Below, piece by piece: positions 1-64,000 of a stretch of 64,000 bases of DNA; position 1 is the first letter of the stretch; every line of letters begins with the position of its first letter. The position numbers and the translations under genes were made by a program. The notes beneath the pieces are model-generated. The model had not been told where the DNA came from. It ran no database searches and saw only the letters and a program-made list of their open reading frames with translations. The stretch spans positions 44,721,164 to 44,785,163 of the forward strand of contig CM054177.1 in the NCBI GenBank assembly GCA_028829895.1, written 5' to 3'. This DNA comes from Sinotaia quadrata (lineage: Eukaryota > Mollusca > Gastropoda > Architaenioglossa > Viviparidae).

Positions 1-3000
1 TACTCCCCATCATACCCCACAATACCCACTTATTCTACAATATTTTTTTTTAAAAGTAAATTGCTTCTCTAGTATTATATTGAAGTGGCTTTTTTAATTT
101 AATCCATTCAGTCAAAAATTGAAATCTGCACACTTAGATATTATTCATTGCAAGTAAACATGCAAGTAAATCGTTTTGATTTTATTTCTTGGTGATGGGC
201 TTAAAAAATTTCTTCTTTCTTCTTTGTTTATAAGAAACGTATTGTCACAAAATTCAAGAAAATTTTATTGCATTTGATTACCTTTTAAAATATTTTTTAT
301 TTATTTTTTTCAATTTAAATCTTGCAGTGTGTAGCTTGTTGCTGATAAATATAAGTGTATATATACTCTTATCTAAATTTTGCTTCTGCCAAAGAGTAAA
401 TTACTCTAATTAAACATCTCATTTCTTTATGTGCTGTTGATAAAAAGGCAACTGTTGTGGCATACAAAGCTTAACTTTTGCTATGTGATTAGGATTTTTT
501 CCTTTTTTTTTAAAAAAGAGAACTTCTACTTCTTTATATATATATATCAAATTATTTAAAATTATTAAATATTTTTTGATTTAACATATTTTAGTAAGCC
601 ATTTTATTTATTGATGAATATGATCCACTGCCCTTTTTGAACTCCCACTTATTTAAAATGGCTTTGATAGTCATCACTTTGTCATATTGTTGATCCTTTT
701 AACAGTTTATTTAAATTAAACATCCATATACTAATTTTCACATGAAATCTTAATTGGTGATTTTAGACCTGGCAAAATTTTAAATAAATGCAAAAATTCT
801 GTATCAGCTGCAGTTGTATTCTTTTGTTATTTTTGGGGAGGGGCAAGTGGGTGGGTGGATGGTAGAGATGTCAGCTAAAGAAATAGTGTAAACAAGGGAA
901 ACAAGCTTATTTTTGAAATGTTGCCTGTATTTATTGCACTCTTCAATATAGGCTCTATCCTATTTTTGCCTGGCTTGACATGTCAGAATGCACGCATGCA
1001 TCTGATTGCTTATGGAAAATGTTTTACTAGCATGGGCCTTGATCTCATTTCAACAACTAAGGAATGGATGTGAAGAAGAATTGATAATGGTAATAACTTG
1101 AATGAAAATAGAAAACTCACTGGATAGACACTGAGGTTGGGAAATAAACAAATCAGATGATAGTGAATGGAAGAGAAATGTGTATTGCTGCCAAAAGTTT
1201 AACTTTACAACCTGTGCATAAATGTAAGTCTATTAAATTTGTGCTGCATATTTTTATTGCATTCCTATTGTGGGTTTTTGATGGGGGTGTGTTTTTAGTT
1301 AGTGTAAATATGTAGATTTAGATAGGTTTTGAAAAAATATTTTTTCTTGCAAATTTAGAATAGTACTCACCCAGTCATGTATTATTTCAGCATCTTCTGC
1401 TTGTGGGCTTGTTTTACTAACTACTTCTTGCCTGCACATCCTGTAGAACAGCTATATATGTACGCTAAGTGTGAGTGTATCAGAATTTTTATGGCAATGG
1501 TGCCTAGAATTCTGATAAACCTTGCATTGTTTCTATCCATCTTTTAATTAGTTTTCTTTTCAAAAGGTTAATTTGGTTTAATTACAAACATGACTATATA
1601 TTTTAACAAGTAAATGGCAAAAGGTTCTTTTCTCTAACAGAAAGTAAAGGGAGGCTGTCTTCATTAAGCTTTTAGTGCTGTCATTGTTTTTTTTTGGGGG
1701 GTGAGATTTGGAAAAGAAATTTTATTTAAAATATTAATTAATAAATAAGTTCTTGCTTATCTTAGAATATTTTGTTTGTTTAGATGGTTATGTAAATAAT
1801 TCATAGTGAATGTATAATGAATGTATAATCAGATGAGGTAGAAAAAACAGAAAATATATTTAATGTTAGAAATTTGTCTTTATGATACTGCTTAAAATTT
1901 GATTGTGGTGAAAGTGAAAATAATATTAAACTTTCTACATGCTTCTCACCATTGGATAGAAAAGATCCTTATATCATCTTTGTATTTAATTTTGTGCTCT
2001 TGTTCCTGAAATCAAGCAGTAAAAGCTAAAAACTGTCAGTATTTGACCCTTGATTTTTAATTGTTGTTTGGAAATCCATGTCTGCTTCACATCAGAAGAG
2101 TGTCTATCTTGATTGTGCAATGTTTTCTTTGTTCATTGCTGTTTAATGGAGAGTGTAATAAGCACTGATGTTACTTGACCTTGTTTCATTTTCTAGCCAG
2201 GCTTATTAATTGAGAACATTGGCTCTTAATCTCAGATTTATTTCTTTTTTTCTTATCATACGTCCAAATGAGCATGCTGTAAGGATAGTAACAGGATCTT
2301 ATGCACAGAAGCAAGAGTTAGCCATAGGCCACCACTTCTAAGGAGGAATAAAGCTTAAAGTGTTTGTTTATTCAGCAAAGTTTTTTTCCCAATACCAGTT
2401 ACATTAATTATAGGTGGAATATTTTGCCAATTGTGCTTTCCAGTTTTCTTGCAGGTGACAAAGTACTGTCACATTATTTTGTTCAGGCCTAATTCTTTTT
2501 GTATTCCTTTCTGTCTGGACAAGTGCTTAAGTACAATGTATTCTTCTCAGTGACTGACCTGTGAATATCAAACTTGACCATTCTTGCCCATTGGTGCACT
2601 GGCAGAGATAGTTGACTAGGGAAAATGGGTTCTACATTCTGCCTAAGAGTAAACACAAGGAGTACTTTGGTCTTGTAGTTGTTTACTTGACCAGATGATG
2701 CAAGAGAGAGAGAGATGGCAACCACTGTGGGTCTCTTGCCCACAGGAGGTTAGCAGACTTTTCCAAACATGATTTTGGTGCACATTTCACTTGGTAGTAA
2801 TTCATGCTTTTACACCACGTAAACAAAGCTTGCAATTGAAAAAATCGATTATAACCCACCCACCCCTTTTTTAAATTATAAAAATATAAAATACTTGAAA
2901 TTTGAAACTATCATAATAAAGTTTGATTTTTGAGAAAAGCATCTAATATAATTATCTTGAAACTCTTAAATCTTGATAATCAGGAATAATTGTTTATGTT

Positions 3001-3853
3001 GTAAACACACATTTAAGACAAAATATTTGAAGGACAATTATATATTTTTTCTAATTTAAATGTACTTAAGGAAATAAATAGTATAAAAAATAGCCTCCTT
3101 TTAAATTTGTATGTGTTTTACAACATATATTTTAAAAATAAGTTCATTTTCTTATTATGCCCTAATTCAGTGGTTCTTCACTTTTTTTGAGTCATGTAAC
3201 CCTTTGAAAATTTTTTTTTTTGTTATGGATCCCTTTTGAAAATATGGGGAAAGCTATGGACCCCTCCCTAGAAAAGTACACATAAGCAGAATATCAAAAT
3301 ATAATATCATACTGTGATAAAATTCACTGCATTGTCCTCCAGATTGGCCTAGCTGATGTCCACCAGACACAAAAGAATCCTCTTTTTATCTTCAGTCTTG
3401 GAGGATTTGAGATTTCTAAAAAAGTTTCAGCTTTCAGATAAATACAGAAAAGTCAGGTGATTCCTTCCAGTCTTTTGTTTTAGACATACTCGTGGACACA
3501 GTGCAGAATGTGGTTTCTTTTGAGATTTTAAGAAAATAATACAGCCCTTATTGAACATGTAGCAGAAATTAAATAGACAGCCTTGGCTCTCTACAGTAGT
3601 CTTCACCATTCTAGGCAAACTGCCCCTTATACTTTTATAATTCCTTCTGAAAATAGAATAGCTATATGTCGTCGATCCCTTCTCAGGCAAGTCCTGTTAG
3701 AGTAGGCAGACCGTAAATGATTAGAAACAGGAATTAACCTACTTCAGTCCTTTTCTGCCTTGTATGTGTTTGTTTGGTTGGTTGGGTGGTGTGGTACTGC
3801 TTTCCAAGTTAATAGTTACAGCTTCAAGAAATAGAGATAGGTTATAGTCAGAC

Positions 3854-4209
3854 TTTATCTTTTTGGTTTGAACAAATTATAAGAGATACAGATAAACAGT
3901 TTTTAAACCAGTTACAGTATTTCAAGTTTTGTTAATAGTCTATGAAATTAGATCTGTGTCTTCTAGATTTGAATTTTATCTTTTTGGTTTGAACAAATTA
4001 TAAGAGATACAAATAAACAGTTTTTAAACCAGTTATGGTATTTAAAGTTCTGTTAATAGTCCATGAAATTAGATCTGTGTCTTCTAGATTTGAATTTTAT
4101 CTTTTTGGTTAGAGATACAGATGAACAGTTTTTAAACCAGTTACGATATTTCAAGTTCTGTTAATAGTCCATGAAATTAGATCTCTGTCTTCCATATTTG
4201 AATTTTACA
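3854..4209. repeat. Tandem repeat, about 121-bp unit, three copies
   Basis: The word TTTATCTTTTTGGTT recurs at 3854, 3975 and 4096, spacing 121 bp, and the units stay alike through AGATCTGTGTCTTCTAGATT-type sequence. The third copy has a small internal deletion. Intronic, no coding content. Confidence 0.85.
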
Positions 4210-5214
4210 GGAATGAGGTCTTGAAGTAGTCCTCACCATTTAAAATAGATATACAGTAAAGATTTGTGGTTCAAATTAAAGAGAATTTTTATATAAGGAT
4301 GTACACCACAAATTGTAAAGTTATCTTTATTTCTTTGGAAGATGTTGAATTTGTTTCATTTGCAGATTTCTATACACTGTTTTATTTAACAACCTTGCAG
4401 TTTGACACTTAAAAAAAAATGAATTATGCTTTATTTGCAAATTATTTTTTATACTGAGACTAATAATTATATTCAATTAAAATCAACAATTATAATTTTA
4501 TTTTTGCACATTTAAAATTGCTTGTAAACAACTTCTGCACCTTAAAATGTTGCTTTCAAAGCAATTCAAGAATGCATTTTCAGCATTGTACAATTTAACT
4601 AAATATATTACTTTAAAACATGTGAATACAAAAATTTTGATCAGCAGAACATAACTGAAGCAAATCATGTATGTCATATTTTTCACCAAAATTTACTGGA
4701 CGATTGCCTGTTTTACTACTGAAAATATTTAATAACACTAAATCATAGGCAAACAGAATCTTCATATCTCTTGAACCATTCACAGCACAGAAATGGATCA
4801 CCTTTCAAAGAGAACAATATCTCTTCATTAAATGTATGTTTATAAACCAATTTTATAGGGTTTACATTATCAACTGAACCCAGAATATATAATGGATTGA
4901 TATAAATAGAGAGAAAGAGAGAGAGGGGTGTGTATATACTAAGGCAGTATCAGTTTAATATTTGAATCTGATCAGCAATGTAAAGTGGAATAATTTTTTT
5001 AGTATTTACAGTTCGGTGGCAGTATACATGCAAGACACTAATTTTTAAATTAGCTCGTATACACTCAATGTAGGAGTCGATCAGAACTCTCCAACAAGGT
5101 ATTTTTCATTCTGATTTCACATTTATTTCACTTGAGATTGAAAATTATGTTTTTGACTGCACTATACTGTTGGCTATTAGTAATAGAAATGTTCACCTTT
5201 GAGCCGTTGATAAA

Positions 5215-5640
5215 ACTAGTGCTAGTAATAAATGCATTCATCCTGGATTCTTTGGCCACTAGCAATTGTAAATAAATGCATTTGCCCTGAAGTCTTTGGC
5301 CACTAGCACTAGTAAATAGATGCATTATTCACCCTGGAGTCTTTGGCCATTAGCACTAGTAAATAGATGCATTATTCACCCTGGAGTCTTTGGCCACTAG
5401 CACTTGTAAATAGATGCATTCACTATGGAGTCTTACTAGTAAATAGATTCATTACTCACCCTGGAGTTTTGGGCTACTAGCACTAGTAAATAGAAGCAGT
5501 CACTCATCTTTGGCCTCTAGCATTAGTAACAGAAGCATTTACCTTGGAGTTACTGCTGGCCACTAGCACTAATAATAGATGCATTCACACAGGAATTAAT
5601 GTTTGCCACTAGAACTAGAAAAAATTCATTCACGTTAGAG
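5215..5640. repeat. Minisatellite, about 57-bp unit, around seven degenerate copies
   Basis: Units share the words CTTTGGCCACTAGCACTAGT and AAATAGATGCATT. Early copies are close to each other, later ones shorten and diverge. Intronic in ASH1L. Confidence 0.85.
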
Positions 5641-6559
5641 GTACTGTGAGATCCAACATAAATGTGTTTGTCTCGAAGAACAGACAGATGATAATGACTA
5701 AAAAACAATTTTAAAAATAAGTGAGTTTATGTATTAAAATTTCAAGGTTTTCCCTGTGTGGAACATCTTAATCTGATAAAGGTGCTTATCAGGATTCTTT
5801 TAATTCTATAAAGTGTATGTTTGTCCATTATAACTTCATTATTTTTTTTAAAATCTTTCAGTAGTTTTAATGTTTCATTATATATTAGACAGCTTATTGT
5901 TAACATGATATTTAACATTAATGAATCAGTAGGTGTCTTCTCTAAAGTCATTTATATTGTTTTATTAAATTTGTAATATCTATTTAGTCCTCAGAGTGAA
6001 CATGTCAAGCCTCTAATTATATAAATTCAGTCTGATGTTTGTTTACATAAAATGTACACAAAATTTATTTTTTTTTTAAATGTTTCAGTTTTTGTTTTTT
6101 TAAATCAGTAATATTAAACATATAAAGTTTATAAAGATAACACTAAAAATACTGAACTTAATCACAAGTAAAATCCTACCTATCAGATGTGATTATGCAG
6201 TTTGGTTGCAGTGTACAGTTGTGATAGTGAAAAGCACTGAATCTATTCAATTTTGGTATTTCTTTTAATTTAAAAAAAAAAACTCCATAGATAGTCTAAA
6301 AGTGTAATGCATTAGCATCACTATCTAGTTTCACTTCATTTTACAATGGCCTTAAATAAGCATCATAGAATACTTATCCCATCATGCATGAAGCTATCTA
6401 ATGACTTATAATACTTTATTTTTAAATATACCCCTGAAATGATGTAAACATTAGTAACAATAATCTTGTATGTTTAAAGATGGAACTGTTTGATGAATCT
6501 CCTATCAGCAAGCAAACTCACACACATTTTTCATTGTAAAGATTCTTTTGAAACCCAAA

Positions 6560-6840
6560 TACAGTGGTACCTCGCATAACGAACACAATTAGTTCAAGCA
6601 GTATTCTTCGCTATGTGAAACATGATATCCCATAGACTTCTACAGGAAATCGTGCAATCCGTTCCAAATCGCTGTGAAAAATCGAAGAAATTAGGGGAAA
6701 ATGAAGACAGGGCATTGTTCAGGGGGAAAACACTAGTAAAGACACTCACCAGAGCAGGGTATAATGTTAGGTGTTGATGAGGTAAAATGTTAGGCTTGTT
6801 GATGAGGAGGACACACACACATTTATGTACAGTTCACACA
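6560..6840. mobile_element. End of a Tc1/mariner or pogo-like DNA transposon (MITE-like)
   Basis: A TA dinucleotide at 6560-6561 is followed by CAGTGGTACCTCGCATAACG, which resembles terminal inverted repeats of Tigger/pogo-type non-autonomous elements as I remember them. Subterminal sequence continues to about 6840. I could not find a matching inverted end downstream, so the element is truncated or too diverged. The family is inferred from the terminal sequence only. Confidence 0.4.
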
Positions 6841-7679
6841 CACATAGGTCTCTTCCAGTCCAGTTTTTTAGTTGTCAGAGTTGTCCACCTGTGGGCGCAG
6901 ATATATTAACTAGTTAAAATGGCAAAGTAGATATTTATTTCTTCATAAAAATATTTACATACAAAATGCCTATGAAACTAGAGTTTTGTAATAACTTTGT
7001 AAAATTATATACATAAACAAGGCCTGCAAAAGAAATCACAATTCAGAATGATCAGTTTAAAGTGGTTTGGGATCATTTGACTTTGATATTTGGGATTACC
7101 TATTCAAAGGATATTGATGCAACATTAAGATAGAACACTTCTTTCTTCATATTTTATTTGAAAGATGTGTCTTCCTTCACCTTTGACCCATATAGGACTC
7201 TAGTAGTGGTTACCCATTCGTCTTGCAAGTAGTATGTTTAATTTCTTAAAATTTTCACTTGTGTGCACTTCGCACATAAAAAATAAATATTTAATTATTA
7301 AGGAAATGTTCATCTCCTATAAATTATTCTACTACTCTATGATGGGAAAAGAATTTATTATTATTATTCAGGGAAGAATATTTTACACAGAATATTTTAT
7401 TATACCTTTGTTTTCATTATATTAGATTTGTTTAAGTGTGTAGGTTCTCTTTAAGTGACATGTCTTTTCATTTATTTAGAATCTAATAAAACAGTTAAAA
7501 TAATGATGATTTAATATACTTCTCCACATACCAGAATAAGTATTTCTAATAGAAATGGTCTGGTTCCTTAAATTTTAAGAAACTATAGACATTAATAGTG
7601 CCTTGTAAAGAGAATTTGGCAGAAAACTACTTTAAAAAAAAATGTAGAGTAATTAGGTTGGGTTAATTAAAGTTCTTTT

Positions 7680-8090
7680 AACTTTGAATGGTGAGATATC
7701 CATTATGAACTTAGGAATATTACAAGAGTAATGCTCTAGACTCATTATGATAAGAATATTACTTTGGCTCATTATTATGAGTGTGAAGTATTACTTTGGA
7801 CTCTGTAGTATGAGATTATGTTTGCGACCTCTTAATATAGTTGTATTGCTTTGGACTCTGTATTGTAAGATTAATGCATTGGACTCTGTAATATGAGAGT
7901 ATTGTTTTGGATTCTTTACTATAGGAGTATTGTTTTGGAGCCTGTAGTATAAAAGTATTGCTTTTGACTTTGTTATATAAGATTAAAGCACTGGACTACA
8001 AAGTATAGCTTTGGAGTCTGTATAATGATTGTTGCTTTGGATTCCTTATTAGAAGAATATTCCTTGGAATTGTATGAGTATGCTTTAAAA
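7680..8090. repeat. Degenerate minisatellite, about 35-bp unit
   Basis: Repeated variants of ATTACTTTGGACTCTGTA, TTGGACTCTGTAATATGAG and TATTGTTTTGGA. The units differ in length and sequence, so this is an old array. Intronic. Confidence 0.75.
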
Positions 8091-8664
8091 TTCAAGTTTG
8101 AACTGATTTCCTTTATTTTTCTGACAACTCCTCACTTTTACCCCAGATAAAAATTAATCTATGCTCCCAAAGTCATTGGTGTCTGCATATGACTTGTGGA
8201 ATAATGTTGTACTCATCTTTAATTGCTTGGGTTTTCTCACTGTGATTTTGTGAAGGACACAATAGGATGTTGCCTTGTACTAGACATTAAGTGGCAAGCT
8301 TGCTTACAAGAGAAACTGTTGCCTCGTTAGTGGATTAAGCCAATTTCTTTTGCATCTCTTGCAGATATGTAAATAACACTGGATTCAAATATCTTTTTTT
8401 TATTTCTACACTTCATTAATACTGCAGATAAGATGTAATTAAATTGTAATCTTTAAATCATATTGACCTTCTTTAATGTCTACATGTTATAACTAAGATT
8501 CATTCATCCAATTGGTCTTAGTACAAAAATACACCCCAAAGAAAAACATCTCAGAATTAAAATTTCATTCATTTTACCGAGTAATCAGAAAGTGAGTGAC
8601 TCAGTAACTTGTCACTAGCTAATATGCAGTACTGTACTGATGCTGTTTGTTTATTTGTTTACAG

Positions 8665-8872
8665 AAACAGCAGCAAGCAGAAGGCAGCATGGGTCGTTTG
8701 GTGTCTGCAAGCATGAAGCCTATGTCACAGCGGGAGCGGGCATATGCCCGAAAGCATGCCATTTTCCTTGTTCGCAACATTGATCGTGCTAAGCAGGAAA
8801 AGCGTCCATCAGAGGAACCATCACACGAAAAGGCAGCAGAAAATAACATAGAGCAGCTAGCTTTAGAGAAAG
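8665..8872 (+). CDS. ASH1L exon a: linker between SET and bromodomain
   Basis: Acceptor TTTACAG before AAACAGCAGC; begins in phase 0 and ends with one base (G) before GTATGTTC. Encodes residues 1-69, including [16 protein letters not shown], the basic ASH1 linker that follows the post-SET region, then an acidic/basic low-complexity stretch. It is GC-richer than the flanks, as expected for coding sequence. Confidence 0.92.
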
Positions 8873-11800
8873 GTATGTTCGTTTAGAGTGCATCTCAACA
8901 TAATTAAGTTTGGTTATTTATTGAATGTGAAACTTATAGTGCCAAATAATCAATAGCAGCAGTTTTGTGATCACTGTTTACTATTTGCAGAGAAATTTTT
9001 TAATTATTATTCACGGTCTTTATACTGTTTGCAAGGAATATTTTATTATTTTTCAGTCTTTATTTCAGTTTTGTTTTTATCAGTTTTTGCCAAGGCTGAA
9101 GGGGTTAAAAGCACTCATTAACTTCTGCACATACTTCAACGCAAGCATTTTCTATCCATGTTTATTTAACTCTTTACCAGGCAGACGTTTTTCTTTTTTG
9201 GCTCTGAACGGGCAAGATTTTTCAGGATGTTAGTAAGATTTAGGGGTACGTCGGTAAAAACATCATATCTTAGGTATTCGTGCATATATTTCAATGAAAT
9301 AAAATGCAAAATGAAAGGAAATGAAAGCAGCTTTATTAATATCCTTAATTGAAGTATACTTTATGGTGTTAAATTTGAATAAATGCTTGAAAATATATAT
9401 TTACACAAAAAAATATTGTCCATTTATTGTCCGCTTCATGTACACACACTTTTTGTTGATGCCAGGAACACTAATCTGTCGTCAGACGATCAATACATCT
9501 ATTTTTTCGGCAGATTGTGAATTCCTATCAGAATCATAAGTCCAAAATAAGCCTTAATTTCAGTGGCATTAGTTTCCTTCCAACCTGGATCGCCATTTTG
9601 TTTTTTCGCAATTTTCAGACGTGTGTACTTGTTCGTTTATTCCACTATCTTGTCAAATGTTTCTTCTTTGAAAAACTGATAGAAGAAAGCCAATTGAGTA
9701 CTATCATTAGTTACAGTCACATTCGGCCCCATTTCTGTTATAAATTCCGATATATTCAGTGCTAAAGTACTATTATTCCAACCATGTGCGACTCCAGATA
9801 CCCATTCCCCCTACTCCTCTTCAATATCCTCAGAATCTAACACACTCTCCTCCAAAATTTGAAAGATACTACATGCGCACGCTACTGACACTAATGTCAC
9901 TTCTAATCTTATCGTCCAATTCAAAATAAACTTCTCTTACCTCATTATCTGATAAGTTGAATCCATTAAACTTCTCTTTAACAATCGACGACACTAAGAA
10001 ATCCATTTGAAACACCAAACGCAAAAAACAACGAAAACTTTATGAAAAAATGAATGCTGCCACATGAAAACGCTTCAAAATGGCGGGGAAATCGTTGTAC
10101 AAACGTCATGCTTCCTGTAGAGACCGGATATGATGTAAATATGGGAAGGAAAGAGCACTGTAAGAGCAATGGTTGCTATGGGCGGCATTGGGCGTTCTGC
10201 CCTATACGATGTATGGGCGGCATTGGGCGTTCCGCCCGGTAAACAGTTAAGCACATTTTCTGTGCACCTATCTAGGGCATGTGTACCTATGGATGCATTA
10301 ATTGAATCAATTGTAATACTTATTTACCAAAGTACATCTACTACACAACTGATACATAAATCATGTCAATATGCCTAAGTTCCTTTCTCTTAATTTTCTT
10401 CAGTTCCAGATATGCTGTCGATGAAGGCGCTGAATGACCGATCAGTAAAAACTAGGTATACTTAATGTGTTTGTTTATGTTTACTGAATTTTTAAAATTT
10501 AGTTCTCACTGGTCTATAATCTAATCTATAATTCCAAATATAGCACTTTGCTCATTGAAATAAGTCCAAATAATTATTCACATATAAAACTGCTTTTTTG
10601 TCCCTGCTCATTTGAAATAACTTGTATCAAGCAGAAAATGCACTTTTCTTAATTTGTTAGAATTTAATTTTATTGGATAAATGGATTTTTACTTCTGTGT
10701 GTGTGCGCGCACATGCATGTACTTTGCATTATAAGTTCATATGCCATGTTAATTAGGGAGCTGGGTTGTATAGGTTTGCCTGACCATGTACCTGTTGCTA
10801 AACAAAAATCACCACTTATTTCTCACATGCTATGGATCCCGAGTTTACTGAAGTTGTAATTGTGATATCAGACTATGCAGATTGAGAGAAAAGTAAGTTA
10901 GGTGTACAGTTTATGACACTTTCTTGTGTTTTCAGAAAAACAAAATCTTACTTTCTGCTTTTCATAAACATAGTCACCCTGTTAAATTTGCATGGTACAT
11001 CATGATTAGAAATATTTGTTCAATGCATACAATAAGTATATATTTAAATTGTAATTTTTATCTTAAGTCAGTTTTATAAGCAATTTTAGACTATTTCAAT
11101 ATCTGCTATGTACAATAAATATATATCTAAATTGTAATTTTTATCTGTAAGTCAGTTTTATAAGCAATTTTAGACTATTTCAATATCTGCTATGTTATTG
11201 TTATATATTTTAACATCCTTGAATTTGAATGTTGAAATATCTTACTTTTCCAATATATAAACTCATGAATTTTCAGGTACTGTTAGTAAAGCACTTAAAG
11301 ACATGTCAATTCATTATTTACTGTGACATTTACCTGATATTTAGTTTTATGCTGCAGATTGCATTTCAATAGTATAGCAATTGTTTTTCAATTACCCTTC
11401 ATACCTTCTTTTATCCTTTTTTGTCAAAATATAAAATCTAGATTTTTAACCAGAAAATATTAAACTAATCCTCATATTTAATTTATTAAAATGTACAGAT
11501 ATGTACAATACATTTACAAGTGTATTAAAGCTTATTCAATTTCCTTCAAAACGATATACAAGTATATAACATCTTTAGAACCTGGACAGAAATATGTTCT
11601 AAATAGACCCAGCAAAATCATCAAAATCTCACATCTAACGACAGTTAAATAATAATTTTGTCCAGAATAGTTATAAGAAGTAGCGATTATGTTCAAATAT
11701 AATAATTAAGAAGTATTTTAATCAAAAACTCTAATATTTATTAATTATGAAAATAATGTTTTGGTCACAATTCTGAATGATTTTATGGGTTATAATAGAG

Positions 11801-14800
11801 TCACTGGGAGTGGGGTGGGTGGGTGGGGGGTAAACAGATAATTGATCCATAATGATTATGTTAACAACTCAGAATGGTAATTAGCAGGAAGAAGCAATTT
11901 TTATGTCCACTACTTATAAAAGTAATATTTGTTCCAAAACAGGGCATGCATTTGTAAACTTTAACAGTATTTGGTTTGCACTAAAGACAATAATAATACT
12001 TTAATGAACCTCGTTATAATGCGATAATTGGGGTCCATAAAATCAGATTGCATTAATATTTACAATATTTTACTTTTTCCCAAGAACACATACATGTATT
12101 CATGTCTTATGTAAAAAATCAGGTTATTATTGGACGAATATTAAATGGAATGCATTATTGAGATATATTAAAAATAATGGACAGATAATAAAATTATAGG
12201 TTATTAATTTGCATAAAATAGTTTTACTAATTTTTACTTGTTTGTACGATAATACACATTGACCGATAATACCCCATCTGACATTATAACATGAATAGTG
12301 TATCAGCACCGTATAGTGCTATATCTATTCAAAATCAGTAAGAGTGATTCTTGTATGTGTTTGTCTAGCAAATGAATTTAAAAAACTTAGTTTGGACTTG
12401 TATTTTTTTCTTCTTCTTTTTTCTGGAATGTACCTGAAACTTATTTTAAACAATTTTTAGGTTGGTTGCTTTGGCTGAGGAGAATCCAGAACTTCAAAGG
12501 CGACACCGTTTAGCACAAATATTCAGCAAGATGGCTACTGCTGTCACAAGTTACAGAGGTCAGAGATCCTTAGACTTTCTCTATTAGCTAGATTATGATT
12601 ACTAAGCATATGTATAATTTGTTAAATTAATTTTAGTTGAAAGATCTTTCTTGAGAACAGTTTCTATAAGTATATCACACAGATTCATAAAATCTAGTTA
12701 CTGTAAAAAATATAATCTTACAAAGTAACAAAATAAAAGTAGACTTTGTAAAGTGCAAATGCAGACTGGACACTGTTTTTATGTTGTTTTTTAAAACAGC
12801 TTTTAATAATAGTGCTTAATGAATGAAAGGTATTATGAGTGTGATAATGAATGATGTATGTGTGAAATAGTGTGATAATAGTGCTTAATGTGTGAAATGG
12901 TTTGACTTATTTCTAGATGAAGAAGGAAACATTCTAGCTACGCCATTGTTGACTCTACCGTCCCGCAAGAAACACCCTGACTACTTTCAAGTGATCAAAG
13001 AACCAATTGATTTGAACACCATTCGTAATAACATAAAGCGTGGATACTATGCTGATTTGCAAACAGTTGATGCTGACTTCAGTCGCCTATTCAAAAATGT
13101 TGAGGTACAATGGAACAGGCTTTTGTTTCCTTTTTTATTAGACAACCCAATTTGAAGTATTTGTTCTGTTAAACCACATTACCACATATAAAGAACTTGA
13201 AAAACTTATTATTTATCAACCTACATTCTTCAAATTTGGAACATATATTGCCTTTGTTATAAGAAAACAATCTCACTAGTTTTAAAATATCTTGTTGAGT
13301 TTTTATTTTATTAATTGTCTAATGTGTAAAGTATGCAGTATTTCAGGCTTCAGTAAAAAATTTGCAAAATATTAACTGTATGTAATAAAGTTTTTTCTTA
13401 CCTAAAACATAAGCAAAACGTTTTTTGATTGCAGTTTTGAAAAGAAAGAAAATGTGTTTTAAAGTTATAATTTTTTTTTTTAATTCTAAATTTTTCACAT
13501 TTTGGAAGGCACGTTATATTACATTTGATATTTGAAAACAATGTCAGTTTTGGATTATCTTGTTTATTTCTTTAATAAAATTAATAGATAAAATATCTAA
13601 TTTTTGTTTCATTTTAATTTTATTAAAAAGTGTAAACAGAAAGCTATTTTTATAATTTTTTTTTAAAATCATTAATTTCTTGTTTAAAGAAAATTGTCAT
13701 GACCATAAGAGTAAAATTGAGAAACTAAAGTGAAAATTTTACTTTAAAGATTAAATGCTTTCATTAATAAAACATTTTACTTCATCAAGCATATTCTATT
13801 AATTAAGAATCATATTTTAAAAAAATGTTTTATGCATTTGACTTTGCATTTGTTTGTTGTCTGTTTTTACAGGTCATGAATATTTTTTTTAATAAAAAGA
13901 CTTAATTATTAAATTTGTTCACTGTTTACTAATCACATATCAAATGATTATTTTACATTTGCTTATATATTGCTTATTTTACATATTTTCTAAAACAATT
14001 TAGTAGAAATAGTTAAAACTGAAAATGTATGTGACTGTTGATAATGCCATAAATGAGAACCAGAACACGATCATTCCCTTTCCTGGTTGAATTTTGTTTT
14101 AAAATTCAAAGTAAACAATTTTTTTTTTTTAGAATCATTATGATGGACTGCCGAAAAATAATTATTTGATCTGCTAAGCACATTTTTAAACAGTCTGTGA
14201 TCTGAAGGGCCTATCTTAGCATTGCAGTATTAATTTGTGATAAGGGAACATTTGGGCCAATTATTTCAGAAGAATATTTCATATATTTGTAAGCAAGGTA
14301 TTATTTATTAAAATAAATATCTTGTCTTGTCAGACTGACACTTTTGTGTGTACTCTTTACTATAGGATACTATTTTGAAAATGCATACTTTGTCAGCTGT
14401 TCATGACAGTACATTTTTTTGCAAATTTTGCTTATCTCATTGAACATTTGCCTCTTAAGTAAATATATAGATATACAGCTGATACATATTCAGGTAAAGC
14501 TCAATTTTTTATTTTGAACAATTCCTTTTTGAACTAGCTAGCTCCCTATTGATGTGAATTACAACCACTTTAAGTGCAACACAAATAGGTCCCTAAAGGA
14601 ACCAAGAGAGATAAAAAGGAAAGCAGTGAACATTTCCCGAAATGGTCTTGTCTATTCATCTGGCAGCAGTTGTGATAAAATAACAAATAGCAGTGCCTTA
14701 CAATTTGGAAATATTTTTCACCATTTTAATTTTGTAGAAATTGTTAATACTTTGCAGGCCCGTTTGTTTTTATTTCATTTACTCTGTCAATATCTTTAGA

Positions 14801-17141
14801 CTTACTGTGGAAGAAAGTCAGAGATGGGGAAAGTGATTGCACGGCTGCGACGTGTATACCAGACTGCACGTGCAGAAGCAACACCACAAGTGGAGGAAGT
14901 CATTGGGGATTCAACTGCAGTGTCAGCCTCTTCATCTGAAGTGGACAGCATGGAGACTTTGGACACAAAAGGTTAAAACGTTTGTAAAACTTGTTTTGAA
15001 AATTACACCCAACTAAAAAACAACTGCATTAAGTACTTAATCAACGTTATTGTTTTGCACTTGTGTGCACTTCACACATAATTTGTAACTTGCATTAAGA
15101 ATAAGTTCAAGCCAAACAAACATCTATTGGTGTTCTGTGTGTGGATTTTGTGATAGCAGCTATTCAAGTCCTACATGGTGCCAACTAACCACCTTCCCCT
15201 TTCGTCAGTGAGTGGGGTGGTGGTGACAGTGTGTGTATGTGATAGGTGTTTCTGTATGTGTGACTAGTTGTTTTTGTTTATGTCTACATCTCTGTGTTAA
15301 TGTTTCGGTGTGAGTGTATTTTGTGTGTTAGGTGTTTCTGTTTGTGCATATATGTATATGAAAGAAGCCACAGAAAACCGTAGGTCAGATAATTGAGTAA
15401 TTCAAGTGAGCAAAAAAGAAGAGAAACTTATTACATATGAAAAATAAGTAAAAGAATTAGCAAAGTTGTAGGAAAAATGTATAAATTATTACATTAAAAT
15501 AAAGTAGTCACTCGTCCAACTGGACCTCTCTTAACTGATTTTCAGTGTTGGAAATTGATCGCATCTGACCTGATTGAAATTTGGTCACTTAAATGCGGGT
15601 CATATAATCAAGTATTGGATAACTTTACTTTCATTGCATATTTTAGACTTAAGAAGTAATATAGATATTTGTTTATTTTCTCACTCAACACCCATTTATA
15701 TTCATGTTTCAGATGCAGAAGAAGAGGAAGAGGAGATAATTCGCTGCATCTGTGGTGTTTACCGTGATGAAGGTCTCATGATCCAATGTGAGAAATGTTT
15801 TGTAAGTAAATACTTTTTGAATGAATATTTACTTGCCTAGATTTCAATTTACTTTCTGTTTAAATACAGTGTTTACTTTGTTATTTGTACAGTTATTTTA
15901 CTTTAAGAAATTTGAGCCACTTTGCCTTAAACTGCCATTTCTGTTTATAATCAGTGTTCAGCAAATTTGTTTATATTAATTTTTAAGTAAATCCTGAGAC
16001 TATTTATCTTTGATTCCCAAAAATATTTCTGGGGGAAAATATGTAATTTCAAATTTTTCTTTCTTTCTTTTTTTTTTTTAATAAAGAAAAATGGGGTGGA
16101 GGTGGTGTACTTTCTTATATAGTTTGTAAGGAGGTGGAGATAGCTTTATGTTATATGAGGGGAAGGTGCATTCTGAGTTGCTGTATTATTTTTAAAAAAC
16201 ATTAAAATTTTATAACATATAATAAATGTATGCTTATCAGGTAATATGAACATGCAAAATTTTTATCCTTCAGTATTTATATAATTAGTAATTCATTTAT
16301 ATTTCAAACACATTCAAGTACAGGAATAGTGAATATATACAGTACAATACAATTGTTTGTGTAAATTTCATTGTTACTTATAGTAAATCTTAGGCAGATT
16401 ACTTCTTAACCTGGTGAATCCTAGGCAGATTAAATATTAACCACATCTTTTGATGGTAGATCCTAGGCAGATTAAATATTAACCACATCTTTGGATGATA
16501 GATCCTAGGCAGATTAAATATTAACCACATCTTTGGATGATAGATCCTAGACAGATTAAATATTAACCACATCTTTGGATGGTAGATCCTAGGCAGATTA
16601 AATATTAACCACATCTTTGGATGGTAGATCCTAGGCAGATTAAATATTAACCACATCTTTGGATGGTAGATCCTATGCTGATTAAATATTAACCACATCT
16701 TTGGATGGTAGATTATGGGCAGAAATCTAGAATTTTTTTTAATGGAAATCAGACTTGCAGTCTTCAGCTTCCCCTTCTAGCCTATCAGTATGTAAAAATG
16801 TGGGTAGTGAAAACAGCTAACAATATTTCTATGCACTTTCAATTATCTGGTACAGTGATATATTAATGATCTTTGTCTCTCTGTTTTCTAGACTAGTATT
16901 GTGAAGTGTTAAATTGATGAGAATGTTCTTCAATTTATTTTTTCAGATATGGCAGCATTGTGATTGTGTCCAGGTGAGTGGTACAGAGGAGCATTATCTA
17001 TGTGAACATTGTGAACCACGACTATATGATCGAGTAAGTAACAGCTACAGCTAATATTTCTTGTCATTTTGATAATAATTGCAATATTACTATAATTGCT
17101 TCATTTAAATGGCAACAGCAAAAAAATAAATTCTCTGGATC

Positions 17142-17182
<41 letters not shown>

Positions 17183-20100
17183 GATTTATCCCTGTTTTGA
17201 ATGCTCTCTTTTTGTTTAGATTCTTTCCCTGTAATTCTTTAACAGGAATGGGCAGAATCATGTAAAGTCTTCACAATAAAATGTGAGGCATTTGGTACTT
17301 TTTTCTGCCTCTAATATATTTTATTTATAAATTTTGTCCATTTCAGTCCTAACTGAAACTGGTGTAGATGCAATCTGTGAGTTTGGTTTTGTTGAGTTCA
17401 TCTCTTTTTATTTTCTTTGCTTAGATACTGGTGGGTCTGTCTTGTACAGCTGTATTCATTCTTTGCGTTAATTGGTATTGAAACATACCCTTACAAGACA
17501 ATTTTTTTCTTCTTTCTGTTTACTTAATCTAGCCAGTTTCTGCTTTTGTTATGAGTTAAAATCACATGTAGATAGTAAGTAACTACACAGAAAATATACA
17601 AATCAGATATTGATATTTAACACGTGAATGACCATCTTGTGCAGCAGAAACTACACAGAAAATACAAATCAGATATTGATATTTAAAATTTTGTAGTAGG
17701 TCACGTGAATGATCATCTTGTGCAGCTGTAACTACACAGAAAATACAAATCAGATATTGATATATTTAAAATTTTTATTAAGTCACGCGAATGACCATCT
17801 TGTGCAGCTGTAGCTATATAGAAAATACAAATCAGTTATTGATATTTAAAATTTTTACTAGTTCACGTGAATGACCATCTTATGGTAAGTAACTACACAG
17901 AAAATACAAATCAGATATTGATATTTTAAATTTTGTACTAGGTCACATGAATGACCATCTTGTGCATCTAGTAACCTATAGTGCTTAATTTTTTAAAGGT
18001 TTAAATATTTTTTTAAGTCCAAACAATTTGGGTTTTCTTGACTATAGGCTTTAGTATAAAGTGGTTACACAGATTTTTCAGAAAAACAAGTCTTGCACTT
18101 TATTATTTTTTTTGTTGTATTTCCTTTGATCATTTAGTATTATACTGTGAATGACTGAGATGCATAATCACATCATTTTCCTTATACATTTCAATTCATT
18201 TAGGACTTATTTACAATATTGCCATGAAATGTGAAGAAAATTCCTTATTCTGGATTTGGAGGTTGGCAGCTATCAAAATGAAGGATTATTTTGTTTCTGA
18301 CTTAAACATGTCAGATTGCTTTTAAGAGATCAATTATCATGAGGCAAACAATTGGTATTTTTGCAAACTTTGAACTTTCTAAAGTAAATCTCAACAACAC
18401 ATTGTTAATAAACTAACTTGGGGTGAGGTGAATAGGTGGCTTATTTTATTCTTTTCGAGAAAAAAAGACAACAATGAAGTTTGCAAATCTTACAGAATTA
18501 TAATTTGATGTATTGACTCTTGTGGTTCTGCTGATCTTAACAATTCACCTTTTACAAAAGAAGTGTTGATTTCTCTTACTGGTATTTTTGTTCATACATG
18601 ACTGACAACCAATCTTACAGAAATTATAATTTGACCTATTGACCCTTTTTTAGCTGCTTGTACAAAAGAAGTGTTGTTCCTCTAACTGATATTTTTGTTC
18701 CTACATGACTTGACAATAGATCTTACAAAGTGAAATATGGAATTTGGCTTCCAGTTTAATATATTAGCTTTTTCTTTCTGACTGTCTTTGGGCCAACAGG
18801 AAATTAAATTAATTCCACAGCCAGAAGACCGGCAAGATGATTGCATATACTATATGACTCTCCTAAGGGATGATTTGCAAATAGCAATTGGGGACTGTGT
18901 ATACTTGGTGCGAGACTGCAAGCGAAGTGCTGATGGGGCACCACTTAGGTCTTCTTTGCGACTTGTAGCTTCCACCAACCCTGATAAGATGGACATTTTC
19001 CGTGTTGAGGAGCTGTGGAAGAATAACAAGTAAGTATGTAGTAAGTGCACCAAGATATTTGATAGTTGTTAGTTAGCATACACTGATAACAGAAGTCAAT
19101 TGTTTTTGGCATTGGTAATATAGAGTACACTCTGTTAGACATTTGTGCTTGTGTGAGAAAATAGCATAGTTTGGTGTGTGCAAAATGTGAGAACATAGAG
19201 TGGTTTGGTTGTGCAAAATGTAGGTGTGAGAACATAGGATAGATAGTTTGATGGGGCAAAATGAGAGTGTTAGAACTGAGGGTAGTTTGATGTGGGAAAA
19301 TGAGAGTATTAGAACAGGGTAGTTTGATGTGGGCAAAATGAGTGTTAGAACAGGATAGTTTGATGTGGGCAAAATGAGTGTGAGAACAGAGAGTAGTTTG
19401 ATGTGTACAAAATGAGAGTATGAGAACGTGGGTAGTTTGATGTGAGCAAAATGAGTGTGAGAACAGAGGGTAGTTTGATGTGAGCAAAATGAGAGTGTGA
19501 GAACAGAGGATAGTTTGATGTGGGCAAAATGAGAGTGTGAGAACAGAGGATAGTTTGATGTGGGCAAAATGAGAGTGTGAGAACAGAGGATAGTTTGATG
19601 TGGGTGTAAAAACAGGGTAGTTTGATGAAGGCAAAATGAGAGTGTGAGAACAGAGGGTAGTTTGATGTGAGAACAGAGGATAGTTTGATGTGGGTGTAAA
19701 AACAGGGTAGTTTGATGTGGGCAGAATGAGAGTGTGAGAACAGAGGGTAGTTTGATGTGAGCAAAATGAGAGTGTGAGAACAGAGGATAGTTTGATGTGG
19801 GCAAAATGAGAGTGTGAGAACTGAGGATAGTTTGATGTGAGCAAAATGAGAGTGTGAGAGCATGTGTTTTTCTATGCAAAAACTTAGCTAAAGTGAAAAA
19901 AAATTCAAAAGTGGGTTTTTCTAATTTATTAAAATTCAGAATCTTTTTTTTTTAAAATTAACTTGTCAGATAGATTTTTCACTATACATTTTTCTTCTAA
20001 GTACATATCCCCTGGACTATCAAAGGGGAGTAATAATACAAACAAAAGTTATGATATTTACATGCTTTTTACATGAAAACTAGAATTTTGTGTGGAAACT

Positions 20101-23100
20101 GACTGGTGCCACTAACTTCAAAAATGTTTGAATTACATCCTCAAAGAATAAAAATCAGAAGAAAATTGTCATTTTCCCACAAATTTATTTATACAGGGTA
20201 TACTATAAATGAAATTTAGCGAACTTATTCGATTTGTAGGTGCAGTAGTATACTATACATGAAGTGGCCTATATCAATCTAATCAAATATTATCCTACAA
20301 ATGTATTAAAAAGATATTTTAATCACATCTTGGTTTGTATTGTTGCATAAAGACACTCCCCAAAAAAAGATGGATTGTTTTAGATAGTGACAAGTACTAA
20401 GTTATTAAGTAGGCCTACACTTACAATTGAGGGTGTGTTGAATGATGAATATCATTGTAGGCCTATTGCTGAACATTTGAGTATTATTTAATGCTTTTAA
20501 TTTACCTTTGAAAAAACAGAACTTGAGGTATAATAAAGTTTACTAAAATTATGTATTTTAAGAAGAACAAACGGATAATTAAAATTGATCGTATGACAGT
20601 GCTGGCTGAGCAGGCAGGGTCACAAGCCAAGTGTCTGCCCGATGATAACAGATAAAACTGCACAAATCTATTGCTTCATCATTGCTTGAATATTTTCATC
20701 ATTGTCACTGCTGCTACATCAGAAATGTCATTATTATTGTCTAAAACACTTCTGTTCAGCCATCTAGCTAATGCAGCAGACAATACACGAGTGGTACATG
20801 CCATTGAAGCTTACTTCTGGTTGGTATCAACTTGATACCTAACTTCTAACAAATTAATTTTCATCCCAGATAGCACAACATTGCACAGTTATAACGTTAT
20901 TTTGTAGACGGATTCTGCACTACCATAAATAAATCAAACAACTGACCACTAAGAAATAAAGTTTCAATCCTAAAATTCCAGTCAAAGTCAGAATGAAGTA
21001 GGCGAAGTGCCATAACAATAAATTTTAGGTGACTTTGTGTCCAAATCATGCACAGCCATGTGACCCATGTATTATAAATAGAAACAAAGAGCCTTCTTAC
21101 TCAAGGTGATATGTGCGCATCTCCGATTGCTAAAAATACCATGCAAACAGTCATGTGTTAAATGGGACGAAGTAGTACCAATTCTGGATCAAAGAGTTGA
21201 CACACATACCCCTTAAGTAGTCATTTTACACTTTAAAATGCTATAATCTTTTATTCAAACACCAAAATATGGATTATTGAAAAATAATGATCAATAAAGT
21301 GATTTTTAAAAAAAAAAAATTACGACTGCAAATGGCTGTAATGCAAAATTAATTATAGTGATTTTAGCAGGGATTTTGCATAGAATACACAAGTACTTTG
21401 ATGTGGGCAAAATGTGAGTGATAACAGAGTAGTTTGGTGTGGGCAAAATGTGAGTGAGAGAACAGAATAGTTTGGTATGGGCAAAATATGAATAAAAACT
21501 TCGTTTGGTTTGTGAAAAATGTTATTGTGAGAACAAAATAGTTTGGTGTTGGCAAATTTGAGTGTGAGAACATGGAATAGTTTGGTGTGAAAAGATAAGA
21601 GTTATATAGTTTGAGAACTGAAGTAGTATTTGCAAAATGTGTGTATGATGCCATAGAGTAGCTCAGTGTTGGGCAGTTGTGTTTGAGTTTCAGAACATAT
21701 AGTAGTTTGACAAACATTGGGCAGTTATGAGAACAAAAAGTAAATCAGTAATGGGCATTTTTGTGTGTAAGAACATACAGTAGCTCAATGTTATGTCAGT
21801 GTAAGAGACAGCATTATCTCAAATTTGGGCAGGTGTATGTGAGTGTCAAAACATGCATTGGCTTTATTTTGAGCACTTGTGTGTGAGGATGAGAACACAT
21901 TAGCTCAGCGATAGGCAGTTATATGTGATTGTGAATCATCAGAATCTGTGTTGACAAAGCACTCACAACCTTCTTTAGCAACTGATGTAGGGATAGGCAG
22001 GCACTTTCACATTGATTAAATATTACACATTCTTCTGAGTGCATCATTCTTTCTGTATTCTTATGAGGTTTACTTCATAAGTTTGTGTACTGCACCATGA
22101 GAGTATACAGCAGCTTGATGTTGGACAGTTGTGTGATTGTGAAAGCATTCAGTAACTTGATGTTGGATAGTTGTGTGAATGTGAGGGGTGTTTTGGATAG
22201 TTGTGTGATTGTGAGAGCATTCAGTAACTTCATGTTAGATGGTTGTGTGAATGTGAGGATGTGTTGGATAGTTGTGTGAATGTGAGAGCATTCAGTATCT
22301 TGATGTTGGATATTTGTATGATTATGAGAGCATTCAGTAACTTGATGATTAGTTGTGTGAATGTGAGAGCTTTCAGTAACTTGCATCCACAGAGAGGTTT
22401 ACTGGTTGTATCTGAATCTTGAAAGGATTGAGAACTGTTTAAAGAAAAATGCATATTTTCAGAAATATTAACAACTCTTATTCAATCATTTGTTTGTATT
22501 TAATTGCACTCAGGGGTGAGCGCTTTGCCATGGGTACACCTTACGTTCGGCCCAATGAAACCTTTCATGAACCAACAAGAAAATTTTTTCCAAATGAGGT
22601 ATAAGAATTTATTTAAATATTGTTTCTTTCCATGATTATTGCTTCATTGGTGTTTTTAAAAATGTGTGAGAAAAATACTTTTCTTAACGAGTCAGAACTT
22701 TAACTTTCCATTTCTCTCTGGATCTGTGTGAAAAATATTATAGGCTCAAGTGGTCCAAAGATTAGAAAGCAATGTCTTAAATATGAATCTAAATAATCAG
22801 TTGTTTTTTTTAATGCTACTTTATACATGATTTATTTCATGCCATAAAATTATCCATTAATGTGCAAGGAAATGTTATTGTGTACATGTTAATATATAAT
22901 TTTTGTCTTTTTTCTGAAAACAATTTGTAAATGGGAAAGAAAGTTTTAGGCACTTTTGTAATCAGATATAAGACACTTTTTTGTATTATGTAATTCATTA
23001 TCAGTATACCTGTAAACTAATTTATTATTTAATAAATGTTTTATTAAGGTTTATATAATAATAAACGAAATGTGTGACTTGACATAACTTTGCCGAAAAT

Positions 23101-26100
23101 AAAGGATGTTAAGTTCATCATTTGTAAAATAACTTTCAATACTAGGATTTTTATTTATTCCCATCGATAAAATAAGCCCCCCCCAAAAAAAAACCAAACA
23201 AAAAAACTGATACATTTCAGTTACCTCTGTATCACACCACTTTTTGATACGTGACGAAGTAGAAAGGTTTGCTCTCGATAGTAGATCTGCGGCGTAAATA
23301 TTCGTGAACTCGACAATTTTTTGCACAAAATCCACTGGTAAAAGTGCTTCCATAATATTGTGTTCCACTATTTCCTGCAAATGCACCTGGCTTTTCCATG
23401 CGCGTAGCAGACAACGCCAGCCAAGCCATGCTTTGATCACAACCGGTTTTCATGGTACTGGTACTGGCCTTGTAGTCACCTGCATCTAAAATTTCAGTAG
23501 GGGCTGGTTGAACATTTTCATCTTCTGATGAGAAATCAGATTCATCTACTGAATCATGTTATGACCCAGCTGTGGCTTCAAACTCACAATCGAAAACATC
23601 CAAACTTGCCATGGCGAAAAATCCAACACAAAATGTCTGCAAGTCTTCAACAAAGACAGTGGTTTGTATGGCAAAAGGCGCCAATTCAAGCTCATCAGCA
23701 TACTGATTATAAGTATCCAATTATAAAATTTATAACAGATTGGATGCTGAACTAAACACATCCTTCTTTTACTATGATTAGTTATTTTTAATAAATAGTT
23801 TCAAACTACACACACGATTCTATAAGCCAGTGACACAACATGTAGCAGTGTCACAGGCTCACGCACTTCCAGTTAGTGACATAACTTGTCATTATGACAG
23901 CAATTGGGTTAATTGTAGACCTTACTACATACCATCAAAATAAAGTTAGCTATGAACAATCATGATTTCAACAACAATAAAGAAGAGCTGTATGGATTCA
24001 GAAATTAGATTAAAGGGAGATAATTTTGGCTAAGCTCCCACTCTTTTAACAGAAGAAAAATAGGCAAAATTATTAAATATAAAGAAAGAAAAGAAAAATT
24101 GCATCTATTAAAGGACTCAAGAAGTCAATCAGTAAAGTGGAATTAAAAGTTTGTTGTTCTTTAAGGCAGAACACACAGCTTTAAGAATTTGAATTTTTCA
24201 GTTTACAGATTTTTATATTTTACAAACTTTGACATCTTCTTTAGCAAAATAAATATTAATGTCTTCTTATTAAACATGAGTGTATGTGTGTGCAAATAAA
24301 GTTGTTCAAAACCACTTGTATTTAAAAATATATTTCCTGAGCCAAATTTGCTGAAAATGCACATATTTGGCTCGTGATTAACAGCATTCTGTTAAGTCCA
24401 CAGGAATATGGCATATGGAAAAATAAAGAGTATTAAATTCTCTACATTATTAATGATTACGATTTAATTACTGCTCTTAGAAATCTTGATCTCTTCAAAA
24501 TTATTTTAAATTTAGATAGTGTGCTACATCTTGGAAAATCATAACCTTGTTGGTTGAAATAGTTGGTATCTGTAGTGCCTGCTAGTTTTATGTTTTTCTT
24601 CGAGAACTTCTTCAGACAAAATAAATTATAGTAAATAAATCAGACTATATTTTTATGTTTGTTTGTTTGTAGTTACAAATCATTTCTCAAGGGCTAAGCA
24701 GATTTTGACATGGCATATTTTTACAGGCACAGTCAGAACCACGAGGTAGACAAGACAAATTGACTTTTGGCAATACATTTTCACAAAAGTGCTTAATTTG
24801 ACAAAATATAAATAATCTCTTGTTAAAATCATATTCATCCTGCATTATAAACATTAATAATCACTATCATATTAACACAAATTACATTGCATTTCAATTG
24901 GGGTGATCAGCAATCAGTGTATTTCAATGCAACATTGACTATGAAGTAACTTAAAACATATCATGCAAAAATTCTAATTTTTCCATTCAGTAATGCATAA
25001 ATATAATTCAATGATCATATTTTCCATGCAATATTGTCCCCATATTATGCTTCTAAGACTTAGACTTTTGAAACAAAATATAACGCAGTGCAAGAAAACA
25101 GTATGATTTAAAGTTTCTCAGCATATCACATTGATTCGGATAATTATTTTCACTCAATGTGATATGTAAATAAAGTTTGATGTTTATATATTGTTCAAAA
25201 TAATAGCATCGAATTATACTGTAAAGACAAATTACACATATGGAGTGGAATATGCTGTAGTGCAGACAATTTGAACTTTGTTTTTGACTAAAATTTTTAT
25301 TATGAATTGATGTTTCATGTCAATTTATATTATTATATTTATTACACAGTATTATATGACATTACAAGGATATGTGTATGTGGTAAACAAAATTCTTTTT
25401 TAATTTATAACCAGAAAAGTATAGAAATTCCAATCTTATTTCTTATTCTGATTGTCATATACAAATGACATAAAACACGAATGCTTTCCTAATTTATCTG
25501 TTAACATATTTATTAATAAAATTTATACTTAAATATAAACTTGTTTACTTATGTCTTTATATGGTTATTTTTTTTTGTACAGGTGTTTCGAATGCCCACA
25601 TATGAAATTGCTCCTCTAGAGCTGGTAGCAGGCAAATGTGTAGTTGTGGATCTGAACACATTCTGTAAAGGTCGTCCACGAGGCATTCGTCCACAAGATA
25701 TTTACATCTGTGAATATCGAGTTGACAAAACAGCTCATCTCTTCTACAAAATTGTTAAACAGCGGTTAGTAATTACTAGACTTTACTCTCTAGGGTTGTA
25801 CTAAACACAAATAAATCTCAGTTAAATAAAATAATTTTATTTCAAAATATGAAAGACATCAAATGCATTTTAAATATTTTATCATTTTTACAAGAAAATA
25901 CTTCTATGTCAAATGACAACTCTCTGCATTATACTTTTCAACAAATTTTTATATGTCAAATGACAACTCTGCATAACACTTTTCAACAAATTTTTATTAT
26001 ATGTCAAAAGACAACTCTGCATTACACTTTTCAAACATATAAATTTACCTTTGTTCTTTCATCAGCTATCCAATCAACACAAAGTCCTATTGCTTTGAAA

Positions 26101-29100
26101 AGTTTGAAAAACGGCTATATCCAAAGAGGACATACCTGGTAAGTTTTATTAATTAAAGTTTTTTTCATAGCTTCATATATATAATACATACTATCACTCC
26201 TAATTTTATTGTAATGTGTTTATGTACTGTCTTTGACAATCACACACTTCTGAGAAGGACCCTATTAGATACAAGCACTTACTCAGATTGAAAATTGATG
26301 ATGATACATATTTGGTGACTGATGCAAAAGTTTTTTTTTAAAATTATTTTTAACAAGACACATTTTTCATGAATACTTAGGGCTACATATTCACCATAGT
26401 TGCTACAGTGAATTCATCCCAACTAGAGTATAGCACAATAAGCATGCAGGCTTGTGTCAGCTTGTGACAGTTTATATGCAAGCACATATATTTATGCACC
26501 ATATTTCACTGCCAAGGTCATCAGGCATATTGAACTGAACCAGTTTCATGTGAACATCAACCAGCTGCAGTTTATAATGTCTTGCCATAGTACAAAAAGG
26601 GTGTTCTTTGTAAACTTCAAGAAGCTCTGTTGGAGGTAGAGTGGAAACTTCCTCTAAAAGTTCTTTTGCTTTTTATGGATGGGGTGGGTTGGTGATTTTT
26701 GTAAGTAAGAAAACTAGAACAGTAACAGATAATGAATTGTAGTTAATAAATGATGTTTCAACAACAACAAAATTATATAGAAGTTATTGTATACTTTTAA
26801 AAATTGCTATTGACATCTAGGCATAGTTTGACATTGACAAACAAGTTCGTGGCAAATGTTCACCAAAATACATGCTGAAGACTTCACATGTGTGTTTAAA
26901 TGTATGCCATAGTTCTTTTAATGTTGCTGGATTTCTACCTCACACTCTTTACCATCAGATAATCCCATTAATAACTGTCCAGTACAGTTAAAACGAGAAT
27001 GTGGGGATAGTCAACACTTCCTCAGCATGTTTTTCAGTTTGGAAAAAGAGCCTTTATCATAATGGAAATGTGTGGCACCCTATCCTGTTGGTAGAAAATG
27101 TCCTCATCTCCACATAGGTAATAAATTGCAGGCACAGTAGATGCCTGAAACATATTGAGGTTTGCCTCGCAAGTATGTTCAAGGAAGAATGGTCCACCTA
27201 GAATGACATGTTACACCAGATTGTTAATCTTCGTAATTCCAAGCCCTGTTAATGGTGAAGTGTAAAGTGGCACTATTGTTCATGCAACAGACACCATCTA
27301 TTGAGTGGGCCAGTTTCTCAAGGTAAATTCCATTTTGGTACTATGGTGAATATGTCCAGGATATTTTTTACTAAAGTGTGTAATTTAAAAACATCCTTTA
27401 GGTATGTGAATGGTAACTGATGTGAATAGTAGCTAATATGTGAATTGTATAGATTTTTTTATACACATAACTATGTAAATCATAATAAGTATATAAATGA
27501 CAATGTGTTTTTTTTTTAAAGAAAGGAATTAAAAAAGAATATGTAATCATTCTTTCTAGCCACATGAGGTACCAGAAGAATACCGGCGACGTGGCCCAGG
27601 AGAACGTCACAGTAGTTCTGGGCCTACTATTTATCCCAAATCTTCATCTTCAAATTCTCTGATTGTTAGCACTGCAAACCAAGACGTGCATGCAAATCCT
27701 GGAAACAGCAAAGAAAAGAAAAAAGAAATGAGTGATGCCAATAAGGAAGATGTTAAAGAAAAACAGGTTGGTGAATTTCTTTCAAAGGTATTATTTAGTT
27801 ACTGCTTCTCATTTGATTGTTTATGATTTATGAATCTTTTTTATGCTGCTTGGAATTGATGTTTTTACATAATTTTCTTCTTTTTTTTGGGGGGGGAGGG
27901 GGGGGGTGTTTGTCATTTGGTGGTTTAATTATGGGTCTATATTTTTGCTTCTTGCAACTCTTTAATATTTTCATCTAGATATCATTTCTGGGTGTACTTT
28001 TTAATGGCTCTTGTCCAACAAAAACATTTTTTGAATTCTTGTAGAGCAGCCTGCCTGGAGCTGAAACAACACAGCGCTTTTTGCAAGTTTATCACTTAAT
28101 TAATGTAACTTTCTTTTCTCTTCACAAGAAGCAGCTGGAATTATTCGCAGAGCTTCAAGAACCAATCATATCACTCTCCTTCTCCAGTCTTCACTGGCTA
28201 CCTTTGCACAAAAGAAAGCAAATTACAAAATCTTTCTGTTACAAAAGCATAGTATAAATCATAAGGTCAACATTCCTTTGCTTTTAGAGTCCACTCATCT
28301 GGAATTTTCTGCCTTTTGAGTTGAAATACTAAGAGCTATTTTCAAGAGGACTTTAAAGACATCTTTATCAGCAAGATTGAGTGTCTTTTATGTCATTTTT
28401 CAACTTGTACATTTGTAAATTCATTTTATTTGATTATCTCTTTTATAAATTAACACTTATTTGTCCTGTTATTTTGAATGTGAATTTATTTTTGTTTTAT
28501 TATATTTTCAATAGTTTCTTATGGGCTTTAGTTTGTATAAAGATATTATCTATGTTTTATTATTATAAAGTGCTTAAAAGAGCTTTTACAAGACTAAATT
28601 TTTATTTATTTTTTTTTTTTAGTATTATTATTAATTCAGATATGAGAACTGACACCAGCAACAGAAATGCGATTTACACTGAGAACCATGCATGTCATCA
28701 TCAGTTCAAAAGCCTTTTGAAATACTTTTATTAAGGATTATATTTTCAAATTATTGTTCATGCTTTTATTGCTAGTTCTCTGAAGCAGAACAGTACATTT
28801 AGATTAGTAAATTTCTACAATCCTTCATTTAAAAAGAGCAACATAAAGCCTGTTAGTGACCAACAATTTAAATATAAACAATAGAGGGTGGTCAGCCTTA
28901 CTTCTAATATTTGTGTAAAATATATTTCCATTTTTCTCCCTCTTTCTTTACCCCCAAATGTGATGCCTTCATTTCAGATGTGGTAACTGGGTGAGACTTA
29001 ACCATGATTGAAGAACAGTCTGCAGTTCTAGACAGTCTACAATACTGTTTGTTATTGAATGCTGAAAAGCACAAGTTCACTTTGAAATTTCTTATTACAG

Positions 29101-29568
29101 GTTTACAGTCTTGGGGAGTGGGGGTGTTGGTCAGTAAAAATCAAATAATATTGACATTGTTGAATCCCCGTTTATGTATTGTGCGCTTTAGTGATTACTA
29201 TTAAACCGTTTATGTATTGTGTGCTTTAGTGATTACTATTACCTTTTCAAGCCTTTATCGATACTGTAAGCAAATAGTAAACCAACAACAAACAAAAAGT
29301 AAGGTGTCATTGCCAGTAACACTTTATTTTTAAAGATTCAACACTCAGAGAAATATTTATAATTTATATCGCACCTTTCCTTGTTAAAAAAAAATTATCT
29401 CTCATTGATTTTTTTTTTCCCCAGAAGACTGCTAAGAAAGAACGTCTAAACAAGCTGCTATTGAAATTTCTGGCCAACACACCAAACAAACAGAGACTTG
29501 ATCTTTCCTACCTACTTGATGGGGCATTGGGCAAGCGACCTCGCAAGAAAACTACTTCATTTGCCTGA
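8665..29568 (+). CDS. ASH1L, histone H3K36 methyltransferase: C-terminal 604 residues in 13 exons (partial)
   Basis: ASH1 proteins are nuclear Trithorax-group methyltransferases that put methyl groups on H3K36 and keep developmental genes active; catalysis is by the AWS-SET-postSET block, which is not in this window. What is visible is the C-terminal reader module: a linker typical of ASH1 ([19 protein letters not shown]), a bromodomain (about residues 95-212), a PHD finger (about 247-292), a BAH domain (about 310-485) and a Lys/Arg-rich tail. Exons: 8665-8872, 10404-10455, 12461-12558, 12917-13104, 14800-14971, 15713-15801, 16947-17033, 18800-19029, 22514-22598, 25583-25764, 26066-26138, 27560-27766, 29425-29568. 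All introns are GT-AG and all phases join, giving 1815 nt with the TGA. The bromodomain-PHD-BAH order is diagnostic for ASH1L. The 5' end lies left of the window. Confidence 0.95.
9166..10250 (-). mobile_element. piggyBac-type DNA transposon, decayed, with both ends and TTAA target duplication
   Basis: TTAA occurs at 9166-9169 and 10247-10250, exactly at the two ends. The left end reads CTCTTTACCAGGCAGA and the right end, reversed, CTGTTTACCGGGCGGA, so the terminal inverted repeats match at 13 of 16 positions. The right end also has two direct copies of ATGGGCGGCATTGGGCGTTC. TTAA duplication and these termini define the piggyBac superfamily. The 1077-bp length is too short for a complete element (a full transposase needs about 1.7 kb), so most of the transposase has been deleted. 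Confidence 0.88.
9420..10006 (-). pseudogene. piggyBac transposase, N-terminal fragment, broken
   Basis: Reading on the minus strand from a possible ATG at 10006 gives [15 protein letters not shown], then an acidic stretch ([12 protein letters not shown]) and the conserved start of the DDE_Tnp_1_7 domain: [39 protein letters not shown], and a degraded form of the YWSxD motif. At least three in-frame stops (about 9637, 9514, 9508) and frame changes upstream show it is dead. The catalytic region is absent. Confidence 0.85.
10404..10455 (+). CDS. ASH1L exon b: 52-nt linker exon
   Basis: Acceptor TTTTCTTCAG before TTCCAGATATG. Starts with two bases completing a Val codon and ends AG before GTATAC. 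Encodes [16 protein letters not shown]. Small but both splice sites and both phases fit neighbours exactly. Confidence 0.88.
10456..12460 (+). other. ASH1L intron, AT-rich, with a possible MITE
   Basis: AT-rich non-coding sequence. It has a 60-bp near-repeat at about 11035-11180 (GACTATTTCAATATCTGCTA twice) and a G-rich tract GTGGGGTGGGTGGGTGGGGG at 11811-11830. A possible MITE end is at about 12004. No exon seen. Confidence 0.8.
12004..12340. mobile_element. Possible Tc1/mariner-derived MITE
   Basis: AACCTCGTTATAATGCGA followed by TTGGGGTCCATAAAATC is the sort of terminal sequence seen in Tc1/mariner-type MITEs. Related, inverted-looking words (CGATAATACCCCAT) occur near 12266-12279. No clean inverted pair or TA duplication was established, so this is tentative. 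Confidence 0.3.
12461..12558 (+). CDS. ASH1L exon c: start of bromodomain (helix Z)
   Basis: Acceptor CAATTTTTAG; starts with one base completing Arg and ends with G before GTCAGA. Encodes [20 protein letters not shown] and [12 protein letters not shown], the first helix of the bromodomain. The donor GTCAGA is weak. Confidence 0.92.
12559..12916 (+). other. ASH1L intron, AT-rich
   Basis: Short intron; a few degenerate copies of GTGATAATAGTGCTTAATG at about 12805-12895. Nothing else seen. Confidence 0.8.
12917..13104 (+). CDS. ASH1L exon d: bromodomain core
   Basis: Acceptor TTATTTCTAG; begins with two bases (Asp codon) and ends in phase 0 before GTACAA. Encodes the ZA loop and helices [16 protein letters not shown], then [11 protein letters not shown] and [10 protein letters not shown]. 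This is the standard P-hydrophobic-D-Y bromodomain signature. Confidence 0.96.
13105..14799 (+). other. ASH1L intron, AT-rich, nothing recognised
   Basis: About 1.7 kb of very AT-rich DNA with poly(T) runs. An open frame at 14554-14799 runs into the next exon but is not spliced-in coding sequence and matches nothing I recognise. Confidence 0.8.
14800..14971 (+). CDS. ASH1L exon e: end of bromodomain and acidic linker
   Basis: Acceptor AATATCTTTAG; phase 0 start, ends with G before GTTAAA. Encodes [20 protein letters not shown] then [17 protein letters not shown], the last bromodomain helix of ASH1L, and a Ser/Glu-rich linker. At the place where most bromodomains have the acetyl-lysine-binding Asn (Y-N), this protein has Y-C. 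Confidence 0.95.
14972..15712 (+). other. ASH1L intron with GT-rich low complexity
   Basis: Contains a GT-rich degenerate stretch at about 15205-15350 with GTGTGATAGGTGTTTCTGT-like words repeated. No exon seen. Confidence 0.8.
15713..15801 (+). CDS. ASH1L exon f: acidic run and first half of PHD finger
   Basis: Acceptor ATGTTTCAG; starts with two bases completing Asp, ends phase 0 before GTAAGT. Encodes [20 protein letters not shown] and [10 protein letters not shown]: the first four zinc ligands (C-x-C and C-x2-C) of a C4HC3 PHD finger. Confidence 0.96.
15802..16946 (+). other. ASH1L intron with a 42-bp minisatellite
   Basis: AT-rich, with a poly(T) run near 16065 and the 42-bp array at 16385-16715. 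No coding content. Confidence 0.85.
16385..16715. repeat. Minisatellite, 42-bp unit, about eight copies
   Basis: Unit contains CCTAGGCAGATTAAATATTA then ACCACATCTTTGGATGGTAG. Because 42 is a multiple of three, one frame stays open on the minus strand and encodes a 14-residue periodic peptide; that is a by-product of the period, not a gene. Confidence 0.93.
16947..17033 (+). CDS. ASH1L exon g: second half of PHD finger
   Basis: Acceptor TTTTTTCAG; phase 0 at both ends, 87 nt. Encodes [20 protein letters not shown] and HCEPRLYDR, giving the His and last three Cys ligands. The exon contains CAGGTGAGTG at 16971-16980, a textbook 5' splice site, inside the coding sequence; the genuine donor is GTAAGT at 17034. 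Confidence 0.96.
17565..17965. repeat. Tandem repeat, about 80-bp unit, five copies
   Basis: Units share AACTACACAGAAAATACAAA, TCAGATATTGATATTTAAAA and CACGTGAATGACCATCTTGT. Copies are fairly alike, with small indels. Confidence 0.88.
18485..18735. repeat. Degenerate direct duplication, about 120-bp unit
   Basis: TTACAGAATTATAATTTGA recurs as TTACAGAAATTATAATTTGA, followed each time by ACAAAAGAAGTGTTG and TATTTTTGTTC. Two and a part copies. Confidence 0.75.
18800..19029 (+). CDS. ASH1L exon h: BAH domain start
   Basis: Acceptor GGGCCAACAG; phase 0 start, ends AA before GTAAGT. Encodes [17 protein letters not shown] and the beta-strands to [11 protein letters not shown], the conserved opening of the ASH1L BAH domain, a protein-interaction and nucleosome-associated fold. 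Confidence 0.96.
19150..19862. repeat. Minisatellite, about 40-bp unit, around 18 copies
   Basis: Unit contains AGTTTGATGTGGGCAAAATG and AGAGTGTGAGAACAGAGG. Some units are shortened versions lacking the middle. The long open frames on the minus strand here, in all three frames, are by-products of a stop-free repeat. Confidence 0.93.
19863..21391. mobile_element. Unclassified insertion bounded by inverted repeats, inside a minisatellite
   Basis: The left edge begins TGTGTTTTTCTATGCAAAA and the right edge, reversed, begins TGTGTATTCTATGCAAAA; similarity continues to GCTAAA, about 24 of 30 bases. The minisatellite stops at the left edge and resumes (GTACTTTGATGTGGGCAAAA) at the right edge, so the 1529 bp are foreign to the array. 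I found no clear target-site duplication and no recognisable transposase. Palindromic TAGGCCTACA-type words occur inside. Probably a non-autonomous DNA transposon; the family is unknown. Confidence 0.65.
21392..21930. repeat. Diverged continuation of the 40-bp minisatellite
   Basis: Variants of TAGTTTGGTGTGGGCAAAAT and GTGAGAACA continue for about 500 bp with increasing divergence (for example CAGTAGCTCAATGTTATG). Confidence 0.75.
22095..22390. repeat. Minisatellite, about 42-bp unit, seven degenerate copies
   Basis: Unit contains TGTTGGATAGTTGTGTGA and ATGTGAGAGCATTCAGTAAC. Distinct from the preceding array, though GTGAGAGCAT is shared. Confidence 0.85.
22514..22598 (+). CDS. ASH1L exon i: BAH domain, [15 protein letters not shown] motif
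   Basis: Acceptor GCACTCAG; starts with one base completing Lys, ends phase 0 before GTATAA. Encodes [20 protein letters not shown] and TRKFFPNE, one of the best conserved BAH segments of ASH1-like proteins. Confidence 0.96.
22599..25582 (+). other. ASH1L intron with a piggyBac relic
   Basis: About 3 kb, AT-rich. The only recognised content is the piggyBac relic around 23051-23912. The sequence from 23913 to 25582 shows nothing identifiable. Confidence 0.8.
23051..23612 (-). pseudogene. Second piggyBac transposase relic, N-terminal part
   Basis: From a minus-strand ATG at 23612 the frame reads [17 protein letters not shown], a stop, then an acidic stretch ([19 protein letters not shown]) typical of piggyBac N termini. 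After a frameshift near 23430 it continues as [19 protein letters not shown] and [20 protein letters not shown], the start of the DDE_Tnp_1_7 domain. TTAA at 23909-23912, preceded by CAATTGGG (CCC at the element end when reversed), is a plausible terminus; the other end is not visible. It is a different sequence from the relic at 9.2-10.2 kb. Confidence 0.78.
25583..25764 (+). CDS. ASH1L exon j: BAH domain centre
   Basis: Acceptor TTTTGTACAG; phase 0 start, ends CG before GTTAGT. Encodes [19 protein letters not shown], then TFCKGRPRG and [18 protein letters not shown], the central strands of the BAH fold, including the ICEYRVDK motif. Confidence 0.96.
25765..26065 (+). other. ASH1L intron with a short tandem repeat
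   Basis: Contains about three copies of a 45-bp unit (TATGTCAAATGACAACTCTG and TTTTCAACAAATTTTTAT) at 25895-26035. Confidence 0.8.
26066..26138 (+). CDS. ASH1L exon k: BAH domain end
   Basis: Acceptor GTTCTTTCATCAG; starts with one base completing Arg, ends phase 0 before GTAAGT. Encodes [20 protein letters not shown] and RTYL, the conserved close of the BAH region. Confidence 0.94.
26139..27559 (+). other. ASH1L intron with a transposase relic
   Basis: AT-rich; the IS630/Tc1/mariner-type relic occupies about 26815-27330 on the minus strand. Nothing else seen. Confidence 0.8.
26815..27330 (-). pseudogene. IS630/Tc1/mariner-type DDE transposase relic
   Basis: Minus-strand translation gives, in pieces, [67 protein letters not shown] and WDYL. 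These line up in order with the family pattern GPFFF..YLNMLQ..VIP.I, FQQDGAP.H, FP, SPDLTPLDFFLWGYL. Several stops and at least one frameshift interrupt it. It carries the second catalytic Asp (QQD) region. Antisense to ASH1L within an intron. Confidence 0.72.
27560..27766 (+). CDS. ASH1L exon l: basic, Ser-rich linker after BAH
   Basis: Acceptor TCTTTCTAG; phase 0 both ends, 207 nt. Encodes [17 protein letters not shown] followed by a Ser-rich and then Lys/Glu-rich segment ([19 protein letters not shown]). PHEVPEEY matches the ASH1L post-BAH segment; the rest is low complexity. The donor GTTGGT is weak. Confidence 0.9.
27767..29424 (+). other. ASH1L last intron: G-run and LINE fragment
   Basis: Contains a run of eight G, one A and nine G at 27889-27906 and a LINE 3'-end relic at about 28110-28400. 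The rest is AT-rich. Confidence 0.8.
28110..28400 (+). pseudogene. LINE (non-LTR retrotransposon) reverse transcriptase C-terminal fragment
   Basis: In different frames: [19 protein letters not shown], then [22 protein letters not shown] and [13 protein letters not shown]. This follows the widespread LINE ORF2 tail pattern (A.R.I.....DHITPLL, LHWLPV..RI.YKI.LL, LWN.LP, FKR.LKTHLF) with frameshifts between the blocks. The clade cannot be assigned. Same strand as ASH1L. Confidence 0.72.
29425..29568 (+). CDS. ASH1L exon m: last coding exon, stop at 29566-29568
   Basis: Acceptor TTTTTTCCCCAG; phase 0 start, 47 codons and TGA. Encodes [29 protein letters not shown] and a basic end [12 protein letters not shown]. 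The basic C terminus is a likely nuclear-localisation or nucleic-acid-contact segment (inference). Confidence 0.93.
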   Translation, partial: KTAKKERLNKLLLKFLANTPNKQRLDLSYLLDGALGKRPRKKTTSFA

Positions 29569-29940
29569 TAGAACACAAATCTAATTCAGACTACTGTTTC
29601 AGAGGTTACATAGTTCTTTGTACCATGAATTCAGTTTTTCATCACTATCTCCTGACAAACCCAGGGCTTTTGCTGACAAGACCATGCTTGCTTTCAACAA
29701 GGAAAATTGTTACATCTGCTTACTTGAAATGTGTGCACCGACTGTCTGTCAGAGCTATTTTCCCTTTTTGGGTGTAGTGATGTTTACAATATCAGTGCAC
29801 ATTTCTGGCTGAACTGTATATGTGCAGCTCTTGAAAGCTCAATGTGTTCTGATGCCCACACTTTAACCATACTTGCTTGCAATTCTGGATCATGCAGGAA
29901 GGAATGACTTAATGAGAAATAAACTTCCTGTGAAGTGCGT
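29569..29940 (+). terminator. ASH1L 3' UTR with a proximal poly(A) signal
   Basis: AATAAA lies at 29918-29923, 350 nt after the stop, followed by a TGTGAAGTGCGTTGTTATTGTG-like GU-rich stretch. It is the first good signal; further AATAAA copies downstream (for example about 30245) could give longer 3' ends. Confidence 0.55.
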
Positions 29941-32900
29941 TGTTATTGTGTACATACACATATTAATATTAGAAATGCAACACTTTGTATATGTGTGGAA
30001 ATCACACAGACTTTATTTGTTAGCACATTTGGTTGTTGTTTTTTTTTAGTTTGTTTTTGGTTGGTCTTTTATGTGTATACTTGCAAAATACACACATTTT
30101 TGAAACTAACGTTACCTGCAGTTACTTCAGTCTTCTGATTGCTGTAAAAGTGCAGAAATATCAGTTTGTGTGATATTTATTTTTTAGCTTAAGTTGATTA
30201 AAATATCAACTGAGCACAGTATTTATTTATCTGGCTTAAAATTAAATAAAGTAGCAATTTGAGCATATGCCGGCTAAATCCAGCTGGTACAAGATACATT
30301 GCAATGATTAAAGCAAGTATTGTTTTATCAAGCATTAGTTTGTTTATAAATTTGAATTTATTACCCCATTATGAAGCATAGTTTTATAGTAATAGAAATA
30401 TCTGAAGTTGAATATATTTTACCAAATACATTTTATATGTAAATGGTATTTCTTCAGGGTGATCATGTGCCAATGAACATTTCAGAATTAGAAAATATAT
30501 CTCAAAAGAGATAATTTTAATTAAAGGTTTTCTGTAGTAGTAAATGTAATAATGAATTAATATAATTTTTTTAAAGTAATTGTTAAGTTACTTTGAATTG
30601 TAAACAGTAATCAAATAATTAAATTAAATTTGAATATATTTGTACTTTAATCTTTTGAAATGTTTTGAACTATTTCTCTACCACTGGTACTATCATCTAA
30701 AATTAAGGATGAATAAATATGAATAGTGGCGCGCTTTGGTTGAGTTATCTCTTGAAATTTAATTTCTTTTATGTAATTTTTGTGGGCTGTGCTCACAAAA
30801 GGAATTAAATCAGTTGATTTAATGCTTTTTTTTTTTTTTAATGAGGAGAAAATTGTATAAATAAATATAAGGTAGATTTAGCACTAAATGCATAATATAT
30901 AAAGGCTTTCAAATTATTTTTTATGCAGAACAACTAAAAGACATAGAGATACAATCATATCAGTATTTTGTCCTTCACCTAGATTGTTCAGGCGTTTGAT
31001 GTCATATGTTAAAAATCATTTTAGCCGATTTCATAACCTAAAATACACACTCTTGTTTTTTTAGATCAACAGTTTTAAATATTGTCTGTTTAAAAAGTCT
31101 TTATTTTGAATTAAACTAAGCATTGATTTTATCTGATTTCTTTAGTATACACACAAACACCAAAATCTTTAAAAGCAAATTCCTAACTAAACAAAAACCA
31201 CAAATTAGAAAAGTTTGAAAGGATTACTCTTAAAATAGAATATAACTTTTGTTTGAAATTATTAAAAAAAATGTAATAATTTATGTTGTATGAGTGATTT
31301 TAAAAATTTATAAGATTTTCACCACAGACTGCTCTCAAATGCTTTGCACATCCAACATACATCCCTAGAAATAATACTTTTGTTTTATTAGTACTCAGCT
31401 GCAGCCCAAGTGAGCATCTAACATTGTTCTGGTATATTCAACCATTCTGATTTATGAAAATGATTTGTAATATATGAAATTAGTTTTCTATCCTTTTAAT
31501 TTATTTTTATTATCACGTTTTTATGCATTAGATATCATTGATGAATGAATAAAGGTTGATTTTTATATTTATCTATAATTCTAGCAGAAGTATTTTGTAC
31601 TAAATATAACTAATACACATGGCTAAATGATTGCTTGGATACCAGAGGCTGCACTGAAAGAAAATGCATTATTACTATAAGGTTACTAAAAGTGTATATT
31701 AATTATCTGTGAAAATGTGCATATGAATCCCTGCTGTTAGTAGTAATTAATATTAACTTTGTTGAGTAAATCTTAATACAAGTATATTATGTATACCTCA
31801 CGATAACATAACCAGCATGCTAAAATTAGCAGATCAAAGTTAGTCTGGCTATATTGCATTGAGTGTAAAAGATTTGCTTTTTCAGCTTTACAATCAGTAC
31901 CTTAATTTTTTTTATCATGATTGAATTTACAGATAAACATTTTAGCACAGAATTGAATTAAAAACAATGAATGAATTGATAAAAACCACCAGAAGCATGG
32001 TATTCATTGGCAGACTTGTCAAGTGCCCAGAACAGACAGCAGAGTTTGGGCCAAAATGATAACTTTTAAAAAATAATGAGGAAGAATACTCTTTAACAAA
32101 TTTCCAAAGTCACTTTTGTGTAATAATGTTGAATTTGGATTATTATGCACATGACTTTAGTCAACAGAGTTTAAGCTGAACTTATAGCAAGAATAAATTC
32201 TGGATTTGAGTTCAATTTAAAAAGAAATAATACAATAATTTCTTCTCACTAAATGTATACTGTTTGACTAGTCAGGCATTCGGATGATGAAATCACCGCT
32301 GTACAGAAAGGAAAGCACTTCATAGCAAGCAATGAAGTGAAAGCCAGTCGAGTTTTGTATGTACTGAGTCTAGCAAAGTGGAAGCGGTAGGAACTTTTTT
32401 AAAACAGTGTAAGATGGTCTGTAATTGAATAATTGACTTTAAAAAAATAATTCATTGGGAAGCCGTTACAAAGTGTGGGCACTAAATGCAATGAGCCATC
32501 AGGCTGCCACACCAATAAATAATGCATCAGTTTTAAATTAAAAATCCTATCCCTCCTCACTACCGACCTTGGAATAGCTGTTATGTCAACTGCTGAAAGA
32601 ATAGGACTAAAATTACTTGCATACTACACCATACAACTGCATTAATGTGTGTAAGAAAACCAAGTTGCAGATAAGCACATCAGCTGTGAAAATGCATTTC
32701 AGACAATATTTTTTGCATTTTCTATGCATATATTTGTAAGTGCAACCTCTGAATACAACTAAAAGTTATTAATTTTTTTTTTTTAAATCCAAAAGCAATC
32801 TGTACATAATTGACTGGAACATTATAAAATCCAAATATACATCTGCTTTTCTTTTGTCTCCCGTTCTCTTGTGTATTCCTATTCTGTTGGTTTTGGTTTG

Positions 32901-35900
32901 GAGTGTACTATTCAGAATATGTGGTAGTTAAGTCATTAAGTATGGTGTTGATAAATCATGGCAGCTGGCAGCCTTTACAAACAGAGCTCATTTTATGGTG
33001 CTTTGATTTGAGTTTTACACATGAATGTAAATAGTCATTTTTTAATTAAGCAGAGTTTTAAAAATTAAAAAAAACCCTGCCTTTGACAGTTTTGGTGTGC
33101 AACTGAAAGACCCGGCATTGTATTAATGACATTAAATCTATTGTATATAACAGAAATAACAACAAAACATAAATGTTGTAATTGTACAGAATGAATTTAG
33201 TATAAATCTGTCTACTAGTTACTAAAGATCATTGTTCTTTTCAGGAGGGTTAAGTTTTTGTTGTGTTTTCTTTTAACAATTTTTGTTTTGGATTTACTTA
33301 TCAAAACAGTTATAATAGCTGTTATTATCCTCCAACTTTATATATGACTTAAAAAGAGTTCATAAGTCTGCTCAGGAAAGATGTTTCTCTTGTGTAAAAT
33401 GTGTGTGATAATTGTAAAAACAGACAAAGAGAAGAGATTGAGTTTCTGCATTAAAAAAGTTAAGTTCCATTACATTTCACTTTTTGATTTTTCTTTTTAT
33501 AAAAATTAAACTCTTTATTACAACTTAACTACGTTGCTTTATTTGTGAGTGTGATCACCACAAGGCATTATTTGTTTCATGTGTCTATTTATTACCATTA
33601 TCATGATCAAATCTTGTAACACGAAAAAGATCAAACATATGTTGTCATGTTTTATTTTTAGAGATGATTTTACCTCCTATTTTTTTTTATGTGTGTATAT
33701 TCTGAATAATCATATATCCAAGTTATTTTCTGTAGCATTTGAATCTCACAGTTTGCTTGTACCTAGTGTTGCTAATGTAAATGAGACTATAGCGGAGATT
33801 GGAGTGTTTTATGCACAAAGAACTTAAACTTGGATTGGTTACTTTTTTGTTATTAAATATATATATATATATTTCTTGAGACTATGTAATGAACTGGTCA
33901 AGAGAAAAGATACAACTTTTGTTTTTCGCGCAAAGACAGACTTTATTTAAAATTAGAACAAACTTTTGGAAACTTCGTTACAAAGAATTTTTCTTGTGAG
34001 GTTCCCCCTCCCCCTCACAACACTTGATGGAGTAGAATAAGAAAATCAGTAAGAATCTCAAGGAATTTTTAGTTTTTAATGTTTTCGTTTACTGACCCAG
34101 TGATGAAGTGCAAAATATTTCATTGCTAGTAAAAAGATGATTGCCATTGATTATATTTTTTATTTAATTAATTTCATGAAGATTTTTTTTCTTGCAAAAA
34201 TTGGAAATAGCTAGATTTTTGTTTCCTGATTGTACAGCTACACATTATTTAATGTGCCATAGGTTGAGCATTGGTGTAAGTTTGAATACATCTTCGTTGT
34301 CAGTTTATTCCAATTAATAAATTTTATTTTATTTCCAAAATTATCTAATGTGATATATTTACTGGACTAGAAATAGCATTGATTCATTTGTCTTGAAATA
34401 AAATCCTTGTTTGTAACGGAATGTTACATCAGAACTCAAAACAAATGATGTTGAGAAGATACTCGGAGTGCAGAAGTCTCAGTTGAAAGCATTTCTCATA
34501 ATGGATTTTTGTTCCTATGAACTTTTAATTCCTTTTTGATTTGATTTGAAAGCAATTAGGATTGAGTAAAGAGAATAATTATGCAAAAAGGAGATTTACT
34601 TAAGTCACACTACAATCAATGTACATTTTGCATAGATACCTTAATTTGATGGCAGCTTCATTTTTTCATTTTTTTTTTTTTTGTATAAACCCTCAAACAA
34701 CAAAAGTACAACTAAAAGATGTCTTGTTTTAGGTGTATATGCTATAACTTGTTAGCACATACCTGCATTTGCCATTTATATATATATATATATATTTATG
34801 TATGTATGTATGTAATGTAAGCATTGCTTTAAATATTCTTGCATTTATTTATAAGTTTAATTTACATAATATTTTGGACAATCTTCATTTTATTGTTTTT
34901 GTCTTGATTGAGGCTTATGTGAAAGTATTGTAGTTGTGTCCTATCACTAAGCAGATTTGTTGTGTGACATTTTGTTTGTATCATGTATGACCATGTTTGG
35001 TCTCTTAAGCACACAAACCACAATATTTGACTATTTTAAACTGGTGCTTTGACCTTTAGAACATGATGTTCTAAGTTGTGTTTTAGCTTATTTTAGCATC
35101 ATTTTGCCATAAATTACAGACATTATTTTGCATTTTCTTTGTAGCCAGCTATATTGTAAGCTTGTTTAGTAACTTTGTTTTGGTGATGGTGATTTTATTT
35201 CTTTTTACTTCCTGTGAATGTAAACCACATTCATGAACATGAAACCACATGAAACTAGTGTTCATAACAGCTCTCTTAGCTTTGTCATTATCACTAATTA
35301 TAAGATAATTCTGCGTTGTGTTTTTATTTCTTCTATTTATGTATGCTATCGAGTCCACTCATATATTTTTTTTTAACAATTATTTTTAAAAAATTATATT
35401 TAAATAATACATTATACTATACCGTAATTTTGAAAGTCTGTGTGAAAAATTCAAAGGAAATTCTTTTCCAGTAGTTTTCTTTATATATTTTGGGCTTTTA
35501 TAATATCAGATATTTTTTTAATCAGAAATAGTCCTTCAAATTCACACACACATGGACACAGATACAACACACAGACACAAAGCATAACCAAAAACAACTC
35601 AGAAGAAATGCACCTTAATACTTGTGTTAAATACTTTTTAAAAAAAATTATATGTATAGTTTAAGATTGTTGCTATTGTTAATATTTAACTGGCTTTATT
35701 TCAATGCCTTGTGAACAAATGCAATATTGTTATTAGTTTTATATTAGTTCATTGTAGACTTTTTACAGGAAAAAATGCTTCCCCCATAAAATTCTAAGCC
35801 AAGTATATAAAACTCTCATATTTTTATCTTTATCACATTAGGGTGGGGGTGGGGGGGTTATTTTTTTAAATAAATAAATATAGCTGAAATTACAACAGTT

Positions 35901-36950
35901 TTTTTGGTAACACATCCACAAGAATATTTCAGTTTTTTTATTTTAAATATGTGTGGTTGGGTAGCACAACAAACTTTGGCCACTCATTTCAGTACACAGT
36001 TGTTTTGGAATGGTAGTGCAGATCTAAACCTCTTGATCCAGTGCATATTTGTGTTGGAATGGTGAATAGAGTACAACTTAGAAGTGGAAGTTACTGGTGA
36101 ATTAGTTGGTCCCACTTGAAAATAAATTTTTATTGATGAACAGAATCTGTTGCTGTTCAGATGGTCCAAGTTGTACATTTTCTTCTGAATGCAACTTATA
36201 AAAGATGATTTTTACTAATTTGAAAAGAAGAAAAATACTGGACAAAAACAATGAATGTGATATACATGGCATTTGAACTTTGAAATAATTTGAAGAATGT
36301 GTGTAGATGTCTGTATGTGTGTGCATGGGGGAAAAAATGTACTATACACTTCTGTAAAAATGGGGTGACTGTTTCAGGCTATTTTCTCAGAAGTTGAGGG
36401 AAAGTATGGAAGGAGCACGTGGTTTCTCTATGCAACAAATAATCTGTGTTCTCAAATCTTTTCATGGTACTTGCACGGGAGTAGTTTATCCTTAAATGTT
36501 ACAGTAAGGTGTGTACAGGCTAAGCCATATCCACCTGTTGTGTGTGCAGTATCCATTACAAATTTGTCATTGTGTACACAGTCAACTAACCATTACAAAT
36601 GTGTCTAGTGTGTATTTTTTGTGCTTATATGACTGTACATATTTTTTTTCTCCAAGATTGGATTTATTAGCGATGATGTCCTTTTAATCTTTAAGCTATT
36701 TATATATGGTAAATAATTTGTTTGATGGAGTATTAAATACTCGTGCGTGAATTTGTGTGTAAACTGTTTCCGTGACAGTATTCTACTCTAAAGCTCAGAT
36801 TTTGAAGTAGGTATGTTGTGAACCAAATCCCAAAATATAAATCAGTTCATTGTTATATTCACATGGTGAATCTTAGAGAAAGTTTAACCCAGACCACATC
36901 ATTACACAATAGTACTGTCTGTACATCTTTACATTCACAAATATAGCTAT
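29941..36950. other. Intergenic or extended 3' UTR of ASH1L, no gene recognised
   Basis: About 7 kb of AT-rich DNA with poly(T) tracts, (TA)n near 33857 and 34778, and many AATAAA words. No open frame with a recognisable product. A long ASH1L 3' UTR could extend into it; that cannot be told from sequence alone. Confidence 0.7.
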
Positions 36951-36956
36951 GGAGTG

Positions 36957-37095
36957 TGACGTGGCTACAGCTATAAGTAGTGTGACAGCTTCATCTATAT
37001 AGTGTAGTGTGACACAGCTTCATCTGTATAGTGTAGTATGACACAGCTTCATCTAAAAAGTGTAGTGTGACACAGCTTCATCTATATAGTGTAGT
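36957..37095. repeat. Minisatellite, about 29-bp unit, five copies
   Basis: Unit reads roughly TGTGACACAGCTTCATCTAT followed by ATAGTGTAG. Intergenic. Confidence 0.85.
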
Positions 37096-40000
37096 GCTTG
37101 GGTCAAGTGTATTCAGTGGGATGAGGTGGAATGCCGAGCGGAGAAAAACATATCTGCTCATAACCACATTGGAGTGCCTGTTTGACTTGGATCATCCCTT
37201 GTGTTCTAGTTACCTGTACTGCTACTACTAGTTGTATATGTTAATTAAAGAAAGAAACAGACTTGAATACCCATTGTTTTGAAAGAAAAAATATTGAAAC
37301 AACTGTGAGTTTGTTTTCTTGCTTGTGTGGGAAAGTGTGATAAAGGATTTTAAAAGAAGAGAAAGAAAATTATTTCAAACTTTATATTACAAACAAAATG
37401 TTGCAATTAATGCATATATTCAGAAAATTTTTTATATATATTATCTCTGCCTTTTAACTATCTCATGACCAGAAAAGTGCAGCTGTTAAACAGTACTATA
37501 TATATATATATATATAAACCTTGTTATAGCAATAAAACAAAATGTAATTTAAAAAACAGTATTTTACAAAAAGACAATATTTTATTGTGAAAACAAGTTA
37601 TTACATGAGATTCTGTTTAAACTTGAATACTATAAATCATAAACTTGGAGGGTGGGATTTTGTGTTGTGATTCTATCAAACTTGAATCATCAAATACACA
37701 AAGCAAAACAAAAAAACATAAAAATCACTGATGTTGATGCAAATTTTAAATTGACTGCACATTTTGAACCATGTAGTTGCAAGTAAATCATTTATGAATA
37801 AATCTGTAAGACAAAAGTTTTTGAAAAAAAAAACGTGAGTGAATTCATCAGATACTTTTTGTTATAACTCCTAAAGTCTGAAAAACAAGTTCTGAAATGA
37901 ACTGTGTATATTGAAGTTTTTAATAAAAGATGTTCAACAACAGCATGAAGCATTTAAAAAGGACATACTTTTATTAAGGCAAAATGTGTATGCAATTGAA
38001 GTTGCACACTATTTTCCAATGATCTAGGATTTAATGGCATATCTTTTACCATTTGGCTACTGCTGTTTGTCTCATGGGAATATACTATTTTCTGGATGAA
38101 ATTAATTAATACAGTGTGAATGAGTCTGTGGTGTGTGGTGGAGTAAATTTGTCTATCCCTATTTCTGTACTTAATAATTATATCTTTGTTGCCAATGCTA
38201 ATATGACTCGACCTTATTCCATGCTAAATACAAAACAGAATATCCTTATTTCAGTTGAAAATGCAAAAACAAAGAACAATTGCATTCCAGTCTAATACAA
38301 GACAGTGAATTGCCTTCCAGTAAATACCTAATTCCAGGACAATGAAACCAAATCAAAATGCATGACAATGAAAGACCTGATTGAGGTCTAAATAAATATA
38401 AAAACTAAAACTTAAAAAGTTATGACTTGCATTATTAATATTGCCATCTTTGCATTTATTTCTAAGGGCCAAAGCATCAATGTGGTTGAAAATATTAGCA
38501 CATTTATGGACTTTGGTATGGTGTGAAGTAGATCTTTGGCTACCAGTCAGTGTTGTAAGTATGCATGAAAAAAAATGTATACATATATTTGGGTTTTGTG
38601 ATGGAATAGAGAAAAACTGAATGTGGGATCAAATTTAAGAAAACCTTTGTTGTGGTTGGGTGTCTGTTTACATATTCATTTCTGAACCCAGTGAGTAAAA
38701 CATTACTATATGAAATCATATCATCTTGTAATGAATAACATGCCTGGAAATCAAATGTTGTTCTTACTCTAGATAATGGTTACCTTTGCTAATACTTTAA
38801 CACAATTGTGTATTGTTTAAAGACATAATGCAAATTGTAATACCCCCTTATCAATTCTCAACATATTTGCTTCTAAATAAGAAGATAGCAGTCACAACTG
38901 TAGTTTTAAATGAAAAATAAAGAAATTCTGTGTCAATTTACAGGGGATCTCAGACAAATAACATTCTTTTTGTATCATCTCTAAAGGAATGTAGATCTCG
39001 TTTCATTAAATTTGATACAATTAAATAAAAAATTGAACTTAGTTATCCATTAGTTAACAAGTAGTAATTTGCTATGTAAACATTCTGCCTATATTTTGCT
39101 TAAACATTTATCTTTTCAACTTAAATATTCAATTATATTTTATAAATATTTAACCGACTTGGTTTACCCACTGTAATTACTGATACTTTTTTAAACTCGC
39201 TGGGTTGCATATATAATTTATGCTTCTATTTTAAAGGAGAAAACATTCAGCTTTAAATCCATAACTAATTTTTTTTTTATTGTTCTTTTTTTAAAGTTAC
39301 ATTTTGGCTGGTAATGGACTTCATGAAGCAAAATTGTACTGTTTGCATCAGGTTATTAATGGATTTGTTTATTAGATAACATGAAGTCAAATAAAAGTGC
39401 TACACTTTACTGCTTACCAGCCAGATTAGCAAACTAATGTTGATATATGACCATTAATTCACTATGCTCTGTTTTCAAAGTTATTGGTTACATTTGACAG
39501 CTGTAATGGAATACTTCTCAGTTAATTAACAGTGCTATTGCTTACACATGCTCACAATATTAAAAATAATCATTGTAATTTTACTTTAGGTTTTGAAATG
39601 CAGGAAGAAGGGAATTTAAATACAACACTTTTTAAAAACTACTGTCACGCGACTCTGTAGAGATACAAAATACATTTTTTTAAAACGTGAGTTATTTCAG
39701 CTGCTTCTTAAACCCAGCTGGGGTTAGTATCTAGTCAGTCAGTATGATAAATTAAGACCCGTTTCGATTTGCTATAGGCCCTGTGCCAAAGATCCCATGA
39801 CAGTGAAAAGTCTGAAAGGGTTGATCACTGCCAGGGGATAAATGTTCCCTGAAATTCCATCGTAAATCTGCCTGTACTTTTACTCTTCCTAAAGTAAGTA
39901 TTATTTCTATCACTTTCTCTTTGATTCGAATTGGACATGGAACTTAAATCAAATAAAAATAAGTATTAGCAAAATTAGTTTTACAATGTCTTTGACAGCA

Positions 40001-40900
40001 GCAGCAAAATGTTTTGCAACAATTGCACTCATTAAATGGACATAATGCTGATTTAGAAAAAAAAAATTTTTTTTAGTCCTTTTATTTATTATCTGTCCTT
40101 TTGATATAATTTTCTTTGCTTTAAACCCAATACAAAAATAGTTATACAAAATAGTTGCTTCCATTCCACACACTTGAAACAAATTATCTTATATAAAACA
40201 AAATCTTTAATGATGATAGACAAAATATAAATATTAAAATTGTTAAAATATCACCTTTATCTGAAGGATATCGTATGGACCCCTTTTCAAGTCCTATCTT
40301 CTGGAATCTAATGATACAAACAAACTCAAATGTTATAGTGTGTCTCGTTAAGCCTCTGCTTTTTCTCTATGCCTTATTTTTATCATCGTTTGTCCTTCAA
40401 GAGAAATTGCAAAACTCTAAACTCTGCTGTCATTTATATATATTAACTAGCAGTTTGATTGAAAGAATATATCTAAAAAAATAGTTAAGGAAATATTGCA
40501 ATTGCACAAAGAATGTGTTACAAAATACAACCCCCCCAAAAAAATATACAAACCTTGGAAATAAAATATAATTTTTAAAATGCATAATTAAAATTATATA
40601 AAATCTTTCATTCTTCTCTCGCTTAATAAGTATTATGTCAATGTGAGCCAGTAATGTGAATTGTACAAGTCAGCAGATTATATGTACAGAACAGTTTTAC
40701 CAGTAAATCAATGTATCAGTATTTCAAACAATGAATTAGTGAACATGCATGATTAAATGTACAGAATTATTTAATGCAATAAATTACTGAACATTCATGT
40801 ACAAAAGTCATTTAATGCAAAGTATTAATATGCATAAGATATTTAATGCAGTGAATTACTCAACATTAATATACAGAAGAGTTTTAGAATAATGTATTAA
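37096..40900. other. Intergenic, AT-rich, nothing recognised apart from a short repeat copy
   Basis: Contains (TA)n at about 37497-37516. At 38133-38230 it has a diverged partner of the repeat start at 42721. A slightly GC-richer patch at about 39715-39860 could be a TE fragment but I cannot name it. Confidence 0.7.
38133..38230. repeat. Partial copy of the dispersed repeat at 42721
   Basis: TGTGGTGGAGTAAATTTGTC and TATCCCTATTTCT match the start of the 42721 repeat (TGTGGCGGAGTAAATTTGCC, TATCCCTATTTCT) in the same orientation; similarity fades after about 90 bp. Confidence 0.65.
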
Positions 40901-40904
40901 TAAA

Positions 40905-41225
40905 CTTGCTCTTGATTAACATAGAACGAAAGTTTGTTAACCGTTAACAGCAAGGATGAACATTTGCTATCCATTAACTGAGGACAAAAGTTTGTTAACC
41001 GTTAACAGCAAGGATGAACATTTGCTACCCATTAACTGAGGACAAAAGTTTGTTAACCATTAACAGCAAGGACAGACATTTGCTAACCCTAAAATGAGGA
41101 CAAAAGTTTGTTAACCATTAACAACGAGGATGAACATTTGCTATCCATTAACTGAGGACAAAAGTTTGTTAACTATTAACAGCAAGGACGGACATTTGTT
41201 ATCCATTAACTGAGGACAAAAGTTC
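40905..41225. repeat. Minisatellite, about 59-bp unit, five to six copies
   Basis: Unit contains AAAGTTTGTTAACCGTTAAC, AGCAAGGATGAACATTTGCT and CCATTAACTGAGGAC. GTTAACCGTTAAC inside the unit is itself a short direct/inverted motif. Intergenic. Confidence 0.9.
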
Positions 41226-42720
41226 AACAAACTAATAATATAAGGTGTTCGATGAATGAAAACATTTTCCAGTTCAATAACATAATCAGTTAACTTTCTT
41301 GAAAGATTCCATTAAAATCACAGTATGTGTGGGAGGGAGGGGGGAGCAGTTTTAAAGATGAAGGCAATAACTAGTCTAGTATTTATTGCAGATGATGGTT
41401 ATATTGAAAATGTCTATAATATTTTCAGTACCTCAAGCCCTATTAATGCAATCGTTCAACAACTAATCTGTCACAATAAATGTTCATTTTTGGAGGAAAA
41501 AATTGTTTCTCACAATATATTCTATACATAGTTGGCTTGAAAATTTACCTAATGCTGGTTCTTGTTTAGTCTAAATCAAAATGAACAGAAACTATTCATT
41601 AATGTATTTACAATATTAATTATTACTATGTAGATTTTATTATTCTTTCTCCAAATCAAGGCTCTAAATGCTTTCCAAGCAAAAATGCAGCTCAATATTG
41701 TGAGGTAGGAAGAACGTGGTTAGAAAACCTCAATGACTGACTGGGTGAGAGTTTTGTTGGTAAATGATCACCCTTATATCCAGTGCACAGACCTCATAAA
41801 AAACCCATCATATCTATTAAAGTCTATGTTACACACTGCTCTTTCAAAGATTTGTTTGCTTTTTATATGCTCTGGTTCTTTAGTTAATAAAAAGTTTAAT
41901 TTTGCATCAAAATGAATGGTATTTCAACTGTAATTCTATTACTAGCAAGGTAAAGGGATATGCTACAAATAATAATTGCTCAATTTCCAAAATTATGAAA
42001 GGAACAACAATTATTTAAAAATAACTGCTCAAATACCATGATCTTCCAAAATAAAGATCTGTAAATTATTTATGAACAATATAAATCAAAAATCTCAGTT
42101 CTTAAAGAAAGTTATGTTAATGTATTAATGACTCAAAATTGTGATGTAAATGTTTATGATTGACTAGAAATAGAGATATTAATGCTAATGTATGATCGAT
42201 TCATAAAAAAAATAACACTAATGTATTAATGACTAAATAGAGACAATAATCAATATTGTTAATATATTGATAATAACTAATTAGTGACAGTGGTAATGTT
42301 AATGTATTAATAACTCTAAATGGTGAAAATAATATATGAATGACCCAAAATAGTGGCATTAAGGTTATGTGTTCATGACTAAATAATATTAATGTTAAAT
42401 GACTAATGTTAATGTATTGATTACTCTAATTAGTGAGAGTAGTGTTAATATATTAATGACCCTAAATAGTATCATGAAGATGATAAATGTATTGCTGACT
42501 AGAGGCACTGATGTTAGTGCATTCATGACTAAACAGTATTAATGTTAATGTGTTATTGACTCTAAAAAGTGACAGTCCAATTGCCAAACTCTGATTAAAG
42601 TGAGTAATGTTAATATATTAAAGACTAAATAGTGATATAATGATGATAAAGGTTTACTTACTAAAAAGAGGCAGTGATGCATTAATGACTCAAAATTGAA
42701 ACAGTTAATATTAATGTACA
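41226..42720. other. Intergenic, AT-rich, with a degenerate ATTAATG-rich array
   Basis: From about 42110 to 42720 words such as GTTAATGTATTAATGACT and CTAAATAGTGAC recur every 28-40 bp, an old decayed array. No gene seen; the small open frames at 41325 and 41733 match nothing I know. Confidence 0.7.
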
Positions 42721-43884
42721 TGTGGCGGAGTAAATTTGCCTATCCCTATTTCTAGACTTAATTGTTATATAAATTGCTAAATTGTCAAAGTAACCTGACC
42801 TTTTTTATCAATGTCAGAGTTGGAGTAAACACTCCAGAATATGCTAGAAATTGCTGATGCAATGCAAACCATTTCCAACTAGATGAGTAGTTTTATTTTC
42901 CAAAGGTTAAGATTTGCAAGAATGAGACCAGCTGAGATCAAAAGTTTACAAGCTGTAGAGAATTCTATTGTCTAAACACTTGAATTTGGTGTGGCAAGAA
43001 GTATGGTCAAGAAAGGTGGCCATTAGCTTAATAGTGAGTTAACTGACTGATTGAGAGAGAATGGACCTAAAAATATTTCATGCATTTTTGCAATTGATAT
43101 GTCATACTTGCATTTTATGTAGAGATGTATTATGTGAGTAAACTATTATTATTATTTACTCAAATTGTGAACTATGATGCTTATATGTAGTATGCTTAAG
43201 TTGAGACTTGAATGTAAGAAAGAATAAAGTTAAAAAGGAATAAACTGGAAACTTAGTGTTTGTTCCCTGATTATATTTTTACAAGGAAATAGCAGCCTTT
43301 CCTTGTTTATTTGAATTTCCTGGTTCACTGAATATACACCGCTACGACTATGGTAGACGTGAGAGGTGTATAAGTGTAAGGAATACGCTACACTCCATTG
43401 ATGTATGGTAACTGACTACATCAAGCAATTTCTGGTACAAAGAGGTTACTGGAAATTGCTAGAATTATTGTTCTGCTTGAGGGAGCTATTATAGCAGAGC
43501 GCCCGATTAGCCTGGAGAGAATAGCAGCGAATCAGTGTTCTACAATGTGAGGAGGGAAAGAGGTAGAACTCGTGAACAATAAAAAACTTGTGACTGTTAT
43601 AAAAGCACATGAATAACTATTGAGACAGTGCATAAATCAGGTTATGTACAAACTATTATCGCTCATCTCTAATAACTCCATTTCTGTTCTCTGATAAGAA
43701 CTATCCTGTGATTTGTATTGACACTAAATTGTTGAATTGTGTGTTAGATTATAAGACTGTATAGATATTAAAATTATTCGAACGTGGAAATATTGATGTC
43801 AAGTAATCTTTTTCATTGTATTTGTTATATATATATTGATGATTCAATAAATTTATTATTATTAAATTTATTGACCTTATTACA
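42721..43884 (+). mobile_element. LTR-like dispersed repeat (possible solo LTR)
   Basis: Begins TGTGGCGGAG and may end at TTATTACA (43884), so it would start TGT and end ACA like a Ty3/gypsy LTR. AATAAA lies shortly before that end, and TTGGTAACCTGG just after could be a primer-binding site. A second partial copy of the start is at 38133. No target duplication, polypurine tract or gag-pol was found, so the assignment is weak. Confidence 0.3.
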
Positions 43885-44500
43885 CATATTGGTAACCTGG
43901 AGAAGAAAGTGAGTGGATGGGGGCTCACTAAATATAGATTACAGACAGATTTGTCTTTAGTAAAAAGTTTTCCACTTATGGAAATATTGTGACGGTAAAT
44001 GTTTGTCTTTAATGTTGTGGATGACAAAAATCATTTCCGCCAAAATGAGAGGGATGAGTGATGTCTGCTGGAGAATATTAATAAATTAAGATTCTCATCA
44101 CTTGTCATTAGTTATGGACGATTAATTGATTAATATTAATCATAAAATTAACTAGGTGATGTTGGTATCACAGAATGAATTATTCTAAATAGTAACATTA
44201 ATGTAGGAATAACTACTTACTTCAATATTAATAAATCAATGTCAGAATAACAGTACAACACTGTTTCAGATATCTAAAGTATATTTCGTAGGCCTGAAGA
44301 AACAATGAATTGGCAGTGCTTAAAAATTAAACAATAATGTTAAAAGAACAAAATTTAAAAGACATTCTGATTGATTGATTTTACATGTAAATTTGTTTGA
44401 AACCCACGAATTTTAGAGGGAATGGTCATTTGTATCAAAAAACTTGTTGTCTCTAGCACTCGGGTACATGGATGCCACACTTATTTTGTGGGTGTAAAAC
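43885..44500. other. Intergenic remainder before the ADGRV1 3' end
   Basis: AT-rich, with further ATTAATA-type repeats near 44090-44240. No gene recognised. Confidence 0.7.
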
Positions 44501-44522
44501 CTCAGCAGAAATCTCAGTGATC

Positions 44523-44528
44523 TTTATT
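44523..44528 (-). terminator. Probable ADGRV1 poly(A) signal
   Basis: TTTATT on the + strand is AATAAA on the minus strand, about 125 nt after the ADGRV1 stop codon. This would give a short 3' UTR with cleavage near 44500-44510. Confidence 0.5.
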
Positions 44529-44653
44529 CCAGGATGCTACTCAATATGGAATTATGCTCACATAAACAAAGCACAAGTCTTGCACCATAAAGAACAGCTC
44601 ATGTATTCTACACTCTGTAGAAATTGTTATATTTAATTTCATTCTTGGAACAG

Positions 44654-44938
44654 TTACAAATGCGTGTCAGCAATGTTGATCTTCTTGGGTTCATAGTGCT
44701 TAAATTTAGCAGAAAACTGTGAGTCATTATCATCTATACTGCGTGACAATTCTGAAGGTGTGTAGCTGTGTCCAGATTTCAGTACAAGAAGGAGATCATC
44801 AAAATCTCTAGGGTCAAGGTCACTGATTGTATCTGCTGTCACAGTGGCAATGGGAGGATTGATGTACACTTGATTAGGCATTGTGCGACGTACAGTCATC
44901 TGGCTGCATGTTCTTGGAATGTCTCCCCTTTCCCATGC
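44654..44938 (-). CDS. ADGRV1 last exon: cytoplasmic tail with PDZ-binding C terminus
   Basis: Acceptor TTTATGTACAG; phase 0, 94 codons and TAA. Encodes [20 protein letters not shown], an acidic FDDLLxxLK block shared with vertebrate ADGRV1, and ends [12 protein letters not shown] at the C terminus is a class I PDZ ligand (S/T-x-hydrophobic). Confidence 0.95.
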   Translation of the reverse strand, partial: AWERGDIPRTCSQMTVRRTMPNQVYINPPIATVTADTISDLDPRDFDDLLLVLKSGHSYTPSELSRSIDDNDSQFSAKFKHYEPKKINIADTHL

Positions 44939-47900
44939 CTGTACATAAATAGAATTTTAGAATAATATTTATTCATTCGCTTGCTGTAAGCAATTTCGAT
45001 ATATATCAATAGAGAAATGACAATGGGGTGAGAAGCCACGTAAAAAACTGAATGCACTCGAAGATAAAAACAAAAATATTCGCTCAACAGATACTTGACA
45101 TTTGTTAAGAACATTCAGGGTGGATACTTAATCTGAATGAAACCACCAATGGTCATTCAATGCTTCTTCAAGCCTGATTTTAAATTAAGTTGAAACAGTC
45201 TGTCCTGGCTTAATGTGACTTAGATCCTGTGCATCAAATGTGATTATCTTTAAAACATCTGACTTGGTGTGATACTGATTAAGTAGAAACACCAAAATGA
45301 TGCTAATTTATATTACATTTATTGGTTAAAAATGTTGCAATCTTTGGCAATAATGCTAAGTGACTTGATGGCATCACTTCAAACTGCAATACATGAAGCA
45401 TTTAGAGTGTTCATTAAAAAAGCACAACCAAAGTTCATGGACAATTCCAGCATGCTGAAGTATTTGTACAGATTGAAGTAATCATGATTTTTTTTTTTAC
45501 AATCATGAAAATCTGAAAGAACAGCAAGAAAAACTATGAATTTGTATAATTTAAAATTCACCTCATTAATTAGTGACGCCTGTGATCCTTTGACACTTCC
45601 GTCATGTGGGTATGCCTGACCACTGTAAATCATGTTATTGTAGCTGTTGCTAACAGGTGGTAATGAACCTGCATCTCTATGATCAGATGTAAACTTTTTC
45701 TTGCATGGCCCACACGATCTTAAGCATGGGTTGCGTAAAATTCCATACAGAAGCAATACCAGCAAGCCCTGAATGCCGAAAAAAAAACCACAATTATGTC
45801 CCTTGTCTCTTCTAACAATTCTGTACTTTGTCTATTCTAACAATTATGTTCCTAATAATTTCTAACTAATATGTCCCTTTTCTGTTCAAACAATTATGTC
45901 TGTCATTTCTTTAACAAGTATGTCCATTGTTCTAGCAATTAGGTCCCTTGTCTGTTCTAACAATTATGTCCATTGCCTGCTCTAACAATTATGTTCATTG
46001 TCTGTTCTAACAATTATGTCCATCGTTTGTTCTAACAATTATGTCCCTTGTCCTAACAATTATGTCCATCATTTGTTCTAACAATTAAGTCCATTGTCTG
46101 TTCTAACAATCATGTCCATTGTCTGTTCTAACAATCATGTCCCTTGTCTGTTCTAACAATTATGTCCCATCGTTTGTTCTAACAATTATGTCCATCGTTT
46201 GTTTTAACAATTATGTCCATCATTTGTTCTAACAATTATGTCCATTGTCTGTTCTAACAATTATGTCCCTTGTCTGTTTCTAACAATTATGTCCATCGTT
46301 TGTTCTAACAATTATGTCCATCGTTTGTTCTTACAATTATGTCCCTTGTCTGTTCTAACAATTATATTGCTTGTCTGTTCTAACAATTATGTCCCTTGTC
46401 TGTTCTAACAATTATGCCACTTGTCTGTTCTAACAATTATGTCCCTTGTCACTTCTAACAATTATGTTCATTGCCTGTTCTAATAATTATGTCAACGTTG
46501 CTAGTTCTAACAATTATGTCCCTTATCTGTTCTCACAATTATGACCCTTGTCTGTTCTAAGAATTTAAGTCCATTGTCTGTTCTAACAATTATGTCCCTT
46601 GTCTCTTCTAACAATTATGTCCCTTGTCTGTTCTAACAATTATGTCCATTATTTGTTCTAACAATTATGTCCATTCTATTTTCTAACAATTATGACTCCA
46701 GCCGATTAAAAACTGCAAAAAACATGTTAGAGCCGACAATTTGGGTTAGCTAACACTATGAACAACTCAACATTCTGCTGTCCCTCATCTACCAATCATA
46801 AGATCTTATAATTCTCAATTAAAATGTATTTATTAATAAAATAAAATGAGGGACTTATAAAGGTTATAGAGGAAACAGCATCCACATCCAAATCAGCATC
46901 AACAGCTACCTGCAGTATATTGCAAATGCAGAAAAGAACCAACATCCACAGGTGTCCATACACCATATGCAAACCACCCCAAAGCCAGGTAAGAGTCAGC
47001 AGTGACCATAGTAACATCAATAATCGAATTTCTGCAAGGAGACAGATATTAATTTCAATGCAATTAACTTTCTTTTGTGAAAGAAGTTTTTGGATGTCTC
47101 ATCAAAATGTTATTTAACCAATCCTGTATTTTTTTTAAAACAAAATGTAGAAAGTAAAACATGGTATTACTATTCATTGCACATTATATTTTTCAAATGT
47201 GGACAGTAAAATATAACTGTTTCATTACTTGTTACATTTTTCAAATGTAGACAGTATGAGGTGATAATTCAAGATTATAATATGAGATGATATTTAAAAG
47301 TTATAATATGAGGTGATAATTCAAGATTATAATATGAGATGATATTTAAAGTTATAATATGAGGTGATAATTCAAGATTATAATATGAGGTGATAATTCA
47401 AGGTTATAAAATGAGGTGATAATTCAAGGTTATAATATGAGGTGATAATTCAAGGTTATAATATGAGGTGATAAGGTTATAATATGAGGTGGTAATTCAA
47501 GGTTATAATATGAGGTGATCATTCAAGGTTATAGTATGAGTTTATCATTCAAGGTTAAAATATGAAACAAGTTCCAAGGGGAAAAGAACTCTCTAATCTT
47601 CAGAAGGAATAATCAACCAATCAAAAGTCTCACTGTGACAAATTCAGGAAAGGCCGATTAAATCACAAGACACACCTTCTAAACAACTTATGGAAGGTTA
47701 AGTTATCATTTCAAGGGCAAGTGGAAATATTCAATGCAAACAGGTAAACTAAGTCATATTAGAAATAGTAAATAACTGATAGAACATGAGCAATATGTGT
47801 AAAAAAAAAAAGAGTAACTGAAAATGGCAAAATACTACATAATATTACTCTAGATTAAAGAAGCAAATTTTATTACCTTGAAGAGAATTAATTTTGAATC

Positions 47901-50900
47901 TACTGTATATATGCAATTGCTATTTGTAAGCAAATATCTAACCACAATGCTAGCAGCAACATTTATTATTAAATTTTAATTAAAATTTCTTAACCATTCA
48001 TTTAGTTTATCAGTTGTAATGTACTGATAACTAACTAAATGACTAAATACAATATTATCAATAATTATGTACCTAGACTCCATAAATGTTTTATGATAGC
48101 TAAAGACCAGTTTGACCATAATTACTAAATAACTATGTATGTGTATATGGGGATTGAGAATTATAGCCTTGGCATATAAGGTTAATATAATGTACTTATT
48201 ATGTAAATCATGTTGTCCCTTTAGTTGCTTATGGCACATCCCTCCCTGTATGATAATATTGAATCATTCATGATGGTCCCTTAAACTTCAATGTAATGAG
48301 ACTGCAATGTGTATTTAAAAATAAGAAGATAAGAGAAAAACGGGCTTGATAAACATCCATTTGATACAATTATGTCCAAAACAGAAACATTTGTAATTTT
48401 CCACAGAGTAAAGACTTGACAAGCATATCTTTGAAACCATTGTGCCTCAAATAGAAACATTTGTAATTTCCCACTGAGTAAAGACTTGACAAGAATACCT
48501 GTAATATTGTAGTGCCCAACATAAATGTCATCATATGCTTCCCACTGAGGATGGACTTGAAAAGCTTTGACAAAGATCGCAGCTGTGATCACAAGCAGCA
48601 GTAAAATTGGTACTATCACTCCACCAACAGCCGTGTAGGCATTTGTCAGGAAACATCTGCAAGGTTGTAACTGGTATAAGGCATGATTGGTAAATAATAT
48701 AAAATTACTTTGACATCTGCGAAGTTGTAAGTGCTATAAGATGTACATGTAATTGGTAAATATTATGAAATTAATTTGACATCTGCATTGATGTGACTGC
48801 TGTATGATGTAATTGATAAATATTATAAAATTAATTTGACATCTGAAAAACTGTGACTGGTATATGCTACAACTGGTAAATATTATAAAATTAATTTTAC
48901 ATCTACTCCATTGTACATAATATATTTCTTTAAACTGTCAGTACCTGTATGACTTTCAAATTAAATTTCTGAATGTCAAAAACACTTTAATCTGACGAAT
49001 TCCAGTTGCTGAGTGAAATTTAGAAACATAAAACTTATAGATGCTACAACAAATAGCTCACCAGAAGAAAATACATGGTAAACAGTTAGCTGGTGTTGGT
49101 GAGTTTTCTTGGTCAAGAGTGTTCATTAAAACAGTCACAAATATATTCTATATTTATTTGAAAGTTTTAAAAAAATGCACAATGAAACTAGACATTTATA
49201 ATTACATGTATTTATATTTTGGGTGAGGAGATGCAATTAAAGTTTTGCTGAAAAATCATGATAACTGCTGTAAATTTGACAAACTTAAAAAAATCACCCC
49301 TGAGAAATTTCAAAAGAACAAAACAATGATTTGTCAGCTGCAGAGAAGTAACTACTAAATATTAGTAGCAGTGTTTTAATGGCATATGAGAAGTAACTAC
49401 TAAATATTAGTAAGAGTGTTTTAATGGCATAAGAAAACAATGAAAATAACTTTGTAACACTTCACTCAGTGTCATTTTTCAGATTATAAATATTTTGAGA
49501 TAAATTTGTCCCATGGGAAAGTCATCTTAAATCTGTGCTTGATTTGAATAAAGACCTTATTGTGTCATCATTCTTTTGAATTAGATCACAGACTTCCAGG
49601 AAAATATTAGTCATAAACTTATCACATTTCACCACTGTTGTTGACAGACATCCTGTAAAATATTAGTCATAAACTTATCACATTTCACCACTGTTGTTGA
49701 CAGACATCCTGTAAAATATTAGTCATAAACTCATTCACATTTCAAAATTGCTGTTGACAGATGTCTCGTAAAACATTAGTTTTAAAGTCACTCACAAAAT
49801 TTTAATGTTGTTGACAGATGTCTCGTAAAACATTAGTTTTAAAGTCACTCACATCACTTTAGTGTTGTTGATAGATGTCTCGTAAAACATTAGTTTTAAA
49901 GTCACTCACAAAATTTTAATGTTGTTGACAGATGTCTCGTAAAACATTAGTTTTAAAGTCACTCACATTTCAAAATTGTTGTTGACAGATGTCTCGTAAA
50001 ACATTAGTTTTAAAGTCACTCACAAATTTTAATGTTGTTGACAGATGTCTAGGAAAATATTAGTTTTAAAGTCACTCACATTTCAAAATTGTTGTTGACA
50101 GACATTCTGTAAAATATTAATCATAAACTCATTCACATTTCACCAATGTTGTTGACAGATATCTCGTTAAATATTAGTTCTAAAGTCACTCACATTTCAG
50201 CATTGTTGACAGATGTCCAGTAATACATCAGTCTTGAAGTCACTCACATTTCACCATTATTGATGACAGATATCCAGTAAAATATCAGTCTTAGTCACTC
50301 ACATTTCAACATTGTTTTGTACAGACATCCAGCAAAATATTAAAGTCACTCAATATTACTGTTGACAGACATCCAGTAAAATATCAGTCTTAAAGTCACA
50401 CACATTTAAAAATTGTTTTTTACAGACATCCAGCAAAATATTAAAGTCACTCAATATTACTGTTGACAAACATCCAGTAAAATATCAGTCTTAAGGTCAC
50501 TCACATTTCACCATTGTTATTCACATCACCATAAATAAAGTCAACTGGTAGAGTTGTCTGATACTTGTATACATTATAGGTGACTGCATAAAACACAGCC
50601 ACTGTCACCATTGGCAGAACTGAAAGAGAAAATTATGAAAAAATTACTTTTTCACCTAGCATTGCTAAGAGACTCGTACTGTGTGCCATTTGTTTATGTT
50701 CACATTAACACCTTACAAAAAAGTACTGTTACAAATCAACCACAAATCAGCAATTTCTTCATTTAACAAATGTTGATTAATACTGAAGTCACTTTTGAGA
50801 TGAAAATATTAAACTGTTGAAAACTTGGAAACTAATGAAAAATATGACAATGTTGATTGACTTTATGAAGATCACCTACAATAAAGTGAAATGAGATTAA

Positions 50901-53900
50901 GAGGTTAATATTAGGAAAAATATATTTTTTTAAACAAAACAAATGTGAAATGAATAAATAGGGAGGTTGGTTTTGCTTTTTAAAATCTTTCAAACCCAAC
51001 TATCATTCTAAATAAATATTTTCATTCACCACAGGAACCACTAGTGTTTATTTTCCCATGTAGTTATTCCCTTGGGTTCATAAGCTTGTTGAAGTATGAT
51101 TACAAACAAAATTTTCATAAACAAAATCAAAATGTCTCATCTATCTTGACTTGACAAGTTTAATATAATTTAAAGAAAATGTTTGCAAAGAATAGTTTAG
51201 TATAATTTAAAGAAAATGTTTCTAAGCAACTGCAATCAACTCACTAACAACAATCTATACACATTGTAATATAGGAGTTATCTCACTTGACAGCAGTTTC
51301 TACACACAATTATCTCACTGACAACAATCTCTACACATAGTTACATAGCAGTTAACTCCCTGGCAACAATCTCTACACATAGTTACATAGCAGTTAACTT
51401 GCTGACAACAATCTAAATACACAGTTATATAGAAACTAATTCACTAACAACAACCTCTACACCTAGTTACATAGAAGTGAACTTATAATAATCTATTCAT
51501 ATAAATTGATAGCAGTTATCATTCATGCAGTTAAAGTCATTTCTCCAATGTCTAAATGTCTATAATTTGCTGAAATTCCATGTCTATAACTTGCTGAAAT
51601 TCCATGTCTATAACTTGATGAAATTCCATGTCCATATTTACAAATGTAACCTCCAAGAGAATCTAAAACACATATGCTTAGCAGCAGGTAAGGATTTACA
51701 GCAGTCATTGACTTTTCCCAGTTAGTATAATTCCTAACAAAGGTGTGAACATTAAATCTTTACAAATATTATTCCTAACAAAGGTGTGAACATTAAATAT
51801 TTACAAATCTTATTCCAGAGAAATATGTCTCCAATAACTTTTCTCTGTAAATAGTTACTAATGCCATCTTACAATAGAAGTTTAGATACCATTTTCTCTG
51901 CAGTAGTTACTAAAGCGAGGCCCTTTGTTCCACAGGGAATCCAAGGAGATAAGTAAGTAAGCTACTAAAGGCATCTTACAATAGAAGTTTAGATGTAAAA
52001 TGTTTCAAACTAAAATTTTAATCAGTTAAAATGTTCAGACATTCTTTTTGTTTATTTTTGATTTGATTTTATCTCCATTTTCCTTTCTTTGTCTTCATCT
52101 AACTTCTCTCATGTAATGCAGATCTATTTGCCTGCCTTCCTCATGTGGCACTAGACTGTATATCTGACATTGTGATCTGGTTGTCAATGATGTACATACT
52201 TTGGTTATTAAGTGAGTACTTGGTTATATATGATGTGTGATCTGGTTGACAATGATGTGAGTACTTGGTTGCATATGGTGTGTAATTTGGTTGTCAATGA
52301 TGTGTATACTTGGTTATATATGGTGTGTGCTCTGGTTGTCAATGATGTGGGTACATGGTTATTTATATATGGTGTGTGCTCTGGTTGTCAATGATGTGGG
52401 TACATGGTTATTTATATATGGTGTGTGCTCTGGTTGTCAATGATGTGGGTACATGGTTATTTATATATGGTGTGTGCTCTGGTTGTCAATGATGTGGGTA
52501 CATGGTTATTTATATATGGTGTGTGCTCTGGTGTCAATGATAGTCCAGAACTAAATAGTCATTTTATTAAAAATGTATAGTCCAGAATTAAAAAACAGTC
52601 ACTTGCCAACTCAACCTACATAGTCCAGAACTAAATTATAGTCACTTGCCAACTCAACCTACATATTATTCAGGGCACCTTAAGACAAAAGAAAGTAATT
52701 AGTCAATTCAATCTGCATACAATTAAAAGCACCTTAAGAAAAAGAAAAGAAATTACAAGTACATTTACAAAACAGATTTTTCTTTTCAATTAGAATACAT
52801 ATTTCTTTTATTTTCATTGCATGTGCCCTATTGAACAGCCATTTTACTTATTACTAAGATGACTCACCCCAGCCAAGTGCAAAGAATGCAATGTACATCT
52901 GATCTGTATGCTCATCATTCATCACCAAGACTTTCCAGTAGTTGATTGCCTGCAAACAATTTATTTTTTTAAACTGCAAGTCAGCAATAAAATGTACAAT
53001 AAAGCATTCAGTATTTGTATACATATAAATGTAATGTTGTCTGGTTATTACTAAAATAGTATCACACTTTCCACAGTCAAAAAGAAAGAGAGAGGGACTG
53101 TGAGAGCAAGAATGGGAGAAAACTAATGACATAACCTTTTTAGTGAGTAACTATTTGCACATTTATGAGCAGTAAATAGTGATTACTTGCACACTTGTCA
53201 GTATCAACTAGTCATTAGTTGCACCCTTGCCAGTATCAACTAGTCATTAGTTGCACACTTGCCAGTATCAACTAGTAATTATTTGTACACTTGTCAGTAT
53301 CAACTAGTAATTATTTGTACACTTAATGAGCTTAATCTTTCACTAAAAGGGAGGAACAAGATTGTCCTGGAGCTTCAACAGAAATGCCATTCTTCAGAAG
53401 AAACTTGCACTATTTTCCAGTGATTTGGAATCAAGTCAGCTGTTGCATTTTCATACAGTCCGTAATTATGTGATAAAAGAAATGCTTGAGCAAGTTAGAC
53501 CAATGTTCATTTCATGCGCAGAAAAATTACAAGATGAATTTTCAAGCCAATTTCAGGATTATTTATTTTTATTGTCCTTCCTAATGATGATTGGACAGCT
53601 GCTGCTGCAGCTACCTTTCCCACAATTAGTCAAGCTGCTCTTCAGGGGAATGAACATCTGAAAACTGAAGCTTCATGACCAGGACATAGCAGTCTTCTGG
53701 TGTGAGTCATGCAGAATTACAGTATCCAACTATCAGGAGACTAGCAGTTAAAGTCTTGACAATGTTTGAATCAACTCTTACATGCAAATCAGCATTTTCA
53801 TCATCAAGATCATCAAGACAAATTTATGCAGAATATTACTGTTTCTTATCTAAGTCGACTCAGTTTATTATTGTTTCTTACCTACATCTGCTCAGTAGAT

Positions 53901-56900
53901 CGTTATTTCTTATCTCAGTTTATTATTATTTCTTATCTAAGTCTACTCAGTTTATTATTGTTTCTTATCTAAGTCTATTTAGTTTATTATTGTTTCTTAT
54001 CTAAGTCTGCTCAGTTTATTATTGTTTCTTACCTAAGTCTACTCAGTTTATTATTATTTCTTACCTAAGTCTACTCAGTAGATCGTTATTTCTTACCTAA
54101 GTTCTACTCAGTTTATTATTGTTTCTTACCTAAGTCTACTCAGTTTATTATTGTTTCTTACCTAAGTCTACTCAGTAGATCGTTATTTCTTACCTAAGTT
54201 CTACTCAGTTTATTATTGTTTCTTACCTAAGTCTACTCAGTTTATTATTGTTTCTTATCTAAGTCTACTCAGTTTATTATTGTTTCTTACCTAAGTCTGC
54301 TCAGTAGATCGTTATTTCTTATCTAATTTTGCTCAGTAGACTGTTATTTATTAAACAAACATGCACACTGGATTGCTTTGTCTTACCTGAGCCATAATCC
54401 AAAAGAACTGTGCCAAAAGAAAGTAGTGCCAAAAGACTCCCATCACAATACAGCGGTAGTTGTTAACAGAGGTGTTTGGTGCCAAGATCTCCCCAGGACT
54501 GAGGTAGGCATTCACTACCATGCAAAGCTGCCAGAGAAAGAATAAATAAATGCAATCAATCTTTTTCAAAAATGGAAATGCCACTATAAACACAAGAATA
54601 ACTCTAACAATTATTGCTGGGCTATGCTACAACTACTTGCAGCAACGTTTCTAAGAAAATAGACACCTTTCATAATTTAGTGGTTTTGTGTATCCCTAGT
54701 TAGGAAGTTATGAATACAGTCCAACAACAATAATAAAATTTAGTACTGATAAAATTATGATTATTTTTTTTTTAAGTCTGTAAAACAACACTGCTAAAAC
54801 TAGTAGTGAATTATAAAATGCCTATAAAACAGCACAGATAAAAGTAGTACTAGATTATACAAATAAAAGTAAAACTGCTCTGATAAAAGTAAGTATTGCA
54901 CTCTTTAAAATAAAAAATGGTATTGTCCAACAGCAGTCATAAAACTGAGTATTGTATTATAATAGACCTTTTAGTAACTGAGTATTGTATTATAATAGAC
55001 CTTTTAGCAAACTGAAAATTAACATTACCTGTGTTATAATAGACCTTTTAGTAACTGAAAACTAACATTACCTGTGTTATAATAGACCTTTTAGTAACTG
55101 AAAACTAACATTACCTGTGTTGCAAACAGTGCAAACAACATATGTTGCAAAAGACTGGCAGAAATTGTGGGTTGCTGGTAGCACAAATGGTGTGCCATTA
55201 TTACCAGAATGATGCATGACTGAAAAATAATAACATCACAAAATAATGATAGCAAACAGGAACAGTCGAGTAGGAGGAAGAAAAGAAAAAGTATGTAAAT
55301 CATTTTACCATTTGTATTCATTTTATATATACATATATTTATAAATTAATTTAAATTAGTCAAAGCATCAACAACAAGAATGAGTGTGGCTGCTCCAATT
55401 TTAGGTGAAATATGAATTTACAGAGCTATTCAGTTGACTCAAGAGATGGAAGAATGCCTATCAAAGGCTGCTTATATCTGATTACATAGTCAGGTAGTTG
55501 GTATCTAATCAATTTAAATAGAAAACTACATTTCTAAACAGCACTATTAAAGCTGCTTTGAACAACTAAAGACCAAATATATATACAACCTATATATATA
55601 TATACAACCCTATATATTGTACAGACATAGTATACATACATGCCTATGTAGTCTATAGCCAACATATATGTACATTTATATACTCTGTGGACATTGCATG
55701 CATGCATGCATTTATATTGTATAGACTCAACATATATATATTCTATATACAGTGCCAATATGCATACACACTGAACACCATATAGATCCAGCATGCATAA
55801 AAACCCTTTTACTCTATATGCAACATTAATTACCTATACATGTATCCAATTTACTTCTTCTGAGTAAGAGTCTTTGGATTGTTCAAACTGATTCTACAAT
55901 GGAGGTTACAAGTATTTCAAAAAGCAGATGTTGGTCTGCCGGATGAATGATCAACAATAATGGCAAGCTGGTAATCTATACTTAGACTTCATATTATATA
56001 TGAGTGATCTGTATCACAGTGAGAAATACAGAAATACATTATACAGCTAATGACCTGTGTAAAAATCAGCAACAAGGCAAACTGATGTTCTCAAGAGATA
56101 CATTTCATACAGCTAAGAACCTGTGTAAAAATTATCAACAAGGCAAATTGATGTTTTAAAGAGATCACTTCTTGCAGCTAACGATGTGTAAAAATTAACA
56201 AGGCAAGCCAATATTCTAAAGAGATACTCTTCATAGAGTTAATAACCTGTAGTACAAAAGATAGCAGAACAAGGGCAATTAATGTTTTCAATGACTGCTC
56301 ACCACAAAATGCTCTTTCAATGGCCACATAGCACAAAATATTCAGTGCTTTCAATGGCCACATAGCACAAAATGTTTATTGCTTCAACAACTATTCTCAA
56401 CCAGTGGTATAGAAAGGCAAAGTGCTACCCATATTACTACCAAAATTACCTCTCCCCCCATTTCATTCATATTATTTATGATATATATAGTACTCTTATC
56501 AAAAGACAAGATATACCTGCTTTACAAATTGCCACCCCTTAGAAAGTGCTGCCTGGTCCACCCCACCCCCATCTTCCACTTGCTATGCCATGACCTTACC
56601 ACAAACTTTCCCATGCTTTCAGTGACTTAACTTACCACAAACTTTCCCATGCTTTCAGTGACTTAACTTACCACAAACTGTTCCATGCTTGTAATAATTA
56701 TAATTTAACTCACCACAAACTGTTCCTTGCTTTCAATGATTTAGCTCACCACAAACTGTTCCATGCTTTCAATGATTTAACTTACCATAAACTAATCAAA
56801 TGCTATACTTTAATGAACTCACCATACTGATGAAACATGAAATGAAAAACCAAACAACATATCCAATGATGCCAGGATCATTGCCTTTAGCAATGACTGC

Positions 56901-59504
56901 ATAGTTTGTCAAGTGAACTCACCATACTGATGAAACATGAAATGAAAAACCAAACAACATATCCAATGATGCCAGGATCATAGCCTTTAGCAATGACTGC
57001 GTAGTTTGTCAAGTGACTGCATGCACAATCCACAAAATCATCAACGCCCATATTCAGGTTATTCTCTACTTTGCATGTGTCTGGTGGGCTGACCCATTCA
57101 ATTAAAGATGTGTCAAAGTATACACACCTGAAAGGAAATAATCATGCTGCAATTAAAATATGTTTCCAACACAAAACAGTGGAAATTATCCAACCAACCA
57201 TATAGGAGAAAGCATTTCTATGAAAACCATATGAATCAAAATGAAAGATTGCCCTACCACTTATTATCTATTTCAAGATTGGAAGAAAGATTGGAACTGA
57301 TTTAGCAGTTTCTGTATGGCTTATTTCTTTTAACTGTTGAGAACAAATGCACTGAAAGAAGCAATGGTGATACAAACTTTGACTGTTTAGCAGCAATGCG
57401 TCGATCAGGAGTGTGGATACGAAATTTAGCAGGCTGGGCAGTAGCTACTGATGCTCTCCCTTTGAAGCCAAAAGACACTACCTTGAATAAATAACATTTA
57501 CAAAACACTATTTATTCTATGAACTTGCAGGCAAGATGGCTCATAGAGAGCTAAGTCAAGTTTCAAAAGTAACTTATATTAAATCATGCTAAACAGGCAG
57601 CATAACAAAAATAATAAGTTAGTGAACAAAAGTCTGAGGTGAAAGGCAAAAAAGGAATCTTTTTACTTACAATTTTTTTCCTGAGTTCCTTTGGCAGATG
57701 AACATACTGTAGGAGTTATATTACTAGGGACTGACATCCCACAAAGGGAAAATAAACAAAATTGAGTTTTGCCTAATAGCAAATATCATGGGTGATGTCC
57801 CTTTAGTATCCCAAAATGTGGGGTACAGATTGAAAAAAAAAACAGTGGCAGTGATGTCTCTGAGTAAGCCTATGTAAAAAACTCTCTTTCTCATCATACA
57901 TTCAAAAATACATGCTGTAGAAAAATAATGAATGGGAGGTGGATATTCCTTGATAAGTATAATAAATATATTTTGTGTTTAGTGCATGTATAAAATGCTT
58001 GAGAACATCCCACTCCCCTAATCAAGAGAAAAACTGAGGCAGACTAGGCAATTACTTCTAAATCCATATTTATATCTAAATCCATATTTATATCTAAATC
58101 CATATGAATCAGTAGCCAAAGTAGACACAACTCAAAGATAGGATTTAGTGATAGACAAAAAAGACATCTTCATTAGGCAATGTGGAAGATAGAATCTAGC
58201 TTAAGGAAAAATGTCTTCAACCCATTAGGCACTCTGGAAGATGGAATCTAGCAAAAGATACAAACGTCTTTCAATCCATTGTTGCTACAATCTCTTTGAA
58301 GACCACAATTCTATAAAATGATAAACTTAAACTAGATTTTTACAAATTAGGATTTATTTGGTTTTGATAATAGAGATCAGGCATGCATTCAAGATAAGAC
58401 AAGATGATAAAAGTCTGATTATAAAAATCAACTCTTGACAAGATGGGGAAGTAGTCTAGATGTTTAACTGATTTATGTAGCTGTGATTTATGTAGAAAGA
58501 AATCTTCAGTGCCTTAACAGGTGCCACATAAAAAATGTATTATACCTACTGACACTGGCAAAGGGGGGATAATTTATGGATTCCCTACTCTGGAAGTCTA
58601 TTCCTTACCTAAAAAGAATCACTCTTTAACTAAGCTGAGCAATCCATTACTAAGGGATGTAATTTTAGCTGGATCTCCAGACAAAGTGTAATCAAACCTG
58701 TTGATACCAACCAGTCAGAGGGTTCTAAAGATATAATTTGACATTCTTAACTTTCCTAAAATGCCTAAAATGTCAGAATTCAAATAGTTTATAACTATTC
58801 CCAAATCACTAGCTTGGGGAAAAAGGAACATCTGAGAATTTCTCTTTTCATACTAATCATAATATCTGCTATATCTTTGTCTAAGGACACGTTTAGTCCA
58901 GTAATGTGTCTGAGTGTGGTGCCAGCAAGGGGTCTCAAAATCTCTTTATTTCACACTTACTGACATATTATCAATTATGTAAATTTATTTAGTCTCTTTA
59001 TTTCACATTTAATGACATATTATTAATGATGTAATTTAAGTCTCTTTATTTCATACTTACTGACATATTATCAATGACGTAAAATTAGATTTAGTTTCAA
59101 TGTTTAACATTAAGATGTTAAAAAAAAAGTCAAAGGCAAAAGCATTAAATAAACAATCCTTTCAAGATAAATTCTGCAATAGCACATTTGGCTGTAATGC
59201 CACTAATGCCACTGCAAACACAAACTTCTCTCTTGGGAACGTACCCTGTTACTGAGTAGTTCCTCACCATTCTTTGTTGGAAACCACTGGTCACTGCTAT
59301 ATTCTATCAGGTGAAAGTCAGCACACTAAAAGGAACAACAGACATTAAAGCTTTAGCATCTGTATTAGATAAAAGTATTTAATAATTTAAAAGTAAATGC
59401 TCTTATAATTTACACTTATTATTAATATATATAGATACAGTTGATTAAATAATTTTAAACTAGTCTAAACTTCACCAAAAATAAAAGTACCCCTGTCATT
59501 ATTT

Positions 59505-59554
<50 letters not shown>

Positions 59555-61356
59555 TTATCTGTTTTAGAAATTTTGCAGTAGTTTTGAAAGTTTTCTGATT
59601 TAATCCATATGTAAGTGCCATCCATTATGTTATGTCTGGTTAAATATAATTTAAAAAATCAAAATTTCTTCTCAGTATGTCTAACTGTCTCTTTCGCTCT
59701 AGTTCCTTGTTTACCTGATCATTTATACCATCAGACTGGGTAGAAACAATTAAAGAACCTGGAACCTGAAAAGTGTCCTGATGTCTGAAAGCAAACAACA
59801 GTTATGAACTGGCATGTATTTACTGGGCACTACAAGTTCATTTTATGTATTTACCGGGCACTACAAGTTCATTTTATGTATTTACTGGGCACTACAAGGA
59901 CATTTATGTATTTACTGGGCACTACAAGGACATTTTATGTATTTACTGGGCACTACAAGGACATTTTATGTATTTACCGGGCACTACAAGGACATTTTAT
60001 GTATTTACCGGGCACTACAAGGACATTTTATGTATTTACCGGGCACTACAAGGACATTTTATGTATTTACCGGGCACTACAAGGACATTTTATGTATTTA
60101 CCAGGCACTACAAGGACATTTTATGTATTTACCAGGCACTACAAGGACATTTTATGTATTGACAGGTATTTACTAAAAGGACATAAATTTGATGTACTGG
60201 CATGTATTTAACAAAAGACATGAATTCTATGTATTGGCATGTATTTAATAAAAGAAATGTATTCTATGTACTGGCATGTATTTACATGTATGTGATGCAC
60301 ACTGAAAGATATAAATGCTATGAATTGGCATGCATTTAATGGACACTAAAGGGACATAAATGTTACAAACAGGCATGTATTTGATATACACTAAAGGGAC
60401 ATAAATGTTACAAACTGGCATGTATTTGATATACACTAAAGGGACATAAATGTTACAAACTGGCATGTATTTGATATACACTAAAGGATATCAATATTAT
60501 GAATTGACATGTATTTGATGTACACTAAAGGGATATAAAACATTTATAAATTGGCAAGTATTTAAAGTCTATTACAGAGAGATAAATGTTATGAATCAGC
60601 ATATATTTGATGTACAGTAAATTATACATTACAAATAAACAGAACCAATCATAAACACACACATACATACTAAATAACATCAAGAACATCAAGAAATATT
60701 GATGAGGTGGATGAGGTATTATTTGTGACAAAGTGTTGATGACTAAGTATCGTCTGTGGAAACTATTTTGTTTGAACAGATTTCTTTTACCTGCAGCATT
60801 ATTAAACCAAATAAACCTGATGATGGAAACAATCAATGTGAGCATTACCAAAATACAATTTTTAAAACTGTCTATGCATCATTCATCTTTAGTGAGGCAG
60901 AAAATTTATGACTGCTGATCAAATTCGCACACAAAAAAAAAACAATCTTAAGTCAAGTTTTAAATCTCTTATGTCTACACCAAATAAAATCAGTTTTGTT
61001 GCTTTCAATTACCAATTATTAATTACTATATTAATACACACATACACACAAATGCACATGCATACACACATATATAATATGTACATCACAGAAGCACACA
61101 AAAACAAATACAGGCATGTAAATGCACAAACACACATGTAGCCACACATAATATACACATCACAGGCATACACATAAAAACACACATAAACATAGATACA
61201 TGTATGCAACACACATAAGTGCACAAAGTGCTGTCTACAATATAAAATATATAACACTCACTGTGCGGCATACTGGAATGACTCTATGTCCTTAACAAGC
61301 CATCGACCAGCTGATATTTTGACATAAGTACACTGTCTTGTCAATCTGTGTACACA

Positions 61357-61435
<79 letters not shown>

Positions 61436-63653
61436 ACACACACATACACACACACACACACATACACACACACACACACAGTGTAATTATATGTACACAA
61501 TCATGTTTTAAAAAAGGAAATATAATCTATGGTTCATGTATCAATTTTATAAAAGTAATAATTTTTCTGCAGGAAATTTTTTCACAATATCATGACTGAG
61601 TTACACTGTAATCTGTTTAAAACAAGTGCACTCACTAAGGGACCAAACAAGTGTTTTCAAATTACACTTAATTCAAAGTATTAATCAAATTTTATCGCTA
61701 ACATTCTGAGACTTGATAAATGTGACTCAATCATAGGTGTAAAATATGTGTGAACTTAAAAATTACTTAAGTTATGCATACTTTTAAAAGTCCTTTTATA
61801 TTTTAAGGATGAGCTTAAGCATTCACAAAATTCTAGTGGGAGTCTGCACACATCATTTATATAAATGCTAGCTGAAATCATGTTTATATCTTCCTATGCA
61901 ATGCTAAAACAATTTATTACTTCAATCCTTCAAATGATTATTAAGCACTATTTACAAGACTGTACATACAAATAGAATAAAAATAATAATTCTTACTACT
62001 GCAAACCACAACATTTTTATTACAACAATTGTACAAATGACCGCAACATTCTTATTACCACAACCCTACAACTGATTACCACATGACTCACAGTCCTGTA
62101 TTGACAGATGTTGGGCAGTCTTGCTGAGTTAGCATGGTGTATGCAAACCCCTCCAATGTCTGAGATAACTGGTGCCGACCTTTAGTAGCATCCTCTTTAC
62201 TGGGGTCCAACATCTTGCAAAACAGATTGAGTAGCGCTTGCTGCACCTCTTCAGGTAGTCTAAAAAGTAAAGCTATACAATTACAAATCGGTTTATGGCA
62301 TACTTATAAGTGCTGCTGTTGCTTGGGGAGGGGTGGGGCTGATTTTAACACTAACTTCATCCTAATTATTAATAATTATTTCAGTACAGTTACTCGCCCT
62401 GTAATCTACCCTCTTTGTTCACAATCTGCTGGAAAATACTTGCCGTTTCCCTAGACAGATGGCTTTGTCTCATCCAAAATTAAAAAGTAAATAAACGCTC
62501 TAAATTATAATGTGTTCCATAGGATGTAAGTGGTAATCAATTTATTGGAGGTGGTTCAAAACAATACAACTCTCTTTCTTACTTTCACTGAAAATCTCAA
62601 TTAATGACTGCTATATGTCCAGTAATAAGATAATGATTTGAATGTAATACTTACTGTCTCTGGCTGCCTTCATCATTGATCTTTTTCAGCACGTCATCAA
62701 TGACTGTGAGTTCCTTCTCACTGAGATCTCCCTGTGCTGCAGTGTCAAGGCGTCCAAGTGTACTGCACATTTGATAAAGTGGAATCAGATTAACAAAATT
62801 ATTACAAAATGAATGACTATTACATGAATGTATTATGGCCAATTTTATTCAAATAATAGCTCTTGCATTTAAAGTCTGCAAAATTAATGCCAGAAACCAT
62901 GATCAAGGACTCATGCACTCACATGAGGATGTTTGTGTTGTTAAATGGGAGTTGCTGTTGTGTACTTATGGCTGTCCATGTAGCCACCTCGTCATCTAGC
63001 ACAATCAAGATTCTTGCTCGATAATGATCAGGACTGATGCTGCAGACATAGGGTGCAATTAATGCTTTCAGTAAATTATAAGCACAATGGCATTTTCTTC
63101 ACATCAAAGTATCTATGATAACAACATGTCATGTCGGAACAAAATGTGGCGTAAATATAATCAGCTAGGCACCAGAATAGAATGACAGAAGTAATCCAAA
63201 AATTGGTATTCAGTATATATGGCAGAGTTGTCTCCTCATGACTGTGGCCATTATTTACTGACCTCTTCCCAAGCTTAAATTTAATGGCTGTACAAGTGTA
63301 CATGCATGTGTTGGTACATCATTGGCAGTAAATGGATTAATGTACAATTTAGTTATTATGTATATTATTGCATAAAAATTACATTCATGTATGCTTATGT
63401 GTATGCTTTGTCTCAATTTAGTGGTTCATAAAGGGTGTGCTCATGATAAAAGTCTGCAGGATACACTGTGATTATAACAATGTTACAAGCACAAGATTAT
63501 AACAATGAATGTACTTTTCAATATCTGCTACAAAAAAAATAAGACACACCTGGACCCATTGGTTGGATTAAACAAAATGATGTAAAACTGCTTGGGGAGT
63601 GGGTTGTTTGATGCGAGGGCAGGTGTAAGCTTCACATCCACGTACTGCACTTC
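44654..63653 (-). CDS. ADGRV1 (VLGR1/GPR98), very large adhesion GPCR: C-terminal 751 residues in 17 exons (partial)
   Basis: ADGRV1 is a giant membrane protein whose extracellular part is a chain of Calx-beta repeats; in vertebrates it forms fibrous ankle links in hair cells and photoreceptors and binds the PDZ proteins of the Usher complex. Visible here, in order: the end of a Calx-beta repeat (about residues 1-85), the GAIN domain (about 100-325) with GPS motif [11 protein letters not shown], seven membrane helices (about 328-600) and a 150-residue cytoplasmic tail ending ADTHL. Exons on the minus strand: 63653-63550, 63039-62923, 62762-62655, 62259-62092, 61345-61262, 59784-59715, 59325-59245, 57481-57378, 57127-56923, 55219-55115, 54527-54387, 52949-52868, 50619-50505, 48656-48499, 47031-46910, 45768-45562, 44938-44654. 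All phases join (2256 nt). The 7TM sequence and the IADTHL ending identify the family. Confidence 0.95.
44939..45561 (-). other. ADGRV1 intron
   Basis: AT-rich, no repeat or exon recognised. Confidence 0.8.
45562..45768 (-). CDS. ADGRV1 exon 16: end of TM7 and juxtamembrane tail
   Basis: Acceptor GGCATTCAG; phase 0 both ends, 69 codons. Encodes [20 protein letters not shown] and PCKKKF, the end of the seventh helix and a Cys-rich basic start of the tail (possible palmitoylation, inference), then a Ser/Gly/Asn-rich stretch. Confidence 0.93.
45769..46909 (-). other. ADGRV1 intron filled by a 25-bp minisatellite
   Basis: The array at 45825-46695 makes up most of this intron. The rest is unremarkable. 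Confidence 0.85.
45825..46695. repeat. Minisatellite, about 25-bp unit, roughly 35 copies
   Basis: Unit is close to TCTAACAATTATGTCCCTTG then TCTGT, with CCATCGTTTG and CCATTGTCTG variants that interleave. Very regular. The unit does not contain the neighbouring splice junction. Not a CRISPR array: there are no unique spacers. Confidence 0.95.
46910..47031 (-). CDS. ADGRV1 exon 15: TM6-TM7
   Basis: Acceptor GTCTCCTTGCAG; starts with two bases, ends phase 0 before GTAGCT. Encodes [20 protein letters not shown] then [20 protein letters not shown]. The TWLWGGLHM block is the conserved TM6 region of adhesion GPCRs of the ADGRV type. Confidence 0.96.
47255..47565. repeat. Minisatellite, about 26-bp unit, 11-12 copies
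   Basis: Unit TTATAATATGAGGTGATAAT then TCAAGG; some units carry ATATTTAAAG instead. Fairly uniform. Confidence 0.92.
48360..48498 (-). repeat. Tandem units resembling the 3' part of ADGRV1 exon 14
   Basis: Read on the minus strand, two units carry CAAGTC, four bases, then CTCAGTGGGAA or a near match. The exon itself has CAAGTCCATCCTCAGTGGGA at about 48536-48555. The array starts at the exon's donor. Period about 74 bp. It looks like a duplication of exon end plus donor that has since diverged. Confidence 0.65.
48499..48656 (-). CDS. ADGRV1 exon 14: TM5 and third intracellular loop
   Basis: Acceptor CAACCTTGCAG; starts with one base, ends with G before GTATTC. Encodes [20 protein letters not shown], then [20 protein letters not shown] and [12 protein letters not shown]. 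The QVxPQWxAYDD motif in the third loop is shared with vertebrate ADGRV1. Confidence 0.95.
48657..48905 (-). repeat. 60-bp array carrying copies of the exon 14 acceptor
   Basis: On the minus strand the genuine acceptor is TTACAACCTTGCAG followed by ATGT. CAG-ATGT recurs about 60 bp apart: CTG at 48657, 48717, 48783 and 48843 on the + strand, with a mutated copy (CTA) near 48903. Flanking words GTCACA/GTTACAA and TTAATTTGACAT are shared between units. Confidence 0.85.
48906..50504 (-). other. ADGRV1 intron, 3' two thirds a minisatellite
   Basis: Holds a 45-bp duplication at about 49340-49435 (GAAGTAACTACTAAATATTA twice) and the junction-derived array 49595-50504. No exon seen. Confidence 0.85.
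49595..50504 (-). repeat. Minisatellite of about 50-57-bp units, each with a copy of the exon 13 donor
   Basis: On the minus strand the genuine junction is AATGGTGAAAT then GTGAGTGACC. Units read (T)GTGAGTGACTTTAAAACTAA, TGTTTTACGAGACATCTGTC, AACAAC. The + strand word GTCACTCACATTTCACCATT occurs exactly both at the real junction and in the unit near 50240. I count nine units with intact CACTCAC besides the genuine donor, plus broken ones. Confidence 0.9.
50505..50619 (-). CDS. ADGRV1 exon 13: TM4 and second extracellular loop
   Basis: Acceptor TTCTCTTTCAG; starts with two bases, ends AT before GTGAGT. Encodes [20 protein letters not shown] and [17 protein letters not shown]. The following Cys (start of exon 14) is the conserved extracellular-loop Cys. 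Confidence 0.94.
51240..51480. repeat. Minisatellite, about 40-bp unit, six degenerate copies
   Basis: Unit contains CAACAATCTCTACACATAGT and TACATAGCAGTTAACT. Confidence 0.85.
51545..51635. repeat. Short tandem array, 24-bp unit, nearly four copies
   Basis: CCATGTCTATAACTTGCTGA then AATT repeated. Confidence 0.88.
51906..51970 (+). mobile_element. 45-bp retroposon fragment with a target-site duplication
   Basis: GTTACTAAAG (51906-51915) and GCTACTAAAG (51961-51970) flank 45 bp that begin CGAGGCCCTTTGTTCC and end GATAAGTAAGTAA. A (TAAG)n tail plus a 10-bp flanking duplication (9 of 10 identical) is what a severely 5'-truncated LINE or SINE insertion looks like. The parent family is not identified. 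Confidence 0.55.
52190..52540. repeat. Minisatellite, about 49-bp unit, seven copies
   Basis: Unit contains GGTGTGTGCTCTGGTTGTCA, ATGATGTGGGTACATGGTTA and TTTATATAT. Right-hand copies are nearly identical, left-hand copies shorter and diverged, suggesting growth from the right. Confidence 0.92.
52550..52670. repeat. Short tandem array, three copies
   Basis: TAGTCCAGAACTAAAT and AGTCACTTGCCAACTCAACC repeated. Confidence 0.8.
52868..52949 (-). CDS. ADGRV1 exon 12: TM3-TM4 with NDEHT motif
   Basis: Acceptor AATTGTTTGCAG; phase 0 start, ends with G before GTGAGT. Encodes [20 protein letters not shown] and AFFALGWG. V-x-NDEHT after TM3 is a family signature of ADGRV1. Confidence 0.95.
53155..53335. 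repeat. Tandem array, about 32-bp unit, four to five copies
   Basis: TTGCACACTTGCCAGTATCA then ACTAGTCATTAG repeated with small changes. Confidence 0.85.
53341..53840 (+). pseudogene. hAT-superfamily transposase relic (ZBED5/SCAND3-like), C-terminal half
   Basis: The + strand reads [54 protein letters not shown], then, after frame changes, [19 protein letters not shown] and TCKSAFSS. The first part matches the conserved central region and the second the C-terminal dimerisation region (YP.LR.LA..LL..F.ST..CE..FS) of hAT transposases of the ZBED5/SCAND3 group. Frameshifts and internal stops mean it is dead. Opposite strand to ADGRV1. Confidence 0.82.
53840..54386 (-). repeat. 32-bp array carrying copies resembling the exon 11 donor
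   Basis: On the minus strand units read ACTTAG then GTAAGAAACAATAATAAACT and GAGTAG; the genuine junction is GGCTCAG then GTAAGACAAAGC. I count nine units with intact AG-GTAAGAA and about seven in which the G is lost (AG-ATAAGAA). The array runs from the hAT relic up to the exon. Confidence 0.85.
54387..54527 (-). CDS. ADGRV1 exon 11: first extracellular loop and TM3
   Basis: Acceptor TTCTCTGGCAG; phase 0 both ends, 47 codons. Encodes [17 protein letters not shown], an N-glycosylation sequon (NTS), the conserved loop Cys (YRCIVMG) and TM3 ([14 protein letters not shown]). Confidence 0.94.
54528..55114 (-). other. ADGRV1 intron with a 43-bp donor-derived array
   Basis: AT-rich, with degenerate ATAAAAGTAGTA units at 54770-54930 and the exact 43-bp array next to the upstream exon (54950-55114). 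Confidence 0.85.
54950..55114 (-). repeat. 43-bp array with exact copies of the exon 10 donor
   Basis: Minus-strand ACACAG-GTAATGTTAG occurs at the genuine junction (exon end 55115) and 43 and 86 bp downstream (pseudo-ends 55072 and 55029); the intervening 43 bp are identical between the first two units. Further, diverged units without the donor continue to about 54950. Confidence 0.92.
55115..55219 (-). CDS. ADGRV1 exon 10: TM1-TM2
   Basis: Acceptor TTATTTTTCAG; phase 0 both ends, 35 codons. Encodes [16 protein letters not shown] then [19 protein letters not shown], the end of TM1, first intracellular loop and TM2. Confidence 0.94.
56030..56240. repeat. Tandem array, about 65-70-bp unit, three to four copies
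   Basis: Units share CAGCTAATGACCTGTGTAAA, CAACAAGGCAAACTGATGTT and AAAGAGATAC with moderate divergence. Confidence 0.85.
56575..56815 (-). repeat. 36-bp array with copies resembling the exon 9 donor
   Basis: Minus-strand units read AGTTTGTGGTAAGTTAA(G/A)TC, A(C/T)TGAAAGCATGG; the genuine donor region reads AGTATGGTGAGTTCATT followed by a diverged GTATAGCATTTGA. Six units keep TG-GTAAGT, TG-GTGAGT or a close variant. The array abuts the 100-bp duplication. Confidence 0.75.
56815..56914 (-). pseudogene. Duplicated 3' part of ADGRV1 exon 9 with its donor
   Basis: These 100 bp repeat 56915-57014 with only two mismatches (56881-56883 region and 56901). They contain the last 92 nt of exon 9 and its splice donor. 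If the exon were read through to this second donor (exon end 56823) the frame meets TAA 12 codons after the normal junction, so the copy cannot serve in a full-length protein. Confidence 0.9.
56923..57127 (-). CDS. ADGRV1 exon 9: GPS cleavage motif and TM1
   Basis: Acceptor TTCCTTTCAG; starts with one base, ends phase 0 before GTGAGT. Encodes [34 protein letters not shown] and [18 protein letters not shown]. The four GPS cysteines, the Trp and H-L-T are all present, so autoproteolysis between L and T is possible. TM1 follows about ten residues later. The last 92 nt and the donor are duplicated just downstream. Confidence 0.96.
57128..57377 (-). other. ADGRV1 intron, short
   Basis: AT-rich, nothing notable. 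Confidence 0.8.
57378..57481 (-). CDS. ADGRV1 exon 8: GAIN domain
   Basis: Acceptor TTTATTCAAG; phase 0 start, ends AA before a GTTTGT donor, which restores the frame into exon 9 (K then CVYFD). Encodes [20 protein letters not shown] then [14 protein letters not shown]. The acceptor is poor in pyrimidines and the donor is not canonical GTRAGT, so this is the least certain exon, but length, phase and position all fit and without it exons 7 and 9 cannot be joined in frame. Confidence 0.8.
57482..59244 (-). other. ADGRV1 intron, mixed unclassified sequence
   Basis: Somewhat less AT-rich than other introns. A 65-bp array of TCTCTTTATTTCACACTTAC and TGACATATTATCAAT lies at 58940-59080. A 48-codon open stretch on the + strand at 58545-58688 looks faintly coding but matches nothing I recognise; an old TE is possible. 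Confidence 0.7.
59245..59325 (-). CDS. ADGRV1 exon 7: GAIN domain
   Basis: Acceptor TTCCTTTTAG; phase 0 both ends, 27 codons, donor GTACGT. Encodes [20 protein letters not shown] and EELLSNR. Confidence 0.85.
59326..59714 (-). other. ADGRV1 intron with a dinucleotide repeat
   Basis: (GT)n on the + strand at 59510-59551, (AC)n in the transcript. Otherwise AT-rich. Confidence 0.85.
59715..59784 (-). CDS. ADGRV1 exon 6: GAIN domain
   Basis: Acceptor GTTTGCTTTCAG; starts with one base, ends phase 0 before GTAAAC. Encodes [20 protein letters not shown] and NDQ. Confidence 0.87.
59812..60165. repeat. Minisatellite, 31-bp unit, about 11 copies
   Basis: Unit CATTTTATGTATTTACCGGG then CACTACAAGGA, very uniform. 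The open + frames (all three) across it exist because the unit lacks stops and its period is not a multiple of three. Confidence 0.95.
60165..60620. repeat. Minisatellite, about 45-bp unit, eight to nine copies
   Basis: Unit GGCATGTATTTGATATACAC, TAAAGGGACATAAATGTTAC, AAACT; central copies nearly identical, edges diverged. It follows the 31-bp array without a gap and shares ATGTATTTA words with it. Confidence 0.9.
61262..61345 (-). CDS. ADGRV1 exon 5: GAIN domain, 84 nt, frame-neutral
   Basis: Acceptor TGTGTGTACACAG; starts with one base and ends CA before GTGAGT. Encodes [20 protein letters not shown] and ESFQYAA. The length is a multiple of three, so skipping it would keep the frame. Upstream of the acceptor in the transcript lies a long UG repeat instead of a normal polypyrimidine tract. 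Confidence 0.88.
61352..61480 (-). repeat. (CA)n microsatellite, (UG)n in the ADGRV1 transcript
   Basis: About 129 bp of CA repeats with a few TA or AA interruptions; the longest pure run is about 35 units (61361-61430). It begins only seven bases from the exon 5 acceptor. Confidence 0.97.
61481..62091 (-). other. ADGRV1 intron, AT-rich
   Basis: No repeats of note except loosely repeated ACCACAACATTCTTATTAC words near 62000-62070. No exon seen. Confidence 0.8.
62092..62259 (-). CDS. ADGRV1 exon 4: GAIN domain, helical part
   Basis: Acceptor TTACTTTTTAG; starts with one base, ends CT before GTGAGT. Encodes [20 protein letters not shown] and [20 protein letters not shown]; the EGFAYTML helix resembles the GAIN-A helices of ADGRV1. 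Confidence 0.93.
62260..62654 (-). other. ADGRV1 intron, AT-rich
   Basis: Nothing recognised. Confidence 0.8.
62655..62762 (-). CDS. ADGRV1 exon 3: start of GAIN domain
   Basis: Acceptor CAAATGTGCAG; starts with one base, ends CA before GTAAGT. Encodes [20 protein letters not shown] and [15 protein letters not shown], amphipathic helices. Confidence 0.92.
62763..62922 (-). other. ADGRV1 intron, short
   Basis: AT-rich, nothing recognised. Confidence 0.8.
62923..63039 (-). CDS. ADGRV1 exon 2: end of Calx-beta repeat and linker
   Basis: Acceptor TATGTCTGCAG; starts with one base, ends AT before GTGAGT. Encodes [20 protein letters not shown] and [29 protein letters not shown] is the closing strand of a Calx-beta fold. 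Confidence 0.92.
63040..63549 (-). other. ADGRV1 intron, AT-rich
   Basis: Nothing recognised. Confidence 0.8.
63550..63653 (-). CDS. ADGRV1 exon 1 of window: Calx-beta repeat
   Basis: Acceptor CTTTCAG; phase 0 start, ends AG before GTGTGT. Encodes [20 protein letters not shown] then [14 protein letters not shown], matching the F.I.L..P strand pattern of Calx-beta repeats. Earlier exons lie beyond 64000. Confidence 0.92.
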
Positions 63654-64000
63654 CTGAAAGTGAGAAATTAAAAATAATTAACTAAAAAAAGCAACTCTTA
63701 ATCAAATATCAAGTACCTACTTCCAGTTCAAGCCAATTAAAATATGTACATGTACCTATTTCCAGTTCAAGCCAATCAAAATGTCATATACCTACTTCTA
63801 ATTCAAGCCAATCAAAACTATATGTACCTACTTCCAGTCCAAGCCAATCAAAACCACTTGTACCTACTTCCAGTTCAACCCAATCAAAACGTCATATACC
63901 TACTTCCAGTTCAAGCCAATCAAAACTGCATATACCTACTTCCAGTTCAAACCAATGAAAATGTCTTATACCTACTTCCAGTTCAAACTAATCAAAATGT
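63654..64000 (-). other. ADGRV1 intron running off the window, with a minisatellite
   Basis: The region 63700-64000 is filled by the array below; no exon before the edge. Confidence 0.85.
63700..64000. repeat. Minisatellite, about 36-38-bp unit, eight copies, continues past the edge
   Basis: Unit ACCTACTTCCAGTTCAAGCC then AATCAAAACGTCATAT. On the minus strand each unit has CTTGAACTGGAAGTAGGTAC, faintly like the adjoining acceptor CTTTCAGGAAGTGCAGTACG, but the AG is not conserved, so a junction origin is only a suggestion. Confidence 0.9.

Follow-up and report, generated by a model that had tools for sequence, protein, structure and literature searches.

Tandem copies of exon-intron boundaries in introns of ADGRV1 and myosin genes of a mollusc

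Introduction

Several introns of the ADGRV1 gene, in a 64,000-nucleotide stretch of mollusc DNA (the window), carry tandem repeats that contain copies of the neighbouring exon edge with its splice site. The question is whether splice junctions give rise to minisatellites, whether selection keeps the extra splice sites for a function, or whether duplications that are not aimed at junctions simply happen to cover some of them. The last reading is probably correct: the repeats would be mirage minisatellites, produced when frequent, untargeted tandem duplications fall by chance across an exon-intron boundary, and the extra sites would be tolerated by-products.

Results

ADGRV1 is encoded on the minus strand. 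Its nine 3' exons, E1 to E9, join into a single open frame of 1417 nt that ends with ADTHL. The seven-transmembrane (7TM) part matches Adhesion GPCR V1 (9fte_A, E 4.3e-32) and Pfam 7tm_2, the secretin-family 7TM domain (E 3.8e-14). E1 (56923–57127) encodes the end of the extracellular part and the start of TM1, and matches ADGRV1. It is followed by E2 (55115–55219), E3 (54387–54527), E4 (52868–52949), E5 (50505–50619), E6 with TM5 (48499–48656), E7 (46910–47031), E8 (45562–45768) and the last coding exon E9 (44657–44938). The nearest named proteins to this 3' part are those of the bivalves Potamilus (52%) and Pinctada (41%). The plus strand of the window contains exons with bromodomain, PHD and BAH domains, which we take to be those of ASH1L, a name given from the domain order. 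The genome that contains the window consists of 984 Mb in 26 contigs, with 31.5% GC.

Every exon edge of ADGRV1 was compared with its own intron. An earlier note had claimed that six junctions are copied into arrays. Tandem copies of the exon edge were found in the adjacent intron at five of them, namely the donors 56923, 55115, 50505 and 48499 and the acceptor 48656, whereas the comparison of the E3 donor (54387) with its own intron yielded none. The same comparison detected no junction copies at E4.

At the E1 donor (56923), a single intronic copy of 100 bp (56814–56913, minus strand, as are all the repeats described here) follows the exon. It gives a 99-bp match with 98% identity, and contains at least 78 exon bases plus an intact donor. 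The ends of the copy share the three bases TCA, which suggests a recent duplication via short homology. The E2 donor (55115) is repeated in a 43-bp array (54986–55121) that overlaps the exon by 7 bp and comprises two copies with an intact donor and a partial one without the junction. The array at the E5 donor (50505) is larger (49592–50525) and overlaps the exon by about 20 bp. It consists of diverged units (80–98%) of about 54–57 bp, with some 101-bp higher-order units. Among 16 unit matches, 14 bear the junction; all of these have kept the GT, and six equal or exceed the score of the real donor.

Both edges of E6 are affected. Diverged copies of the 3' exon end are found at 48343–48490, downstream of the donor 48499. 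They are mainly exon-derived and number two or one depending on the comparison, with a period nearer 70–71 bp than the 74 bp given in the earlier note; the aligned copy that spans the junction lacks the GT. On the other side of the exon, a 60-bp array (48653–48904) provides three extra 3' splice sites, at 60, 126 and 186 bp upstream of the acceptor 48656, all with their AG. These copies include only about 4 exon bases, and the array counts as a match only under some settings.

The specificity of the copies was expressed as the number of other sampled donors (76) or acceptors (93) that score as high as the own junction. This number was zero for the E1 100-bp copy, the E2 copies and the E5 copies. 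For the E6 donor, it was zero with a template of 75+12 bp, and 3 and 12 with two shorter templates. For the E6 acceptor, it was 0 or 1 of the 93, depending on the template. The claim that the units are unrelated and that each derives from its own junction therefore holds at five of the six sites.

Two arrays were rejected as junction copies. A 32-bp array (53834–54337), which starts 3 bp past a dispersed repeat, had been attributed to the E3 junction, and a 36-bp array (56595–56793) to that of E1. Other donors matched equally well in 9 and 4 cases out of 76 for the former, and in 8 and 5 for the latter. Judging from these comparisons, the donor-like units of both arrays are resemblances to the general donor consensus. 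Donor 56923 is thus copied as the 100-bp duplication and not as the 36-bp array. Similarity no better than that of other junctions, which the earlier note had named as evidence against its reading, was encountered for these two arrays and not for the others.

The note had likewise named the presence of the same repeat units at unrelated loci. When searched against the genome, segments 48360–48700 and 56595–57016 matched only themselves. A search with 48340–57130 gave 727 candidates, 40 of which were scored: the segment itself, 15 matches to the dispersed repeat at 53322–53831, 21 to a short motif near 51917–51961, and three others. One of these three, in the 54387 array, is weak (78% over about 115 bp) and is the only case of this kind among the 40 of 727 candidates scored. 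Junction pairs taken across genes essentially never match (0 at 19/24 with 8 exon bases).

Junctions were also called in six myosin gene regions, other myosin loci, six kinesin exons and ASH1L. A copy was counted when at least 19 positions of the 24 bp around the junction matched within 700 bp. Outside ADGRV1, the splice sites were assigned with a simple score in the vicinity of protein matches, so that some edges are wrong. Copies were found at 8/86 donors and 3/110 acceptors, for a total of 196 scored junctions. Nineteen of these belong to ADGRV1, the gene that prompted the test, where 4/10 donors and 0/9 acceptors are copied in this 24-bp window test. Elsewhere, 7/177 junctions are copied, all seven in myosins; the pattern is not limited to ADGRV1. 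None of the 11 called junctions of ASH1L has a copy, in line with the earlier note, which could trace none of the ASH1L arrays to a junction.

The copied myosin donors are found in the muscle myosin M2 (two), in the myosin V-like M4, and in M6; the copied acceptors are in M3, M5 and M6. One donor unit of M2 has seven downstream copies and another has three perfect copies within 200 bases. In M6, a donor unit is present in four copies and an acceptor unit in nine upstream copies; an acceptor unit of M5 has five upstream copies. Of the three copies in the M4 array, two have GT and the nearest does not. Among the best copies, the splice dinucleotide is intact in 9 of 11 matches. Since the E6 donor copies and the nearest M4 copy have lost their GT, not every array keeps spare sites.

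Splice junctions, or transcription and splicing over them, could be hotspots that seed minisatellites, which is a strong form of the idea in the earlier note that the arrays arose from exon ends. The presence of copies at five ADGRV1 junctions within 9 kb, and the larger number of donors than acceptors that are copied, would be consistent with this. Junctions were compared with control points matched for intron and for side. The first test, based on BLAST, gave 10 copied junctions out of 95 against 19.1 expected. With this method, copies were found at 8/77 donors (10.5 expected) and 3/94 acceptors (14.2 expected; one acceptor lacked flank), and over 24 settings the counts were 0.54–0.79 of expectation for donors and 0.12–0.25 for acceptors. 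As both sides of an intron point can sit in an array, the BLAST tests may favour background points, and a test with a fixed 24-bp window was therefore added. With 8 exon bases and at least 19/24 matches, it brought donors to about 1 (8/77 against 7.5 expected), while acceptors stayed low (3/94 against 10.5). With the final set, 8.8 copied donors were expected for the 8/86 observed (bootstrap 0.40–1.63), and 11.6 acceptors for the 3/110 observed (bootstrap 0–0.59). The corresponding values outside ADGRV1 were 4/76 donors (5.7 expected) and 3/101 acceptors (9.6 expected).

Enrichment of copies at junctions was consequently rejected, as donors are at the background rate, at about 0.7–1.05 times expectation, and acceptors are below it, at about 0.2–0.5 times. 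Local repeats cover points of the same introns at about the same frequency as donors, and at a higher one than acceptors; it is very unlikely that junctions are hotspots. Points within exons were copied in 6 of 908 cases, all six within the E1 duplication. The matched counts and the nearly free exon interiors define a decreasing order, from intron and donor to acceptor and last to exon interior. ADGRV1 appears extreme because its introns in this region are rich in local repeats, which take up about 37–43% of positions (37.5% with one measure, 65/150 points with another). The same point measure gave 47/360 for the myosin genes and 27/150 for the whole window.

The difference between donors and acceptors is weak and only suggestive, and partly reflects the small number of events. 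Fisher's test gave p values of 0.034–0.59 over the settings. The highest was obtained with a looser setting (4 exon bases, 18/24), under which 7/110 acceptors were copied against 14.3 expected, and the difference from donors disappeared.

Discussion

The earlier note knew of no name for this pattern, which is that of the amphioxus "mirages" (PMC3087553, PMC3902484). The accessible text of these papers describes repeats that span exon-intron boundaries, many of them with AG/GT, in Adh3, the globin genes BflGb6 and BflGb9, and, added by the second paper, PGBD5 and troponin C. Regular splicing is reported to be undisturbed, as judged by RT-PCR, and length and somatic instability are reported for the Adh3 mirage (PMC3087553). 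In what is accessible of these descriptions, as here, repeats span the boundary at 5' or 3' edges and have units that range from tens of bp to about 160 bp, with many AG/GT copies. The gene product is intact in amphioxus and, going by the single open frame over the nine ADGRV1 exons, probably here too. The differences are that the genes considered here are ADGRV1 and myosins of a mollusc and that a rate is estimated against the intron background, whereas RNA and length polymorphism were shown in amphioxus.

In ADGRV1, units combine exonic and intronic bases from one and the same boundary at E1, E2, E5 and the E6 acceptor; those of the E6 donor are mostly exonic, and the 54387 array lacks this feature. 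Many but not all repeats keep the AG or GT (E1, 1/1; E2, 2/2; E5, 14/14; E6 acceptor, 3/3; E6 donor, 0/1). Both 5' and 3' boundaries are affected, as seen from the 8 donors and 3 acceptors copied in the set of 196 junctions, to which the E6 acceptor is added. The structure thus matches the amphioxus mirages in every feature that can be tested by sequence alone. Canestro et al. (2002) is a further reference for the amphioxus mirages.

A mechanism can be proposed in which this genome often undergoes local tandem duplication, without any targeting of splice junctions. The E1 duplication, for example, may have arisen through the 3-bp match TCA. When a duplication spans a donor, the original donor would stay beside the complete exon and the extra donors would lie deeper in the intron. 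Duplicated splice sites with an intact exon context would be preferred. The normal mRNA could still be made, so that the change would be close to neutral; donor-spanning copies would be tolerated because the original site remains joined to an intact exon. Once two units are present, expansion would follow as for any minisatellite. When a duplication spans an acceptor, the extra acceptors would lie upstream of the true one, be transcribed first and be nearer the branch point, from which acceptors would be chosen by scanning. Splicing would then be disturbed more often and the duplication removed. Acceptor copies seem to be purged. With donor copies nearly neutral and acceptor copies purged, the extra sites would be tolerated by-products rather than a regulatory device. 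It can be suggested, tentatively, that junction-spanning minisatellites are common genome-wide in a mollusc with such a polarity, donor duplications being neutral and acceptor duplications being purged about fourfold.

Selection could instead keep the extra sites as functional decoys or alternative sites that slow splicing, tune expression levels by nonsense-mediated decay, or produce isoforms. There is a precedent in the human IFI6 (6-16) minisatellite, in which each repeat unit at the exon end supplies a donor and two downstream units are used, giving several mRNAs, according to the accessible part of PMC4526556 (the minisatellite is also cited in PMC2572611). The IFI6 units are used in mRNA, whereas the donors considered here are predicted. 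The retention of GT in the junction-bearing E5 units, and that of the splice dinucleotide in most best copies, would fit a function, but homogenisation of the repeats also predicts GT retention. Predicted use of the donor copies leads to an early stop, after 11 codons for E1, 7 for E2 and 1 for E5. Nothing observed favours the proposal that the extra sites buffer U1/U2AF. These tested copies would all run into a stop within 12 codons. There are two exceptions. The E6 donor copy at +70 has an open extension but has lost its GT. Use of the E6 acceptor copy at −60 would insert 20 residues in frame, with no stop; this copy outscores the real site with a simple score (1.8 against 0.8), which would also fit a function. 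However, an insertion at the E5/E6 edge is absent from the aligned mollusc ADGRV1 homologues; among the six relatives aligned, this edge is unbroken where covered, and one relative has a shorter loop. A functional role is regarded as unlikely. Turri et al., in 1995, reportedly described the IFI6 (6-16) minisatellite as providing multiple splice donors.

An assembly or consensus artefact is the least probable explanation and can hardly be entertained. Collapsed or mis-joined reads would have produced the duplications, the remainder being chance similarity to the splice consensus. Some copies are 98–100% identical, and the 54387 array and the 36-bp array really are consensus resemblances. However, the units are mostly diverged, as in E5, they have several periods and occur in several genes, and chance similarity is difficult to reconcile with the virtual absence of cross-gene matches. 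Untargeted duplication with tolerated by-products remains the preferred reading.

Related structures have been described in other settings. In the accessible text of PMC2812944, human genes in segmental duplications have internal tandem repeats at exon-intron boundaries. Minisatellite expansion at boundaries changes the splice-site content in both cases, but the human variable repeats were judged to form novel introns, whereas no novelty is claimed for the introns here. Splice signals are also multiplied when introns are gained by tandem duplication of proto-splice sites (PMC2891723, PMC4974935). As far as PMC2891723 is accessible, the new intron there arises inside an exon, whereas here existing introns bear copies of their own edges.

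No report of mollusc mirages was found in the literature searched, which consisted mostly of journals available without subscription. The structure belongs to a kind already known, here extended to another lineage, together with a first estimate of its rate and a possible donor-acceptor polarity. Mirages had been presented as peculiar to cephalochordates; their occurrence in unrelated genes of a mollusc suggests that they arise in any genome with frequent local tandem duplication. They provide many natural tests of how a splice site is chosen among near-identical neighbours, and new splice variants or introns could originate in this way. If present genome-wide, they would be a general and continuing source of spare splice sites. 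Should the donor-acceptor contrast hold at that scale, it would measure the strength of selection against extra acceptors relative to extra donors, and the polarity would serve as a natural experiment showing in what order competing sites are encountered by the spliceosome.

Methods

The six myosin gene regions are L032–L050; L051 was left out. Candidate upstream ADGRV1 exons at 57–64 kb were used partly (donors 62092 and 62655). Acceptors with a score of 0 or less, donors with a score of 1 or less, and calls within 40 bp of an earlier call were excluded before counting. The final set contained 197 junctions, 196 of which were scored, including 86 of 87 donors (one was without flank). The myosin V exons of this genome are nearest to those of gastropods and bivalves. 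Matches of the non-muscle myosin include Haliotis, Patella and Batillaria (79–83%), the very top ones being proteins of vertebrates and arthropods with matches to several pieces of the joined query. When copies were searched over 1500 bp, two further myosin acceptors scored, both in M2 and both absent at 700 bp; they may correspond to repeated (mutually exclusive) exons.

Acceptor copies and arrays at ADGRV1 exons

The acceptor of E6, one of the nine 3' exons of ADGRV1 (minus strand), and its copy 60 bp upstream occupy positions 48653-48716. With a simple splice score, the copy reached 1.8, vs 0.8 for the authentic acceptor. Splicing at the copy is predicted from the sequence to add 20 residues, in frame and free of stop codons, and the copy is a candidate site of alternative splicing. 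Near E8, another of these exons, a 25-bp unit is repeated about 36 times in tandem (45790-46694); this array stops approximately 20 bp upstream of the acceptor (45768), leaving the junction outside the array.

Elsewhere in the genome, in a muscle myosin gene region (M2, locus L038), one myosin head exon is present in three consecutive, near-identical copies, which are probably mutually exclusive exons.

Dispersed repeats and transposase pieces

A genome search, in which 40 matches were scored, revealed a dispersed repeat at 53322-53831, with at least 15 additional copies among these matches (71-80% identity). Its end lies 3 bp from the start of the 32-bp array of donor-like units. When the open reading frame within this repeat was submitted to a Pfam search, no family scored over its cut-off. 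Among the same 40 scored matches, a short motif of about 44 bp (51917-51961) was found at at least 21 other locations, mostly with 96-100% identity. This motif is either a highly dispersed element or the core of one.

Pfam matches to the transposase family DDE_Tnp_1_7 were obtained at 23054-23449 and 9502-9636 (minus strand), with E = 3e-07 and E = 2.6e-05, respectively. Both pieces are probably old remnants of the piggyBac type.
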